Shown here piece by piece: positions 1 through 64,000 of a DNA stretch of 64,000 nucleotides; positions within the stretch are counted from its first letter, which is position 1, and every line of letters begins with the position of its first letter. The position numbers and the translations under genes are program-made. The notes under the pieces are model-generated. The model had not been told where the DNA came from. It was given only the letters and a program-made list of their open reading frames with translations, and ran no database searches. Origin of the DNA: Hyphomicrobiales bacterium (GTDB taxonomy: Bacteria > Pseudomonadota > Alphaproteobacteria > Rhizobiales > Xanthobacteraceae); assembly GCA_016185205.1 (NCBI GenBank), contig JACPOA010000019.1, positions 62,001 through 126,000 on the forward strand. The letters are read 5' to 3'.

Positions 1-611
1 ACCTAAAGACGGGTGGCACAGCGAGTCCCACCTCTTACAGCGCCGGCCAACTCATTCTGCCCTTGATCGCTTCTCAATTTGCTGGCCCGTTGACGGTACT
101 CGATTTCGGCGGTGGCGCTGGGGTCGGACTGGTAAACATCCTCAGATATGCCCGCGGCCGCGACTTATCGCGTTTCTCTTATGTGCTAGTCGAAACACCA
201 GCTATGTGCCGGGTCGTTCGCAGTGCAATCGAGGCTCATGCTGGAACCGCTGTGGAGGAAATTCCGAAGGCGCTGCCAAAACCCCTGATTATTAACGCCG
301 GCGCCTCACTTCAAGTCGTTTCCGATTATCTAACAATACTCTCCCAACTGGCCAACTTAGCTCCAGAATTTTTCGTCGTGTCGCAAACACCGATGAGTGA
401 TTGCCCCACCTACGCGCGCCAGAGTTTCAATGTGCCGCATAGAACGATGGCCCACTGGGTATTCAATCGTGCGGAGTTCATCGCCGGAATGCAGAGCGTT
501 GGATATCAGTTGATATTTAGCGTAGATCACGATCTCAGGCTGACCCACAAGAATGCGCCGGGACCATCGGTCATGGCGAGCATGGTGTTTTCGCGTATGA
601 GTCCCCGGTGA
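1..611 (+). CDS. TIGR04325-type putative methyltransferase, 5' truncated by window edge
   Basis: Frame stays open upstream of the ORF-track start to base 3 (..AGQLILPLIASQFAGPLTVLDFGGGAGVGL) and aligns to the next ORF; motifs LDFGGGAG, YVLVETPAMC, SQTPM, FNRAEFI. Confidence 0.8.
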   Translation, partial: LKTGGTASPTSYSAGQLILPLIASQFAGPLTVLDFGGGAGVGLVNILRYARGRDLSRFSYVLVETPAMCRVVRSAIEAHAGTAVEEIPKALPKPLIINAGASLQVVSDYLTILSQLANLAPEFFVVSQTPMSDCPTYARQSFNVPHRTMAHWVFNRAEFIAGMQSVGYQLIFSVDHDLRLTHKNAPGPSVMASMVFSRMSPR

Positions 612-1436
612 TTGGGAAGCAGGAAAAAATTGATGGCGTCCACAAACGTTCGCTCACTTATCATTGACCTAACCCCGCCTGTTTTGCTGCGTTTGGCGCA
701 AAGCCTGCGGCGCCGCGCGCGTGGGATCGGATTTCACGCCTTTGTGCCGGGCCGTAATCCGTCCACAGCGGACGTGGGGGAAGGCTATGACGATGACAAA
801 TATGCCGGATTGATCGTCACCAACCAGTTGCGAGCGAGGAAATCTGAATCAAACGATGACAGAAGTTGGTATCTCGTTCTGCCGGTGGTTGTTTCCCAGT
901 TTTTCGATAAACCGTTGACCGTCCTTGATTTCGGTGGCGGTGCAGCCACTGGGCTGTTCTGCATTTTGGATCAAGTTACTGGTCTCGATCTTGCGAAGCT
1001 CTCCTATGTGCTTGTTGAAACCCCCGCGATGTGCCGAGCGGTCCGTGACAGGCTTGTGCCTGTTCTGCCACCCCTGCCTGTGAAAATCGTCGAGGATATT
1101 CCGACTTCGCTTGCCTCCCCCTTGATCGTAAATATTGGTGGATCGATTCAATACATCTCCGCGTATCGGGAAGCCTTAGCCCGGCTTGCCGGCCTTTCGC
1201 CGCAACTCATCATCATATCCCAAACGCCGATGACTGAAGGACCGACATCAACCTGGCAGCAATTTCATCCGTACAAGAAGATAGAGGCTCGAATCTTCAA
1301 TCGTTCTGAGTTCATTGCCGAAATGCGATCGCTAGGCTATGCGTGTATCTTCATGGTCAGTCACAGCGCACCAATCACAGAAAAGAACGGCCCAGCTTTC
1401 AGAACCAATATGATATTCCGTCTGGACTCAAATTGA
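612..1436 (+). CDS. TIGR04325-type putative methyltransferase (tandem paralogue)
   Basis: Same motifs as the preceding ORF (LTVLDFGGGAATGL, YVLVETPAMCRAV, ISQTPMTEGPT, FNRSEFI). ATG at 633 is an alternative start. Confidence 0.8.
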   Translation: MGSRKKLMASTNVRSLIIDLTPPVLLRLAQSLRRRARGIGFHAFVPGRNPSTADVGEGYDDDKYAGLIVTNQLRARKSESNDDRSWYLVLPVVVSQFFDKPLTVLDFGGGAATGLFCILDQVTGLDLAKLSYVLVETPAMCRAVRDRLVPVLPPLPVKIVEDIPTSLASPLIVNIGGSIQYISAYREALARLAGLSPQLIIISQTPMTEGPTSTWQQFHPYKKIEARIFNRSEFIAEMRSLGYACIFMVSHSAPITEKNGPAFRTNMIFRLDSN

Positions 1437-1644
1437 TTCCCTTTGCTGGCCCGTGACCCGCTACGGCCACTGCAACATCTGCCTCTTTGCCAATCTCTGT
1501 CGTGAAGTACCCGGCGATATTGCTGGTCGCTAAGTCACGCAGCGATTCCATGATAGCCAAGCTCATCCGCGCGGCGGCCATACGGCCCAACGCGGCCGAT
1601 TTGATCGCCGTAGTGCAAGGTAAAAGGTATACAAGGTATAAGTT

Positions 1645-2805
1645 ATGACGCCGCGACTTACGATCGTAATGCCGCTCAAAGGACGGCATCTTTTTACCTT
1701 TCGATTTTTATGGCACGCAAACAAGGCTCGGCTGCCGTATCGGTTCCTGCTCGCAGATGGGCAGGTCAACGAGGCAGTCGCGCGCCGTCTCGAGGATAGT
1801 CGCAAGGAATTTCCGGAACTCGACATAGAGTATGTCCGCTATCCCGACGACACCGACTACAGCCGATATTTCGCAAAAATGTTCGATGCGATGCAGCGCG
1901 TGCGGACACCCTATGTGATGCATGCGGACAATGATGACTTACTTGGTTTTCATGGCATCGAACGGGCGCTCGATTTCTTGGACGCGAATACGGATTATGT
2001 CTGCGCGCGTGGCCGGGTCGTCACTTTTTCGGTCTATTCCGGAATTGGAGGTTCGAACCGCGGCGTTAGCGGCAGGTTCAACCGCTTTGTCATGCACGGC
2101 GATTCCAAGGATGTGGTCGACCCCACCGCAACGGAAAGGCTCCGGCAGGGCGGGCTATGTAACGCGTTGTATTACGCAATCTACCGTACCGCGGCGCCCG
2201 TCTGCATCTGGCGTGAAATTACCGAAATCGATTTTTCGGATATGATGCTGCACGAGAATTTCTATGCGCTGCGGGCGTTAACGCTCGGCAAGGTCCATAC
2301 CAATAAAGAAACAATTAGTTACTATGGCCAAGCCGGTACCGGGATCAGTTACCGGCCTCTGCTCGACTGGGCTAGCCACCTCCTGCGCAGCCGATTTACG
2401 TCGGACGCCCATGCCGCGGTCGCGCGCATTTCATTGGCTGCCGCCAACGCCGATGGCGCCGACGCCGCCACGATTGCCGAGGACGTCAGAACGATACTCG
2501 AAAACTACTACCGAGCTTTTTTATCGATGAACTACGGATTGTTTGCGCAGATCAAGCGCACCATGCGTAAAAAATGGCCGCGCATTGTAAACTACGCGCA
2601 AACTTGTCCTCGCTTTTCTGTCGGTCGCGAGCGAGCGGCAATTTTAACGCAACTGAAACATGCCGGTGCAAGTCAGCAAGTTCTCATGCGTATCCGTGGC
2701 GAACTCGCAGAGATTGAATCTGCATTGTCGCCTGAGGCATTCGCTGATTTTGCCGGGCCGTTTCTGCCGATCGCGCACTCCGAGGGTAGCCGCGAATGGC
2801 TCTGA
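1645..2805 (+). CDS. Glycosyltransferase (TIGR00180-like, GT2 fold)
   Basis: N-terminal LTIVMPLKGRHLFTFRFLWHAN, YVMHADNDDLL motif. Confidence 0.75.
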   Translation: MTPRLTIVMPLKGRHLFTFRFLWHANKARLPYRFLLADGQVNEAVARRLEDSRKEFPELDIEYVRYPDDTDYSRYFAKMFDAMQRVRTPYVMHADNDDLLGFHGIERALDFLDANTDYVCARGRVVTFSVYSGIGGSNRGVSGRFNRFVMHGDSKDVVDPTATERLRQGGLCNALYYAIYRTAAPVCIWREITEIDFSDMMLHENFYALRALTLGKVHTNKETISYYGQAGTGISYRPLLDWASHLLRSRFTSDAHAAVARISLAAANADGADAATIAEDVRTILENYYRAFLSMNYGLFAQIKRTMRKKWPRIVNYAQTCPRFSVGRERAAILTQLKHAGASQQVLMRIRGELAEIESALSPEAFADFAGPFLPIAHSEGSREWL

Positions 2806-2893
2806 AATTCGGGCTGAGATGAAATAGCGAACTGATTTTCACGAAAAACCCATCACATAATCGAATGCGAGACGCGTCGTCAAAGCAAGCATA

Positions 2894-4690
2894 ATGAAAC
2901 CTTATCTTCTCTTATTCCGCGATCTGGTGAAGCGCCTGGGTTGGCGCTTTCCAGTGCTTGTCGCCTGGACGGTGGTGGTTGGTCTCGGCGAGGGTGTTGC
3001 GGTGGTTCTGCTGCTGCCGCTTTTGAGCCGGATCGGCATTGCGGTTTCAAGCAGCCAAGGTGTGGTTATCAGCCAGCTTGACAGGGGCCTGACACTGATC
3101 GGTGCGACCGGTCCCTTGACAATCCTCGCCGTCATCATCGCGGTTGTGGCTATACAAACAATGCTCTCTGTCGTTCTGATATGGTGGACGGCGATACTCG
3201 CGCGGCGTTATCAGAGCCAGCGTCAGTTGGAACTATTTGACGCCTTTATGCGCGCGAAGTGGAACTACCTCGCCGACAAGAAGGCCGGTGAGATGACAAA
3301 TGCGGTCATCACGGAAAGCGAACGATTAGGGGGGGCTTTCACAATATGCCTATCGCTGCTGGCGAGTGTCGTCGTGACGATCATCTATGTCGTTCTATCG
3401 CTTTTTATCGCCTGGCAAATCACTCTAAGCCTTATTGGCTTAGCTGCCGCTGCCGCGTTGGTCATGGGGCAGTTCTATAGAAGGACCTACGCGGTCGGCC
3501 AGAGTCTGGCTCCGCTCAATGCGGAATTGCAATCCGTGCTTACCGAGCATTTCGCGGGGGCAAAATTCATTAAAGCAAGCGCAGGGATCGATCGCGCCAC
3601 GGAGCGCATTGGATCTTTGGTGCAAAGGCTCGAAAAAGCCAATGCATTCGCAAATTCCTTGCCTGGAACGGTCCGTAACTTCCTCGAAGCAATAGGGTTG
3701 ATCGGGCTCGCGATAATGCTTGTGCTTGGCAGCACGTGGATGGGTGTGGCGGCCGGCAACGTCGTCATTGTGCTCGCGCTCTTTGGTCGTCTGTTTCCGC
3801 GCATCAGTGCGTTGCAAGCTAATCTGCATCATCTCAGCTGGAACGTGCCCGCCGTCGAGGCCATCAACAAATTGCAAACCGCCGCGGAAGCCGAAGCGGA
3901 GCGGCAGGATGACACAAGTCCCCCACTGACGATCGCCCTGCCGACGACTCTGACCATACGAGGCTTGCAGGTGAAATTCGGCGAGCGCGTGGTGTTGGAC
4001 CAGATCAATTTGACGCTGCCGATTCCCGGCATCCTTGCGGTCGTCGGCAGATCGGGGGCCGGCAAATCGACGCTCGCGCACACGCTCCTGGGCTTGGTTG
4101 AGCCGAATGCGGGATCGATCCGGCTGGACAACCACGAACTCAGGTTCACGCCGCTTCGGGCTTGGCGTCGGACCATCGGATATGTGCCTCAGGAAACAAT
4201 TTTATTTCATGCGTCAATCAGAGATAACTTGACGTTCATCAACCGTGACGCATCGGAGGCGGAAATCAAAGCCGCGGTGCGAAGCGCGCATGCGGAGGAT
4301 TTCATCGAAGCCTGCCCCAAGGGGTTCGATACCATTATCGGCGATCAGGGTGCCAAGCTCTCCGGCGGGCAACGGCAGCGTCTTGGTATTGCGCGGGCTC
4401 TGCTGACGAACCCCGTATTGCTTGTGTTGGATGAGGCGATGAGCGCATTGGACGCCGAATCCGAAGTCGAGTTGATGAATACGCTTGAGGAGTTGCGTAG
4501 CCGGATGGGCATCTTGCTTATTGCACATAGGCTCGCGACGGTGCGTTCGGCCGATACTATTTGCGTGTTTGACGAGGGCCGAATTGTTGAAACAGGCGCT
4601 TGGGATGAGTTGATGGCGCGCAAAACTCTGTTGCGTGCCTTGGCTGACTCGCAGTCGCTGACCCAAAGTCGGTCCATCGGCGCAATTTGA
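2894..4690 (+). CDS. ABC transporter, fused permease and ATPase (MsbA-like exporter)
   Basis: N-terminal TM segments; Walker A GRSGAGKST, signature LSGGQRQR, Walker B VLLVLDEAMSALD. Confidence 0.93.
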   Translation: MKPYLLLFRDLVKRLGWRFPVLVAWTVVVGLGEGVAVVLLLPLLSRIGIAVSSSQGVVISQLDRGLTLIGATGPLTILAVIIAVVAIQTMLSVVLIWWTAILARRYQSQRQLELFDAFMRAKWNYLADKKAGEMTNAVITESERLGGAFTICLSLLASVVVTIIYVVLSLFIAWQITLSLIGLAAAAALVMGQFYRRTYAVGQSLAPLNAELQSVLTEHFAGAKFIKASAGIDRATERIGSLVQRLEKANAFANSLPGTVRNFLEAIGLIGLAIMLVLGSTWMGVAAGNVVIVLALFGRLFPRISALQANLHHLSWNVPAVEAINKLQTAAEAEAERQDDTSPPLTIALPTTLTIRGLQVKFGERVVLDQINLTLPIPGILAVVGRSGAGKSTLAHTLLGLVEPNAGSIRLDNHELRFTPLRAWRRTIGYVPQETILFHASIRDNLTFINRDASEAEIKAAVRSAHAEDFIEACPKGFDTIIGDQGAKLSGGQRQRLGIARALLTNPVLLVLDEAMSALDAESEVELMNTLEELRSRMGILLIAHRLATVRSADTICVFDEGRIVETGAWDELMARKTLLRALADSQSLTQSRSIGAI

Positions 4691-4836
4691 GCAAAAATCT
4701 ATGCGGGCCCGGATGGGTTTCATCGACGAGTCGTTACTTGAAAAGCTTGCCGATTCGATTGGCGATGTGGAATACAGTTCGTATCTTCGTCGCCTGCTTT
4801 CTCCCGCCTCACAATAGTCAATTGCTGGACACCAAT

Positions 4837-6069
4837 ATGGTCGCCGTATCTCGATGCCGTGTTTGCGATGCCCCGATCGACGCCTTTATGTCGTTTGGGC
4901 GCATGCCGATTGCTAATGGCTTTCTGACAGCGAACGAAATTCCCAACGAATATTTCTTCGAGCTTGCGCCGGCGTTTTGCGGCGCATGCGGGATGTTTCA
5001 GATCATGGAACAGCCCGAACCGGAGAAAATGTTCCACGAGCAATACGCTTTTTTCTCGAGCACCTCTCGCCATATGCAGGCGCATTTCGAAGGTTTTGCG
5101 AATGCTGTGTTAGGGCGGGTACTCGCCGGCCGTGCTGATCCGTTCGTCGTAGAGCTCGGCAGCAATGACGGGATTATGCTGCGACATTTCCAGCGTCGTG
5201 GCATCCGCCATCTCGGAATCGAGCCGTCCATCAATGTCGCGGATGTAGCGCGCGGTCATGGCATCAACACCATCAGCGAGTTCTTCGGCCGCAAGCTGGC
5301 TGACGATATCGTCGCAGAACATGGTCACGCCGACGCGATCTTGGCGGCGAATGTGATGTGTCATATTCCGGACCTTCCGGGCGTCGCCGCCGGTGTGCAG
5401 CGCCTGCTTAAGCCGGACGGTGTTTTTATCTTCGAGGACCCATATCTTGGCGATATGATCGCCAAGACATCGTACGACCAGATCTATGATGAGCACGTTT
5501 TCATATTTTCGGTGAACTCGGTGGCGCGGGCTTTCGCGATGCACGGTCTCGAATTGATCGATGTCATGCCGCAAACCACGCACGGCGGATCGATGCGCTA
5601 CATGCTGGCGCCGAAGGGCAGTCGGGCGGTCTCGGCAGCGGTCGGCGATGCTCTCGCGAAGGAGCGCGCGCAAGGACTTGATCAGGGCGGTACTTATTTG
5701 CGGTTCAAGCAAAATTGCGAAGCCTCTCGCGGCCTGTTGATGCGGACGCTGGAGAAGCTACCCGGGAAGGGAAAACGGGTTGTCGGCTATGGGGCGACCT
5801 CGAAAAGCACCACCGTTACGAATTATTGCGGCATTACGCCGGACCATGTCGAGTTCATTTCGGACACGACACCGATCAAGCAGGGCAAGCTTTCCCCCGG
5901 CGCGCACATTCCGGTGAGGCCTTATACGGAATTCACACGCCAATACCCGGATTACGCGCTGCTGTTTGCATGGAATCATGCGACGGAAATTCGCGAGAAG
6001 GAGTCGGCATTTATTGCCGCCGGTGGGCAATGGATCGTCTACGTTCCTGAAGTGAAGATCGTTTCGTGA
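4837..6069 (+). CDS. Class I SAM-dependent C-methyltransferase (NDP-sugar type)
   Basis: N-terminal Zn-like CRVCDAP..CGACGMFQ, SAM motif VVELGSNDG, C-terminal GYGATSKSTT. ORF track starts at 4687; MVAVSRCRVC at 4837 is the likelier start. Confidence 0.85.
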   Translation: MVAVSRCRVCDAPIDAFMSFGRMPIANGFLTANEIPNEYFFELAPAFCGACGMFQIMEQPEPEKMFHEQYAFFSSTSRHMQAHFEGFANAVLGRVLAGRADPFVVELGSNDGIMLRHFQRRGIRHLGIEPSINVADVARGHGINTISEFFGRKLADDIVAEHGHADAILAANVMCHIPDLPGVAAGVQRLLKPDGVFIFEDPYLGDMIAKTSYDQIYDEHVFIFSVNSVARAFAMHGLELIDVMPQTTHGGSMRYMLAPKGSRAVSAAVGDALAKERAQGLDQGGTYLRFKQNCEASRGLLMRTLEKLPGKGKRVVGYGATSKSTTVTNYCGITPDHVEFISDTTPIKQGKLSPGAHIPVRPYTEFTRQYPDYALLFAWNHATEIREKESAFIAAGGQWIVYVPEVKIVS

Positions 6070-7175
6070 TTCCTTGGGCGAACCCGCTCGCGCAATATCG
6101 CTCGCACGAAAGTGAGATTCTGGCGGCGATGGTGCGCGTTCTTGAAAGCAACAGCTATATTCTCGGCGGGGAGGTGGAGTCCTTCGAGCGCGCCTTTGCT
6201 AATTATTGCGGTATGGCGCATGGAGTTGGCGTCGGCAGCGGGACCGATGCGTTAATACTGGCGCTCCGAGCGCTGGATATTGGCGCTAGCGACGAGGTCA
6301 TCACGGTATCGCACACTGCGGTGGCGACCGTGGCCGCGATCTTGGCATGCGGCGCCACACCCGTTCTCGTCGACGTTGACCCTGCCTATTACACGGTCGA
6401 TCCGGCATGCATCGAAGCGGCGATAACGTCGCGGAGCAAGGCAATCGTCGCGGTTCATCTCTACGGGCAACCAGCCGACATGGACGCGATTGCGGCGATC
6501 GGCCGACGGCGGGGATTGCGGATCGTGGAGGATTGTGCGCAGGCCACCGGCGGCCGGTATCGCGGCCGCCGGGTCGGAGGTCTCGGGGATATCGCTTGCT
6601 TCAGCTTTTACCCAACCAAGAATCTCGGAGCGATCGGCGACGGCGGCATGGTGGTAACAGCTGACGAGGCGTTAGCGTCACGCGTTCGACGCCTTCGCCA
6701 ATATGGCTGGGACGAATCGCGCAATACGCTTGAGATCGGCGTCAATTCGCGCCTCGATTCGCTGCAGGCGGCAATCCTGCACGCCAAGCTGCCGCACCTT
6801 GACGCCGACAACGTTCGACGTGCGGCCATCGCCAGCCGGTACGACCGGGCTTTTGCCGGCTTGCCGCTCACTCTACCGGCCACTTCCTCGGAGGACACCC
6901 ACGTCTATCATCTGTATGTCGTGCGATGCGAGCAACGCGACCGCTTGAGCGCGCATCTCGCCGCCGATCAAATTGGTTCCGCCGTGCACTATCCGGTTCC
7001 CGTGCACCAACAGCACGGATATGCCGAGCGCGTCATCGTAACGGACGGCGGCTTGCCGGTGACCACTGGACTCGCCGATCAAATCCTCTCGCTGCCGATC
7101 TATCCCGAGCTGAGCGACGCCGAGGTCGACCTGGTGATCACTTCAATCCGGCGGTACTACGCGCTACCGCGCTGA
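6066..7175 (+). CDS. DegT/DnrJ/EryC1/StrS family aminotransferase
   Basis: GVGSGTDALILALRAL, VEDCAQATGGRYRGRRVGGLGDIACFSFYPTKNLGAIGDGGM. Confidence 0.92.
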   Translation: MIPWANPLAQYRSHESEILAAMVRVLESNSYILGGEVESFERAFANYCGMAHGVGVGSGTDALILALRALDIGASDEVITVSHTAVATVAAILACGATPVLVDVDPAYYTVDPACIEAAITSRSKAIVAVHLYGQPADMDAIAAIGRRRGLRIVEDCAQATGGRYRGRRVGGLGDIACFSFYPTKNLGAIGDGGMVVTADEALASRVRRLRQYGWDESRNTLEIGVNSRLDSLQAAILHAKLPHLDADNVRRAAIASRYDRAFAGLPLTLPATSSEDTHVYHLYVVRCEQRDRLSAHLAADQIGSAVHYPVPVHQQHGYAERVIVTDGGLPVTTGLADQILSLPIYPELSDAEVDLVITSIRRYYALPR

Positions 7176-7214
7176 TTTTGCAACGTAGATTCCAGCGCCT
7201 ATTTCAAATATCCA

Positions 7215-8153
7215 ATGCCTGACGCGCCTTTATTCACCGTATTTACACCGACATACAATCGCGCACACACGATCCAGCGCGTGTTCGACAGCCTGTGTGC
7301 GCAGACGCGGCGAGATTTCGAATGGCTGGTGGTCGACGATGGTTCGACCGACAACACGTCGAATCTGATCGCAAGCTGGGCCAAGACTGCCGATTTTCCA
7401 ATTCGTTATTTCAAACAGAAAAATTCCGGCAAGCATATTGCTTACAATCTCGCATTGCGGGAGGCCCGGGGTCAGTTCTTCCTCCCGCTGGATTCTGACG
7501 ATGCCTTCACCCCTATCGCGATGGCGAGAGTGGCACATCACTGGTCGGAAATTCCAGAATCGGACAAATGCTTCTTTTGCGGAATTGGTGGATTGTGCTG
7601 CGATCAATTTGGAAACATTGTTGGCGATCGCTATCCGTCCGAGCCCCTCGATACCGATATGCGTAAATTAAAGTATGTGTATCGAGTACGAGGTGAGAAG
7701 TGGGTTGCGTTGCAAACAGAAGTTGCTCGACGCTATCCTTTTGCAGAGGTTCGTGCGACGCAATTCATTCCTGAAAGCACAGTCTGGTTTGAGATCGCCA
7801 AGACCTACAAGATTCGATGGTTCAATGAAGTCTACCGCGTTTACTACGCTGACGATGAGACGACCGGGGTTACTCTAACGCAGAGGCGGAATCTGTCGGA
7901 AAACGCGCCGGGTTTTTTGTATTATTATCAATGGCTGCTCAACAATGATCTCGATTATTTCTTTCGTTCGCCCATGCCGTTCTTGAAAGCGGCACTGGCG
8001 CTGCCGGTCGTTGCGCAATTCTCTGGCATGCGATTTGGACAGGCGTTCAGGTCGTTAAACCGGGTGCCGGCAAAAGCTCTTGTGCTGATGGCGCTACCTC
8101 TCTCTATTCTGCTTTACATTTTCGATATTACTTTTCGAAGACGAACCGAATGA
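7215..8153 (+). CDS. Glycosyltransferase family 2
   Basis: FTVFTPTYNRAHTIQRVFDSL, VVDDGSTDNT, LPLDSDDAF. Confidence 0.9.
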   Translation: MPDAPLFTVFTPTYNRAHTIQRVFDSLCAQTRRDFEWLVVDDGSTDNTSNLIASWAKTADFPIRYFKQKNSGKHIAYNLALREARGQFFLPLDSDDAFTPIAMARVAHHWSEIPESDKCFFCGIGGLCCDQFGNIVGDRYPSEPLDTDMRKLKYVYRVRGEKWVALQTEVARRYPFAEVRATQFIPESTVWFEIAKTYKIRWFNEVYRVYYADDETTGVTLTQRRNLSENAPGFLYYYQWLLNNDLDYFFRSPMPFLKAALALPVVAQFSGMRFGQAFRSLNRVPAKALVLMALPLSILLYIFDITFRRRTE

Positions 8154-8163
8154 GGGAAGTCAC

Positions 8164-8919
8164 GTGACAGATAAAATTGACCTGTCCGATACAAGCAGCT
8201 CAGAAATAGTGTGGACACGGGAAATGGTTCGCCGTTTTTGGACTTATGAGCGGAGGCGACCGGAGAACTTCTTTTCGTTTCAGGTTGGCGGTGTCGTAAC
8301 GCGCCGCTTCCGGCGCTATCTGCGGGGCCGGGTGGTCGATTACGGTGCAGGGACGGGCTTTCTGGTTGAAGATATGCTCGCTGCAGGCGTTCAATGCGGA
8401 GCCGTGGAATTTGGAGAGCACGCCGCCCAAGAGCTAGGCAATCGATTCGCGCGCCAAAATGGTTTCCTCGGAGCGCGCGACAGCATCAATCTGGCCGATT
8501 GGAAAGGCAGCTTCGACACCGCGTTTTTGGTTGAAGTCGTCGAGCATCTATACGACGAAGATTTGCAGAAATGCCTGTCGGCTGTTCGGTCGCTTCTAAA
8601 GCCGGGTGGACGGCTCATTGTGACCACGCCAAACGAGGAGGACCGTAGTAAGTCTTTCATCTGCTCGCCTGAAAGCGGACTGCCGTTTCATCGATTTCAG
8701 CACGTCCGGTCGTGGAGCGCGCAGTCATTGAGAAGCTCGTTAACGAAAAATGGCTTTAGAGTCGCTGCAATCGGCTCAACGGATTTTGGAGCACATCCGC
8801 TTGCACACAAAAGGACAATGTCACTCCCTGTGCGCATGGTGAAAAGCGTAACCAAGCGACTGGTGAACCGTAATCCGCACTTGTATTGCGTCGCGTTATC
8901 GGCTGAAGGGTGCGACTAG
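8164..8919 (+). CDS. Class I SAM-dependent methyltransferase
   Basis: VVDYGAGTGFLVEDML, EVVEHLYDEDL, LLKPGGRLIVTTPNEED. Confidence 0.85.
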   Translation: MTDKIDLSDTSSSEIVWTREMVRRFWTYERRRPENFFSFQVGGVVTRRFRRYLRGRVVDYGAGTGFLVEDMLAAGVQCGAVEFGEHAAQELGNRFARQNGFLGARDSINLADWKGSFDTAFLVEVVEHLYDEDLQKCLSAVRSLLKPGGRLIVTTPNEEDRSKSFICSPESGLPFHRFQHVRSWSAQSLRSSLTKNGFRVAAIGSTDFGAHPLAHKRTMSLPVRMVKSVTKRLVNRNPHLYCVALSAEGCD

Positions 8920-8945
8920 CAATGGCTGTTTGCTCAACTTTGCCT

Positions 8946-9506
8946 ATGCAAATAAAACAAACAGATCTCGCAGGTCTCCTGCTGATCGAGCCACAGCGCT
9001 TCCGTGACGAACGCGGATTTTTTCTTGAGAGCTATCAAGTTGAACGTTATCGCGACTCCGGCATTTTGGACACCTTCGTCCAGGATAACCATTCGCGATC
9101 CATGAAAGGTGCGCTTCGCGGCCTGCATTTTCAGGTCAAACATCCGCAGTCTCAGCTCCTCACCGTGATGCGCGGGCGGATATTCGATGTCGCGGTGGAC
9201 CTACGGCAACCGTCTCTGACCTTTGGGCGTTGGTTCGGAGCGGAGCTGAGCGAGGACGGGCCGCGACAGATTTATATGGCTCCGGGCTTTGCACATGGTT
9301 TCTGTGTGCTGAGTGATTTTGCCGACCTCCATTACAAAGTAAGCCGAATTTACGATCACGCCGACGAGGGCGGACTGTTGTGGAACGATCCGGAAATCGG
9401 AATTCGCTGGCCGATCGAAGCACCGATCGTATCGAAGCGTGACGGCGCCTATCCAAGGCTTCGCGATCTCGATCGTCAACGCTTGCCGCATGTCGCGGCG
9501 GAATAG
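8946..9506 (+). CDS. rfbC: dTDP-4-dehydrorhamnose 3,5-epimerase family
   Basis: FRDERGFFLESYQ, FVQDNHSRSMKGALRGLHFQ, GFAHGFCVLSD. Start set at MQIKQTDLAG. Confidence 0.92.
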   Translation: MQIKQTDLAGLLLIEPQRFRDERGFFLESYQVERYRDSGILDTFVQDNHSRSMKGALRGLHFQVKHPQSQLLTVMRGRIFDVAVDLRQPSLTFGRWFGAELSEDGPRQIYMAPGFAHGFCVLSDFADLHYKVSRIYDHADEGGLLWNDPEIGIRWPIEAPIVSKRDGAYPRLRDLDRQRLPHVAAE

Positions 9507-9548
9507 CGCCGAGATATGCGCAGTCATCGGATAGCGATAAGGAACTGA

Positions 9549-10544
9549 ATGAACGCCGTCGTCATCACCGGCGCGCGCGGCTATATAGGCAGCGCTTTGG
9601 CAAAGCGGTTGGCGGACGCCGGGTGGCGGCTGCGGCTCGTATCGCGCGTTTCCGATGCGCCCGTTGCACCAGTCGAAATTTCGCCAAACATCGAATTCGT
9701 CCAGGCCGATTTGCGCGACGAGCGGGCCTGGGCCGATGTGATGGCCGGGGCGGGGGTTATCATACATCTGTCGTGGCGCACCGATCTGCGTGCCGCCGAA
9801 GCCGATCCGGCCGGTGATGAGCGCATCAACATTGAGCCGGTGAGATCGCTCATCCGCGCCGCCGAACGATCCGGAACGCGGCCGAACGTGATTTTTGCAA
9901 GCACAGTGACGATTGTTGGGATCGAGCACGCCAACCCGGTCGACGAGACGACGCCGGATAGGCCCTGTTCGGTCTATGACCGCAATAAGTTGACTTGCGA
10001 AACCCTGCTGCGCGAAGCGACCGCCAACGCGATACTTCGCGCTTGTAGCTTGCGCCTGTCGAACGTCTACGGCTACGGTCGCGTGTCCGTGAACGCGAAC
10101 CGCGGAATTCTGAATTCGATGATGGAACGTGCCGCGAGCGGGGAGCCGTTGACGGTTTACGGCGACGGGTCATGTGTACGCGATTTCACGCATCTCGACG
10201 ATGTCGTGGAAGCGTTCTGCGCGGCTGCCGCTTCCGATGGTGTTCGCGATGGCAGCCGCTACGTAATCGCGACCTGCAAGGGGCACACATTGGCCGAGGC
10301 TTTCGATCTGGTTGCACAGGAAGCGCTTGTGCAAAACGGGCGCCGCATCGAGATCCGCCATGTGCCGGAGCCGGTCGATCTTCAGCCGATCGAACGGCGC
10401 CATTTTGTTGGAAATCCGGGACTGTTTCAGAAGCTTACTGGCTGGCGGCCGCAAATTGATCTGCGTGCGGGAATTCGCGACTATTTTGTTCGTGTTGCTT
10501 TGCTCCGGCCCTTGCCGTCGGACGATGACCACGTGACGATTTGA
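9549..10544 (+). CDS. NAD-dependent epimerase/dehydratase (SDR)
   Basis: Rossmann ITGARGYIGSAL; catalytic SVYDRNK; RLSNVYG. Confidence 0.88.
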   Translation: MNAVVITGARGYIGSALAKRLADAGWRLRLVSRVSDAPVAPVEISPNIEFVQADLRDERAWADVMAGAGVIIHLSWRTDLRAAEADPAGDERINIEPVRSLIRAAERSGTRPNVIFASTVTIVGIEHANPVDETTPDRPCSVYDRNKLTCETLLREATANAILRACSLRLSNVYGYGRVSVNANRGILNSMMERAASGEPLTVYGDGSCVRDFTHLDDVVEAFCAAAASDGVRDGSRYVIATCKGHTLAEAFDLVAQEALVQNGRRIEIRHVPEPVDLQPIERRHFVGNPGLFQKLTGWRPQIDLRAGIRDYFVRVALLRPLPSDDDHVTI

Positions 10545-10560
10545 CCGGGAAAGAATCAGA

Positions 10561-10998
10561 ATGCTGGCGGCTGTTATGAAGTTTTTCCATGTCAGCGATG
10601 TGCAAACGATCGAGCTTCCGCGCATTGGGCGCGCCGACGGCGAACTGGTCATTGCCGAGGGGTCGGCTGGCGTACCGTTTGCCATTGCGCGCGTGTTCAC
10701 GCTGCGCGCCCCGCTGGGGGCAAAGCGCGGCGTGCATGCGCACCGGCATTGCACGCAATTGCTGGTATGCGTGCATGGGTCCGTTGAGATCATGAGCGAC
10801 GACAGCCGCGATCGGCGGACATACACGCTCGATCAAACCCATGTTGGGCTTCTTGTTCCTCCGACCATCTGGAATTCGATCACTTTCCGCGAAGCGAACT
10901 CGGTCCTGATGGTGATCTGCGATCTGCCCTATCGGGAAGACGACTACATTCGCGAATATTCCGACTATCTGGAGTTTCGAAAGGCGGGGGCGTCATGA
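10561..10998 (+). CDS. FdtA/QdtA-type cupin sugar ketoisomerase-like protein
   Basis: RGVHAHRHCTQLLVCVHGSVEI, LVPPTIWNSITF; lies among NDP-sugar genes. Confidence 0.82.
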   Translation: MLAAVMKFFHVSDVQTIELPRIGRADGELVIAEGSAGVPFAIARVFTLRAPLGAKRGVHAHRHCTQLLVCVHGSVEIMSDDSRDRRTYTLDQTHVGLLVPPTIWNSITFREANSVLMVICDLPYREDDYIREYSDYLEFRKAGAS

Positions 10999-11930
10999 AG
11001 ATCGTTGTCACCGGCGCGCTCGGCCATATCGGCTCGTCGCTGATTCGCGCGCTGCCGGCGCAGTTTCCGCGCGCGGAAATCGTCTTGATCGACAACATGG
11101 TGACCCAGCGCTTTGCCTCGTTGTTCAATCTTCCGGCTATCGGACGTTACCGGTTTTTCGAGGCTGACGTGCGCAAGGCCGACCTGCGGGCTCTGTTCGA
11201 TGGCGCCCATACCGTGATTCATCTCGCAGCAACCACCGATGCGGCGGGAAGCGTTGGCAATGCGGCCGCGCTTGAGGCCAACAACTATCATGCAACCGAC
11301 GCGGTGGCCGCAGCTTGCATCGAGACCGGGGCACGGCTCTTCCACCTTTCGTCCACCAGTGTCTATGGCACGCAGGATTCGACGGTGGCCGAGGATTGTC
11401 CGACCGAAGACCTCAAGCCGCAAAGCCCTTACGCGGAAACGAAGCTGAAAGAAGAGAGGCTAGTTGGCGCGTTGGCGAGCAAAGGCCTGAAAGCTATCAT
11501 CTGTCGGTTCGGCACGATTTTCGGCGCATCGGTCGGCATGCGCTTCCACACGGCGGTCAACAAATTCTGCTGGCAGGCGGTCATGCGCCAGCCGCTCAGC
11601 ATCTGGCGCACCGCTTACGACCAGAAGCGGCCCTATCTCGATCTGGACGATGCCGTCCGCGCATTCTCGTTCGTCATCGAGCGAGATCTGTTCGACGGGC
11701 GGGTCTATAACGTGCTGACGCTCAACGCCACGGTGCGGGAAATCGTCGACGCGCTCCGCGGCTTCGTGCCCGATGTCGAGCTTTCCTTCGTCGACAGCCC
11801 GATCATGAACCAGTTGTCCTACGAAGTGTCGTCGCAGCGATTTCGCGACCGCGGCTTCACATTTTCCGGTGATATCCATCGAGGCATTGGGGGCACGATC
11901 TCGCTGCTGCGGGCCGCCCATCATGAGTAG
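10995..11930 (+). CDS. NAD-dependent epimerase/dehydratase (SDR)
   Basis: [30 protein letters not shown]; starts within the upstream stop (ATGA). Confidence 0.87.
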
Positions 11931-11943
11931 GTAAGCGGTCCCC

Positions 11944-12151
11944 GTGTCCACGCTCCTCGTTACCGGCGGTGCCGGCTTACGCCAGCGAGGCCGCGAGTGA
12001 TTTTCTGGTGCGTTCCTACGCTCATACCCATGGCTTGCCGACGATGATCACGAACTGCTCGAGTAACATCGCCAATGAGAATTGGTGGCGGCCGATCCAG
12101 AGCGGCGCCTACCGGGACTGGGTCAAACTGCACTACGGCGCGGCCTCATAG
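11944..12151 (+). pseudogene. rfbB: Internally deleted remnant of dTDP-glucose 4,6-dehydratase
   Basis: [11 protein letters not shown] (frame 1) joins by frameshift to [30 protein letters not shown] (cf. RfbB YSASKAASDHLVRAY..GLP..NCSNN), which joins to [21 protein letters not shown] (cf. RfbB C-terminal tail). Confidence 0.75.
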
Positions 12152-12153
12152 AG

Positions 12154-14082
12154 ATGTGTGGGATCGCCGGTCTGATCGACAGGTCGCGGTCGAGCGGTTG
12201 CCTCGATCTCGAGTATCGTGCGCGCGCGATGTCCAATGCCATCGCCTATCGCGGGCCGGACGGTTCCGGCGTATGGAGCGATGCGGAGTGTGGCGTGGCG
12301 CTGGCGCATCGGCGTTTGGCCATTGTCGATTTGACGACAACCGGCGCGCAGCCGATGGTTTCGGCCGACGGCCGATGGGTGATTTCCTACAATGGCGAAG
12401 TTTATAACGCGGCTGCCATAGCAGCCTCGCCCGAGCTCGGCGGTTTTCGTTTCCGCGGCACATCCGATACCGAGATCATTCTTGAATCGGTTGCGCGCCG
12501 CGGTCTTGATCGCACGCTCGAAGATCTCAATGGAATGTTTGCCATCGCGCTGTGGGACCGCGCGACGCGCACGCTGCATCTCATCAGGGATCGACTCGGG
12601 ATCAAGCCGCTTTTTTTCCGGACGACGCCAGGCGGTGTGTGGTTTGCTTCGGAATTGAAGGCGTTGGTGGCCGCCGGTCTGGATCTGGAGATTGATCCTG
12701 CATCGGTCGCCAGTTTCCTGCGGTTTGGCTACGTTCCGACGCCGTATTCGATCTTCCGTAACGTGACGAAGCTGCGACCCGGCGAAGTTGTTTCGATCGA
12801 CGCGGGGGGCAATGTCGCGCATCGGCTTTACTGGTCGCTCGCGGAAGTCGCATCGGCCGCTCAAGAAAACCAATTTGCCAATTCGGCGACAGAGGCGGAA
12901 GCGGAGTTGCATGATCTGCTGGCCGAGGCCGTCGCCTCGCAGATGATTTCTGACGTACCGCTTGGCGCTTTCCTTTCAGGCGGCATTGATTCGTCGACTA
13001 TTGTCGCGCTGATGGTGGCCGCACGCCGTGGACCCGTCCGGACCTTTTCGATCGGTTTTTCCGATCTCGGCTTTGACGAGTCGAAATATGCGCGGGCGGT
13101 TGCAAACCATCTCAAGACGGAACACCACGAATTGACGGTTACCGCTGCGGACGCCTTGAACGTCGTACCGCAACTTGCAGAAATGTATGACGAGCCCTTT
13201 GCCGACTCGTCGCAGATTCCGACCTACCTCATTTCGAAACTGACGCGCGCGTATGTCACTGTCGCGCTGTCCGGCGACGGCGGCGACGAATTGTTCGCCG
13301 GCTACAATCGCTATGCCTTGGGGTATGGTGTTTTGGGAATGGTGTCCCGTACACCGGCCGGATTGCGCCGTGCCGGTGCAGCGATGCTGAATGCCATTCC
13401 GGCCAATATGGTCGAGGGGCTTGCGCGGATGGTTCCGGCTGGCCTGCTGCCGCCGCAGCCGGCCGATAAACTGAAGAAACTGGCGGCCGTCCTCGCGCTC
13501 GATCGCGAAGCAATCTATATGCGGCTGGTAAGCCAGAATCCGGACCCCGCTGCGCTCACCTTTGGTGTCCAAGAGCATCCGATCGGGATGAATTGCCAAG
13601 GAGACACCGCGCGCGATCGGTTCGTCGAGCAAATGCAGCTGTTCGATACGGCTAGCTATTTGCCGGATGACATCTTGCAAAAGGTTGATCGCGCCTCCAT
13701 GGCGGTTTCGCTTGAGGTCCGCCCGCCGCTGCTCGATCATCGGGTCGTCGCGTTTGCCCGGCGGCTTCCGCGCGGCATGCGAATCCACGGCGGCGAGACG
13801 AAATGGCTGCTGCGCCGGGTGCTCGATCGTTACGTTCCGCGCGACCTCGTGTCGCGGCCAAAAATGGGCTTCGGCATTCCGCTAGCGAGCTGGCTGCGCG
13901 GACCGTTGCGGGCCTGGGCCGAGGATCTGCTGGATCCATCCCGCCTGGGCGGCGGCCTGCTTGACGTTGTCGCAGTCCGCAAGTTGTGGACGGAGCATGT
14001 CAGCGGCCAGCGCAACTGGGCCTACGCGCTCTGGACCATTCTGATGTACGAGGCGTGGCGGCGACGCTGGGCCGCAGCGTGA
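12154..14082 (+). CDS. asnB: Asparagine synthase (glutamine-hydrolysing)
   Basis: MCGIAGLIDR N-terminal Cys nucleophile, SYNGEVYN, FLSGGIDSSTIVALM, LSGDGGDELFAGYNRY. ORF-track start (12082) is over-extended. Confidence 0.95.
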   Translation: MCGIAGLIDRSRSSGCLDLEYRARAMSNAIAYRGPDGSGVWSDAECGVALAHRRLAIVDLTTTGAQPMVSADGRWVISYNGEVYNAAAIAASPELGGFRFRGTSDTEIILESVARRGLDRTLEDLNGMFAIALWDRATRTLHLIRDRLGIKPLFFRTTPGGVWFASELKALVAAGLDLEIDPASVASFLRFGYVPTPYSIFRNVTKLRPGEVVSIDAGGNVAHRLYWSLAEVASAAQENQFANSATEAEAELHDLLAEAVASQMISDVPLGAFLSGGIDSSTIVALMVAARRGPVRTFSIGFSDLGFDESKYARAVANHLKTEHHELTVTAADALNVVPQLAEMYDEPFADSSQIPTYLISKLTRAYVTVALSGDGGDELFAGYNRYALGYGVLGMVSRTPAGLRRAGAAMLNAIPANMVEGLARMVPAGLLPPQPADKLKKLAAVLALDREAIYMRLVSQNPDPAALTFGVQEHPIGMNCQGDTARDRFVEQMQLFDTASYLPDDILQKVDRASMAVSLEVRPPLLDHRVVAFARRLPRGMRIHGGETKWLLRRVLDRYVPRDLVSRPKMGFGIPLASWLRGPLRAWAEDLLDPSRLGGGLLDVVAVRKLWTEHVSGQRNWAYALWTILMYEAWRRRWAAA

Positions 14083-15206
14083 GCGCACCGGTGATCCTTC
14101 ACATCATCAGTGGCCTTGGTATTGGTGGCGCCGAAGCGTCGCTGGTGCAGATTGCGACCGCGTTGCAGGCGCGTGGGCTGCCGCAGCACGTTGTCTGTGC
14201 CGGGACGCTCGATGACCATGCCGAAGAGCTGAGGTTGCGCGGCGTCGGGGTGACCGTGCTCGGCATCAATTCGGCGGCGTATTTGCCAGGCGGCATCATT
14301 CGTATCGCTCGAATGATCCGAAAGCTCGATCCGGCGGTGGTGCAGGGTTGGATGTATCACGGCAATATCCTGGCCGCGTTCGCGCACCGGCTCGCGTACC
14401 GGCGCACACGGCGGCGGCTCTATTGGAACCTGCGTGCTTCAAACATGGATGCGGCGCGCTACGGCCGTGTCATCCGCTTGGGCGCAATGCTCTCGCGCTG
14501 GCCCGACCTGATGATAGCCAATTCGCAGGCCGGTGCTCAGTTCCACATCGACCATGGGTTTCGGCCGCGGCGGATGGTCGTCATTGGCAATGGCATCGAC
14601 ACGCAAAAATTTCGGCCGGATGCGGACGCACGCGCCGCGCTGCGCGCGCAGCTCGGCATTCCAGCCGATGCGGTCGTGGCAATTCATGCCGCGCGCGTCG
14701 ATCCGATGAAGGATCACCCTGCATTGCTCGCAGCGATGGCAGCCGTTCCGCAGGTGCACGGGCTGCTGGTTGGCGCCGGCACCGAGACGCTGCGCGTGCC
14801 GGAAAACGTTCGTGCGCTTGGCCTGCGGCGAGACTTGGCGCGCCTCTACGCAACTGCGGACATTGTGGTATCGTCCTCGGCGTTCGGCGAGGGATTTTCC
14901 AACGTCGTTGCCGAGGGCATGAGCGTGGGGTTGATTCCGGTTGCGACCGATGTTGGTGATGCCCGAGAGATCGTCGGCGATGCCGGCTATGTGGTCGCGC
15001 CCAGTGATGTCGCGTCACTTGCCGGCGCGCTCGCCGCGGCGGCAAGTGGTCCGGCGGCGGACCGGCTCGCCCGCAGCCTACGGGCCCGCGCGCGCATGAT
15101 CGGTCAATTTCCGTTGAGCATGACGATCGAAGCCTACGCGCGGCTCTATGATTCCGGTTGCGCGGCATTGTCCGAGCCGGCGACCGCGCCGCTTCCGACG
15201 CCATGA
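14079..15206 (+). CDS. Glycosyltransferase family 4
   Basis: HIISGLGIGGAEASLVQIATAL, VVIGNGIDTQKFRPD, SAFGEGFSNVVAEGMSVG. GTG start at 14079 overlaps the asnB stop. Confidence 0.88.
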   Translation: MSAPVILHIISGLGIGGAEASLVQIATALQARGLPQHVVCAGTLDDHAEELRLRGVGVTVLGINSAAYLPGGIIRIARMIRKLDPAVVQGWMYHGNILAAFAHRLAYRRTRRRLYWNLRASNMDAARYGRVIRLGAMLSRWPDLMIANSQAGAQFHIDHGFRPRRMVVIGNGIDTQKFRPDADARAALRAQLGIPADAVVAIHAARVDPMKDHPALLAAMAAVPQVHGLLVGAGTETLRVPENVRALGLRRDLARLYATADIVVSSSAFGEGFSNVVAEGMSVGLIPVATDVGDAREIVGDAGYVVAPSDVASLAGALAAAASGPAADRLARSLRARARMIGQFPLSMTIEAYARLYDSGCAALSEPATAPLPTP

Positions 15207-16489
15207 TTGAACATTCGCGCAAAATTGCCGTGATCGGCCTCGGCTATGTCGGCCTGCCGGTTGCGGTCGCCTTCGCCAAGTCCGGCGTTGCGGTCGTCGG
15301 TTTCGATATCAACGCGGCGCGCATCGCCGAACTCAAGGCCGGCCACGACCGCACCCGCGAGGTCGCCGCCGCCGATCTGTCGCAGTCCACGCTCACTTAT
15401 GCGAGCGACGCGGCGGCGCTGAAAAGCGCCGACTTCTATATCGTCACGGTGCCGACGCCGATCGACAGCGCGCGCCGGCCCGATCTGGGCGCCATGTTGG
15501 CGGCCTCGGCAAGCGTCGGGGCCGCGCTCGAGCGCGGCGACATCGTGGTCTATGAATCGACGGTGTATCCCGGCGCGGTCGAGGAGGAGTGCGTTCCGGT
15601 CCTGGAGGCCAAGTCCGGGCTCAAAGGCGGACGCGATTTCACCGTCGGCTATTCGCCCGAGCGCATCAATCCGGGCGACACAAACCATCGTTTCGAAACG
15701 ATCATGAAGGTGGTGTCGGCGCAGGACGCGCGCACGCTCGATATCGTCGCCGCCGTCTACGGTTCGGTGGTGACGGCCGGTATTCATCGTGCGCCCTCGA
15801 TCAAGGTGGCCGAGGCCGCCAAGGTGATCGAGAACACGCAGCGCGATCTCAACATCGCCTTCATGAACGAACTGTCGGCGATCTTTCATCAGCTCGGCAT
15901 CGACACCGGCGACGTTCTGGCGGCCGCGGCGACCAAGTGGAATTTCTCCAAATTCGAGCCGGGGCTGGTCGGCGGTCACTGCATCGGCGTCGATCCGTAT
16001 TATCTGACCTTCCGGGCCGAAAAAGCCGGCTATCATCCCGAGATCATTCTGGCCGGCCGCCGCATCAACGACGGCATGGGCGAGCGCGTGGCGCGCGAAT
16101 GCATGCGCGCTTTGCTGCAACGCGGCTGCAGCGAGCCGACCGTGACCATCCTCGGCATGACCTTCAAGGAGAACGTGCCCGACATCCGCAACACCAAGGT
16201 CATCGATATCGCGCGCGAACTGGGCCGCGTCGGCATCGCTGTCCAGGTGCATGACCCGATCGCCTTGCCGGACGAGACCGCGTACGAATATGGGATTACC
16301 TTGACGCCGCTCGAATCGCTGAAGCCGGCCGATGCCGTCATCCTTGCCGTCGCCCACAAGGAATTTACGGCGGAAGGCTGGCCGTTGATCGCGCGATTGC
16401 TCAAGGGCGGGCAGGGCAGCGTGCTCGACGTCAAGTCGAAGCTCGATCGCGCGCGGAAACCGGAAGGCATCGACCTGTGGCGGCTGTGA
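15203..16489 (+). CDS. tviB: UDP-N-acetylhexosamine 6-dehydrogenase (TviB/WbpA-like)
   Basis: VIGLGYVGLPVAVAFAK, VTVPTPIDSARRPDL, GDIVVYESTVYPGAVEEECVPVLE, KVIENTQRDLNIAFMNEL, PGLVGGHCIGVDPYYLT. Confidence 0.9.
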   Translation: MIEHSRKIAVIGLGYVGLPVAVAFAKSGVAVVGFDINAARIAELKAGHDRTREVAAADLSQSTLTYASDAAALKSADFYIVTVPTPIDSARRPDLGAMLAASASVGAALERGDIVVYESTVYPGAVEEECVPVLEAKSGLKGGRDFTVGYSPERINPGDTNHRFETIMKVVSAQDARTLDIVAAVYGSVVTAGIHRAPSIKVAEAAKVIENTQRDLNIAFMNELSAIFHQLGIDTGDVLAAAATKWNFSKFEPGLVGGHCIGVDPYYLTFRAEKAGYHPEIILAGRRINDGMGERVARECMRALLQRGCSEPTVTILGMTFKENVPDIRNTKVIDIARELGRVGIAVQVHDPIALPDETAYEYGITLTPLESLKPADAVILAVAHKEFTAEGWPLIARLLKGGQGSVLDVKSKLDRARKPEGIDLWRL

Positions 16490-17496
16490 GCCCGATCCTC
16501 GTCACCGGCGCGGCCGGCTTCATCGGCTTCCATGTGGCCAAGCGCCTGCTGGAAGACGGGCGGCCGGTGGTCGGGCTCGACAATTTAAATGCCTATTACG
16601 ATCCGAAGCTGAAAGACGCGCGTCTGACCGAGCTTGCCAAACTGCCCGGCTTCCAGTTCGTCAAGCTCGATCTGGCCGACCGTGCCGGCATGGCCGCTTT
16701 GTTCGCGCAACACCGTTTTCCGTACGTGGTGCATCTCGCGGCGCAGGCTGGCGTGCGCTATTCGCTGGTCGATCCGCACGCCTATGTGAATTCCAATCTG
16801 ATCGGCTTCACCAACATCCTGGAAGGCTGCCGGCACAACGGCTGCCGACATCTGCTGTTCGCCTCGTCGTCGTCAGTCTACGGCTCGAATACCCACATGC
16901 CGTTTTCCGTGCACGATAATGTCGATCACCCGCTCAGCCTGTACGGCGCGTCCAAGAAAGCCAACGAGCTGATGGCGCACAGCTATGCGCATCTGTTTCG
17001 GCTGCCGACCACGGGCCTGCGCTTCTTCACAGTCTATGGACCGTGGGGCCGTCCCGACATGGCGATGTGGATTTTTGCCACCGCGATCTTGGCCGGAGAG
17101 CCGATCAAGCTGTTCAATCACGGCAATATGCGGCGCGACTTCACCTATGTCGACGATGTGGTGGAATCCGTCGCGCGGCTGGTCGATCGCGCGCCGGCGG
17201 CCAATTCGAACTGGTCGGGCGACAAGCCGGATCCCGGCTCAAGCGCGGCGCCCTGGCGCGTCTACAATATCGGCAACAACAATCCGGTCGAGCTCACGGA
17301 GGTCGTGCGCCTGCTGGAGCAGGCCATCGGCAAAAAGGCCAAGCGCGAGCTGCTGCCGATGCAGCCCGGCGACGTGCCGGCGACCTATGCCGACGTCGAC
17401 GACCTCATGCGCGAGGCCGGTTTCAAGCCGGCGACGCCGATCGGGGACGGTATCGCGCGCTTTATCGAATGGTATCGCGTCTATCATCGCCTGTGA
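16477..17496 (+). CDS. UDP-glucuronate epimerase-like SDR
   Basis: ILVTGAAGFIGFHVAKRLL, DNLNAYYDPKLKDARL, SSSVYG, LYGASKKANELMAHSYAHLF, TVYGPWGRPDMA. Confidence 0.88.
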   Translation: MAAVSPILVTGAAGFIGFHVAKRLLEDGRPVVGLDNLNAYYDPKLKDARLTELAKLPGFQFVKLDLADRAGMAALFAQHRFPYVVHLAAQAGVRYSLVDPHAYVNSNLIGFTNILEGCRHNGCRHLLFASSSSVYGSNTHMPFSVHDNVDHPLSLYGASKKANELMAHSYAHLFRLPTTGLRFFTVYGPWGRPDMAMWIFATAILAGEPIKLFNHGNMRRDFTYVDDVVESVARLVDRAPAANSNWSGDKPDPGSSAAPWRVYNIGNNNPVELTEVVRLLEQAIGKKAKRELLPMQPGDVPATYADVDDLMREAGFKPATPIGDGIARFIEWYRVYHRL

Positions 17497-17517
17497 CGGA
17501 ACACTTGGGTTCATGCC

Positions 17518-18567
17518 ATGGTTGACAAGGTTGCATTGATCACCGGCATCACCGGACAGGACGGCGCCTATCTGGCCGAACTGCTGCTGGCGAAAGGCTA
17601 TGCCGTGCACGGCGTCAAACGCCGCTCGTCCTCGCTCAACACCCAGCGCGTCGATCACCTCTATGTCGATCCGCACGAGGGCAGCACGAATTTCTTCATG
17701 CATTACGGCGACATGACCGACGCCACCAATCTGATCCGCCTGATTCAGGAATCGCAACCGACTGAAATCTACAATCTCGCCGCGCAAAGCCACGTGCAGG
17801 TGAGCTTCGAGACGCCGGAATACACCGCCAATGCCGACGCGCTCGGCACGCTGCGCCTGCTGGAGGCGATCCGCATCCTGCGCATGGAGAAGCGGGTGCG
17901 CTTCTATCAGGCGTCGACCTCGGAGCTTTACGGCAACACAAAGGCCCCGCAGAACGAATCGACGCCGTTTGCGCCGCGCAGTCCCTATGGCGCCGCCAAG
18001 CTCTACGCCTATTGGATCGCGGTGAACTACCGCGAGGCCTATGGCATCCATGCCTCGAACGGAATCCTGTTCAATCACGAAAGCCCAATGCGTGGTGAGA
18101 CTTTCGTCACGCGCAAGATCTCCCGCGCGGTGGCGGCGATCGAGGTCGGCCAGCAGCAGCAGCTCTTCATCGGCAACCTGAACGCCCGGCGCGACTGGGG
18201 TCATGCCCGCGACTATGTCGAGGGCATGTGGATGATGCTGCAGCAGGACAAGCCCGACGACTACGTGCTGGCGACCGGCGAGAGTCACAGCGTGCGCGAA
18301 TTCGTCGAGCGCGCCTTCGCCGTGGTCGACCGCCGCATCGGCTGGCGCGGCGAGGGGGCAGGCGAGGTCGGCATCGACCAGGCCAGCGGTAAGGAACTGG
18401 TCAAGGTCGATGCGCGCTACATCCGGCCGACCGAGGTCGACGTCCTGCTGGGCGATGCGTCGAAGGCGCACGCCAGGCTGGGCTGGCGGCATCGTGTCAG
18501 TTTCGACGATCTGGTCGCCGAAATGGTTGCGGCCGACTTGAAGGACATCCGCGCCGGCAAGCCGTGA
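17518..18567 (+). CDS. gmd: GDP-mannose 4,6-dehydratase
   Basis: [67 protein letters not shown]. Confidence 0.95.
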
Positions 18568-18652
18568 GTTCCGGTGGACGACGCCGTCGCCGCATTGGAC
18601 CGCGGCGGGCGCCGCCGTATAGTGCCGGCCACCCAGGACGAAAGGTATCGAT

Positions 18653-19405
18653 ATGACTGCTCCGACGCTCGCCAAACTCTCGGTCAAGCTGTTCACCGAC
18701 GGCGCCGACAAGGCTCAGATCGTGGAGATGGCCAGGCAGTCCTGGATCGCCGGCTTCACCACCAATCCGTCGCTGCTCAAGAAGGCCGGCGTCAGCGACT
18801 ATGCCGCCTATGGCCGCGATCTGGTCGCCGCCGTGCCCGACCGGCATATTTCGTTCGAGGTGTTTTCCGACGATATCCCCGAGATGGTGGCGCAGGCGCG
18901 CGTCATCACCACCTGGGGAAAAAACGTCTACGTCAAGCTGCCGGTGACTAACACGCGCGGCGAGCCATTGTACGATGCAGTGCGCTCGCTCTCGCGCGAC
19001 GGCGTGAAAATCAACATGACCGCGATCTTCACGGGTGAGCAGGTGGCCCGCGCGGTCGAGGCGCTTGACGGCGGCGCGCCGGCTTGCGTGTCGGTATTCG
19101 CCGGCCGCCTGGCGGATTTCGGTATCGACTACCGGCCGATCATGCAGGATGCCGTCACGCGCGCGCGCAAGACCCGCAATATCGAGATCATCTGGGCCTC
19201 GACGCGCGAGGTGTTCAACGTGGTGGAGGCGCACCACATGGGCTGCCACATCATCACAGCGCCGGCCGACGTGCTGAAAAAGCTCCCCAGCCTCGGCACC
19301 AAGACCGCGGCGGAACTCTCGCTCGGCGCGGTGCGATCGTTTCGCGAGGACTCCATCGCCGCCGGCCTCAAACTCGCGCTGCCGGCTTCGCGCGCGGCCG
19401 AATAA
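18653..19405 (+). CDS. Transaldolase family protein
   Basis: KLFTDGADKAQIVEM, GFTTNPSLLKKAG, NVYVKLPVTNTRGE, NMTAIFTGEQ, VSVFAGRLADFGID. Confidence 0.86.
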   Translation: MTAPTLAKLSVKLFTDGADKAQIVEMARQSWIAGFTTNPSLLKKAGVSDYAAYGRDLVAAVPDRHISFEVFSDDIPEMVAQARVITTWGKNVYVKLPVTNTRGEPLYDAVRSLSRDGVKINMTAIFTGEQVARAVEALDGGAPACVSVFAGRLADFGIDYRPIMQDAVTRARKTRNIEIIWASTREVFNVVEAHHMGCHIITAPADVLKKLPSLGTKTAAELSLGAVRSFREDSIAAGLKLALPASRAAE

Positions 19406-19546
19406 ATTAAACATGGCAGCCCTGCAGGGGCGAATTTAAGCACGTCTATTTACTTGTAACGCTTTGAATCAAAACGTGTTCACCTCGTTTTTGGGGGATG
19501 GTCGCCAGCCGCCCCGGAAGCGTGCTAGGGGGAGGCGAGATTTGGG

Positions 19547-20569
19547 ATGGCAGGGGCAGTGCGTGACATGACGGAGACTGCGGTACCGAGTGCGGAACGT
19601 GTGTTGCGTGTGGGCGTCGTCGGTGTCGGCGTCATGGGCAGCAATCATGCCCGCGTGCTCGCCGGCTTGCCCGGCATCGAGCTGGCCGGCGTCGCCGATC
19701 CCGATCGCAAGCAGGCCGATTTCGTCGCCCGCACCTTGGACTGTACCGCCGTCGCCGATGTCGGCGAATTGCTCGACCTCAATGTCGACGCCATCACCAT
19801 CGCGGCGCCCACCCATCTGCATCGCGATATCGCGCTCGCCTGTATCGCGCGTGGCGCCCACGTCATGGTGGAAAAGCCGATCGCTTCGACGGTCGAGGAA
19901 GGCCGCGAGATAATCGCTGCGGCGCGCCGGGCCGGCCTGACCTTGATGGTCGGCCATGTCGAGCGCTTCAATCCCGCGGTCGAGGCGATCAAGGAAGCCA
20001 TCCGCAACGAGGATATTCTGTCGATCGCCATCACCCGGGTCGGACCGTTCCCGCCGCGCATGTCGAATGTCGGCGTGGTGATCGATCTGGCGGTGCACGA
20101 TATTGACCTGATCCGCTGGTTCACCGACAGCGACATTATCGAGGTGCAGCCGCAGCTCTCCAGCGCGGTGGCCGAGCGCGAGGATATCGCGCTGCTGCAG
20201 TTCCGCACCGCCTCCGGCGTGCTCGCGCACATCAACACCAACTGGCTGACCCCGTTCAAGGCGCGCAACGTCACCGTCGCTACCCGCGGCAAATACGTGA
20301 TGGGCGACCTGCTGACGCGCCAAGTCACGGAATGTTTTGGCTTCCAGCCGGACGGCAGCTATTCGATGCGGCATCTTTCGGTCGGTCATGCCGAGCCGTT
20401 GCGCGCCGAACTGCTGGCGTTCCTGCGCTCGGTCCGCTCGGGTGCTGCGCCCCCGGTCACCGGTGAGGAAGCCGTGGCCAGCCTCGAGATCGCCGCGCAG
20501 TGCCTGGCCGTTCGACCGGCCACGGTTGCGCCATCGAAGCGCAAAGGTCCGCGTGTGGTCGCCGGTTAG
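19547..20569 (+). CDS. Gfo/Idh/MocA family oxidoreductase (NDP-sugar 3-dehydrogenase-like)
   Basis: VGVVGVGVMGSNHARVLAGLPGIELAGVADPD, VMVEKPIASTVEEG, VGHVERFNPAVEA. Paired with a downstream DegT aminotransferase. Confidence 0.9.
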   Translation: MAGAVRDMTETAVPSAERVLRVGVVGVGVMGSNHARVLAGLPGIELAGVADPDRKQADFVARTLDCTAVADVGELLDLNVDAITIAAPTHLHRDIALACIARGAHVMVEKPIASTVEEGREIIAAARRAGLTLMVGHVERFNPAVEAIKEAIRNEDILSIAITRVGPFPPRMSNVGVVIDLAVHDIDLIRWFTDSDIIEVQPQLSSAVAEREDIALLQFRTASGVLAHINTNWLTPFKARNVTVATRGKYVMGDLLTRQVTECFGFQPDGSYSMRHLSVGHAEPLRAELLAFLRSVRSGAAPPVTGEEAVASLEIAAQCLAVRPATVAPSKRKGPRVVAG

Positions 20570-20618
20570 CGCATGATCCCGAAAAGTGGCTACCGGTTTT
20601 CGTAAAAAGATCATGCGC
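20569..20618. repeat. Palindromic intergenic repeat (gcgcatgatcccgaaaagtgg..ccggttttcg..gatcatgcgc)
   Basis: Perfect 10-bp terminal inverted repeats GCGCATGATC/GATCATGCGC with nested CGAAAA/TTTTCG; related to the element at 60842-60914. Confidence 0.87.
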
Positions 20619-20658
20619 AAGTGAATGCAACGCGAATCCTTTTTTATCGGACGTTTTG

Positions 20659-21807
20659 ATGAATCTACGCCCCAATCTGCCGCCCATTCCGTTCATCGAT
20701 CTCGCCGCGCAGCGCCGCCGGCTCGGCAGCGCCATCGATAGCGCGGTCAGCCGCGTCTTGAACCACTGCCAGTTCATTCTCGGACCGGAAGTGCGCGCCT
20801 TCGAAGCGGAAATGGCCGCCTTCTGCGGCGCCAAACATGTCGTCACCTGCGCCAGCGGCACCGACGCGCTGGTGCTGGGCTTGCGCGCGATGGGGATCGG
20901 GCCGGGCGATGCGGTGATCTGTCCCTCGTTCACGTTCTGCGCGACCGCTGAAGTGGCGGCGCTGGTCGGCGCCACGCCGGTGTTTGTCGATGTCAACGCC
21001 GCCACCTTCAATATCGACGCCAACGGGATCGCCGGTGCCATCGCCGCCGCCAAAGCCGCTGGCCTCACCCCCAAGGCGCTGATCCCGGTCGATCTGTTCG
21101 GCCTGCCGGCCGACCACGCCGCGGTTGCCGCCGCCGCCAAGGCGGCGAATCTTTTGATCCTGGACGACGCCGCGCAGGCCTTCGGCGCCAGCTACAACAA
21201 CCGCCGGCTTGGCACCTTCGGCCATGCCACCGCGACCAGCTTCTTTCCGGCCAAGCCGCTCGGCTGCTACGGCGACGGCGGCGCGGTGATGACCGACGAC
21301 GACGCGCTTGCCGATGCGATGCGCAGTCTGCGCGTGCACGGCCAGGGCAGCGACAAATACGACAACGTACGTATCGGTCTCGCGTCCCGCCTCGATACCA
21401 TGCAGGCCGCGGTCCTGAGCGAGAAGCTGAAAATCTTTCCGGAGGAAATTGCCGCGCGCGACCGGGTTGCCCGCCGCTATGGCGAAGGCATGGCCGATGT
21501 TGCGAGTGTGCCGACGGTTCCGGCCGGTTACACGTCGGTCTGGGCGCAATACACGCTGCGTCTGCCGGCCGGCCGGCGCGACGCGCTCGCGGCCTCCCTC
21601 AAGGCCGAAGGCATTCCGACCGCGATCTATTATCCGATCCCGCTGCACCGCCAGCAGGCCTACAAGAACTATCCGGTGGGCCAAGGCGGCGTCGCGGTGA
21701 GCGAGCAGTTGGCGGCGGAAGTCATCAGCCTGCCGATGCACGCCTATCTCGACGAGCCGACGCAAGATCGCATCATCGACGCCGTGCGGCGGGCGCTGCC
21801 GCGGTAA
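20659..21807 (+). CDS. DegT/DnrJ/EryC1/StrS aminotransferase (WbpE/WlbC-like)
   Basis: PFIDLAAQRRRLGSAIDSAV, CASGTDALVLGLRAM, DDAAQAFGASYNNRRLGTFGHATATSFFPAKPLGCYGDGG. ORF track over-extended to 20500 through the repeat. Confidence 0.92.
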   Translation: MNLRPNLPPIPFIDLAAQRRRLGSAIDSAVSRVLNHCQFILGPEVRAFEAEMAAFCGAKHVVTCASGTDALVLGLRAMGIGPGDAVICPSFTFCATAEVAALVGATPVFVDVNAATFNIDANGIAGAIAAAKAAGLTPKALIPVDLFGLPADHAAVAAAAKAANLLILDDAAQAFGASYNNRRLGTFGHATATSFFPAKPLGCYGDGGAVMTDDDALADAMRSLRVHGQGSDKYDNVRIGLASRLDTMQAAVLSEKLKIFPEEIAARDRVARRYGEGMADVASVPTVPAGYTSVWAQYTLRLPAGRRDALAASLKAEGIPTAIYYPIPLHRQQAYKNYPVGQGGVAVSEQLAAEVISLPMHAYLDEPTQDRIIDAVRRALPR

Positions 21808-21919
21808 GCGATCAGAGACGAATCTTTCCACTTTACTGATGATTTTGAAATATCAGTTCCTCCCGAAGACGATCGAAATACTGTAGGACTTGCCGGGCAA
21901 AAAGGCTCGGATTGAATAA

Positions 21920-22831
21920 ATGAATTGGCGTCACACCAATATTCGCTTGCGTCGGCTTGAAGCCGAGGCGATCTATATTATGCGTGAGGTCGTCAGCGAA
22001 TTCCGCAATCCCGTCATGCTCTACTCGATGGGTAAGGATTCGAGCGCCATGCTGCACATGGCGCAGAAGGCATTTTATCCGGCTAAGCCGCCATTCCCGT
22101 TGCTGCACGTCGATACAACCTGGAAATTCCGCGAAATGATCGCGTTTCGCGACGAAGCCGCGGCACGTACCGGCATGGATTTGCTCGTTTACGTCAATGA
22201 CGAGGGGCTTGCACGCGGCATCTCGCCGGTCACCTCCGGATCTGCGATCCATACGCAGGTCATGAAGACGGAGGGCCTGCGCCAGGCCTTGGACAAATGG
22301 CAGTTCGACGCGGCCTTCGGCGGCGCGCGGCGCGACGAGGAAAAAAGCCGGGCCAAAGAGCGCATTTTTTCGCATCGCTCCGTCGGCCATGGCTGGGATC
22401 CGCGCAATCAACGGCCCGAGCTCTGGCGGCTGTTCAATACCCGCATCAAGCCCGGGGAATCCATGCGAGTGTTTCCGCTGTCCAATTGGACCGAGCTCGA
22501 CGTCTGGGAGTACATCAAGGCCGAAAACATCCCGGTCGTGCCGTTATATTTTGCCAAACAACGCCCGGTCGTCGAGCGCGACGGCGTGCTGATCATGGTT
22601 GATGATGAGCGTTTGCCGCTGTTGCCCGGCGAGGCGCCGAAGACGATGCGTGTTCGTTTTCGCACGCTCGGCTGCTATCCGTTAACCGGAGCGGTTCCTT
22701 CGAATGCCGACACGCTCGACGCGATCATCGCCGAAATGCGCGGCTCGGCCAGTTCGGAGCGTCAGGGCCGCGTCATCGATCACGACGAATCGGGATCGAT
22801 GGAAAAGAAGAAGCGCGAGGGATACTTCTGA
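21920..22831 (+). CDS. cysD: Sulfate adenylyltransferase subunit 2
   Basis: [66 protein letters not shown]. Confidence 0.95.
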
Positions 22832-24720
22832 TGGGCGGCCCCGCGAGTACCGATGTCGCTGCAAGCCTTGCCGGCGCCACTACGCTTCCGGCCTTGCGAT
22901 TCCTGACCTGCGGTTCAGTCGACGACGGCAAGTCGACCTTGATCGGCCGGCTGCTCTACGAACAGAACCTCATCTTCGACGATCATTTGGCCGCGCTCGA
23001 GCGCGATTCGAAAAAGCACGGTACTACCGGCGCGGAAATCGATTTTGCGCTGCTGCTTGACGGGCTGGAAGCCGAGCGCGAGCAGGGAATAACGATCGAC
23101 GTGGCCTATCGGTATTTCTCGACCAAGCGGCGCGCGTTCATCGTCGCCGACACGCCCGGTCACGAGCAATATACCCGCAACATGGCGACCGGCGCCTCCA
23201 ATGCCGACGTCGCTGTCTTGCTGGTGGATGCGCGAAAGGGTCTTTTGACTCAGACGCACCGCCACGCGGTCATCGCCAGCCTGTTGGGAATCCGTTACGC
23301 GGTTCTTGCAGTGAACAAGATCGATCTGGTTGAGTACGATCGAACGGCCTTCGACCGGATCACCGCCGATTTTTTCGAGTTTGCGGCCACGCTTGGTTTC
23401 AAAGATCTCAAATCCATTCCGATTTCGGCGCGCTACGGCGACAATGTTTCCAAGCGCAGCGAGCGCACGCCCTGGTATTCAGGGCCGCATTTGCTCGAAT
23501 ATCTGGAAGCGGTCGATGTCGAAGATGGTCGCTCCGGCAAGCCATTCCGTATGCCGGTGCAATGGGTCAATCGCCCCAACTCCGATTTTCGGGGTTTTGC
23601 CGGAACGATTGCGAGCGGGCGGGTGAAGCCAAGCGATGAGATCGCGGTACTGCCCTCCGGGCGGACCGCCAGGATCAAGGCTATCGTCGGCGCCGGTGGC
23701 GATGTCGAGGCCGCCAGTGCCGGGGATTCGGTGACGATCACGCTGGCCGACGAAATCGACATTGCCCGCGGCGACATGTTTGCCGCGGTGCGCGAACGCC
23801 CGCAAGTTGCCGATCAGTTCGCGGCTCATCTGGTCTGGATGTCGAGCGAGAATATGTTCCCGGGACGCTCATACCTGATGAAAATCAATAATTCCACCCT
23901 GGCCGCGACGGTGACCGAGCTCAAGCATCAGCTCGACGTCAATACGATGTCGAAGCTTGCCGCCAAGACGCTGGCCCTGAATGACGTCGGGATCTGCAAT
24001 CTTTCGGTCGCCAGGCCGGTCGCTTTCGATCCCTATGCGGACAATCGCGATACCGGCGCCTTCATCCTGATCGACCGCTATTCCAACGAAACGGTCGCCG
24101 CCGGAATGATCGATTTCGCGCTGCGCCGGGCCACCAATATCCATCATCAGAATTTGACGGTCAGCAAGGCCGAACGTTCGCGCCTGATGCACCACCGCCC
24201 GGCGGTGTTGTGGTTTACCGGTCTGCCAGGCGCCGGCAAATCGACCATCGCCAACTTGGTGGAGGCCGGCCTTAATGCGCGCGGCATCCATAGCGTGATG
24301 CTGGACGGCGATAATGTGCGGCACGGATTAAACAAGGACCTTGGCTTTACCGAGTCCGACCGGGTGGAGAACATCCGCCGTATCGGCGAGGTGGCCAAGC
24401 TGATGATCGATGCCGGGCTCATCGTCCTCTGCTCATTCATTTCACCCTTCCGCGCCGAACGCCGCATGGTGCGTGGCCTGCTCGATGCCGGCGAATTCAT
24501 CGAGGTCTTCGTCGACACCCCGCTCGATCAATGCATCGCACGCGATCCGAAAGGATTGTATCGGCGCGCGTTGGCCGGCGAGATCAAGAATTTCACCGGC
24601 GTCGATCAGCCCTACGAAACTCCGGAAAATCCCGAGTTGCACCTTTTGGCCGGGCGCAAGGATCCCGACAAGCTCGCCAACGAGGTGATCGAGGAACTGG
24701 CCCGGAAAAAAATAGTGTGA
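22831..24720 (+). CDS. cysNC: Bifunctional sulfate adenylyltransferase subunit 1/adenylylsulfate kinase (CysNC)
   Basis: GTPase part [38 protein letters not shown]-terminal APS kinase [32 protein letters not shown]. Confidence 0.95.
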
Positions 24721-24831
24721 CGAGAGACGATGCCGTCTCCTCGTTCGTTGCGGACCTCATTGCGCTTGCGGCGTGGCGTTGTGAGATTCTGGCCACGGCC
24801 ATGATACTGACCCGCGAAAAGGAAGCGTCAA

Positions 24832-25053
24832 ATGGGCTGGTTGCGGGGCATTGAAGGACATCATCGTTCGCTGGTTAAGGCGGTCACTTGGAGAATTACC
24901 GGTTCGGCCGATACATTCCTGATTAGCTTTATCCTCACCGGCCGGCTCACGCTCGCCGGTTCTATCGCGGCGACCGAATTAATTACCAAAATCGCTTTAT
25001 ATTATTTTCATGAACGCGCCTGGGCCGTCGTTCCGTGGGGCCGCCGTAGTTGA
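24832..25053 (+). CDS. DUF2061 domain small membrane protein
   Basis: SLVKAVTWRITGSADTFLISFILTG..AATELITKIALYYFHERAW is characteristic of DUF2061. Confidence 0.85.
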   Translation: MGWLRGIEGHHRSLVKAVTWRITGSADTFLISFILTGRLTLAGSIAATELITKIALYYFHERAWAVVPWGRRS

Positions 25054-25226
25054 TTGAGGCGTGCCGGGGCAACAGCGTCGCCGCTTGCGACGATTTTCAG
25101 CTCCACGCGAATTCTTTAATTTTTTCAATCACCTAGCTTACGTTTTCGAGACGAACTTAATGACCTCGTGATTTATTTTTCCGTCGAACGCGCGGCCCGC
25201 GCAAGCGGGCATAAGCGGAGAGGACG

Positions 25227-26639
25227 CTAGCTCCGCTTGTAGACGTCTTCGATGCGCTCGATGTCGTCCTCGCCGAGATAGCTGCCGGTCTGCACCTCGA
25301 TCAATTCAAGCGGGATCTTGCCACGGTTGGCCATGCGGTGGATGCTGCCGATCGGGATATAGATCGATTCGTTCTCGTGCACCGAGCGAACCGTGTCGCC
25401 GATGGTCACCTCGGCGGTGCCTTTTACCACGACCCAGTGCTCCGAGCGATGGCGGTGCTTCTGCAACGACAGGATTCCGCCGGGCGTGACGACGATACGC
25501 TTGACCTGGAAGCGTTCGCCCATGTCGATCGACTCGTAATAGCCCCAGGGCCGGTGCACGCGCTTGTGGTCGACTGCCTCCGGGCGTTTGGCGGCCTTGA
25601 GCTTGTCGACCAGCTGTTTGACTTCCTGTGCGCGCGCGCGCGGAACCACCATCACCGCGTCCGACGTGCTCACCACCACCAGATCCTTGACGCCGACCAC
25701 GGCGGTAAGCCGGCCGTCGGAATGGATCACGCAATCCTGGGCATCGATGGTCACCACCGGGCCCTGCACGACGTTGCCGGCGCCGTCGCGCGGCGTGATG
25801 TCGAACAGCGCGTCCCAACTGCCGATGTCCGACCAGCGGAAGTCGCCCACCACCACGGCGGCGCGGTCGGTCTTCTCCATCACCGCATAGTCGATCGATT
25901 TTTGCGGCGCGCGCGCGAAGGCGTCCGGCTGCAAGCGCAGGAAGCCGAGATCGTTGCTGGCGTTGTTAACCGCGGCTTCGACCGCCTCGGCTATCTGCGG
26001 CTCGAGACGCGCCACCTCGGCCAGCAGCACGTCGGCGCGGAACAGAAAATTGCCGGAATTCCATAGATAGCCGTCGCGCACATAGCGGGCCGCGGTGGCG
26101 GCGTCCGGCTTTTCCACGAAACTCTTGACCGCGTGTACGCCGTTCTTGCCGATCGGCTCGCCCGGCAGGATATAGCCGTAGCTGGTCTTCGGCTCGGTCG
26201 GCTTGATACCGAAGGTGACGATGCGGCCGGCCTCGGCCGCCGCGCGGCCGGCGAGGCAGGTGGCGCGGAACTTCTCCACGTCCAGGATGATGTGATCGGC
26301 GGCTAGCGCCAGCACCACGGCCTCCGGGTCGCGCTGCCGTGCTACCGCGGTGGCGGCGGCGATGGCCGGCGCCGAATCGCGCCGCAGCGGTTCAATCACG
26401 ATAGTTGCGTCTACGCCCACGTCCTCGGCTTGGCGGCGGGCGAAGAAATGGAAATTCGGGCCGGTGATGACGATCGGCGGGGCGAACATCGCATCCTGCA
26501 CGCGCAGCAGGGTTTCCTGATAAGTCGACTTTGTGCCGATCAAAGGCAGGAACTGCTTGGGCAGGGCGTCGCGCGAAACCGGCCACAGGCGCGTGCCGGC
26601 GCCGCCGGCCAGCAGGATGGGGATGATTTGCGAGGGCAT
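25227..26639 (-). CDS. manC: Mannose-1-phosphate guanylyltransferase/mannose-6-phosphate isomerase
   Basis: PILLAGGAGTRLWPVSRDALPKQFL, VEKPDAATAARYV, C-terminal cupin HRPWGYYESIDMGERFQVKRIVVTPG. Confidence 0.95.
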   Translation of the reverse strand: MPSQIIPILLAGGAGTRLWPVSRDALPKQFLPLIGTKSTYQETLLRVQDAMFAPPIVITGPNFHFFARRQAEDVGVDATIVIEPLRRDSAPAIAAATAVARQRDPEAVVLALAADHIILDVEKFRATCLAGRAAAEAGRIVTFGIKPTEPKTSYGYILPGEPIGKNGVHAVKSFVEKPDAATAARYVRDGYLWNSGNFLFRADVLLAEVARLEPQIAEAVEAAVNNASNDLGFLRLQPDAFARAPQKSIDYAVMEKTDRAAVVVGDFRWSDIGSWDALFDITPRDGAGNVVQGPVVTIDAQDCVIHSDGRLTAVVGVKDLVVVSTSDAVMVVPRARAQEVKQLVDKLKAAKRPEAVDHKRVHRPWGYYESIDMGERFQVKRIVVTPGGILSLQKHRHRSEHWVVVKGTAEVTIGDTVRSVHENESIYIPIGSIHRMANRGKIPLELIEVQTGSYLGEDDIERIEDVYKRS

Positions 26640-26774
26640 ATGCTTTGCTCGGGCTTGGCTCGGACTTGCTCTAGGTTTGGGCTCAGAATCGTCTTAATGC
26701 AGTGCCTGATCTTAACATCGGTACCGTTACGCAGGCTTTAAGTCCATTCGTTCCAGAATCCACATTCGGCCCCG

Positions 26775-28316
26775 ATGATCGAGCGCATCCTCACGGTCGG
26801 CGGCTTTACCCTGCTGTCGCGGGTCACCGGTTTTATCCGCGATATCATCCTGGCGGCCGTGCTCGGCGCTGGCCCGGTGGCCGACGCCTTTTTTGTGGCG
26901 CTGCGGCTGCCCAATCATTTCCGCGCGATTTTCGCCGAGGGCGCTTTCAACGCGGCTTTTGTGCCGGCCTATGCCCGCATCTGCGAGCAGGGCGGCGCGG
27001 CGCGCGGCGGGCTGTTCGCCGACCGCATCTTCACGCTGCTGCTGGCCAGCCAGATCGTGCTGCTGGCGGTGGCGCTGCTGTTCACGCCGCTGGTGATCGA
27101 CGTGCTGGCGCCGGGCTTTGCCAACGATCCCGGCCGCTACGGCCTGGCGGTCGATCTCACCCGCATCACATTCCCCTATCTGCTGCTGGTCACGCTGGTC
27201 ACGCTCTATGGCGGCATCCTCAATTCGCTGCAGCGCTTTGCCGCCGCCGCCGCCGCGCCGATCCTGCTCAACCTGTCGATGATAATGGCGCTCGCGCTCG
27301 CCGCCTTCTTCCCGACTGCGGGCCATGCGGCGGCCTGGGGCGTGCTGATCGCGGGCGTGCTCGAAGTGCTGCTGGTCGGCGCCGACGCGGCGCGCCAGGG
27401 CGTGCTGCCGAGGCTCGCCCGGCCGCGGCTCGACCTCGAGATGAAGTTGTTTCTCAAGCGCTTTGCGCCCGCCACCGTCGGCTCGGCCGAAACGCAGATC
27501 GCGCTGTTCGCCGACACGATCATCGCTAGCTTCCTCGCGGCCGGTGCGGTTTCCGCGCTTTATTACGCCGACCGGCTCAACCAGTTGCCGATCGGCGTGA
27601 TCGGCATCGCCGCCGGCACCGTGCTGCTACCCGAGATGGCGCGCCGGATCACCGCCGGCGACGAGGCCGGCGCGAAGCACGCGCAGAACCGGGCAGTCGA
27701 ATTGACGCTGCTCTTGTCGGTGCCCTGCGTCGTGGCCTTCCTGCTGGTGCCCGAGCTGATCATGCGGGCGCTGTTCGGCCGCGGCGCTTTCACGGTGGAG
27801 AACGCCGCCGCCGCCGGCGCCACGCTCGCCGCCTATGCGATCGGGCTCCTGCCGTTCGTGCTGATGCGCAGCGCGACCGTGACGTTCTTCGCCCGCGGCG
27901 ACACCATGACGCCGGTCAAGGCGCTGTTCGTCGCGGTCGTGGTCAATGTCGCGCTCAAGGTGCTGCTGATGGATCGCTACGCCCAGGTCGGCCTCGCGTT
28001 CGCGACCTCGATCGGAGCCTGGGTCAACCTCACGCTGCTGCTCTGGTTAGCCAAGCGCGCCGGCCATCTCGCCATCGACACGCGGCTGCGGCAGTCGGCC
28101 AGCAAGCTCGCCGCCGCCGGCCTGGCGCTGGCGGCGGTGTTGTGGCTGTGCGCCGGCCCGGTCGCGCATCTGTTCGACACCTGGCATCGCCTGCGTGACG
28201 TGGCGACCTTGGCGGTGCTGACCTTAATCGGCGGCTGCCTGTACGGCGGCATCGTGCTGGCGCTGTTCGGCGGAAGCTGGCTCAAGGCCTTTCGAGCGCG
28301 CGCGCAGAAACCGTAA
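26775..28316 (+). CDS. murJ: Lipid II flippase MurJ/MviN
   Basis: GGFTLLSRVTGFIRDIILAAVLGAGPVADAFFVALRLPNHFRAIFAEGAFNAAFVP; many TM helices. Confidence 0.95.
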   Translation: MIERILTVGGFTLLSRVTGFIRDIILAAVLGAGPVADAFFVALRLPNHFRAIFAEGAFNAAFVPAYARICEQGGAARGGLFADRIFTLLLASQIVLLAVALLFTPLVIDVLAPGFANDPGRYGLAVDLTRITFPYLLLVTLVTLYGGILNSLQRFAAAAAAPILLNLSMIMALALAAFFPTAGHAAAWGVLIAGVLEVLLVGADAARQGVLPRLARPRLDLEMKLFLKRFAPATVGSAETQIALFADTIIASFLAAGAVSALYYADRLNQLPIGVIGIAAGTVLLPEMARRITAGDEAGAKHAQNRAVELTLLLSVPCVVAFLLVPELIMRALFGRGAFTVENAAAAGATLAAYAIGLLPFVLMRSATVTFFARGDTMTPVKALFVAVVVNVALKVLLMDRYAQVGLAFATSIGAWVNLTLLLWLAKRAGHLAIDTRLRQSASKLAAAGLALAAVLWLCAGPVAHLFDTWHRLRDVATLAVLTLIGGCLYGGIVLALFGGSWLKAFRARAQKP

Positions 28317-28352
28317 CTTCACGCGGATTTGCGGCATTGCCGAAGCCGCGCG

Positions 28353-29639
28353 ATGGACATACATCTTTCCGGTCGCTATGTGACGGAATCTTCCGCTCAG
28401 CATCTGGCCAAGGCTGTCATGACCGCCTCCCGACGCGCGAATCTCCTGCAGATCATTGCAACGCCAGCGCGCCTGGGCGTCGCGCTGGCGCTTGCGACTT
28501 TGGTCGCAAGCTGCGGTCAGCAGCAGCCGCAGGGCGGACCGCCGCCGCCGGCGGTCACCTTCACCAAGCCGGTCACGCGCACGGTGACCGATTTCGACGA
28601 ATATGTCGGCCGCTTCGTCGCGGTGAATGCGGTGGAGGTGCGCGCCCGCGTCTCCGGCTATCTCGACGGCGTGCACTTCAAGGACGGTCAGATCGTCGCG
28701 CAGGGCGACCTGCTGTTTGGCATCGACAAGCGGCCGTTCGAGAACGCGGCTCAGCAGGCGCGCGCCAATCTGGCGCAGGCAAAGTCCAATCTCGTTTATA
28801 CCGAAGCCGATCTGGCGCGCGGCCAGCAGCTGGTGCGCGACAAGACCATCACCGAGCAGACCTTCGAGCAGCGCTCGCAGGCGTTCCGCAACGCGCAGGC
28901 CGCCGTCAGCAACGCGGAGGCAGCGGTGCGGCAGGCCGAACTCGACCTCGAATTCACCGAGCTGCGCGCGCCGGTCACCGGCCGCATCGGCGATCGCCGC
29001 GTGTCGCCGGGCAACCTGGTCACCGGCGGCACGTCCGGCAATACCACGCTGCTGGCGACCATCGTTTCGATCGACCCGATCCGTTTCGAGTTCACCTTCG
29101 ATGAGGCTTCGTTCCTGCGCTACGAACGCATGTCGAAGCTCGGCCGCGACGTCGCCAGCCGCGGTGCCGGCGTGCAGGTGATGCTCAAGCTGATCGACGA
29201 GCGCGATTTCGCTCACCAGGGCACCATGGATTTCGTCGACAATGTGATCGATCGCTCGACCGGCACCATCCGCGGCCGCGCGGTGTTCACCAACCAGAAC
29301 GGCGTGTTCACCCCCGGCATGTTCGCGCGCGTGCGGGTGCCGGCGTCGCCGCCCTACGAGGCGCTGCTGGTGCCCGACTTGGCGGTTGGCACCGAGCAGG
29401 TGCGCAAATATCTGCTGGTGGTCGATGGCGAGGATACCGCGCGGCAGAAATACGTCACGCTCGGCCAGCTCACACCCGACGGCTTGCGCGCCATCAAGGA
29501 CGGGCTTGGCGCGCAAGACCGCGTGATCATCAGCGGGCTGATGCAGGCGCGTGCGGGCATGAAAGTGCGGCCGCAGGAGCAGGGCGCCGCACCGGCCGCG
29601 CCAGGCCCGGCGGGCGGCTCGCCGCAGCCGTCGAAATAG
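28353..29639 (+). CDS. RND efflux periplasmic adaptor (lipoprotein-like)
   Basis: Lipobox-like LVASC, VEVRARVSGYLDGVHFKDGQIV, LRAPVTGRIGDRRVSPGNLV. Confidence 0.9.
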   Translation: MDIHLSGRYVTESSAQHLAKAVMTASRRANLLQIIATPARLGVALALATLVASCGQQQPQGGPPPPAVTFTKPVTRTVTDFDEYVGRFVAVNAVEVRARVSGYLDGVHFKDGQIVAQGDLLFGIDKRPFENAAQQARANLAQAKSNLVYTEADLARGQQLVRDKTITEQTFEQRSQAFRNAQAAVSNAEAAVRQAELDLEFTELRAPVTGRIGDRRVSPGNLVTGGTSGNTTLLATIVSIDPIRFEFTFDEASFLRYERMSKLGRDVASRGAGVQVMLKLIDERDFAHQGTMDFVDNVIDRSTGTIRGRAVFTNQNGVFTPGMFARVRVPASPPYEALLVPDLAVGTEQVRKYLLVVDGEDTARQKYVTLGQLTPDGLRAIKDGLGAQDRVIISGLMQARAGMKVRPQEQGAAPAAPGPAGGSPQPSK

Positions 29640-29655
29640 CGGGCGGCAACAGTCC

Positions 29656-32600
29656 ATGCGCATATCGCATTTTTTCATCGACCGGCCGATCTTCGCCTCC
29701 GTGGTCTCGATCGTGTTCGTGATCCTCGGCGCCGTCGCCTTCGTGCGGCTGCCGGTCGCGCAATATCCGGAAATCGCGCCGCCCGTGATCAACGTCAGCG
29801 GTCAATACCCGGGCGCCAGCGCCGACGTGGTGGCCTCGACCGTGGTCGCGCCGATCGAGGAGCAGATCAACGGCGTCGAGAACATGCTGTACGTGTCGTC
29901 GAACTCGACCGCCGACGGAAAATTCTCCATCGCGGTCACCTTCGACATCGGCACCAATCTCGATATCGCGCAGGTGCAGGTGCAGAACCGCGTCGCCATC
30001 GCGCAGCCGCGGCTGCCGGCGGACGTGCGCAATATCGGCGTCACCGTCGCCAAGAGCGCGCCCGACCTGATGATGGTGGTGCATCTTTATTCGCCCGACA
30101 AGTCGCGCGACCCGCTGTTTATTTCCAACTATGCCACGATTGAGATCAAGGATGCGCTGACGCGCGTCGACGGCGTCGGCTCGCTCATCGTGTTCGGCAG
30201 CCGCGACTATTCGATGCGGGTCTGGCTCGATCCCGACCGGCTGCAATCGCTGGGCCTGACCGCCAATGACGTGGTGGCTTCGCTGCAAGGACAGAACGTG
30301 CAGGTCGCCTCCGGCACGCTCAACCAGCCGCCGGTGGCCAATCAGCGCGCCTTCCAGATCGCGGTGCAGACGCTCGGGCGGCTGTCCGATCCGGGCGAGT
30401 TCGGCAATATCGTGGTCAAGCGCAGCGCGGACGCGGTGGTGCGCGTCAAGGATATCGCGCGCGTCGAGCTGGCGGCGCAGGACTACACCTCGAATTCCTA
30501 TCTCAATCTCGATCCGGCGGTGGCGATCGCGGTGTTCCAGCGGCCGGGCTCGAACGCGCTGGCGACCGCGCGGGCGATCCGTTCTACCATGGCGGAGCTT
30601 TCCAAACGTTTTCCGCCCGGGGTGAAATACGACATCGTCTACGATCCGACCCAGTTCATTGAGCAATCGGTCGAGGCCGTGCAGGAGGCCATCCTCGAAG
30701 CCATCGTGTTGGTCGTGCTGGTGGTGGTGGTGTTCCTGCAGACCTGGCGCGCGGCGGTGATCCCGCTTATCGCCATTCCGGTGTCGCTGATCGGCACCTT
30801 CTTTTTCATGGCGACGTTCGGCTTCACGCTCAACACGCTGTCGCTGTTCGGGCTGGTGCTGGCGGTCGGCATCGTGGTCGACGACGCCATCGTCGTGGTC
30901 GAGAATGTCGAGCGCAATATCGCGCGGGGCTTGAATCCGCGCGACGCCGCGATCAAGAGCATGGACGAGGTGGGCGCGGCATTGATCGCCATCGCGCTGG
31001 TGCTGAGCGCCGTGTTCGTGCCCTCGGCCTTCATCACCGGCATCTCCGGACAATTCTACCGGCAGTTCGCGCTCACCATCGCCGGCGCCACCATCATCTC
31101 CCTGATCGTGTCGTTGACGCTGTCGCCGGCGCTGTGCGCCATGCTGCTCAAGCCGCATGACGTGCGTCACGTCGACAGCTGGTGGGAACGCCCGATCCAC
31201 GGCTTTTTTCGGCATTTCAACCGCGCCTTCGAACGGCTGGCGCAGGGCTATGGCTGGCTGGCGGGACGGGTGGTGCGGATCGCGGTGCTGATGCTGGTGG
31301 TCTATGCCGGCGTGCTGGCGTTCGGGCTCAATGAATTCCGCAAGACGCCGGTCGGTTTCATCCCGGCGGTCGACGGCGGCTATCTCATCACCGTCGTGCA
31401 ATTGCCGCCGGGGTCATCGCTCACGCGCACCGACGCGGTCAACCGCCGGGCGGTGGAAATCGCGCTGCAGACGCCGGGCGTGCTGGGCGCAGTCAACATT
31501 GTCGGCTTCTCGGGCGCGACCTTCACCAATGCGCCGAACTCGGGCGCGATCTTCCTGGTGCTCAAGCCGTTCAGCGAGCGCGCCAAGGATCCGAACCAGT
31601 CGGCGGCGGCGATCCAGCGCACGCTGTTTCAGAAATTCATCGCCATCCAGGAGGCGCTGGTGGTGGTGGTGGCGCCGCCGCCGGTGCGCGGCATCGGCAA
31701 TGCCGGCGGCTTCCGCATGATGATCGAGGATCGCGCCGGGCGCGGCCCGCAAGCCTTGCAGGGCGCGGTCTTCGCCATGATGGGCCGCGCCGCGCAGACA
31801 GCGGGCGTGCAACAGGTGTTCACGCTGTTCGAAACATCGACGCCGCAGCTCTATCTCGACATCGACCGCACCAAGGCGCAGCTGCTCGGCGTCAACGTGC
31901 CGGACGTGTTCGCCGCGCTGCAAATCTATCTCGGCTCGGCCTATGTCAACGACTTCAATCTGTTCGGCCGCACCTTTCGGGTGACCGCGCAAGCCGATGG
32001 CGATTACCGCATGGACACGCGCGACGTGCTCAAGATCAGGGTGCGCAATTCGAGTGGCGACACGGTGCCGCTCGGTGCCTTCACCACGGTGCGCGACATT
32101 TCCGGGCCGTACCGGGTGCCGCGCTATAATCTCTATCCGGCCGCCGAACTCGACGGCAACGCGGCGCCCGGCTTCAGCCAAGGCCAGGCCATCGAGATCA
32201 TGCAGCAGCTCGCCGCGCAGACTTTGCCGGAGGGCTATTCATACGAATGGACCACGCTCGCCTACCAGCAATTGCGCGCCGGCAATACCGCGATGTTCGC
32301 CTTCGTGCTGGCGGTGGTGTTCGTGTTCCTGGTGCTGGCCGCGCAGTTCGAGAGCCTGACGCTGCCGCTCGCGGTCATCCTGATCGTGCCGATGTGCCTG
32401 GTGGCCTCGATCGTCGGCGTGGTGCTGCGCGGGCAGGACAACAATATTCTCACCCAGGTCGGCTTCGTCGTACTGATCGGGCTGGCGGCCAAGAACGCCA
32501 TCCTGATCGTCGAATTCGCCAAGCAGATCGAGGACCAGGGCAAGGACCGTTTCGCGGCCGCGGTCGAGGCGGCGCGCCTGCGCTTCCGGCCGATCCTGAT

Positions 32601-32829
32601 GACCTCGCTGTCGTTCATCTTCGGCGTGGCGCCGCTGGTGTGGGCGGTCGGCGCCGGCGCCGAGCTACGCCAGACCCTCGGCACCGCGGTGTTCTCCGGC
32701 ATGATCGGCGTCACCGCGTTCGGGCTGATCTTCACGCCGGTGTTCTACGTGGTGTCGCGCTGGACCGCGCTGCGCCTCACAGCGCGCCGGCAGCAGGTGG
32801 AGCCGGTTAAAGCGTCTAAAAAGGGATAA
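29656..32829 (+). CDS. RND efflux permease (HAE1/AcrB-like)
   Basis: [78 protein letters not shown]; 1057 aa. Confidence 0.95.
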   Translation: [1057 protein letters not shown]

Positions 32830-35129
32830 TGATGAAATTCGGCTTCGGTCAGGCGCTCACGCGCAAGGAGGATGACGCGCTGCTGCGCGGCGCCGGCCGT
32901 TACGTGGCTGACGTGGCGCCGGACAAGACGCTGCACGCGGTCGTATTGCGTTCGCCGCATGCGCATGCCCGCTTCGCCATCCAGGATATCGAGCGCGTGC
33001 GCGCCATGAAGGGCGTCAAGCTGGTGCTCACCGGCGCCGACGTGGCCGAACTCGGCCCGCTGCCAACGCCGGGCGTGCTGCCCGACGTGGCGACCTTCGT
33101 GCCGCACTATCCGATCCTGGCGCGCGACGTGGTGCGCCATGTCGGCGACGCCATCGCTTTCGTGGTGGCCGATACGCTCGATGGCGCCAAGGACGGAGCC
33201 GAGGCGATCGCGGTCGACTGGCAGCCGCTGCCGTATGTGATCGGCGCCATGGCCGCGCTGGCGCCGGGCGCGCCGAAAGTCTGGCCGCAGCGGCCGGACA
33301 ACCTCGCCTTCGAGACCGAGGCCGGCGACGCCCGCGCCACCCGGCAGGCTTTCGCGCTGGCCGCCAAGACCGTCGAGCTGACGGTGATCAACCAGCGGCT
33401 GGTCACCAACTATCTCGACACCCGCGGGGTGATCGCCGAATTCGACGGCAAGCGCACCACGCTGACGCTCGGCAGCCAGGGCAGCCATATCATCCGCGAC
33501 ATCATCTGCGGCGCCGTGCTCAAGCGCCCGCTCGACACCATGCGGGTGGTGACGCCCGATGTCGGCGGCGGCTTCGGCACCAAGCTGTTTCCGTTTCGCG
33601 AATACGCGCTGGCCGCGCTCGCGGCCGAGCGGCTGCGCCGGCCGGTGAAATGGATCTGCGACCGCAGCGAACATTTTCTCGCCGACAGCCACGGCCGCGA
33701 CAACATCTCGACCGCTCGGCTGGCGCTCGACGACAAGGGCAAATTCCTTGGCCTAGAGCTCGATATCGTCGCCGACATGGGCGCCTATCTGCACTGTTAT
33801 GCGCCGTATATTCCCTGGCTCGGCGTCGGCATGGCGACCGGCGCCTACGATATCCCGGCCGCTCACGTGCGGCTGCGCGCGCCCTTCACCAACACCGTGC
33901 CGGTCGATGCCTATCGTGGCGCCGGGCGGCCGGAGGCCTCCTATCTGATCGAGCGGGCGGTCGATGCGGCGGCGCGCGATCTCGGCATGGCGCCCGATGC
34001 GCTGCGCCGCAAGAACCTGATCAAGCCGAAGGCGCTGCCCTACACGACGCCGACCGGCAAAGTGTACGACTCCGGCGATTTCGCAGGTCACATGGCGCGT
34101 GCACAGGAGATCGCCGACTGGGACGGCTTCAACAAGCGCGCAACCCAATCCAAACGCGCCGGCAGACTGCGCGGCATCGGCATGGCCACCTATATCGAGG
34201 CCTGTGGCGCCAACGGCCCGGAAACCGCGCATGTGCGGCTCGAGCGCGACGGCACCGTTACCGTGTTGATCGGCTCGCAGTCGACTGGGCAGGGCCATGC
34301 CACCTCCTATGCGCAACTGGTGGCCGAACGGCTCGACCTGCCGCCGCAACGCGTGCGCGTAGTGCAGGGCGATACCGACCAGATTGCGACCGGCGCCGGC
34401 ACCGGCGGCTCCAGTTCGATTCCCGTGGGGGGCGTGTCGGTCGACCGCGCCAGCAAGACATTGGCCGAGCAGCTCAAGCAGCTCGCCGCCGACGCGCTCG
34501 AGGCCGCGGTCGGCGATATGGAAATCGCCAACGGGACAATTCGAGTCGCCGGCACCGACCGCGTCATCTCATTCGCCGACTTGGCCGCGCGCCCCGAGGC
34601 CACACCGGAGAAGCTCGCCGCCTCGAACGAATTCGCCACCGACAAGCCGACCTTTCCGAACGGCACGCACATTGCCGAAGTCGAGATCGATCCCGACACC
34701 GGCGTCACCACCATTCTGCGCTATGTCGTGGTCGACGATTTCGGCGCCACGCTCAACCCGCTGCTGCTGGCCGGCCAGGTGCATGGCGGTGCGGTGCAGG
34801 GCATCGGCCAGGCGCTGATGGAGGACACCGTGTTCGACGCCGGATCCGGACAACTTCTCAGCGCCAGCCTGATGGATTACGCGCTGCCGCGCGCGGCCGA
34901 CGCGCCGGACTTCGTGTTCGAGACCCGCAACGTGCCGTGCAAGACCAATCCGCTCGGCGTCAAGGGCGCGGGCGAGGCCGGCGCCATCGGCTCGTGCCCG
35001 GCGCTGATGAACGCCATCCTCGACGCGCTGTGGCGCAGCCATCGCATCCGCACTATCGACATGCCGGCGACCCCGCAGCGGGTCTGGGCCGCGATCGAGA
35101 AAACCCGCGCCGGCGGCGCGACTCGGTGA
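32829..35129 (+). CDS. Xanthine/CO dehydrogenase family molybdopterin-binding (large) subunit
   Basis: GQALTRKEDDALLRGAGRYVADV, DVGGGFGTKLFPFREY, YRGAGRPEASYLIERAVD, GQVHGGAVQGIGQALMED, KGAGEAGAIGSCPALMNAI. Start overlaps the RND stop (TAATG). Confidence 0.92.
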   Translation: MMKFGFGQALTRKEDDALLRGAGRYVADVAPDKTLHAVVLRSPHAHARFAIQDIERVRAMKGVKLVLTGADVAELGPLPTPGVLPDVATFVPHYPILARDVVRHVGDAIAFVVADTLDGAKDGAEAIAVDWQPLPYVIGAMAALAPGAPKVWPQRPDNLAFETEAGDARATRQAFALAAKTVELTVINQRLVTNYLDTRGVIAEFDGKRTTLTLGSQGSHIIRDIICGAVLKRPLDTMRVVTPDVGGGFGTKLFPFREYALAALAAERLRRPVKWICDRSEHFLADSHGRDNISTARLALDDKGKFLGLELDIVADMGAYLHCYAPYIPWLGVGMATGAYDIPAAHVRLRAPFTNTVPVDAYRGAGRPEASYLIERAVDAAARDLGMAPDALRRKNLIKPKALPYTTPTGKVYDSGDFAGHMARAQEIADWDGFNKRATQSKRAGRLRGIGMATYIEACGANGPETAHVRLERDGTVTVLIGSQSTGQGHATSYAQLVAERLDLPPQRVRVVQGDTDQIATGAGTGGSSSIPVGGVSVDRASKTLAEQLKQLAADALEAAVGDMEIANGTIRVAGTDRVISFADLAARPEATPEKLAASNEFATDKPTFPNGTHIAEVEIDPDTGVTTILRYVVVDDFGATLNPLLLAGQVHGGAVQGIGQALMEDTVFDAGSGQLLSASLMDYALPRAADAPDFVFETRNVPCKTNPLGVKGAGEAGAIGSCPALMNAILDALWRSHRIRTIDMPATPQRVWAAIEKTRAGGATR

Positions 35130-35569
35130 CGCTGCGCGCGGCGCTTACGGCGCTTGCCTTCGCTCTGAGCGCGAGCGCCGTCATGGCCCAGTTCGACGCG
35201 GCGACCACGCGCGCAAATCTGATGAAGCAGAGCGAGGCGCACACGGGCACGATCGTGCAGATGATGCGCGGGCAGCGGCCGTTCGACGCCGCCTTGGTCA
35301 ATGCCGCCTTCGCGCAATGGGCCGACACCGCGCAAAAATTGCCGGGCCTGTTCCTGGAGAATTCCAAGACCGGTGGCGGCAACCGGGCGTCGCCGAAGAT
35401 CTGGCTCAGCAAAAAGGATTTCGACCAGAAGGCCGCGGCTTTCGGCAAAGCCGTGGCCGACAATCGCGACCGGGCCAAAGTTTCGGTCAATGGTTTGCGG
35501 GCGGCGATCCCGGTTGTCGGGAAGGCCTGCGACAACTGCCACAAGGATTATCGCCTCGGCAAACAATAG
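35126..35569 (+). CDS. Class II (c556-type) cytochrome c
   Basis: Signal peptide ALTALAFALSASAVMAQ, C-terminal haem motif CDNCHKDYRL; GTG start overlaps upstream TGA. Buried in ORF-track frame 33650..35569. Confidence 0.85.
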   Translation: MTLRAALTALAFALSASAVMAQFDAATTRANLMKQSEAHTGTIVQMMRGQRPFDAALVNAAFAQWADTAQKLPGLFLENSKTGGGNRASPKIWLSKKDFDQKAAAFGKAVADNRDRAKVSVNGLRAAIPVVGKACDNCHKDYRLGKQ

Positions 35570-35627
35570 GACGTGCCTGCGTTTCGATTCATGTATGACA
35601 GGAGCCAGGGGTGCCCGGGGACCGTCG

Positions 35628-36530
35628 ATGATCAAGAGGCTGCTGTTTCTGGCCGTTCTGGGCTTCGCGGTGTTCTGGTTTCTGACCATTCCTGCCACGG
35701 TGCCGGAGAGCGCGCTCTCGGCCCACACGCCCGATCTCGCCAACGGCCGGGAGATGTTCCTGGCCGGCGGCTGCGCCTCCTGTCACGCGGTGCCCAAGCA
35801 GGACGACAAGACCCGGCTCGGCGGCGGGCTGGCGTTGAATTCACCGTTCGGCGCTTTCTACGCGCCCAATATTTCGTCCGATCCAAAGGATGGCATCGGC
35901 GCCTGGAGCGAAGCGCAGTTCATCAGCGCGCTGACCAAGGGCACCTCGCCGGAAGGCGAGCACTACTATCCGGCGTTTCCCTACACGTCCTATCAACGCA
36001 TGACGTTCGACGACCTGAGCGACCTGTTTGCCTATCTCAAGACGCTGCCGGCCGTGCAGGGCCGCGTGCGCGATCACGATCTGCCGTTTCCGTTCAATAT
36101 CCGGCGCACGCTCGGCATTTGGAAACGGCTGTTTCTCGACGGCGAGCCGTTCAAGCCCGACCCGTCGCAGCCGGCGCCATGGAATCGCGGCGCCTATCTG
36201 GTCAACGGCGTCGGCCACTGCGCCGAGTGCCACTCGCCGCGCAATGGTTTGGGCGCCATCGTCGCAGGCAAGCGCTTCACCGGCGGTCCCAGCCCGGACG
36301 GGCAGGGCGGCGTGCCCAATATCACCCAGTACAAGCTCAAGGACTGGTCGCAAGACGATATCGCCGGGACGCTGGCCGACGGCATGACGCCGGACGCCGA
36401 CCGGGTCGGCGGCAACATGGTCGAGGTGGTGCGCAACACCTCGCAACTGACCGCGGCCGACCGCGCGGCGATCGCCGCCTATATCAAATCGCTGCCGGCG
36501 CTCGAAGGCGTGGCGATGGGGAAGAAATAG
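35628..36530 (+). CDS. Di-haem cytochrome c
   Basis: MIKRLLFLAVLGFAVFWFL anchor; haem motifs CASCH and CAECH. Confidence 0.88.
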   Translation: MIKRLLFLAVLGFAVFWFLTIPATVPESALSAHTPDLANGREMFLAGGCASCHAVPKQDDKTRLGGGLALNSPFGAFYAPNISSDPKDGIGAWSEAQFISALTKGTSPEGEHYYPAFPYTSYQRMTFDDLSDLFAYLKTLPAVQGRVRDHDLPFPFNIRRTLGIWKRLFLDGEPFKPDPSQPAPWNRGAYLVNGVGHCAECHSPRNGLGAIVAGKRFTGGPSPDGQGGVPNITQYKLKDWSQDDIAGTLADGMTPDADRVGGNMVEVVRNTSQLTAADRAAIAAYIKSLPALEGVAMGKK

Positions 36531-36604
36531 CGCGCCGTCCGCTCATACGAGCGTTGCGCGCGAGTTGCGATGACAAGCCCGGCCATCGCGGCTATGAGTC
36601 TTGG

Positions 36605-37534
36605 ATGAATCTGTTCAAAGGCATTGGCTTCAAACTGATCTCGGCGCTGCTGTTCGCCGTGATGTCGGGGCTGGTGCGCCAGCTCGGCGACGTGGCGCCG
36701 GTCGGCCAGATGGTGTTCTTCCGCTCGGCCTTCGCGATCCTGCCGGTGGTGGTGATCTACGCGCTACGCGGCGAGCTGGGAACCGCGGTGCGCACCGGCC
36801 GGCCATTCGGCCAGCTCGGCCGCGGCCTGCTCAGCGTCGGCGGCATGTTCACCAATTTCTCCGCGCTGACGCGGCTGCCGCTGGCCGACGCCACCGCGAT
36901 CTCGTTTGCCTCGCCATTGATCACGGTGGCGCTGGCGGCGATCATCCTGAAAGAGCGCGTGCGTATCTATCGCTGGTCGGCGGTGCTGGTCGGCTTTGCC
37001 GGAGTGATCGTGATGCTGATCCCGCATTTCGACGTCGGTCACTACGCGGTGGCGGGCGCCGCGACCGCCGCGACCGTCGGCTCACTGTTTGCGCTGATTT
37101 CGGCCTTCTGCAACGCCGGCACGGTGATCCAGACCCGCAGGCTCACCCAGAGCGAGACCACCTCCTCGATCGTTTTCTATTTCTCGCTGGTCTGCGCCAT
37201 CGCCGGCGCGCTGACGCTGCCGTTCGCCTGGCACACGCCGACCGGTTCCGAACTGACCAAGCTGATCGCGCTCGGCATTCTCGGCGGCATCGCGCATATT
37301 TTTCTGACCGAAAGCTACCGCCACGCCGCCGCCTCGGTGGTGGCGCCGTTCGATTACACCTCGATGCTGTGGGCGCTGCTGCTCGGCTACTGGCTGTTCG
37401 GCGAACTGCCGGACGTGCTGGTCTATTTCGGCGGAGCCATCGTCGCCGGCGCCGGGCTATTCGTGATCTGGCGCGAGCGCGCGCTCGGCCTGCAGCGCCC
37501 GCGCGAGGCGGAAGGCCCGCCGCAGGCGGGGTGA
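36605..37534 (+). CDS. DMT family transporter (EamA-like)
   Basis: MNLFKGIGFKLISALLFAVMSGLVRQLG, about 10 TM segments with internal EamA repeats. Buried in ORF-track frame 35573..37534. Confidence 0.9.
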   Translation: MNLFKGIGFKLISALLFAVMSGLVRQLGDVAPVGQMVFFRSAFAILPVVVIYALRGELGTAVRTGRPFGQLGRGLLSVGGMFTNFSALTRLPLADATAISFASPLITVALAAIILKERVRIYRWSAVLVGFAGVIVMLIPHFDVGHYAVAGAATAATVGSLFALISAFCNAGTVIQTRRLTQSETTSSIVFYFSLVCAIAGALTLPFAWHTPTGSELTKLIALGILGGIAHIFLTESYRHAAASVVAPFDYTSMLWALLLGYWLFGELPDVLVYFGGAIVAGAGLFVIWRERALGLQRPREAEGPPQAG

Positions 37535-37537
37535 GAT

Positions 37538-37780
37538 TCAGGTTTGGAATGCCTTGAACGTAATGATCGTGTAAGTGTCCTTGATGCCGGGCAGGGTCTG
37601 CACCTTCTCATTGACGAAGTGCCCGATGTCGGTGCCGGCATCGACGTAGAATTTCACCAGCAGGTCGTAGTCGCCGGCGGTCGAGTAGATCTCGGAGGCG
37701 ATCTCGGCTTCGGCCAGCTCGTTGGCCACCTGATAGGCCTTGCCGAGCTCGCATTTGATCTGGACAAAGAAGGGGGTCAT
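37538..37780 (-). CDS. Stand-alone Lrp/AsnC ligand-binding domain protein
   Basis: MTPFFVQIKCELGKAYQVANELAEAEIASEIYSTAGDYDLLVKFYVDAGTDIGHFVNEKVQTLPGIKDTYTIITFKAF; no HTH. Confidence 0.85.
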   Translation of the reverse strand: MTPFFVQIKCELGKAYQVANELAEAEIASEIYSTAGDYDLLVKFYVDAGTDIGHFVNEKVQTLPGIKDTYTIITFKAFQT

Positions 37781-37873
37781 CGCGGCATCTCCGGTTGGTG
37801 GCAATCCAGCAAAATCACAGGCCTAAGGCAAGACGCTCTTGCCTTGGCCAGCGCTGCGGACTAGGTATGGCGC

Positions 37874-37969
37874 AGCAATCTCGTGGGGTGTCCGGCGCAT
37901 GCCGGACTGAGAGGCCATCGGGGCCAACCCAACGAACCTGATCCGGGTCATGCCGGCGGAGGGAGAAGA
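37874..37969 (+). promoter_or_regulatory. TPP riboswitch (THI element)
   Basis: tcgtGGGGTGtccggcgcatgccggaCTGAGAggcc..acccaacgaACCTGATCCGGGTCATGCCGGCGGAGGGAgaa directly upstream of thiM. Confidence 0.92.
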
Positions 37970-37970
37970 G

Positions 37971-38753
37971 ATGCGCAGTCCTGACGAATTTTCACCGCGC
38001 GCGCTGGCGTCCGCCGCCGCGGATATTCTGCAGCAACTGCGCGCGCGCGGCCCGCGCGTCCACTGCATCACCAATGCGGTGGCGCAGAATTTCACCGCCA
38101 ATGTGCTGCTGGCGCTGGGCTGCGTGCCGTCGATGACGCTGTCGGCCGGCGAGATCGGCGATTTCGTCGCCCATAGCGACGCGCTGCTGGTCAATCTCGG
38201 CACTTTCGACCGCGAACGCCGCGAGGCGACCGAGATCGCGGTCGACACCGCGCGCCGGGGCAAGGTGCCCTGGGTGCTCGATCCGGTGTTCGTCGACCGC
38301 AGCGCCCCGCGCGCGGGTTTTGCCCGCGTCTTGATCGGGCGCGGCCCCCACGTGCTGCGGCTCAATCGCGCCGAATTTTCCGCTTTGGCCGACAGCGCGG
38401 CGACGCCCGATGCGCTGGTCGCCTATGCCGGCGACAAGAACCTGACCGTCGGGCTCTCGGGCGAGACCGATTGGGTGGCCGACGGCGAGCGCTTCGCCAC
38501 CATCGCCAACGGCCATGCGCTGATGGCCAAGGTGACCGCCATGGGCTGCGCGGGCTCTGCCTTGGTCGCGGCCGCTCTCGCGGTCGAGCCTGACACTTGG
38601 AGCGCCACCGCCGCCGCGCTCATCATCGTCGGCGTCGCCGGCGAAGTCGCCGCCGCCCGCGCGGCCGGCCCGGGCAGCTTCGCGGTCGCCATCGTGGATG
38701 CGCTCTATAACCTCGATGGGCCGACGCTCATCGCGCACGCGAAGGTAACTTGA
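37971..38753 (+). CDS. thiM: Hydroxyethylthiazole kinase
   Basis: VHCITNAVAQNFTANVLLALGCVPSM, VAHSDALLVNLGT, MGCAGSALVAAALAVE. ORF-track start 37950 lies inside the riboswitch. Confidence 0.93.
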   Translation: MRSPDEFSPRALASAAADILQQLRARGPRVHCITNAVAQNFTANVLLALGCVPSMTLSAGEIGDFVAHSDALLVNLGTFDRERREATEIAVDTARRGKVPWVLDPVFVDRSAPRAGFARVLIGRGPHVLRLNRAEFSALADSAATPDALVAYAGDKNLTVGLSGETDWVADGERFATIANGHALMAKVTAMGCAGSALVAAALAVEPDTWSATAAALIIVGVAGEVAAARAAGPGSFAVAIVDALYNLDGPTLIAHAKVT

Positions 38754-39412
38754 TGAACGTCGATCTCCGCCTTTATGCCCTCATCGATCCCACCGTCGCC
38801 GGCGGCCGCACGCTCGCCGATCTGGCTGCGCGCATCGCCGACAGTGCGACGCTGGTGCAGCTGCGCGACAAGCGCGGCTCGACCCGCGTCATGCTGGAGG
38901 AGGCGCGCGCGCTCACCGCCGTGCTGGCGCCGCTCGATATTCCGCTCATCATCAACGATCGCGTCGACGTGGCGCTCGCCGCCGAAGCCGACGGCGTGCA
39001 TATCGGGCAGGACGACATGTCAGCGGCCGACGCGCGGCTGCTGCTCGGGCGCACCGCTATCATCGGGCAGACCGTCAAGACCGTGCAGCAGGCGCAAGAC
39101 GCGCAGATCGAGCATCTCGACTACGTGGCGATCGGCGGGGTGTACGGCACCACCTCGAAGGACAATACGGCGGTGCCGATCGGCCTTACCGGCCTGCGCG
39201 AGATCGTGCGCATCATCCGCGCGCGCAACGCCCAGTTTCCGATCTGCGCCATCGCCGGCATCAACGAGGGCAACGCGGCCGAGGTGATCGCGGCCGGCGC
39301 CGACGGCGTGGCGGTGATCTCGGCGCTGTCGCTGGCTGCCGATCCGGCCGCGGCGGCGCGAGCCTTGCGCGCCGTTATCGACGACGCGCTCAAGCGGCGA
39401 GGGCGCGCATGA
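38753..39412 (+). CDS. thiE: Thiamine phosphate synthase
   Basis: [73 protein letters not shown]. Confidence 0.93.
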
Positions 39413-40215
39413 CCGCGATCGCCGTCACCATCGCCGGTTCGGATTCGAGCGGCGGCGCCGGCATCCAGGCCGATCTCAAGACCTTCGCTGCGCTCGGCGT
39501 TTATGGCGCCAGCGCGATTACGGCGCTGACCGCGCAGAATACCCGTGGCGTCAGCGCGATCTACGACGTGCCGGCCGATTTCATCGCCGCGCAGATCGAC
39601 GCGATCTTTTCCGATCTCGCGGTTGGCGCCGTCAAAATCGGGATGCTGTCGCAGACCGCCACCATCGAAGCGGTGGCAGAGAGGCTTGCCCACCATCGCG
39701 CCAGGAACATCGTGCTCGATCCGGTGATGGTGGCGACATCCGGCGACCGGCTGCTGGCGCGCGAGGCGATTGATGCGTTGAGCAATCTGCTGATCCCGCG
39801 CGCATTGATCGTGACGCCGAACTTGGCCGAAGCTGCCGCGCTCACCGGCGCCAATCTCGCGCGCAACGAGCGCGAGATGGAGACCCAGGCGCGCGAAATC
39901 TTGGCGCTTGGGCCACGCGCAGTTCTCATCAAAGGCGGGCATAGCGAGGGCGAGCAGGCGGTCGATCTGCTGATCGGCGAGGGCGAAGTGGTGCGGCTTA
40001 TCGCGCCGCGCATCGCCACAAAGAACACCCACGGCACCGGCTGCACGCTGTCGTCGGCCATCGCGGCGGGCCTGGCCAAGGGCCGCGATCTGATCGCCGC
40101 CGTGCAGGAGGCCAAGGCCTATGTCACCGCCGCCATCGCCGGCGCCGACCAGCTCACGGTCGGCCACGGCCACGGGCCGCTGCATCATTTTCACGGAATA
40201 TGGAGACAGTCATGA
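39409..40215 (+). CDS. thiD: Hydroxymethylpyrimidine/phosphomethylpyrimidine kinase
   Basis: [76 protein letters not shown]. Confidence 0.94.
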
Positions 40216-41282
40216 CCACGCGACGCAATTTCACCCTCGGCGCCGGCGCCGCCGCCGCCGGCCTCGTCGCCGCGCCGCAGATCGCCCGCGCGCAGACCGT
40301 GTCCTGGCGCATGGTGACGTCGTGGCCCAAGCGGCTGCCGGGTCCCGGCATGTCGGCCGAGCGCGTGGCGACACGCGTGCGCGCGCTGTCGGGCGGCAAG
40401 CTCGACATTTCCGTCCATGCCGCCGGCGAGCTAGTGCCGGCCTTCGAGGTGCTCGACGCGGTCGGCAACGGCGTCGCCGACATCGGCCACACCGCGTCGT
40501 TCTACTGGCAGGGCAAGATGCCGGCGGCGGCGTTCTTCACCACGGTGCCGTTCGGCCTGACGCCGGCCGAGCACGTGGCTTGGATCGAGGCCGGCGGCGG
40601 GCAGGCGCTGTGGGACGAGTTGTACGCGCCGTTCGGCGTGAAGCCGTTCATGGGCGGCAACACCGGCGTCTGCATGGGTGGCTGGTTCCGCCGCGAGGTC
40701 GCGAGCCTGGCCGATCTGCGCGGCCTCAAGCTGCGCTCGCTCGGTCTGGGCGGCGAAGTCTATCGCAGGCTGGGGGCGACGCCGCAGACCACGCCGCCGG
40801 CGGAAATCCTCATGAGCCTGCAATCGGGCGTGATCGACGGCGCCGAATTCGTCGGGCCCGGCACCGACATCGCGCTCGGGCTCTATCGGGTGGCGCCGTT
40901 CTACTACTATCCCGGCTTCAACAAGCCGAACGGCACCGGCGAATGCATCGTCGCGCTCAAATCCTGGAACGCGTTGCCGGCCGAGTTCAAGGCGATCGTC
41001 GCGCATGCCTGCGCCACGGAAGCGAACTACGCGCTGGCCGAGATGGAGCGGCTCAATGCGCAGGCGCTTGCCGCGCTCACCGGCGAACATCGCGTCAAGC
41101 TCGCGGCCTTCCCGGCCGATCTGGTGGCCGCCGCGCGCCAGCAGGCCGGCGACGTGCTCGGCGAGCTGTCCGCGCGCAACGCCATCAGCGGCAAGGTGCA
41201 CGCCTCCTACACGGCGTTCCGCGAGCGCAGCGTGCTTTGGTCGCGCGTGTCGATTGAGGCGGTGTTGAGGGCGAGGGGGTGA
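40212..41282 (+). CDS. TRAP transporter substrate-binding protein (DctP-like), Tat signal
   Basis: [28 protein letters not shown] (RR motif), LQSGVIDGAEFVGPGTDIALGLY, YYPGFNKPNG. No TRAP membrane subunits adjacent. Confidence 0.88.
   Translation: MTTRRNFTLGAGAAAAGLVAAPQIARAQTVSWRMVTSWPKRLPGPGMSAERVATRVRALSGGKLDISVHAAGELVPAFEVLDAVGNGVADIGHTASFYWQGKMPAAAFFTTVPFGLTPAEHVAWIEAGGGQALWDELYAPFGVKPFMGGNTGVCMGGWFRREVASLADLRGLKLRSLGLGGEVYRRLGATPQTTPPAEILMSLQSGVIDGAEFVGPGTDIALGLYRVAPFYYYPGFNKPNGTGECIVALKSWNALPAEFKAIVAHACATEANYALAEMERLNAQALAALTGEHRVKLAAFPADLVAAARQQAGDVLGELSARNAISGKVHASYTAFRERSVLWSRVSIEAVLRARG
41133..41279 (+). repeat. Copy A of a 147-bp direct repeat (native 3' end of the binding-protein gene)
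   Basis: Aligns without gaps to 42016-42162 (10 mismatches by eye, about 93%); its last part also matches 45883-45931. Confidence 0.92.
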
Positions 41283-41288
41283 GGCGGC

Positions 41289-41627
41289 TCATGTCGCGCC
41301 CGGATGCGCGATATAGGCGCAGACTTGAGCCACCGCGGCCGCGACGAGAGGTTCGGCGACGCGGCCAACGGTCTTGACGATCAAACTCGCATTTAGCGTG
41401 ACGATGCGATTGGTTCGAATCCAGCTCGCAACGGGCAGCGTTCCTCCGGTGACGTCAGCCGCCGTCATCGCCAGCGCGTGTTCGGACTGCGGACGGGAGG
41501 TCACGGGCAACGCGATGAAATCTCCGTAACTGTCGGCGGCGGTCAATGCCAGCACCGGCCGGCGCTTGGCGGCCGACAGGTCGGTGAACGGGAAGGGGAT
41601 GAGCAGCAGGTCGCCGCGCTCAGGCAT
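41289..41627 (-). CDS. PemK/MazF-like type II toxin
   Basis: MPERGDLLLIPFPFTDLSAAKRRPVLAL, FIALPVTSRPQ, SWIRTNRIVTLNASLIVKTVGRV. Confidence 0.88.
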   Translation of the reverse strand: MPERGDLLLIPFPFTDLSAAKRRPVLALTAADSYGDFIALPVTSRPQSEHALAMTAADVTGGTLPVASWIRTNRIVTLNASLIVKTVGRVAEPLVAAAVAQVCAYIAHPGAT

Positions 41628-41814
41628 TGTCCCAGACTTTGTCTTCGGCGTTGTCCCACGCCGGTGCCAACGCAGCCGCCTGCGCTGCCATCAAATCGCG
41701 CCACTCGCCACGGTCTCGCCGCTGGCGAAGGAAGGCGACAAAGTCGAGCACTTCGCGGGCCAGCGGCTCGGGAAGCGCTTTCACCTGCTCATAGACTGCG
41801 TCGGCGATGGTCAT
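41620..41814 (-). CDS. Putative antitoxin (DUF2281-like) partner of PemK
   Basis: MTIADAVYEQVKALPEPLAREVLDFVAFLRQRR, 64 aa; 3' end overlaps the toxin start by 8 bp. Confidence 0.65.
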   Translation of the reverse strand: MTIADAVYEQVKALPEPLAREVLDFVAFLRQRRDRGEWRDLMAAQAAALAPAWDNAEDKVWDNA

Positions 41815-41887
41815 GCGGTTCTCCCGATGGTGCGGGGCGGTTCGTCGCTGCCTTGGTATCACATTCCGGCCGCCGGAGGGAGGCCGC

Positions 41888-42015
41888 GTGAACGAGGCCG
41901 AAACCCGCGCCGAACTCATCGACCCCGCGCCGCAGGCGGCCGGGTGGGGCGTGGTCGCCGACAGCCGGGTCCGCCGCGAGGCGATTTCGCCGGGGCGTAT
42001 CGAAGGCGCCGGGCG
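41888..42015 (+). pseudogene. hsdR: 5' fragment of a type I restriction enzyme R subunit (hsdR)
   Basis: VNEAETRAELIDPAPQAAGWGVVADSRVRREAISPGRIEGAGRR matches the characteristic HsdR N-terminus, then switches abruptly to repeat copy B. Confidence 0.75.
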
Positions 42016-42162
42016 GCGCGCCAGCAGGCCGGCGACGTGCTCGGCGAGCTCTCCGCGCGCAACGCCATCAGCGGCAAGGTGCACGCCTCCTACACGGCGT
42101 TTCGCGAGCGCAGCGCGCCCTGGTCGCGGGTCTCGATCGAGGCGGTGCTGCGGGCGAGGGGG
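42016..42162 (+). repeat. Copy B of the binding-protein 3' end
   Basis: gcgcgccagcaggccggcgacgtgctcggcgagct..gcgaggggg; gap-free match to 41133-41279. Confidence 0.92.
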
Positions 42163-42295
42163 CAAACCTTCTTTTTGGTGCCGATGGAACAAAAAAGGTA
42201 GTGCTGAAAGTCACTTAGCTAGTTTGCTTGAACCTGTTAGTAGCTGCCCGCTCTGGTCGACGGGGCTTAGCGCTCGCACTACTGTGCGACTCAAC

Positions 42296-45200
42296 ATGGA
42301 CCTCTTCCTTAGCGCTGGTATCAATCTGGGCGATGGCGGACGCGGTGGCCGGCCGGGCCGCTCGACCGTGGGACGCTCGTTGCGCGTTCCGCTGCTGAAC
42401 TTCAAGGTGGTCGCCGAAGAGCTAAAGCGGCACACCTTCGACCTGAGGCCGCAACAGATCGAGGCGGCGCAGAATTATGCGAAAACCGCCGGCAGCGCGC
42501 GCTTCGCCAAGCTCAAGGAAACCGAAGTCCGCAACCTGTTCTGTCAAAAAATTCTCGGCGAAGTCCTCGGCTATACGCAGGTTGACGCCGAGCCTCCCTA
42601 TACCCTCGCTTTCGAGCGGACGATCCGGCGCGGCGCGGTAGACGTGGCGCTCGGCCGGTTCGGGATGGCGGATGGCGCGGACGAAATCATGGCGCCCTTC
42701 GAATTGAAGGGTCCGACCACGCTCGATCTCGACGCGATCATGCCGGGACGCGGATATAGTCCGGTGCAGCAGGCATGGAATTACGCCATTGACGTGCCCG
42801 GCTGCCGCTGGGTGCTGGTGTCGAACTGCATCGAAATCAGGCTCTATGGCTTCGGGCGGGGCCGTGATGCCTACGAGCAGTTTGATCTTTCCAAGATCGA
42901 CGATGTGCGCGAGTTGGAGCGGCTGTGGTTCTTGCTGTCCGCAAAGCAGCTTCTCGGCGGAGCAACCGAGGCGCTGCTGCGCCAAAGCGACAGCGCCTAC
43001 AAGGACATCACCGACGAACTGTACCAGGACTATAAGACGCTGCGTGAGCGCTTGCTCGCCTACCTCACCGACGCGGCCGACGGCCCGAAGCTTGCCATGG
43101 TGTCAGGCATCGAGATTGCGCAAAAGCTGCTCGACCGCATTCTGTTCGTCGCCTTCGCGGAACGTACCGACCTCTTGCCGGACAAGCTGATCGAACGCGC
43201 CTCGAAGGCGCGCAACGAATGGCGGCCGGAGCCGTATTGGAGAAATTTCCAGGCACTTTTTAATGAAATCGACGTGGGTAACGAAGGCCGCGGTATCTGG
43301 GCCTACAACGGCGGTCTGTTTGCTGCCGATCCGGTTACCGATGCCGTAGTAGTGCCGGACTCGTTGACGGAAGATCTCGCCAAGCTTGCCAACTGGGATT
43401 ACCGCAGCGACGTGCCGGTGACGGTGCTCGGTCACATCTTCGAGCAGTCGATCACCGATCTGGAAAAACTGCGCGCCGAAAGCCGCGGCGAGGAGCCGCC
43501 GAAGGTTTCCAAGCGCAAGCGTGAAGGCGTCATCTATACGCCGGACATCGTCACCCGCTTCCTGGTCGAGCGCACGATCGGAGTGACGCTCGCGGAACGT
43601 TTCAACGCGCTGCTCAGCAAGCACGGGCGCAAAGCGCCGACCAACGGCGATCCCATCTTCGGCGCGGCCGAAACAGACGCGGAACGCGCCTTCTGGCGGG
43701 ACTATGCGACGGTCCTGCGTGCGCTGCGCATCGTCGATCCGGCCTGCGGCTCCGGCGCCTTTCTGGTCGCCGCTTTCGATCTGCTGGCGGCCGAATATCG
43801 CCGCGTGGTCGAGCATCTGGCGACGCTCGGCGAAGACATCGATTTCGACCCATTCGACGAGATCGTAACCAAGAACCTTTACGGCGTGGACCTCAATGCC
43901 GAGTCGGTCGAGATCACGCGGCTTGCGCTGTGGCTGAAGACCGCACGCAACAAGCATCGCCTGCAAAACCTCGAAGCCACGATTAAGGTCGGCGATAGTC
44001 TGATTGACGATCCTAAGTTCACCGAACATCCGTTCGACTGGCGCAAGGCATTTGCGCCCATCTTTGCCGAGGGCGGCTTCGATGTGGTGATCGGTAATCC
44101 GCCCTATGTGCGTATGGAGCTAATTAAGCCGGTCAAGCCCTATCTCGAAAAGCACTATGTGGTCGCCGACGACCGCACCGACCTCTACGCCTATTTCTTC
44201 GAGCGCGGCATCGGTCTACTTAAAGAGGGCGGGCGGCTCGGTTTCATCACGTCGTCGACCTTTTTCCGTACCGGGTCGGGCGAGAAGCTGCGCATGTTCC
44301 TCGGCGATCATGTGGGCATCGAGGCGGTGATCGATTTCGGCGACCAGCAGATTTTTGAAGGTGTCACCACCTATCCGGCCATTATCACGCTGCGCAAGGG
44401 CAAGCCACAGGACAATGGTACACTGTCGTTCTTGAAGATCGACGCCGACCTACCGAAGGACCTCGATGCTTCATTCACAACCCACGCCACGCCGATGCCG
44501 CGCGCACGGCTCGGCGCCGGCTCCTGGCAACTCGAGGACGATAGGCTCGCGCGCCTGCGCGACAAGATTGTCAGCGGCAGGAAGACGCTGGGCGAGGTCT
44601 ATGGCGCGCCGATGCGCGGCATCGTTACGGGATTGAACGAGGCCTTCGTCATCGATCAGGCGACACGCGACCAGCTAGTAAAACAGAATCGAAAATCGAC
44701 CAAATTGCTCAAGCAATTTTTGCGCGGCGAGAACATCAAGCGCTGGCGCGTCGAACCGGAGGGACTTTTTCTCATCAACATTCCGAAGGGCAAGATCGAG
44801 ATTGACGATTATCCGGCGATCCGCGATTGGCTCTTGCCCTTCAAGAAGAAACTGGAGAAGCGCGCCACCAAACAAGAATGGTTCGAATTGCAGCAGGCGC
44901 AGTTGGCGTTTCAGCCTAATATGAAAACCAAAAAGATCATTTATCCCGAGTTCTCGCAGGGACCGAAGTTCACGTTTGATGACTCGGCTTCACTGGTTGC
45001 GAACAAATGCTTTTTCATAAATGCCGGGTTCGATCTTCTTGCGTATCTAAACAGCCGCGCCGCTTGGTTTTGGGTATTTGGCGAGGCGTCTCCGTTGCGA
45101 GGCGGGCAATGGCGTCTCGAATTGCGTGAACAGTACATCTCACAATTTCCAATTCCTAAATTGCAATCCGGGGATAGCGCTCATCTGGAAGCAATCGGTA

Positions 45201-45559
45201 AGACGTGCACCACATCGGCAAGCAGACGATATGAAATACAAACATCTGTACGGCATCGATTATTGACGGACCTCGCGCCTCCCGAGCGTACGAAACTTTC
45301 CCGCAAGCTGGAAGACTGGTGGACCCTCGACTTTGCCTCCTTCCGCGACGAGATCAAACGTGTTTTCCGTAGCGAAATTCCGGTGAAAGAGCGCGGCGAA
45401 TGGGAGAGCTATCTCGCCAAGAACGCTGCCGACGTGCGCGCGCTCGACGCCAAGATCGAAAAGGCCGAGCGCGAGATCGACGCCATTGTCTATCGCCTGT
45501 TCGACCTCACGCCTGCGGAAATCACGCTGCTAGAAGCGTCGATTTCTGGGCAATATTGA
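42296..45559 (+). CDS. Type IIG-like restriction enzyme/N6-adenine DNA methyltransferase (Eco57I-like)
   Basis: Nuclease-like VDVAL..APFELKGP, SAM motif VDPACGSGAFLVAAFDLL, catalytic VIGNPPYVRM, C-terminal TaqI-like specificity region. ORF-track start 41807 is over-extended through hsdR and repeat B. Confidence 0.9.
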   Translation: MDLFLSAGINLGDGGRGGRPGRSTVGRSLRVPLLNFKVVAEELKRHTFDLRPQQIEAAQNYAKTAGSARFAKLKETEVRNLFCQKILGEVLGYTQVDAEPPYTLAFERTIRRGAVDVALGRFGMADGADEIMAPFELKGPTTLDLDAIMPGRGYSPVQQAWNYAIDVPGCRWVLVSNCIEIRLYGFGRGRDAYEQFDLSKIDDVRELERLWFLLSAKQLLGGATEALLRQSDSAYKDITDELYQDYKTLRERLLAYLTDAADGPKLAMVSGIEIAQKLLDRILFVAFAERTDLLPDKLIERASKARNEWRPEPYWRNFQALFNEIDVGNEGRGIWAYNGGLFAADPVTDAVVVPDSLTEDLAKLANWDYRSDVPVTVLGHIFEQSITDLEKLRAESRGEEPPKVSKRKREGVIYTPDIVTRFLVERTIGVTLAERFNALLSKHGRKAPTNGDPIFGAAETDAERAFWRDYATVLRALRIVDPACGSGAFLVAAFDLLAAEYRRVVEHLATLGEDIDFDPFDEIVTKNLYGVDLNAESVEITRLALWLKTARNKHRLQNLEATIKVGDSLIDDPKFTEHPFDWRKAFAPIFAEGGFDVVIGNPPYVRMELIKPVKPYLEKHYVVADDRTDLYAYFFERGIGLLKEGGRLGFITSSTFFRTGSGEKLRMFLGDHVGIEAVIDFGDQQIFEGVTTYPAIITLRKGKPQDNGTLSFLKIDADLPKDLDASFTTHATPMPRARLGAGSWQLEDDRLARLRDKIVSGRKTLGEVYGAPMRGIVTGLNEAFVIDQATRDQLVKQNRKSTKLLKQFLRGENIKRWRVEPEGLFLINIPKGKIEIDDYPAIRDWLLPFKKKLEKRATKQEWFELQQAQLAFQPNMKTKKIIYPEFSQGPKFTFDDSASLVANKCFFINAGFDLLAYLNSRAAWFWVFGEASPLRGGQWRLELREQYISQFPIPKLQSGDSAHLEAIGKTCTTSASRRYEIQTSVRHRLLTDLAPPERTKLSRKLEDWWTLDFASFRDEIKRVFRSEIPVKERGEWESYLAKNAADVRALDAKIEKAEREIDAIVYRLFDLTPAEITLLEASISGQY

Positions 45560-45573
45560 ACGAGCGGTAAGTC

Positions 45574-45858
45574 ATGGCCTCTGCCCGCCAAGGCGATTTG
45601 TTTGGAAACGAACCGGCGGACGCGTCCGGCGACGATTTCGAAACGCCGGAATATCACGCCGATCCGGACAAGGTCCGCGAGGAACTCAACAGGATTCTGG
45701 CCGAGGCGCGGGCGGCGCAGTCGATGCCTTGGGATGCCAGGCGCGCCGCACTTTACCGCACCATCTTCCCGCAGATGACCAATTTGCTGCCCGAGGATGA
45801 GGGCGCGCAACTGCGCTTTCAGTTCGAAGAGGAACTGACGCGGCTGGAAGCGGCCTGA
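45574..45858 (+). CDS. Small acidic protein downstream of the type IIG gene
   Basis: 94 aa MASARQGDLFGNEPADASGDDFETPEYHADPDKVREELNRILAEARAAQSMPWDARR..; starts 15 bp after the R-M stop. Confidence 0.65.
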   Translation: MASARQGDLFGNEPADASGDDFETPEYHADPDKVREELNRILAEARAAQSMPWDARRAALYRTIFPQMTNLLPEDEGAQLRFQFEEELTRLEAA

Positions 45859-45882
45859 TCCGCATCAATTGATCTGTCTACC

Positions 45883-45931
45883 GCGCCCTGGTCGCGCAAT
45901 CTCGATCGAGGCGATGCTGCGGGCGAGGGGG
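45883..45931 (+). repeat. Copy C (partial) of the binding-protein 3' end
   Basis: gcgccctggtcgcgcaatctcgatcgaggcgatgctgcgggcgaggggg; closer to copy B than to A (shares gcgccctgg, ctcgatcga, ctgcgggc). Confidence 0.85.
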
Positions 45932-46024
45932 CGTGAGCGGTTGCGTAAAATTTTAACGATCTCCCATCCGGAAGTTTAACGGCCATAACCGATCGTGCTG
46001 GCGTGATTAAGAAGGGGGCTTGCC

Positions 46025-46369
46025 TTGGCTAGCTACATCATCACCGGCGACTGCGACGACGTCTTGGCCAAGCTCAAGACGACACTGAAGGCGCAGGACG
46101 CCAAGTTCGACGCCAATCTGCAAAGCCAGTTCAAATCGCCGGCCACGCCGCCGCGGAAACCCATCGCTGCGGCACAGCCCACGCCGCCGCCGAAACCTGT
46201 CGCTGCGGCTCAGCCGATGCCGCCGCGCACGCCTGCGGCCGCGGCTCCGACGGGCAAGCCCGCATCCTCGACCGGCTCCTTGACCGGATCGATGCTCAGC
46301 AGCAACCGCGACGCCGACGACTCGGTGCGCGGACGCCTGCGCACCTCGCTCCGCACCACGTCGCGCTAG
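46025..46369 (+). CDS. Hypothetical protein with Pro/Ala repeat region
   Basis: MASYIITGDCDDVLAKLKTTLKAQDAKFD then PPRKPIAAAQPTPPPKPVAAAQPMPPRTPAAAA. Followed by a terminator. Confidence 0.5.
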   Translation: MASYIITGDCDDVLAKLKTTLKAQDAKFDANLQSQFKSPATPPRKPIAAAQPTPPPKPVAAAQPMPPRTPAAAAPTGKPASSTGSLTGSMLSSNRDADDSVRGRLRTSLRTTSR

Positions 46370-46421
46370 CCGCTCGTCTCGCATCGCGCGGCCGGAGCTA
46401 AGTCTTTCCGGCACCCTATCA

Positions 46422-46447
46422 GGCCCCGAATGCCGGGGCCTTTTTTG
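46422..46447 (+). terminator. Rho-independent terminator
   Basis: ggccccgaatgccggggccttttttg stem-loop with T-tract. Confidence 0.87.
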
Positions 46448-46614
46448 GTTAACCGGGCATTAACCATACCCAGGCTTTGCTAGGGCTTACGCGCTCCAGC
46501 GGATGCGTCCGGCGCGTCCGTTTGAGCATTCGCTGCAGCCGTGCGTGCCGACCGGGCGGATCGGTGAGATCGGCCGCCTGCAACTCTCATCCGACCGTCA
46601 AGGGGCCAAACAAG

Positions 46615-47301
46615 ATGATGACCAGAACGATCCGCACCGGCATGGCCGTTGCCGCATTGCTGTTGGTGCCGCTGGCCGCGCAGGCGGCGGATTTGTCCCG
46701 TCCGTACTACAGGACACCGGCCTATTCCGCGCCCGCCTATGCGAGCTGGACCGGTTTTTATGTCGGTCTCAACGGCGGCTACGGCTTCGGCCAATCGCTT
46801 TGGACTACTCCATTGGGCCTGTCGACCGGCGACTTCAACGTCAAGGGTGGCTTGGCCGGTGGCACGTTAGGCTACAACTTGCAGACCGGGACCTGGCTCT
46901 GGGGCCTCGAAGGTGATCTCGACGCCAGCTGGATCAAGGGCAGCACGACGACGTTCTGTCCGCTGAGTTGCGAAACCAAGAACAGCTGGCTCGGCACCGC
47001 GCGCGGCCGCATCGGCTATGCCGGCTTTAACAACTGGCTGCTCTACATCACCGGTGGCGCCGCCTTCGGCGATATCAAGGCGACCACGTCGCTCGGATCG
47101 GCGACCAAGACCAAGCTGGGCTACGCCTTGGGCGTCGGCGTCGAATACGCATTCATGCGCAATTGGTCGACCAAGATCGAATATCTCTATGCCGATCTCG
47201 GCAAGATGACGTGTCCCGTGGCCACTTGCGGCGCAGGTGCGGACACCGACGTCAAGTTCAATGCCAATATCGTTCGGCTCGGCGTGAACTACCGCTTCTG
47301 A
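46615..47301 (+). CDS. Omp25/31-like outer-membrane beta-barrel protein
   Basis: Signal peptide MAVAALLLVPLAAQAAD, SWTGFYVGLNGGYGFG, C-terminal VRLGVNYRF. Start refined from 46477. Confidence 0.9.
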   Translation: MMTRTIRTGMAVAALLLVPLAAQAADLSRPYYRTPAYSAPAYASWTGFYVGLNGGYGFGQSLWTTPLGLSTGDFNVKGGLAGGTLGYNLQTGTWLWGLEGDLDASWIKGSTTTFCPLSCETKNSWLGTARGRIGYAGFNNWLLYITGGAAFGDIKATTSLGSATKTKLGYALGVGVEYAFMRNWSTKIEYLYADLGKMTCPVATCGAGADTDVKFNANIVRLGVNYRF

Positions 47302-47330
47302 TCGCCGCGCAAACTCGGCTGGACTGACCA

Positions 47331-47359
47331 AGCCCCGGGCTGCAGGTCCGGGGCTTTTT
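47331..47359 (+). terminator. Rho-independent terminator
   Basis: agccccgggctgcaggtccggggcttttt. Confidence 0.82.
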
Positions 47360-47461
47360 GGCATTGCGCGCCGGCGAACCCAAGGCTAGTGCCTAGGCGG
47401 CTCATGCACTAAGGTCCGGCCGCTCCAGGGCCGGCCAGGACGGAAAGGCATCCTCAAGACC

Positions 47462-48322
47462 ATGCGCATCGCGGCAATCCACAGCAAGAACGGCAAGATT
47501 TTCGGCACCGTGCAGGACAACCAGTTTCGCCCGCTGCTCTCCGGCGGCGCCGAGGTGCGCGACCTGCGCGACGTCATCGCGCTGGTCGGCGCGGATAAGC
47601 TCGACCATGGCGCGCCGCTTGCCCTCGACAGCGTGAAACTTGCGGCCCCGGTCGGCCCGCTGGCCAAGAACGTCGTCTGCGTCGGGAAGAATTATCATGA
47701 ACACGCCCAGGAATTTGCCCGCAGCGGCATCGACCAGTCCGGCGATAAACTAGAAGTCCCGGAAGCCCCGGTCGTCTTCACCAAGGCGGTGACCTCGCTC
47801 GCCGACCCGTTGCAGGGGCTGCCGGCCTCGACCGATCCGACCAATTCGACCGATTACGAAGGCGAACTCGGCGTCGTCATCGGACGCCGTGCCAAGAACG
47901 TAGGGCGCGCGGACGCGTACAACGTAGTTTTTGGCTACACGATCGTGAACGACGCCACCGCGCGCACCGTGCAGCAGAAGCACAAGCAGTGGTTCCTCGG
48001 CAAATCGCTCGACGGCTTCTGCCCGGTCGGGCCGTTTTTGGTGACCGCCGACGAATTCGGCATCCCCGACGCGCAGGAGCTCGCCACCTACGTGAACGGC
48101 GAGCGCCGCCAGTTCGCCCGCCTGCGCGACCTCATTTTCGACGTCCCCGCCATCATCCAGGCGGTTTCCGCCTACGTGCCGCTCGACCCGGGCGACCTGA
48201 TCGCCACCGGCACACCGGCCGGCGTCGGCATCGGCTTCAAGCCGCCGCGCTACCTGAAAGCCGGCGACACGGTCACGATCTCCATTTCCGGCATCGGCGA
48301 GCTCACCAACCCAGTGGTATGA
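47462..48322 (+). CDS. Fumarylacetoacetate hydrolase family protein
   Basis: VVCVGKNYHEHAQEFARSG, DYEGELGVVIGRRAKNV, GYTIVNDATART, GTPAGVGIGFKPPRYLKAGDTV. Confidence 0.92.
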   Translation: MRIAAIHSKNGKIFGTVQDNQFRPLLSGGAEVRDLRDVIALVGADKLDHGAPLALDSVKLAAPVGPLAKNVVCVGKNYHEHAQEFARSGIDQSGDKLEVPEAPVVFTKAVTSLADPLQGLPASTDPTNSTDYEGELGVVIGRRAKNVGRADAYNVVFGYTIVNDATARTVQQKHKQWFLGKSLDGFCPVGPFLVTADEFGIPDAQELATYVNGERRQFARLRDLIFDVPAIIQAVSAYVPLDPGDLIATGTPAGVGIGFKPPRYLKAGDTVTISISGIGELTNPVV

Positions 48323-48494
48323 TTTGCCGGCACCCCGTATAAAGCCCCCCACGACCACACGAAAAACCACCGGCCCTTGCGAAATATCAATGCTGCCAGC
48401 CGCAAAAGCCATTCTGTCGTCTTGATCCTTATGGCATGGCTGGCCGATAACAACGCCGGATTTCAAGCCTATCAGCACGCGAGAGGAGTAACGA

Positions 48495-49736
48495 ATGTCA
48501 GCGACCCCCTGGAAAACCAACGACTGGTTCGTGAGCGAATGGAACTACGCTCCCGAAGTCACCAAGGACTTCAAGTTCGCCAAGAACATCAAGATCCACG
48601 ACGTCTCCTTGCGCGACGGCGAGCAGCAGACCGGCGTGATCCTCTCCAAGGACGAGAAAATCCGCATCGCCGAGGCGCTGGCCGAGGCCGGCGTGCACCG
48701 CATCGAAGCCGGCATGCCGATCGTGTCGCCGTCCGACAACGCGGCGATCAAGGAGATCGTCAAGCGCAACCTCGGCCCGCAGATCTTCTCGTTCGCCCGC
48801 TGCATGAAGGAAGACGTGCAGCGCGCCGTCGACACCGGCGTCAACGGCGTCGTCATGGAAATCCCCTCCAGCAAGCACATGCTCGAGCTGGCCTATCGCT
48901 GGCCGCTGGAAAAGGCGATCGAGACCTCGATCGAGGCCACCGCCTTCGCGCACAAGAACGGCCTCGAGGTGGTGTTCTTCCCGATCGACTTTTCTCGTGC
49001 TGAACTCAAATGGGCCATCGACCTGATCGAGAAGGTCGGCAAGGAAGGCCACATGGACGCGCTGGCGCTGGTCGACACCTTCGGCGTGCTGTCGCCGCAT
49101 GCCATGAAATATTTCGTCACCGAGGTGCAGAAGCGCATTCCGAAACGCCTGGAGGCGCATTTCCACCAGGACTTCGGCATGGGCGTCGCCAACACCATCA
49201 TGGCGCTGTCGCTCGGCGTCGAGGTGATGCACACGACCGTGCTCGGCATCGGCGAGAGAAGCGGCAACGCGCCGATGGAAGAGATCGTCATGGCGCTCAA
49301 GACCATGTACGGCGTCGACGTCGGCATCGACTGCACCAAGCTGACGCCGCTCGCCAACCTGGTGCAGCGGCTGACCGGCGTGGTGGTGCCGACCAACAAG
49401 GCCATCGTCGGCTCCGGCTTGTATCAGATCGAGTCGGGCATCATCGCGTCGTGGTTCAAGAACTGCGGCGAGAAGAACGCCACCGAGCTGTTCCCGATCC
49501 GCTGGTCGGCGGTCGGCCAGCCGCCGGCCGAGGTGGTGATGGGCAAGGGCAGTGGCATCGACTCGATCAACATGTGGCTCAAGGACGTCGGCATGCAGGT
49601 GTCGGAAGAAGACGCCATGAAGGTGCTGCAGGCGGTCAAGCTGCATTCGCTGACCAACAAAAAGATGCTCAGCCACGCCGAGTTCCGCGATGTGGCGCGG
49701 GCGACGCTCGGGCGGAGCCAGCAGGCGGCGGAGTAA
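48495..49736 (+). CDS. HMGL-like TIM-barrel protein (isopropylmalate/homocitrate synthase superfamily)
   Basis: KIHDVSLRDGEQQTGVILSKDEKIRIAEALAEAGVHRIEAGMP, LVDTFGVLSP, LEAHFHQDFGMGVANT. Confidence 0.88.
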   Translation: MSATPWKTNDWFVSEWNYAPEVTKDFKFAKNIKIHDVSLRDGEQQTGVILSKDEKIRIAEALAEAGVHRIEAGMPIVSPSDNAAIKEIVKRNLGPQIFSFARCMKEDVQRAVDTGVNGVVMEIPSSKHMLELAYRWPLEKAIETSIEATAFAHKNGLEVVFFPIDFSRAELKWAIDLIEKVGKEGHMDALALVDTFGVLSPHAMKYFVTEVQKRIPKRLEAHFHQDFGMGVANTIMALSLGVEVMHTTVLGIGERSGNAPMEEIVMALKTMYGVDVGIDCTKLTPLANLVQRLTGVVVPTNKAIVGSGLYQIESGIIASWFKNCGEKNATELFPIRWSAVGQPPAEVVMGKGSGIDSINMWLKDVGMQVSEEDAMKVLQAVKLHSLTNKKMLSHAEFRDVARATLGRSQQAAE

Positions 49737-49746
49737 ATCTCTCTTA

Positions 49747-49803
49747 TCCCTCCCCTGAACGGGGAGGGTCGGCGCGCCTCGAAGATGCGCGCCGGGGTGG
49801 GGT
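49747..49803. repeat. Short G/C-rich intergenic repeat (ccctgaacggggagggtc..gccggggtggggt)
   Basis: Shares the cctcccc(n)ggggaggg..gggtggg(g)t layout with 49913-49978 and 52271-52362. Confidence 0.62.
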
Positions 49804-49875
49804 GCTTACCCGCCGAGGCTTTAGCGAAGGCGGGTGATCTTCTCTCGCTTGCGGCGTCTCACCGCCACGAACGAC

Positions 49876-49907
49876 AAAGCCCCGGGGCGAAAGCCTCGGG
49901 GCTTTTT
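49876..49907 (+). terminator. Rho-independent terminator
   Basis: aaagccccggggcgaaagcctcggggcttttt. Confidence 0.82.
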
Positions 49908-49912
49908 GTGTT

Positions 49913-49978
49913 CTGCTTGCCTTCCCCTGGAGGGGGAGGGTCGCCCCGCCGAAGCGCGTAGCGCGAAGGCGGGTGGCC
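49913..49978. repeat. Second copy of the G/C-rich intergenic repeat
   Basis: ttcccctggagggggagggtcgccccgccgaagcgcgtagcgcgaaggcgggtggc. Confidence 0.62.
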
Positions 49979-50028
49979 GTGCGCGAACGCGGCCGGCTGG
50001 CCGCCGGCCTTCGACGGGCACACGAACA

Positions 50029-50400
50029 TCAGTTTTTGGCAGTGAGTTCGCGCATATTGGGCTCGGTTACACCCGACCAAAACGCAAGCACGCCGACCAC
50101 AATCCCGACAACGACTTGGTTCCACGTCGCGACGTGGCCGACGCTGAACCCCAGAACCCAAGGAGATACAACCAGCCACGCCCCGAGCGCCGCGCTAAGC
50201 CACTCCTCCCACTTTTGGAACTGCCATAAGGCTGCGGCCGATAGAACGGCGACGACAATTCCAATGGCATATGCATTCCAAGCTGGCGTTGTCTGTGCGG
50301 CATAGTCGAGCGCAAATGGCGACACAATCAGCCAAATACCAAGCACAAGATTGATTGCGTCCCGCCAGTACGCTGTAACCTTGTTCTGTATCTTAGTCAT
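50029..50400 (-). CDS. SPW-repeat membrane protein
   Basis: NLVLGIWLIVSPFALDY and ALGAWLVVSPWVLGFSVG: two SPF/SPW repeats, four TM segments. Confidence 0.8.
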   Translation of the reverse strand: MTKIQNKVTAYWRDAINLVLGIWLIVSPFALDYAAQTTPAWNAYAIGIVVAVLSAAALWQFQKWEEWLSAALGAWLVVSPWVLGFSVGHVATWNQVVVGIVVGVLAFWSGVTEPNMRELTAKN

Positions 50401-50467
50401 GACAACTACCTCCTGCAGGTTTGATGCTTCCTTTCCGTTGTTTGCCTTGGCCCGCGATCACGCCATG

Positions 50468-50566
50468 TCAGTGCACGGATGAGAAGGCCAATGCCAAGAT
50501 GAAAAACGTGCTCACTAGAAAGCCGCTCCATCCCAGCAATTGCTCCACTGCTATACGCCTGTTCAT
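50468..50566 (-). CDS. Putative 32-aa membrane peptide
   Basis: MNRRIAVEQLLGWSGFLVSTFFILALAFSSVH with upstream AGCGAGGTGAAAA; below the ORF-track cutoff. Confidence 0.4.
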   Translation of the reverse strand: MNRRIAVEQLLGWSGFLVSTFFILALAFSSVH

Positions 50567-50607
50567 TTTTCACCTCGCTAATGACAAGTCTCGGCGTCAG
50601 CGTTGCG

Positions 50608-51018
50608 TTAGTTAAGCACTCGCCCTTGCTCGCCGGGGTCGCGCGAGCGCAACCGGATTCCGAGCAGGCCGGCTCTCTTTTTCGCGAGCACCCGCTTGTA
50701 GTGAGGAAGCGGCTTACCATAGCCATCAGCCTCACGGTCCAAAGTACGAAGGGCATCCATGATATCGTCCCAACGGACAACATTGCCGGAAGGGCTCATG
50801 CGTAGTTCTGGTGCCGCCTCCAAAGCGCACGCATCGGAAGCCCATGACGCCAGAATTGCCCGCTTTTCGTTAAGCGTGAGATCAGCATCGCGCACGACAT
50901 CCATCGGATGCGCAAAGGCTCTCGCAGGATGCAAAAGCGCATCAAGGTCGCACTTGCTGTCAACGTGCGTTTCAGAGTTTGATGTTTTCAGTTTCTTCGT
51001 TTGATGCTCCATGGCCAT
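50608..51018 (-). CDS. Hypothetical protein
   Basis: MEHQTKKLKTSNSETHVDSKCDLDALLHPARAFAHPMDVVRDADLTLNEKRAILASWASDACALEAAPELR.. reads as a compact soluble protein. Confidence 0.62.
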   Translation of the reverse strand: MAMEHQTKKLKTSNSETHVDSKCDLDALLHPARAFAHPMDVVRDADLTLNEKRAILASWASDACALEAAPELRMSPSGNVVRWDDIMDALRTLDREADGYGKPLPHYKRVLAKKRAGLLGIRLRSRDPGEQGRVLN

Positions 51019-51090
51019 CCCTCCACGTCTTGAGGGAGGTGGTTCGGCTTTACGCGCGAGCCACCTCGACTGGCTTTGACGAGTTTCTTG

Positions 51091-51573
51091 CTATGCAACC
51101 TTGGAATGTTCGATGGTCCGGACCTTTTCGCCCTGACCAATGGCCTTCCCGGTCTTGATGTCGATGCGACGCGGCTTCATCGCCTCCGGCAATTCGCGCT
51201 CCAATTCGATCTGGAGCAAGCCCTCGTCGAGCGAAGCGTCCTTCACCACGACATAGTCTGCGAGATTGAAGCGCCGCTCAAACGAACGACCCGCGATGCC
51301 GTGGTAAAGATATTCGCCCTTGTCCTGCTTCTCGTCCGCGCGACCCGTGATTATCAGCATATTCTGGTTGACGGTGACGTTGATCTGGTCCGGCTTGAAG
51401 CCGGCGACCGCCAGCGAGATACGGTAAGAGTCCTCGCCGGTCCGCACGATATTGCAGGGTGGGTAATGATCCTCCGGTTCAAACCGAAGGCTCTCATCCA
51501 TCAAGTCGAACAGCCGGTCGAAGCCGATGCTGGTCCGCCAGAAGGGGTCTAGATTCAGGTTCCTCATAGCCAC
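51091..51573 (-). CDS. Hsp20 family small heat-shock protein
   Basis: PPCNIVRTGEDSYRISLAVAGFKPDQINVTVNQNMLIITGRADEKQ..YLYHGIAGRSFERRFNLADYV (alpha-crystallin domain). Confidence 0.93.
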   Translation of the reverse strand: MAMRNLNLDPFWRTSIGFDRLFDLMDESLRFEPEDHYPPCNIVRTGEDSYRISLAVAGFKPDQINVTVNQNMLIITGRADEKQDKGEYLYHGIAGRSFERRFNLADYVVVKDASLDEGLLQIELERELPEAMKPRRIDIKTGKAIGQGEKVRTIEHSKVA

Positions 51574-51656
51574 ATCCTCCGTTGAGCAACATGGAAATGA
51601 GCAGCGCGCCGGACATCCGCCGACGCCCGCACCGGGTCTATTGGCACCCCGGCGGC
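51574..51656 (-). promoter_or_regulatory. ROSE-type RNA thermometer in the hsp20 5' UTR
   Basis: Minus strand ..GCGTCGGCGGATGTCCGGCGCGCTGCTCATTTCCATGTTGCTCAACGGAGGATGTGGCTATG; TTGCT opposite GGAGGAT at the SD is the ROSE hallmark. Confidence 0.85.
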
Positions 51657-51661
51657 GGACG

Positions 51662-51689
51662 ATTTAGAAAACCGACATGGAGGTTCAAG
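51662..51689 (-). promoter_or_regulatory. Candidate RpoH-dependent promoter for hsp20
   Basis: Minus strand CTTGAA-N16-CTAAAT, placing a start site just 5' of the ROSE element. Confidence 0.45.
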
Positions 51690-51911
51690 ACCCATCACAA
51701 AAATTTTATCGAGAGGGCAGAACGCCAACAAACAAGAGGCCGCGCGCAGCGAACGCGCAGCCTCAGATACGGACCGAAAAGGTCCCACCATCCAGCGATG
51801 GCTCGGTTCGATGGGTCCGGCGGTGGATGGTAACGGACCGATAAACGCCGGAAATTTATTTTGGTTCCGAGTGAGCAATATTTTTCAGGATTTAGTGCAG
51901 GAAAATCGTCC

Positions 51912-51940
51912 TTGACAGCGTCACGCTACTAGGCTATTAT
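51912..51940 (+). promoter_or_regulatory. Near-consensus sigma70-type promoter
   Basis: TTGACA-N17-TATTAT. Confidence 0.6.
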
Positions 51941-51953
51941 TCCTTCACGATCC

Positions 51954-51991
51954 GGCCCCTGCGTTTTGCGCGCACCGGGGCCTTTTTCTTT
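51954..51991 (+). terminator. Terminator/attenuator-like hairpin just after the promoter
   Basis: GGCCCCTGCG-ttttgcg-CGCAccGGGGCCTTTTTCTTT. Confidence 0.65.
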
Positions 51992-52021
51992 CGCAAAATC
52001 AACCACAAACGGAGCCTCGCC

Positions 52022-52741
52022 ATGGGCAAAACCATGCGCGCCATCTTGGCGCGCCGCCTTTCCTTCACCGACGAACTCAAAGCCAACGTGCGCCAGCGCT
52101 TCGAGGGGAGCGACGAGCCGCTTTCGACGATGGCGGCCGACCTCGGCTGCTGCAAGACCACGCTGCGCGGCATCGCCAAGCGCGAGGGCTGGCTGCGCTT
52201 CGTGCGCCCGCCGCGCGAATTATTGCCGGCGGCGAAGTTGGCGATGCGGGCGGAGAAGTTGGCCGCTGAACCTCCCCCTGAAAGGGGGAGGTCGCCGAGC
52301 GAAGCGAGGCGGGTGGGGGTCGAAGCGACCCCCGAAGTGACCCCCACCCTTTCAGGGGGAGGGGGCGGAGAGGCACTTGCAGGGGGAGGTAGAGAAAGAG
52401 AAACCGCCGAAGCGCTGCATGCTGCGGTGGAGCAAGAGCTGGCCGAGTTCAAGGCCGAGCGCGCGCAGCTCAAGGGCAAGCCGCTCGGCCTGCTCGCGCG
52501 CGAGCGCGCGGCGCGCACGCTGGCGGGCCTCACCCGCACCCTGCAAATGCTGCAAGCCATGCGCTGCGGCGTTCTCTTACCCGAAAGCCACAATGACAAT
52601 GCCTATGACGACATGCCCGCCGACCTCGATGAATTTCGCAATGAACTTACGCGACGCATTGATGCGCTGCTCGCGAGCCCGCCGGACGAAGGAGATCGTG
52701 TGGAAGCTGCGGATGAACGAAATGATGAGGCTGGCGCGTGA
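52022..52741 (+). CDS. HTH protein upstream of terminase (terminase-small-subunit-like)
   Basis: FTDELKANVRQRFEGSDEPLSTMAADLGCCKTTLRGIAKREGWLRF (HTH), then a repeat-encoded segment, then a helical C-terminus. Confidence 0.62.
   Translation: MGKTMRAILARRLSFTDELKANVRQRFEGSDEPLSTMAADLGCCKTTLRGIAKREGWLRFVRPPRELLPAAKLAMRAEKLAAEPPPERGRSPSEARRVGVEATPEVTPTLSGGGGGEALAGGGRERETAEALHAAVEQELAEFKAERAQLKGKPLGLLARERAARTLAGLTRTLQMLQAMRCGVLLPESHNDNAYDDMPADLDEFRNELTRRIDALLASPPDEGDRVEAADERNDEAGA
52271..52362. repeat. Long palindromic G/C-rich repeat inside a CDS
   Basis: Outer arms CCTCCCCCTGAAAGGG (52271-52286)/CCCTTTCAGGGGGAGG (52347-52362) and inner arms GGGTGGGGGTC (52311-52321)/GACCCCCACCC (52339-52349), all perfect. 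Confidence 0.88.
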
Positions 52742-54014
52742 CTTCGCCCCGTTCGCGCATGCGCATCAGCGCCCGCCGGCCTTAGCCGCCAATGGCGCGC
52801 CGTGGCGCACCTGGCTGCTGCTGGGCGGGCGCGGCGCCGGCAAGACGCGCACCGGCGCCGAATTCGTGCGCGCGCTGGTGCATGGGCACGCGCCTTTCGC
52901 CGAGGCGCCGCACGGCTCCATCGCGCTGGTGGGCGAGACCGCGCACGACGTGCGCGAGGTGATGATCGAGGGGCCGTCCGGCATCCTGCGCACGGCGCCG
53001 CGCAGCGAGCGGCCGCACTGGACCAATATGCGGCGGCGGCTCGAATGGCCGAACGGCGCGGTGGCTTATGCTTTCTCGGCCGAGGATCCCGAGCAGCTGC
53101 GCGGGCCGCAGTTCGACGCCGCCTGGTGCGACGAGCTCGCCAAGTGGCATCACGTCGAGGCGACGTTCGACATGCTGCAGTTCGGCCTGCGCCTGGGCTT
53201 AGCTCCGCGCGCGCTCATCACCACCACGCCGCGGCCGATCCCATTGATCAAGCGGCTGGTGGCCGATGCGCGCACCGCCGTGACGCGCGCGCCGACGCGT
53301 GCGAATGCCGCCTACCTTGCGCCCGGCTTTGTCGACGAGGTGCTGGCGCGCTATGGCGGCACGCGGCTGGGGCGGCAGGAGATCGACGGCGAGATCATCG
53401 AGCAGCGCGCCGATGCGCTGTGGTCGCGCGCGCTCATCGAGGCGGCGCGCGTGGCAAAGGCGCCGCCCTTGGCGAGGATCGTCGTCGGCATCGATCCGCC
53501 CGGCTCGGGCCGCGCAGGCTCCGACGCCTGCGGCATCGTCGCCGCCGGCATCGCGGAGAACGGCACCGTCTATGTGCTGGAGGACGCGAGCGTGCAGGGA
53601 CTATCGCCGTCCGGCTGGGCGAGCAAGGCGGTCGCGCTCTACCGCAGGCGCAAAGCCGACGCGCTGGTGGCCGAGGTTAATCTCGGCGGCGACATGGTGC
53701 GCGCCGTGCTGCAGCAGGTCGACGCCAGCGTCGCGGTCAAATGCGTGCACGCCACGCGCGGCAAGTGGCTGCGCGCAGAACCCATCGCCGCCATGTACCA
53801 ACAGGGGAGGGTCAAGCATGTCGCCCCGCCGCTCGCGGCGTTGGAAGATGAAATGTGCGACTTCGGGCTCGACGGCTTGTCGTCGGGCGCCTCGCCCGAC
53901 CGGCTCGACGCGCTGGTCTGGGCGGTGACCGAACTGGCCGAGCGCGGCGCCTTTGCGGGCCCGCGTATCCGCAGCCTGTGGGACGGGCCGCTCACACCGC
54001 TTGGGCGGCGGTAG
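52713..54014 (+). CDS. Phage/GTA-type terminase large subunit
   Basis: WRTWLLLGGRGAGKTRTGAEFVRALV (Walker A), ALVGETAHDVREVMIEGPSGI, AWCDELAKW (Walker B), VVGIDPPGSGRAGSDACGIVAAG (nuclease). Confidence 0.88.
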   Translation: MNEMMRLARDFAPFAHAHQRPPALAANGAPWRTWLLLGGRGAGKTRTGAEFVRALVHGHAPFAEAPHGSIALVGETAHDVREVMIEGPSGILRTAPRSERPHWTNMRRRLEWPNGAVAYAFSAEDPEQLRGPQFDAAWCDELAKWHHVEATFDMLQFGLRLGLAPRALITTTPRPIPLIKRLVADARTAVTRAPTRANAAYLAPGFVDEVLARYGGTRLGRQEIDGEIIEQRADALWSRALIEAARVAKAPPLARIVVGIDPPGSGRAGSDACGIVAAGIAENGTVYVLEDASVQGLSPSGWASKAVALYRRRKADALVAEVNLGGDMVRAVLQQVDASVAVKCVHATRGKWLRAEPIAAMYQQGRVKHVAPPLAALEDEMCDFGLDGLSSGASPDRLDALVWAVTELAERGAFAGPRIRSLWDGPLTPLGRR

Positions 54015-54059
54015 GCGTTGTTATCTTTACCCTCCTGGAGGGGAGGGTAAGAAAGTGCG

Positions 54060-54911
54060 TTACGCCTTGAACGCCACGATGGTCTGCTTCTGCTCGCCCA
54101 GCCCCGTGATGCCCAGGTTGACCACGTCGCCGACACGCAGATATTTCGGCTCCACCTTGCGCCCCAAGCCGACGCCGGCGGGCGTGCCGGTGACGATGAC
54201 GTCGCCCGGCTCGAGCACGAAGAACTGCGACAGATACCAGACGATGTGCCGGCAATCGAAGATCATGTTCGCTGTATTGCCGTTCTGCCTCAGGTCGCCG
54301 TTGACTTTGGTCCAGACGCTGAGCTTCTGCGGATCCTTAAGCTCGTCCTTGGTGACGAACCAGGGGCCGAGCGGGCCGAAGGTCTCGGCACCCTTGCCCT
54401 TGGCGATGGTCTGCCCGTGCTCCATCTGGAATTCGCGCTCCGACACGTCGTTGCCGATGCAGTAGCCGGCGACCGCGTCCAGCGCCTTCTCTTTCGTCAG
54501 ATAGCGCGCGCGCTTGCCGATGATGATGGCGAGCTCGCATTCGTAATCGAGCTTGCTGGAATTCTTCGGCATCATGGTGTTGTCGTTCGGTCCGCAGATG
54601 CAGCTCGGCGCCTTGTTGAACACCACCGGCTCCGCCGGGATCGGATTGCCGCCCTCGGCCGCGTGATCTCTATAGTTGAGCCCGATGGCGATGAAGTTGC
54701 GCACGCGCCCGATGCAGGGGCCGATCCGCGGCTTGCCGGCGACCGCCTTCAGCCGCTTGATATTGGCCTTTCTGATCTTGGCGAGGCCGCCGGTGGCCAG
54801 CATCTCGCCGTCGATGTCTTTGACGATGCGCGACAGGTCCCTGATTTTGCCGTCGGCGTCGATGATGCCGGGCTTCTCGCGGCCGGGTGCGCCATAGCGG
54901 ACGAGCTTCAT
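54060..54911 (-). CDS. Fumarylacetoacetate hydrolase family protein
   Basis: MKLVRYGAPGREKPGIIDADGKIRDLS, IGLNYRDHAAEGG, DYECELAIIIGKRARYL, TGTPAGVGLGRKVEPKYLRVGD. Confidence 0.92.
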   Translation of the reverse strand: MKLVRYGAPGREKPGIIDADGKIRDLSRIVKDIDGEMLATGGLAKIRKANIKRLKAVAGKPRIGPCIGRVRNFIAIGLNYRDHAAEGGNPIPAEPVVFNKAPSCICGPNDNTMMPKNSSKLDYECELAIIIGKRARYLTKEKALDAVAGYCIGNDVSEREFQMEHGQTIAKGKGAETFGPLGPWFVTKDELKDPQKLSVWTKVNGDLRQNGNTANMIFDCRHIVWYLSQFFVLEPGDVIVTGTPAGVGLGRKVEPKYLRVGDVVNLGITGLGEQKQTIVAFKA

Positions 54912-55064
54912 GGGGTCTCCTGGGAGCGTTTGTTTTTGGGATTGGAATTGCGGTCGGCGCCGATCATGCAATGGCGGAGGGGCAGGGGGCAAGGGAGGGC
55001 AGCCGCGCGCCTAATTTATTGCCCCGGCCGCTGAACTTTCCGCGCCGCCGCGCATTAGCCGTTC

Positions 55065-55193
55065 ATGAAAATGGTCGTCATCATCGCCGCCCTCATGGCC
55101 CTGGTCTTCGCGGCCATATCGGCCAATGCGCGAACCCCGCCTGCGGTCCCGTCCGGCCTGGGCGGCACCCAATCCGTGCTGCACGCCCAATAA
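55065..55193 (+). CDS. Putative 42-aa secreted peptide
   Basis: MKMVVIIAALMALVFAAISANARTPPAVPSGLGGTQSVLHAQ; signal-peptide-like N-terminus; below the ORF-track cutoff. Confidence 0.42.
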   Translation: MKMVVIIAALMALVFAAISANARTPPAVPSGLGGTQSVLHAQ

Positions 55194-55228
55194 CGTCGAA
55201 GGCGCCGGCCGCGCGAAATCGTTGCGCG

Positions 55229-55447
55229 CTACTTCGCTTCCTTCAGCTTCCACAGCTGAAAGCCCGCGCTGGCGATCGACTTCTCGATCACGTCGCGGCT
55301 GAGCTTGTTGGGCGGCGGGAAGCCCGGCTTGACCACGCCGACCGCGTGCCAGGGGCGGAACTGCTTGGGCAGTTTCTGGCCGCCCTGATCGTCGGAAAAC
55401 GCACGCAAGTCGCGGCTGGCCTCGGACTTGAAAATATAGATGTTCAT
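55229..55447 (-). CDS. Small hypothetical protein
   Basis: MNIYIFKSEASRDLRAFSDDQGGQKLPKQFRPWHAVGVVKPGFPPPNKLSRDVIEKSIASAGFQLWKLKEAK; start refined from 55516. Confidence 0.68.
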   Translation of the reverse strand: MNIYIFKSEASRDLRAFSDDQGGQKLPKQFRPWHAVGVVKPGFPPPNKLSRDVIEKSIASAGFQLWKLKEAK

Positions 55448-55567
55448 GGCTGGTCTTTCCGCGGACCTTTGAGTCCGCTGACTGACAAACCTATAGGCCG
55501 TATGCGGGAACGCCACAAGGCAACCCCTGGTTGGCGCCGGTTCAGCCTGATTGGATCGGATTCTATT

Positions 55568-55702
55568 TTAGTGTGTGCCGGACCGCCGTCGCCGGGGGAA
55601 TGCGAGCACGCCGATGTAAAGCAGCAGGCCGCCGCCGAGCAGCAGCATCCAGTTCTGCGCCGGCAGCCCGAACAGTTCGATATTGTCGGTCAGCCAATCC
55701 AT
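55568..55702 (-). CDS. Putative 44-aa single-TM protein
   Basis: MDWLTDNIELFGLPAQNWMLLLGGGLLLYIGVLAFPRRRRSGTH; TM helix followed by Arg-rich stop-transfer; below the ORF-track cutoff. Confidence 0.45.
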   Translation of the reverse strand: MDWLTDNIELFGLPAQNWMLLLGGGLLLYIGVLAFPRRRRSGTH

Positions 55703-55997
55703 GGCGCTGGTCGGTCCTGTGGTGGGATCGGACGCGTGCCGCCAATTCTAGGCGCGGCGGCCCGCCGCAATCAGTAAATTGAGAATAAAATGCGTAAACG
55801 TTTTCGTTGCGGGAGCGTGCCTGTGGAATTGGCATGGTTACCAAATTTAAACGCAAACAGACGTATTTCGACGATCAGTTTCACCGCCGGCTAAAGAATT
55901 CCTCATATCGTTTAAGCCTGGGTCGAACGTCCAACCCAACCATCGGCAAGGCCGCGTATAGGAAGAGCACCGGCGCCGATCTCGACGGAGGACCGCA

Positions 55998-56243
55998 ATG
56001 GACGAGAAACGCAAGGTCCAGCGCCACCGCACGCTCAAGGCTGGCCACATCGCCTTCAACCGCGCCGGCACCATCGACTGCCGCGTGCGCAATCTGTCGC
56101 CGGCCGGCGCCTGCCTCGAAGTCGCCAGCCAGATGGGAATTCCGGATCAGTTCGTGCTGGTGGTCGAGGTCGACCATCTGAGCCAGCCGTGCCACGTGAT
56201 CTGGCGCACCGCGACTCGCATGGGAGTCGCATTCGGCGGCTGA
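55998..56243 (+). CDS. PilZ domain protein
   Basis: RKVQRHRTLKAGHIAFNRAGTIDCRVRNLSPAGACLEVAS..CHVIWRTATRMGVAF. Confidence 0.87.
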   Translation: MDEKRKVQRHRTLKAGHIAFNRAGTIDCRVRNLSPAGACLEVASQMGIPDQFVLVVEVDHLSQPCHVIWRTATRMGVAFGG

Positions 56244-56544
56244 GCCAAAAGGGTCGGGCCGCGCCTAAATCGCGGGCAGCGCCGGATTTGACGGCGCGGC
56301 CGGCCGGAACCGCGACCTGACACACAAGCCATTGATTTGACAGCGTTTTATAAATTTTTGGTGGCTGGGCCGCGGTCTGTCCGGTTGTGGCATTGCGGCC
56401 ACACGCCTGAAAATACGTCAGTTTTAGTGGTTTCAGCAGCGGATTAGTCACCATTCCACATTGTCGGTTGCCGTATTAGCCGTCACCATAATGCCAGCAT
56501 GCGCCGTGTCACAAAGGCGCCGCAGGTAATTTTGGGGGGTGGCT

Positions 56545-57879
56545 ATGTCGGTTCGTCACGTTAAGTCGGTTCTGTTGGCTTGCTGTGGTGTCGGTGCGTT
56601 GATTGCAGCCACGGTCGATGCGAATGCCGGCGGTTTCGCTATTCGCGAGCAGAGCGCCTACGGACAAGGCTCATCTTTTGCCGGCATCGCCGCCGGTGGC
56701 GCGTTGTCGGCGATGTTCTGGAATCCCGCGATCATCACGCAATACAAGGGCAAGACCGTCGAGCAAGATGTGGCGGGAATCCTGCCGTATTCGTCGCACA
56801 GCTACACGACCGCCACGCTTGCGGGTATCCCTGCTTTCGCCAACGCACCGGGGAACAGCGGCATCAGTGCCTTGGTGCCGTCGGGCTATTCGTCCTGGCA
56901 GCTCAACGACCGGTTTTGGGTTGGCATGTCGGTGAACGCGCCGTTCGGGCTCGGCGTCCGCTTCCCGCATCAATGGGCGGGCTCCGCTTATGGTCAGAGC
57001 TCAAAAGTCGAAACGTACAATCTCTCGCCAACAGTGGCCTACAAGATCAACGATATGATCAGCGTCGCCTTCGGCGTGCAGGCCCAATATATGAAGGTGT
57101 CCTACGATGCCTTCCTCGCCGTCAATCCGCTGATCGGCGCTGTCAACGGCGCCGGCTGGGGCTGGGGCTGGACCGCCGGCGTCACCCTGACGCCGTTGCC
57201 GAAGACGGTGATCGGCATCGGCTATCGCTCGGCGATCGACCAGAAGATCAATGGATCGCTGGATGTGCCTGCCGGCATTCCTTTCACCACGCGCGGCTCG
57301 GTCAATCTCACGCTCTCTCTGCCTGATATGATTACCGTCGGGTTGCGCCAGGGCATCGGCGATCGCTTTACCTTGCTGGCCGGGGTCGAGTGGGCGAACT
57401 GGAGCCGCATCGGCACCGCCAGCCTGCTGCAGCCGAACGGCAGTTCGGCCACCATTGGCGGCACTGCGGTCAATTTCCCATTCCAATACAGCGACGGCTG
57501 GTTCTATTCGCTCGGCGGCGAATACGCCTTGAATCCCGCATGGACGGTGCGCGCCGGCATCGCCTACGAGAAGAGCCCGATCACCGATAACGTCCGTACC
57601 CCGCGACTGCCGGACAACGACCGCATGTGGTATTCGGTCGGCGCCACCTATAAGCCGGCGAGTTTGAGGGGCTTCACGTTCGATGCCGGCTATTCATTCA
57701 TCAGCGTGAAGAACACGCCGCTTTGCCTCGGTCTTGCCTCTGGCTGCCCCACCAATCCGTGGTCCACCGGGACGACCTATATCGGCTCGACGAACTCGTA
57801 CATCAACATCTTCTCGGTGGCGGCGCGCTATCAATGGGACGACGCCGCGCCCGTCAAGACCAAGCTCGTTACCAAATAA
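56545..57879 (+). CDS. OmpP1/FadL family outer-membrane transporter
   Basis: GGFAIREQSAYGQGSSFAGIAAGGALSAMFWNPA, NAPFGLGVRFP, C-terminal VAARYQWDD. Confidence 0.92.
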   Translation: MSVRHVKSVLLACCGVGALIAATVDANAGGFAIREQSAYGQGSSFAGIAAGGALSAMFWNPAIITQYKGKTVEQDVAGILPYSSHSYTTATLAGIPAFANAPGNSGISALVPSGYSSWQLNDRFWVGMSVNAPFGLGVRFPHQWAGSAYGQSSKVETYNLSPTVAYKINDMISVAFGVQAQYMKVSYDAFLAVNPLIGAVNGAGWGWGWTAGVTLTPLPKTVIGIGYRSAIDQKINGSLDVPAGIPFTTRGSVNLTLSLPDMITVGLRQGIGDRFTLLAGVEWANWSRIGTASLLQPNGSSATIGGTAVNFPFQYSDGWFYSLGGEYALNPAWTVRAGIAYEKSPITDNVRTPRLPDNDRMWYSVGATYKPASLRGFTFDAGYSFISVKNTPLCLGLASGCPTNPWSTGTTYIGSTNSYINIFSVAARYQWDDAAPVKTKLVTK

Positions 57880-57906
57880 GCGCGCTTAGCTTAAACGCAT
57901 GAGGAC

Positions 57907-57938
57907 AAGGCCGGCGGCGACGCCGGCCTTGTTCGTTT
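57907..57938 (+). terminator. Probable Rho-independent terminator
   Basis: aaggccggcggcgacgccggccttgttcgttt. Confidence 0.7.
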
Positions 57939-57947
57939 GGGGGGCGT

Positions 57948-58298
57948 TCAGGCGTCCGGCGCGATCAGCGCCATGATATCGCGCGCGCCGTGCAGGATGC
58001 GCTCGATGGAGATTTCCGTCGGCAGGTCGCGGTAGAGGATGAGGTAGTTTCGATACGGGAGAATATGCGCATCGGCGCCAAGTTGCGGAAATTGGCGCGG
58101 CGCTTTCGCCAGCGCCTTGCAGCGGTCTTGCTTCTTTATTTGGTCGCATTTTCTACGGCGAACCGGTTCCCACTTCGCCGGAAAATGCTCCAACGCCTCG
58201 ATGAAGGTGACGGCCCGACGCGGATTGTCGGTTGCGATGTAATCGGCGATGGCCAAAAGGTCGAGTTTGGCCTCCGGCGTGAAGGCGACCGGCTTCAC
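57948..58298 (-). CDS. ParE/RelE-family toxin carrying a repeat-encoded insertion
   Basis: VAFTPEAKLDLLAIADYIATDNPRRAVTFIEALE..DRCKALAKAPRQFPQLGADAHILPYRNYLILYRD; 20 aa HFPAKWEPVRRRKCDQIKKQ interrupt the conserved helix. Confidence 0.85.
   Translation of the reverse strand: MKPVAFTPEAKLDLLAIADYIATDNPRRAVTFIEALEHFPAKWEPVRRRKCDQIKKQDRCKALAKAPRQFPQLGADAHILPYRNYLILYRDLPTEISIERILHGARDIMALIAPDA
58128..58187. repeat. Palindromic repeat (gcattttccggcgaagtgggaaccggttcgccgtagaaaatgcg type) inside the toxin gene
   Basis: Minus strand CATTTTCCGGCGAAGTGGGAACCGGTTCGCCGTAGAAAATG: CATTTTC/GAAAATG-like ends and GGCGAA/TTCGCC stem; exactly 60 nt extra relative to a canonical ParE layout. Confidence 0.78.
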
Positions 58299-58561
58299 AT
58301 CCCGCGATCCTTGGCTATCTTGCTGTACTTTTCCTTCAACTCGGCGAACACCTCTTCGGCCGGGATTCGTGGCCCGCTCTCGATGCCTGCGCGGAAGGCC
58401 TTGCGCAACTCCTCGATCTGCACGGCGCGCGACTTTTCGCGCTGTTCGAGCAGCCGCAGACCCTCGCGGATCACTTCGCTTTTTGAGTTGTAGCGGCCGC
58501 TCTTGAGTAGCCGGCCAACGAAACGATCGAATTTAACGCCCAGGGCATAGCTTGTCGGCAT
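58295..58561 (-). CDS. ParD/CopG-like antitoxin
   Basis: FVGRLLKSGRYNSKSEVIREGLRLLEQREKSRAVQIEELRKAFRAGIESG; overlaps the toxin start by 4 bp. Confidence 0.87.
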   Translation of the reverse strand: MPTSYALGVKFDRFVGRLLKSGRYNSKSEVIREGLRLLEQREKSRAVQIEELRKAFRAGIESGPRIPAEEVFAELKEKYSKIAKDRGM

Positions 58562-58613
58562 GGCGTGGCTCCCGACCTCAATATAAGCCGACCGATAACT
58601 ATTATCAATCGGC

Positions 58614-59393
58614 TCAAAACGCGCCCGGGAACAGGCCACCGTCGATCAGCAGATTCTGCCCGGTGATGTAGCCGGCCCGGCTCGAGCACAGGAACGCGCA
58701 GGCCGCGCCGAACTCGGCCGGCTCGCCGAAACGCTTGGCCGGGATGGTGGCGGCGCGGGCGGCGGCGGCCGCTTCGAGCGTGATGCCCTTGGCCTCGGCC
58801 GCCTTGCCGAGCGTGGCGCGCAAGCGGTCGGTGTCGAAGGCGCCCGGCAGGATGTTGTTGATGGTGACGTTCTTGTCGGCCACGGTGCGGGCGACGCCGG
58901 CGAGGAACGCGGTCAGGCCGGCGCGGGCGCCCGACGAAAGGTCTAGCCCGGCGAGCGGCGCCTTCACCGCGCCCGAGGTGATGTTGACGATGCGGCCGAA
59001 GCGGCGCGCCAGCATCGGGTCGATCACCTTCTGGATCAGCTCGATGGCGACGATCATGTTGGCGGTGACGCCGTCGAGCATCTGCTGACGCGACAGCTCG
59101 CGGAAATCGCGCAGCGGCGGCCCGGCATTGTTGTTGATCAGGATATCGGGCTGCGGGCAGGCGGCGAGCAGCGCCTTCTGGCCTTCGGGCGTCGCGACGT
59201 CGGCGGCGACCGCGATGATCTTGCCGCCGGCGATCTGGCCGAGCTCGGCGGCGGTGGCGGCCAGCGTCTTGCCGTCGCGGCCGTTGATCACGACCTCGCA
59301 GCCGGCTTCGAGCAGCGCGCGCGCGCAGGCCTTGCCGAGCCCGCGGCTCGACGCGCAGACGATGGCCTTGCGGCCGGCTAATCCGAGATCCAT
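58614..59393 (-). CDS. SDR family oxidoreductase
   Basis: AIVCASSRGLGKACARALLEAG, NNAGPPLRDF, GQNLLIDGGLFPG. Confidence 0.93.
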   Translation of the reverse strand: MDLGLAGRKAIVCASSRGLGKACARALLEAGCEVVINGRDGKTLAATAAELGQIAGGKIIAVAADVATPEGQKALLAACPQPDILINNNAGPPLRDFRELSRQQMLDGVTANMIVAIELIQKVIDPMLARRFGRIVNITSGAVKAPLAGLDLSSGARAGLTAFLAGVARTVADKNVTINNILPGAFDTDRLRATLGKAAEAKGITLEAAAAARAATIPAKRFGEPAEFGAACAFLCSSRAGYITGQNLLIDGGLFPGAF

Positions 59394-59563
59394 GGGGGGT
59401 CCTCTTCAGGCGGAGAGCGTGTTTCGGCGCGAGTGTTAGGGGCAGGGCAGGCGAGGCGTCAAGGGCAGGTGCGTAAATCTAGGCGAGTCGCGGTCGTGAG
59501 AGTTACAAGGGAAGAAAGCACGCCCTTGCCCCGGCGCGCATCGCGGCGCTAGCCTTGGCCCGC

Positions 59564-60550
59564 ATGAGCGTCTTCGACAAAATCGCTCCCTCCGCCGCCG
59601 ATATCGAGGCGGCCGCCAAACGGATGGCCGGCGTGGCGGTGCGCACGCCGCTGATCAACGCGCCGGTGCTCGACGAGCGCGTCGGCGCGCGCGTGTTCCT
59701 CAAGGCCGAGACGCTGCAGCGCACCGGCTCGTTCAAATTCCGCGGCGCCTATAACAGGATTTCCTCGATCCCGCCCGAGCGGCGCTCCGCCGGGGTGGTG
59801 GCCTATTCGTCGGGCAATCATGCGCAGGGCGTGGCGGCGGCCGCGCGCCTCTTGGGCATGCGCGCCACCATCGTGATGCCGTCCGATGCGCCGCGGCTCA
59901 AGCGCGAGCGCACCTTAGCGCTCGGCGCCGAGATCGTGCCCTATGACCGCAATACGGAAGACCGCGCCGCCATCGCTGCGAGGCTCGTGGCCGCGCGCGG
60001 CGCCACGCTGGTGCCGCCTTACGACGATCCGCTGATCATCGCCGGGCAGGGCACCATCGGGCGCGAGATCGTCGAGGATCTCGGGCAACTTTTGCTCGAG
60101 CCCGAGATCGTGGTGGTGGGCGCCTCCGGCGGCGGGCTGGCCGCCGGCATCTCGCTCGGCGTCAAATTGCGCGTGCCGTCGGCGAAATTCTACACCGTCG
60201 AGCCGGAGGGTTTCGACGACACGTTGCGCTCGTTCGCCAGCGGCAAGCGCGAGGCCAATGCGCGCATGAGCGGCACCATCTGCGACGCGCTGATGACCAA
60301 CACGCCGGGCGAGCTGACCTTTCCGATCAATCGCGAGCTGATCGGCGCCGGCCTCACCGCCAGCGATACGCAAGTGGCGGCCGCGGTGCGCTTTGCCTTC
60401 GAGGAATTGAAACTGGTGGTGGAGCCGGGCGGCGCCATCGGGCTGGCCGCGCTGCTGGCAGGCTCGCTCGATGTCAAGGGCAAGGTGGTGGTGGCCATCC
60501 TGTCGGGCGGCAATGTCGACGCGGATTTGTTTGCGAAGCTGATTAGCTAA
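59564..60550 (+). CDS. Threonine/serine dehydratase-like PLP enzyme
   Basis: RTGSFKFRGAYNRISSI (PLP Lys), YSSGNHAQGVAAAARLLG, ASGGGLAAGISLGVK. Confidence 0.93.
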   Translation: MSVFDKIAPSAADIEAAAKRMAGVAVRTPLINAPVLDERVGARVFLKAETLQRTGSFKFRGAYNRISSIPPERRSAGVVAYSSGNHAQGVAAAARLLGMRATIVMPSDAPRLKRERTLALGAEIVPYDRNTEDRAAIAARLVAARGATLVPPYDDPLIIAGQGTIGREIVEDLGQLLLEPEIVVVGASGGGLAAGISLGVKLRVPSAKFYTVEPEGFDDTLRSFASGKREANARMSGTICDALMTNTPGELTFPINRELIGAGLTASDTQVAAAVRFAFEELKLVVEPGGAIGLAALLAGSLDVKGKVVVAILSGGNVDADLFAKLIS

Positions 60551-61490
60551 ACAGCGCGAGGCGCTCCTCGTCGCTCAGCGCCATGATGTGCGCGAGCGGG
60601 TCGGCCGGCGGCGGCAGCGTGAGTTCGAACGCCGCAGGTGGCGACACGGCGGCGGTCTCGGTCACCACCGTCGCGACGACGGCAGGCTCGGCAACAGCCG
60701 GCTCAACCGCCGCCGGTGTCGCCGGCGCGCCGTCGAACAGATTGACCTCAGGAATGATCGCGACGCTGCGCTGAGGCAGATCAGGCGCAGGCGAAGTTAT
60801 GTCCTGCTCCGGCGGCGCGATCGCATGCTGTTGTTTTGTTTGTGCATGATCTTGTCCGAAAACCGGTTCCCATCCCCGATCGGGGTCGAGGACATGCTTT
60901 TCGGGATCATGCACGAGTGCGATGGGAGGCTGCGGCCCACCGGCGGCGGGCGCGGGGATCGGCAGTTCCGGCTCGTCGGCGCGCGGCACCACCGCGAGAT
61001 GCGAACGCGCGGCCTCCACGACCGGGTCGTCCGCCAGCTCTTTGTCCATCAAGACCAGCGCGGCCACTTCGGGCGGCAATGCGGATTGCGCGCGCGTCGG
61101 TTCGACGATGCTCTCGATGCGGTGCTGCACGAAGCCGATCAACGCCGCCAGCTTGGCCGCCTTGATGGCGGCGGCGCCGGCGTCGATCGCCGGCTGCGCG
61201 CCGCGCATCGCCGCCAGCAGCGCGCGCAATTCCTGCCGGATGCGGTCGGCCTCCGCGCTCGCGCTCTGGCGCGCGACCTGCGCCTCCAGCCGGTCGAGCG
61301 CGGCCAGCACCGTCGCGGTGTCGGCATGGCGGTTGCGCCGGGCATATTCGGCGAGAAAGGCGCGGCCGCGCGCGCTCGCCTCCAGCGCCGCGCAAAACGC
61401 CCGGTAGTCCGGCTCGCTCAGCGCGACCTCCGGCAACGGCGCCAGCACCTCATTGGCCAAGACTTGGTTGGTGGAGACCTCGTTCGGCAT
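60543..61490 (-). CDS. Hypothetical protein with a repeat-encoded segment
   Basis: MPNEVSTNQVLANEVLAPLPEVALSEPDYRAFCAALEASARGRAFLAEYARRN..; contains VHDPEKHVLDPDRGWEPVFGQDHAQ. Confidence 0.68.
   Translation of the reverse strand: MPNEVSTNQVLANEVLAPLPEVALSEPDYRAFCAALEASARGRAFLAEYARRNRHADTATVLAALDRLEAQVARQSASAEADRIRQELRALLAAMRGAQPAIDAGAAAIKAAKLAALIGFVQHRIESIVEPTRAQSALPPEVAALVLMDKELADDPVVEAARSHLAVVPRADEPELPIPAPAAGGPQPPIALVHDPEKHVLDPDRGWEPVFGQDHAQTKQQHAIAPPEQDITSPAPDLPQRSVAIIPEVNLFDGAPATPAAVEPAVAEPAVVATVVTETAAVSPPAAFELTLPPPADPLAHIMALSDEERLALFS
60842..60914. repeat. Palindromic repeat (gtgcatgatc..ccgaaaa..ccccgatcgggg..ttttcgg..gatcatgcac) inside a CDS
   Basis: Perfect 10-bp terminal inverted repeats, nested CCGAAAA/TTTTCGG, central palindrome CCCCGATCGGGG (60874-60885); shares gcatgatcccgaaaag and accggtttcg modules with 20569-20618. 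Confidence 0.92.
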
Positions 61491-61531
61491 GGACCTGTTA
61501 TGAATCGTGCGACTTGATTCGGCCAGCACCT

Positions 61532-62704
61532 ATGATCGCGGACGACCGGCACCTGAGAATAGGCTTCGCGCCGCGTCTGGCGGCGCTGTATGCGGCGTTT
61601 TTCATCGTCGCCGGCATCGCGCAGCCGTTCTTCCCGGTCTGGCTGAAGGCCAAGGGGCTCGACCCCGGCACCATCGGCCTGGTGCTGGCCATGCCGATGC
61701 TGCTGCGCATGCTGGCGATCCCGGTGGTCACCCGCCAGGCCGACCGCCGCGACGCCCTGCGCGCCGCCATCATCGTGACCAGTGGCTTGAGCGTCGCCGG
61801 CTACGCCCTGGTCGGCCTGGCCGAAGGCGCGACCGCGATCCTGCTCGCCTATGCGCTGGCCTCGCTCGTCATCACGCCCATCATGCCGCTGACGGAGACC
61901 TATGCCTTCAAGGGGCTCGGCGCACTTGGCCGCGCCTATGGGCCGGTGCGGCTGTGGGGCTCGGCGACCTTCATCCTCGGCACTTTCGCGGCCGGCTTTG
62001 CCGCCGACGTGATCCCGGCGCGCCATCTGATCTGGCTGATCGTGGCGGCGAGCGCGCTCACTGCGCTCACCGCCTGCGGACTGGCGCCGCTGGCGACGCC
62101 GGCGCCGAGCGCGAGCGAGCCGCCGCCGGTGCGCAAGCGCCTGCTGCGCGATCCCGCCTTCCTCGCCGTGCTGGCGGCAGCCAGCCTGATCCAGGCCAGC
62201 CACGCGGTGTTCTACGGCTTCTCGGCGCTGGAATGGCGCGCCAACGGTTTGGACGGCACCACCATCGCGGCGTTGTGGGGACTGGGCGTGATCGCGGAGA
62301 TCGTGCTGTTCGCGTTCTCGGGCCGGCTGCCGGCGTTTTTCCAGCCGATCGTGCTGCTGATGGTAGGCAGCGTCGGCGGCACGCTGCGCTGGGCCGGCAT
62401 GGCGCTCGATCCGCCGACCGCGGCGCTGCCCTGGCTGCAACTGCTGCACGCGCTGTCGTTCGGCGCCACCCATCTCGGTGCGCTCACTTATCTCGCGCGC
62501 AATACGCCGGCCGGGCAGAACGCGACCGCGCAAGGCTACCTTGCGATCGCGCTCGGCGCAGCCATGGCCGGCAGCATGGGATTGTCGGGCGTGCTGTACG
62601 CGGCGTTCGGCAACTTCGCCTATGCGGCGATGGCGCTAGCGGCGATCGCTGGCGGCGCTTGCGCGTTCGTCGCGCAGCGGGCGCGACGCGTAGCCGCGCA
62701 CTGA
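61532..62704 (+). CDS. MFS transporter (phenylpropionate/HcaT-like)
   Basis: LRIGFAPRLAALYAAFFIVAGIAQPFFPVWLKAKGLDPGTIGLVLAMPMLLRMLA; 12-TM-type hydrophobicity. Confidence 0.88.
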   Translation: MIADDRHLRIGFAPRLAALYAAFFIVAGIAQPFFPVWLKAKGLDPGTIGLVLAMPMLLRMLAIPVVTRQADRRDALRAAIIVTSGLSVAGYALVGLAEGATAILLAYALASLVITPIMPLTETYAFKGLGALGRAYGPVRLWGSATFILGTFAAGFAADVIPARHLIWLIVAASALTALTACGLAPLATPAPSASEPPPVRKRLLRDPAFLAVLAAASLIQASHAVFYGFSALEWRANGLDGTTIAALWGLGVIAEIVLFAFSGRLPAFFQPIVLLMVGSVGGTLRWAGMALDPPTAALPWLQLLHALSFGATHLGALTYLARNTPAGQNATAQGYLAIALGAAMAGSMGLSGVLYAAFGNFAYAAMALAAIAGGACAFVAQRARRVAAH

Positions 62705-63160
62705 GCGCGTCTGCACGCGCTGCGTCGGCTGGTCGCAGCTCGCCACGATGCCGTCGAGGTCGCGGCCTTGCAGATAGATCATCTTGCGCGACAGGCCGCC
62801 GTGCCGGCTGATCCACCGCCGCACGTGCGCCGGATAGATATTCCACAACGCCTGCGTGCCCATCGGGCTGGTGACCGGGCGGCCGTCGCTGTCCGGCATC
62901 CAGGCGGCGTGGAAGCCGAAGCGCGCGCGCGGCGTCGCGCATACGCGCGAGCGTGGCACCAGGCCGAGCACCAGCGTGCAGGCCGACAGGCAGTTGCCGT
63001 CGATGACGACGCGTTCGCCGGACGAGCGCACCTGGGCGAAGGTTTGCAGGTAGTGGCCGATCTGGCCGCCGCGATCCTCGGCAATGCGCATGGTCGCCGA
63101 TGCCGACGTCGCGCTTAACGCCAGCAACGCGGCGCAGAGCAGCAACCCCCGAATACGCAT
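62636..63160 (-). CDS. Secreted conserved hypothetical protein, possibly ClpP/crotonase-like
   Basis: Signal peptide LLCAALLALSATSASA; GERVVIDGNCLSACTLVLGLVPRSRVCATPRARFGFHAAW. C-terminus overlaps the convergent MFS gene. Confidence 0.66.
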   Translation of the reverse strand: MRIRGLLLCAALLALSATSASATMRIAEDRGGQIGHYLQTFAQVRSSGERVVIDGNCLSACTLVLGLVPRSRVCATPRARFGFHAAWMPDSDGRPVTSPMGTQALWNIYPAHVRRWISRHGGLSRKMIYLQGRDLDGIVASCDQPTQRVQTRSVRGYASRPLRDERASAASDRR

Positions 63161-63334
63161 GACCCCCCCGTCCCCGTTATCGGTCTCACGCCGAATCCGG
63201 CCTGGCTATTTTGACGCAAGTGTAGGCCGAAGACTGGGTCGACGGAAAGGATTGGTTAACCAAAAAAGCGGGGATATTTCGTGAACAAATTCAGGCGGTA
63301 GTGAAAAGCCGCAGGGCTTACGAATGGAACTTTG

Positions 63335-63550
63335 TCAGTGCACGGACTGGTTTTTGTCGTCCGTGGGTGGGGCCATGGCCGCCGCGAGGTCGCATTCCGC
63401 CGCCAGCTTCTCGAGCTCGGCCGCGGTCTCCTCATGCCAGCTCTGGCGCGCGATCTGCCGGCAGAGCAGGGCATGCGCGAGCAGGCGTTCGGCGAGTTGC
63501 GAGGATGGCGTCATCGGGTTCAAGCGGCGTTTCGTGAACAGGGGCGTCAA
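63335..63550 (-). CDS. Small hypothetical helical protein
   Basis: MTPSSQLAERLLAHALLCRQIARQSWHEETAAELEKLAAECDLAAAM; plausible but unsupported by family. Confidence 0.5.
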   Translation of the reverse strand: MTPLFTKRRLNPMTPSSQLAERLLAHALLCRQIARQSWHEETAAELEKLAAECDLAAAMAPPTDDKNQSVH

Positions 63551-63654
63551 CGGTGCATTTATGAACGCAACCGGACACAGCGGCTTTGATGAATATCAAT
63601 CGATAGCAAGGTGGTTATTGGATTTCGTATTGGCAGCGCAGATTTAAGCCGTTT

Positions 63655-63680
63655 AATTTGTGCAGAAAACTGCACGAATT
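63655..63680. repeat. Inverted repeat aatttGTGCAGaaaaCTGCACgaatt upstream of the last ORF
   Basis: Perfect GTGCAG/CTGCAC arms with AATT flanks. Confidence 0.6.
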
Positions 63681-63894
63681 TCAGGACGCTAGGATGGTCA
63701 CTGATACGATAAATCGCCATTGGGAGTCATTTTTGACCCCTTACATTTGCAATTAACTGCAATATTTTTTAGGTGTTGCAAGGAAACCTTTAATGATTTC
63801 AAGTATTTAATATTCTGGACGATCCACGGGTTGTGGACAAAAACTTAACGAATCCCTAAGTTTGCCCTACGGCTCGGGGGAGAGGCGGTGCGTC

Positions 63895-64000
63895 ATGAAC
63901 AACATCGATGACTTGGAAATTTACATTTCCCGTAGTGGTAGAAAATGGCTTGCCGCTACTGCCACATCTCCCTATTTTTGCTTCGAGGCCGATTCGGAGC
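63895..64000 (+). CDS. Start of a CDS truncated by the window end
   Basis: MNNIDDLEIYISRSGRKWLAATATSPYFCFEADSE.. remains open to base 64000. Confidence 0.42.
   Translation, partial: MNNIDDLEIYISRSGRKWLAATATSPYFCFEADSE

Follow-up and report, generated by a model that had tools for sequence, protein, structure and literature searches.

A dispersed palindromic repeat, very probably mobile, lies in-frame in the linker of a terminase small subunit-like gene of a Hyphomicrobiales bacterium

The window, a stretch of 64,000 nucleotides from a Hyphomicrobiales bacterium, contains an open reading frame at 52022–52741 (plus strand) that is followed by the gene for a terminase large subunit (TerL; 52713–54014, plus strand; Terminase_6N, E 1.5e-27; Terminase_6C, E 1.8e-23), which overlaps the stop of the upstream frame by 29 nt. 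Orthologues of the upstream frame are located immediately 5′ of TerL across the genus. The AlphaFold model of its product contains helices at residues 17–29, 34–41, 45–55, 69–82, 122–150, 157–182, and 202–218, which form a set of HTH-like helices at the N-terminus, a long hairpin of helices, and a helix at the C-terminus. Gene order and predicted helices together point to a terminase small subunit (TerS)-like protein with an HTH, a linker, a helical core, and a C-terminal helix. No Pfam family scored above the cut-off for this frame and no PHROG matched it, a fold search of the model against the PDB gave no match at E ≤ 0.001, a tblastn search against phages with the low-complexity filter on gave no match, and a first scan of named genomes with the TerS query returned nothing. 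The missing family and fold matches lower the confidence in the assignment but do not overturn it, because the TerS class is highly diverged. In phage TerS proteins, the linker between the HTH and the core is flexible and protease-sensitive (PMC9611059). The predicted layout is in agreement with the first-pass annotation of this DNA, which had described a protein upstream of the terminase in which a low-complexity linker connects an HTH domain to a helical C-terminus.

The TerS-TerL pair (52022–54014) stands alone, without portal or capsid genes, and is followed by a minus-strand FAA hydrolase gene. The same arrangement of the pair was seen in genome G031, and the solo terminase is conserved at 71–76% identity in many members of the genus. 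Downstream of another TerL, in G004, lie portal, protease, and tail genes, similar to a GTA cluster.

The linker region of the TerS-like gene contains a large palindrome. Its outer arms (52271–52286 and 52347–52362) are perfectly inverted over 16 bp and its inner arms (52311–52321 and 52339–52349) over 11 bp, so that the nested arms described previously were found exactly where they had been placed. In 1000 dinucleotide-preserving shuffles of the 190 bp from 52241 to 52430, perfect inverted arms never exceeded 13 bp and so fell short of 16 bp in every case. The left arm is a hairpin in its own right, CCTCCCCCT-GAA-AGGGGGAGG, and the RNA from 52262 to 52410 is predicted to fold with −81.3 kcal/mol (z = −4.5 versus shuffles). 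An Rfam scan of 49000–54500 revealed nothing at the palindrome; the sole match was a ROSE RNA thermometer (RF00435, 57.4 bits) at 51561–51651 on the minus strand, upstream of an HSP20 gene (51091–51573).

The palindrome is in-frame in the ORF, and the translation yields the peptide that the first-pass annotation had given. The limits proposed there were 52271–52400; the repeat-derived stretch is somewhat longer, about 52268–52403 on the plus strand, and comprises about 45 codons. It corresponds to residues ~83–128, which are predicted as coil (pLDDT ~48–57) between helix 69–82 and helix 122–150, and pieces of it match other genomic copies. The stretch is composed of three parts. A complete half-element (52270–52322, plus strand) consists of hairpin I (CCTCCCCCT/AGGGGGAGG), hairpin II (CGCC..GGCG), and GGGTGGGGGTC; it was detected by a covariance model of the repeat, R1, with 75.3 bits and an E value of 6e-18 in the window. 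A second half-element (52326–52363, minus strand; 19.8 bits) is inverted and shortened and closes the large palindrome. After the second arm follows a third fragment, CTTGCAGGGGGAGGTAGAGAAAGAG (52376–52403, minus strand), the outer edge of a further copy; it matches other copies at their outer edges, with 88–96% identity at C23:22903, C38:3645, and C27:4211.

Two non-coding copies of the repeat are located upstream in the window, both on the plus strand. The first, at 49747–49805 (50.7 bits), had been noted at this position. The second had been placed at 49913; it is indeed a copy, but a degenerate and weaker one (25.3 bits) that spans 49921–49976. In the whole genome of this organism, a draft of 4.38 Mb in 112 contigs, BLAST with the palindrome region found 31 places. 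The R1 covariance model, built from an alignment of 29 copies from this genome, gave 97 matches that were merged into about 72 sites, which bears out the earlier designation as a G/C-rich dispersed repeat. Many of the matches are inverted (+/−) pairs about 60–80 bp apart, and about 59 of the sites, i.e., about four fifths, were not assigned to ORFs. Of 44 genomes of the genus, 42 contain the family, and the single-contig genomes G004 and G012 have 111 and 109 matches, respectively. Misassembly is argued against by the copies in complete genomes and by the in-frame state of the repeat in many genes. A blastn search of the repeat against plasmids, with the low-complexity filter on, gave no match.

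Each half-element carries two hairpins. Hairpin I is nearly invariant among the 29 aligned copies (CCTCCCC..GGGGAGG). Hairpin II varies yet stays paired: 48 cells were changed on both sides, compared with 15.3 in shuffles, and none of 500 shuffles reached this value. This pattern suggests conservation of the structure and not of the sequence, or correction by template switching. Full-length copies, as found in PrmA, end with the terminal inverted repeats TTATCCCTCCCC...GGGGAGGGATAA.

At least 13 of the R1 sites are in-frame inside ORFs, with one open frame through the repeat and coding-like sequence on both sides. Coding status was scored on loci of about 3 kb by open frames and a home-made codon usage score, and the number is therefore approximate. 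Two of the 13 host genes are TerS-like, one being the TerS gene of the window and the other its paralogue on contig C5. The other 11 encode UvrD, PolA, UvrB, HrpB, a B12-type ribonucleotide reductase, a UbiH-like monooxygenase, PdhC, SucA, SucB, PrmA, and a hydantoinase-like protein; the last name is derived from reading the sequence, the other ten from Pfam, which assigned them to conserved families with the inserts located inside or between domains. Both orientations of the repeat and different frames are used, and 68% of the frames across repeat intervals are free of stop codons. These features would fit insertion followed by loss of frame-breaking copies, and not a designed coding module.

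For three of the host genes, sites or orthologues without the insert were found. Among 30 genus genomes in which PrmA was read, the insert is present in six and a clean empty site in 24. It is located between LAKRRR and the motif RVLDIGTG, and in the 24 empty genomes these flanks are directly joined. Even the closest relative whose PrmA site is empty is only about 80% identical, and the junctions of the empty sites are too diverged for a target-site duplication to be read. A scan of named genomes with PrmA gave 80 loci, of which only one (L209) has the insert, which matches that of G036; at a further locus, L216, the protein is extended by about 20 residues that look unrelated, a few loci have shorter extensions, and no repeat-type peptide was seen in any of these. 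The PolA insert is at one site in the genome under study, G036, G022, and G029, and it is absent in G024 and G020. In the TerS protein alignment, there are orthologues without a counterpart of the 45-residue stretch, and the shortest have no such stretch at all. Conservation of the segment as amino acids over diverged DNA in all orthologues, which the first-pass annotation had named as the outcome that would speak against its reading, was not seen: the orthologues either lack the segment or have different insertions.

The TerS linker turned out to be a repeated target. TerL orthologues were collected independently of the linker, and 19 TerL-linked TerS genes of the solo type, according to our grouping, could be read. 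In eight of these, i.e., in the genome under study, G002, G006, G009, G011, G014, and both copies of G034, R1-family elements are inside the ORF, in the linker or the N-tail; the N-tail insert is common to G002, G009, and G011, and these three are probably not independent. The family is absent from the remaining 11, and no R1 match was found within the ORFs of the second TerS group. Orphan TerS paralogues with R1 elements were found as well, two in the genome under study and others in G015, G039, and G040, but the query contained the insert and this set is biased. The two own orphans, L088 (G000:C5:158400-161600) and L144 (G000:C43:99700-102900), have repeat-derived linkers and no adjacent TerL. 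Other repeats also occupy this position. The linker of G055 contains a CGTC-like dimer, which among TerS linkers was seen in G055 only and of which that genome has at least 40 copies, and the linkers of G011 and G014 contain a third repeat family with dozens of copies. The linker core of G002 recurs more than 20 times in its genome. Variability and low complexity are general features of the TerS linkers in this genus. If intragenic sites were chosen at random, the presence of two of 13 in four TerS-family genes would have a probability of about 7e-5, calculated post hoc with an assumed number of 4200 genes.

Taken together, we regard it as very probable that this is a mobile protein-coding palindrome of REP/RPE-like type, one copy of which was inserted in-frame into the disordered TerS linker and has been kept because the linker tolerates insertion. 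A short, non-autonomous repeat with two hairpins would have inserted, presumably by transposition, into the linker region of the TerS-like gene. An insert with a length divisible by three would be translated as a disordered Pro/Gly/Arg-rich stretch, because the repeat is GC-rich and stop-free in most frames. The insert may then have persisted in a nearly neutral state, since TerS linkers, like the inter-domain loops of PolA, UvrD, PdhC, and PrmA, would tolerate extra residues.

Several other explanations were considered. The palindrome could be a cis-regulatory RNA, the stem of which slows ribosomes or stabilizes the mRNA and thereby tunes translation of the overlapping terminase gene. The strong predicted fold is in favor of this explanation, and the 29-nt overlap makes coupling plausible. 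However, the stem is missing in most orthologous TerS-TerL pairs, the same repeat is present in eleven unrelated ORFs and at about 59 sites that were not assigned to ORFs, and a distance of about 310 nt separates the stem from the start of TerL further downstream. A regulatory function is thus improbable, and the earlier suggestion that the stem could pause translation just before the terminase found no support.

Similarly small is the probability that the insert was recruited and selected, in that repeat-derived linkers alter the reach or the oligomer geometry of TerS and insertions are useful, not merely tolerated. The independent occurrence of several repeat families in the same linker, R1 in many genomes and two others in G055 and in G011/G014, and the enrichment of TerS-family genes among the own intragenic sites would be expected from recruitment. 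Tolerance accounts for the same enrichment, however, more than half of the TerL-linked solo TerS genes manage without the R1 family, and the inserts share neither a conserved sequence nor a conserved length.

Pac sites of phages can lie inside the TerS gene, as in P22. By analogy, the repeats inside solo TerS genes might be pac-like sites, and TerS might bind hairpin repeats both within its own gene and throughout the genome; a domesticated machine for packaging or DNA processing would then use the dispersed repeats as entry points. The different repeat families in the linkers of different genomes speak against this, and we consider it very unlikely. Least probable of all is an ordinary ancestral low-complexity linker with a palindrome that is a by-product of GC-rich Pro/Gly/Arg codons: it would be in accord with the general variability of TerS linkers, but it was rejected, together with chance, on the basis of the shuffle test and the orthologue alignment, and the nucleotide matches to dozens of non-orthologous copies also contradict it.

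The interpretation as a mobile protein-coding palindrome has precedents, as in-frame palindromic repeats are already known. Rickettsia palindromic elements (RPEs; Ogata et al. 2000, reviewed in PMC2229807) have lengths of 105–146 bp and are in-frame in many conserved protein genes, where the insert is tolerated. R1 resembles them in being a palindromic element that is in-frame in several unrelated conserved proteins (13 ORFs here) of an alphaproteobacterial host and is absent from orthologues, as the PrmA, PolA, and TerS comparisons revealed. In contrast to RPEs, the host belongs to a Hyphomicrobiales-related genus and not to the Rickettsiales, and R1 is very GC-rich, unrelated by inspection, and mostly located at sites not assigned to ORFs. 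Intragenic GTAG/CGTC REPs are known from several bacteria, and their targets include DNA repair genes such as uvrB, uvrD, and polA (PMC3733652, Di Nocera et al. 2013). Like R1, they are short palindromic dispersed repeats that often form inverted pairs and are mostly intergenic and sometimes in-frame, and UvrB, UvrD, and PolA are targets of both. R1 differs in its stem, in having two hairpins per half, and in the terminal tag: no GTAG or CGTC tag was present in the alignment of 29 copies; the stem begins with a CCTC string, but it lacks the A/T pairs at its first positions by which CGTC families are defined. Because the defining tag is missing, the R1 family was not filed under the GTAG/CGTC REPs. 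Terminase is not mentioned as a REP target in the main text of PMC3733652. Br-REP1 and Br-REP2 of Bradyrhizobium, reported as intergenic or in 3′-UTRs (PMC5082802), are likewise dispersed palindromic repeats of related Hyphomicrobiales, but their consensus sequences differ from that of R1.

With bacterial MITEs, R1 shares the small size, the lack of an own coding capacity, and inverted terminal repeats (TTATCCC...GGGATAA in full-length copies); it differs by its strong internal hairpin structure and in that no mobilizing partner transposase was tied to the family in its own genome. A RAYT was searched for in this genome but is not supported as mobilizer, as a single Y1 transposase/RAYT-like ORF was found (L113, G000:C72:3262-3555) that has 21 bits versus a Pfam cut-off of 23, adjoins a ribonuclease D-like gene, and has no repeat motif within about 1.5 kb.

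No description of the untagged R1 family or of terminase as an insertion target, with a linker that is invaded repeatedly, was found in the open-access literature searched. The results document RPE-like protein-coding palindromes in large numbers in a GC-rich, Hyphomicrobiales-related genus that does not belong to the Rickettsiales, and dozens of sister genomes offer empty sites. What had been noted for one linker is a genome-wide and genus-wide phenomenon. The spread of such elements and the effect of in-frame inserts on essential enzymes (PolA, UvrD, ribonucleotide reductase, PrmA) become testable by comparison. For annotation, a warning follows: database peptides such as PHPQPLPTRGRG or PTPTLPLAGGG can be translated repeats and not protein domains.
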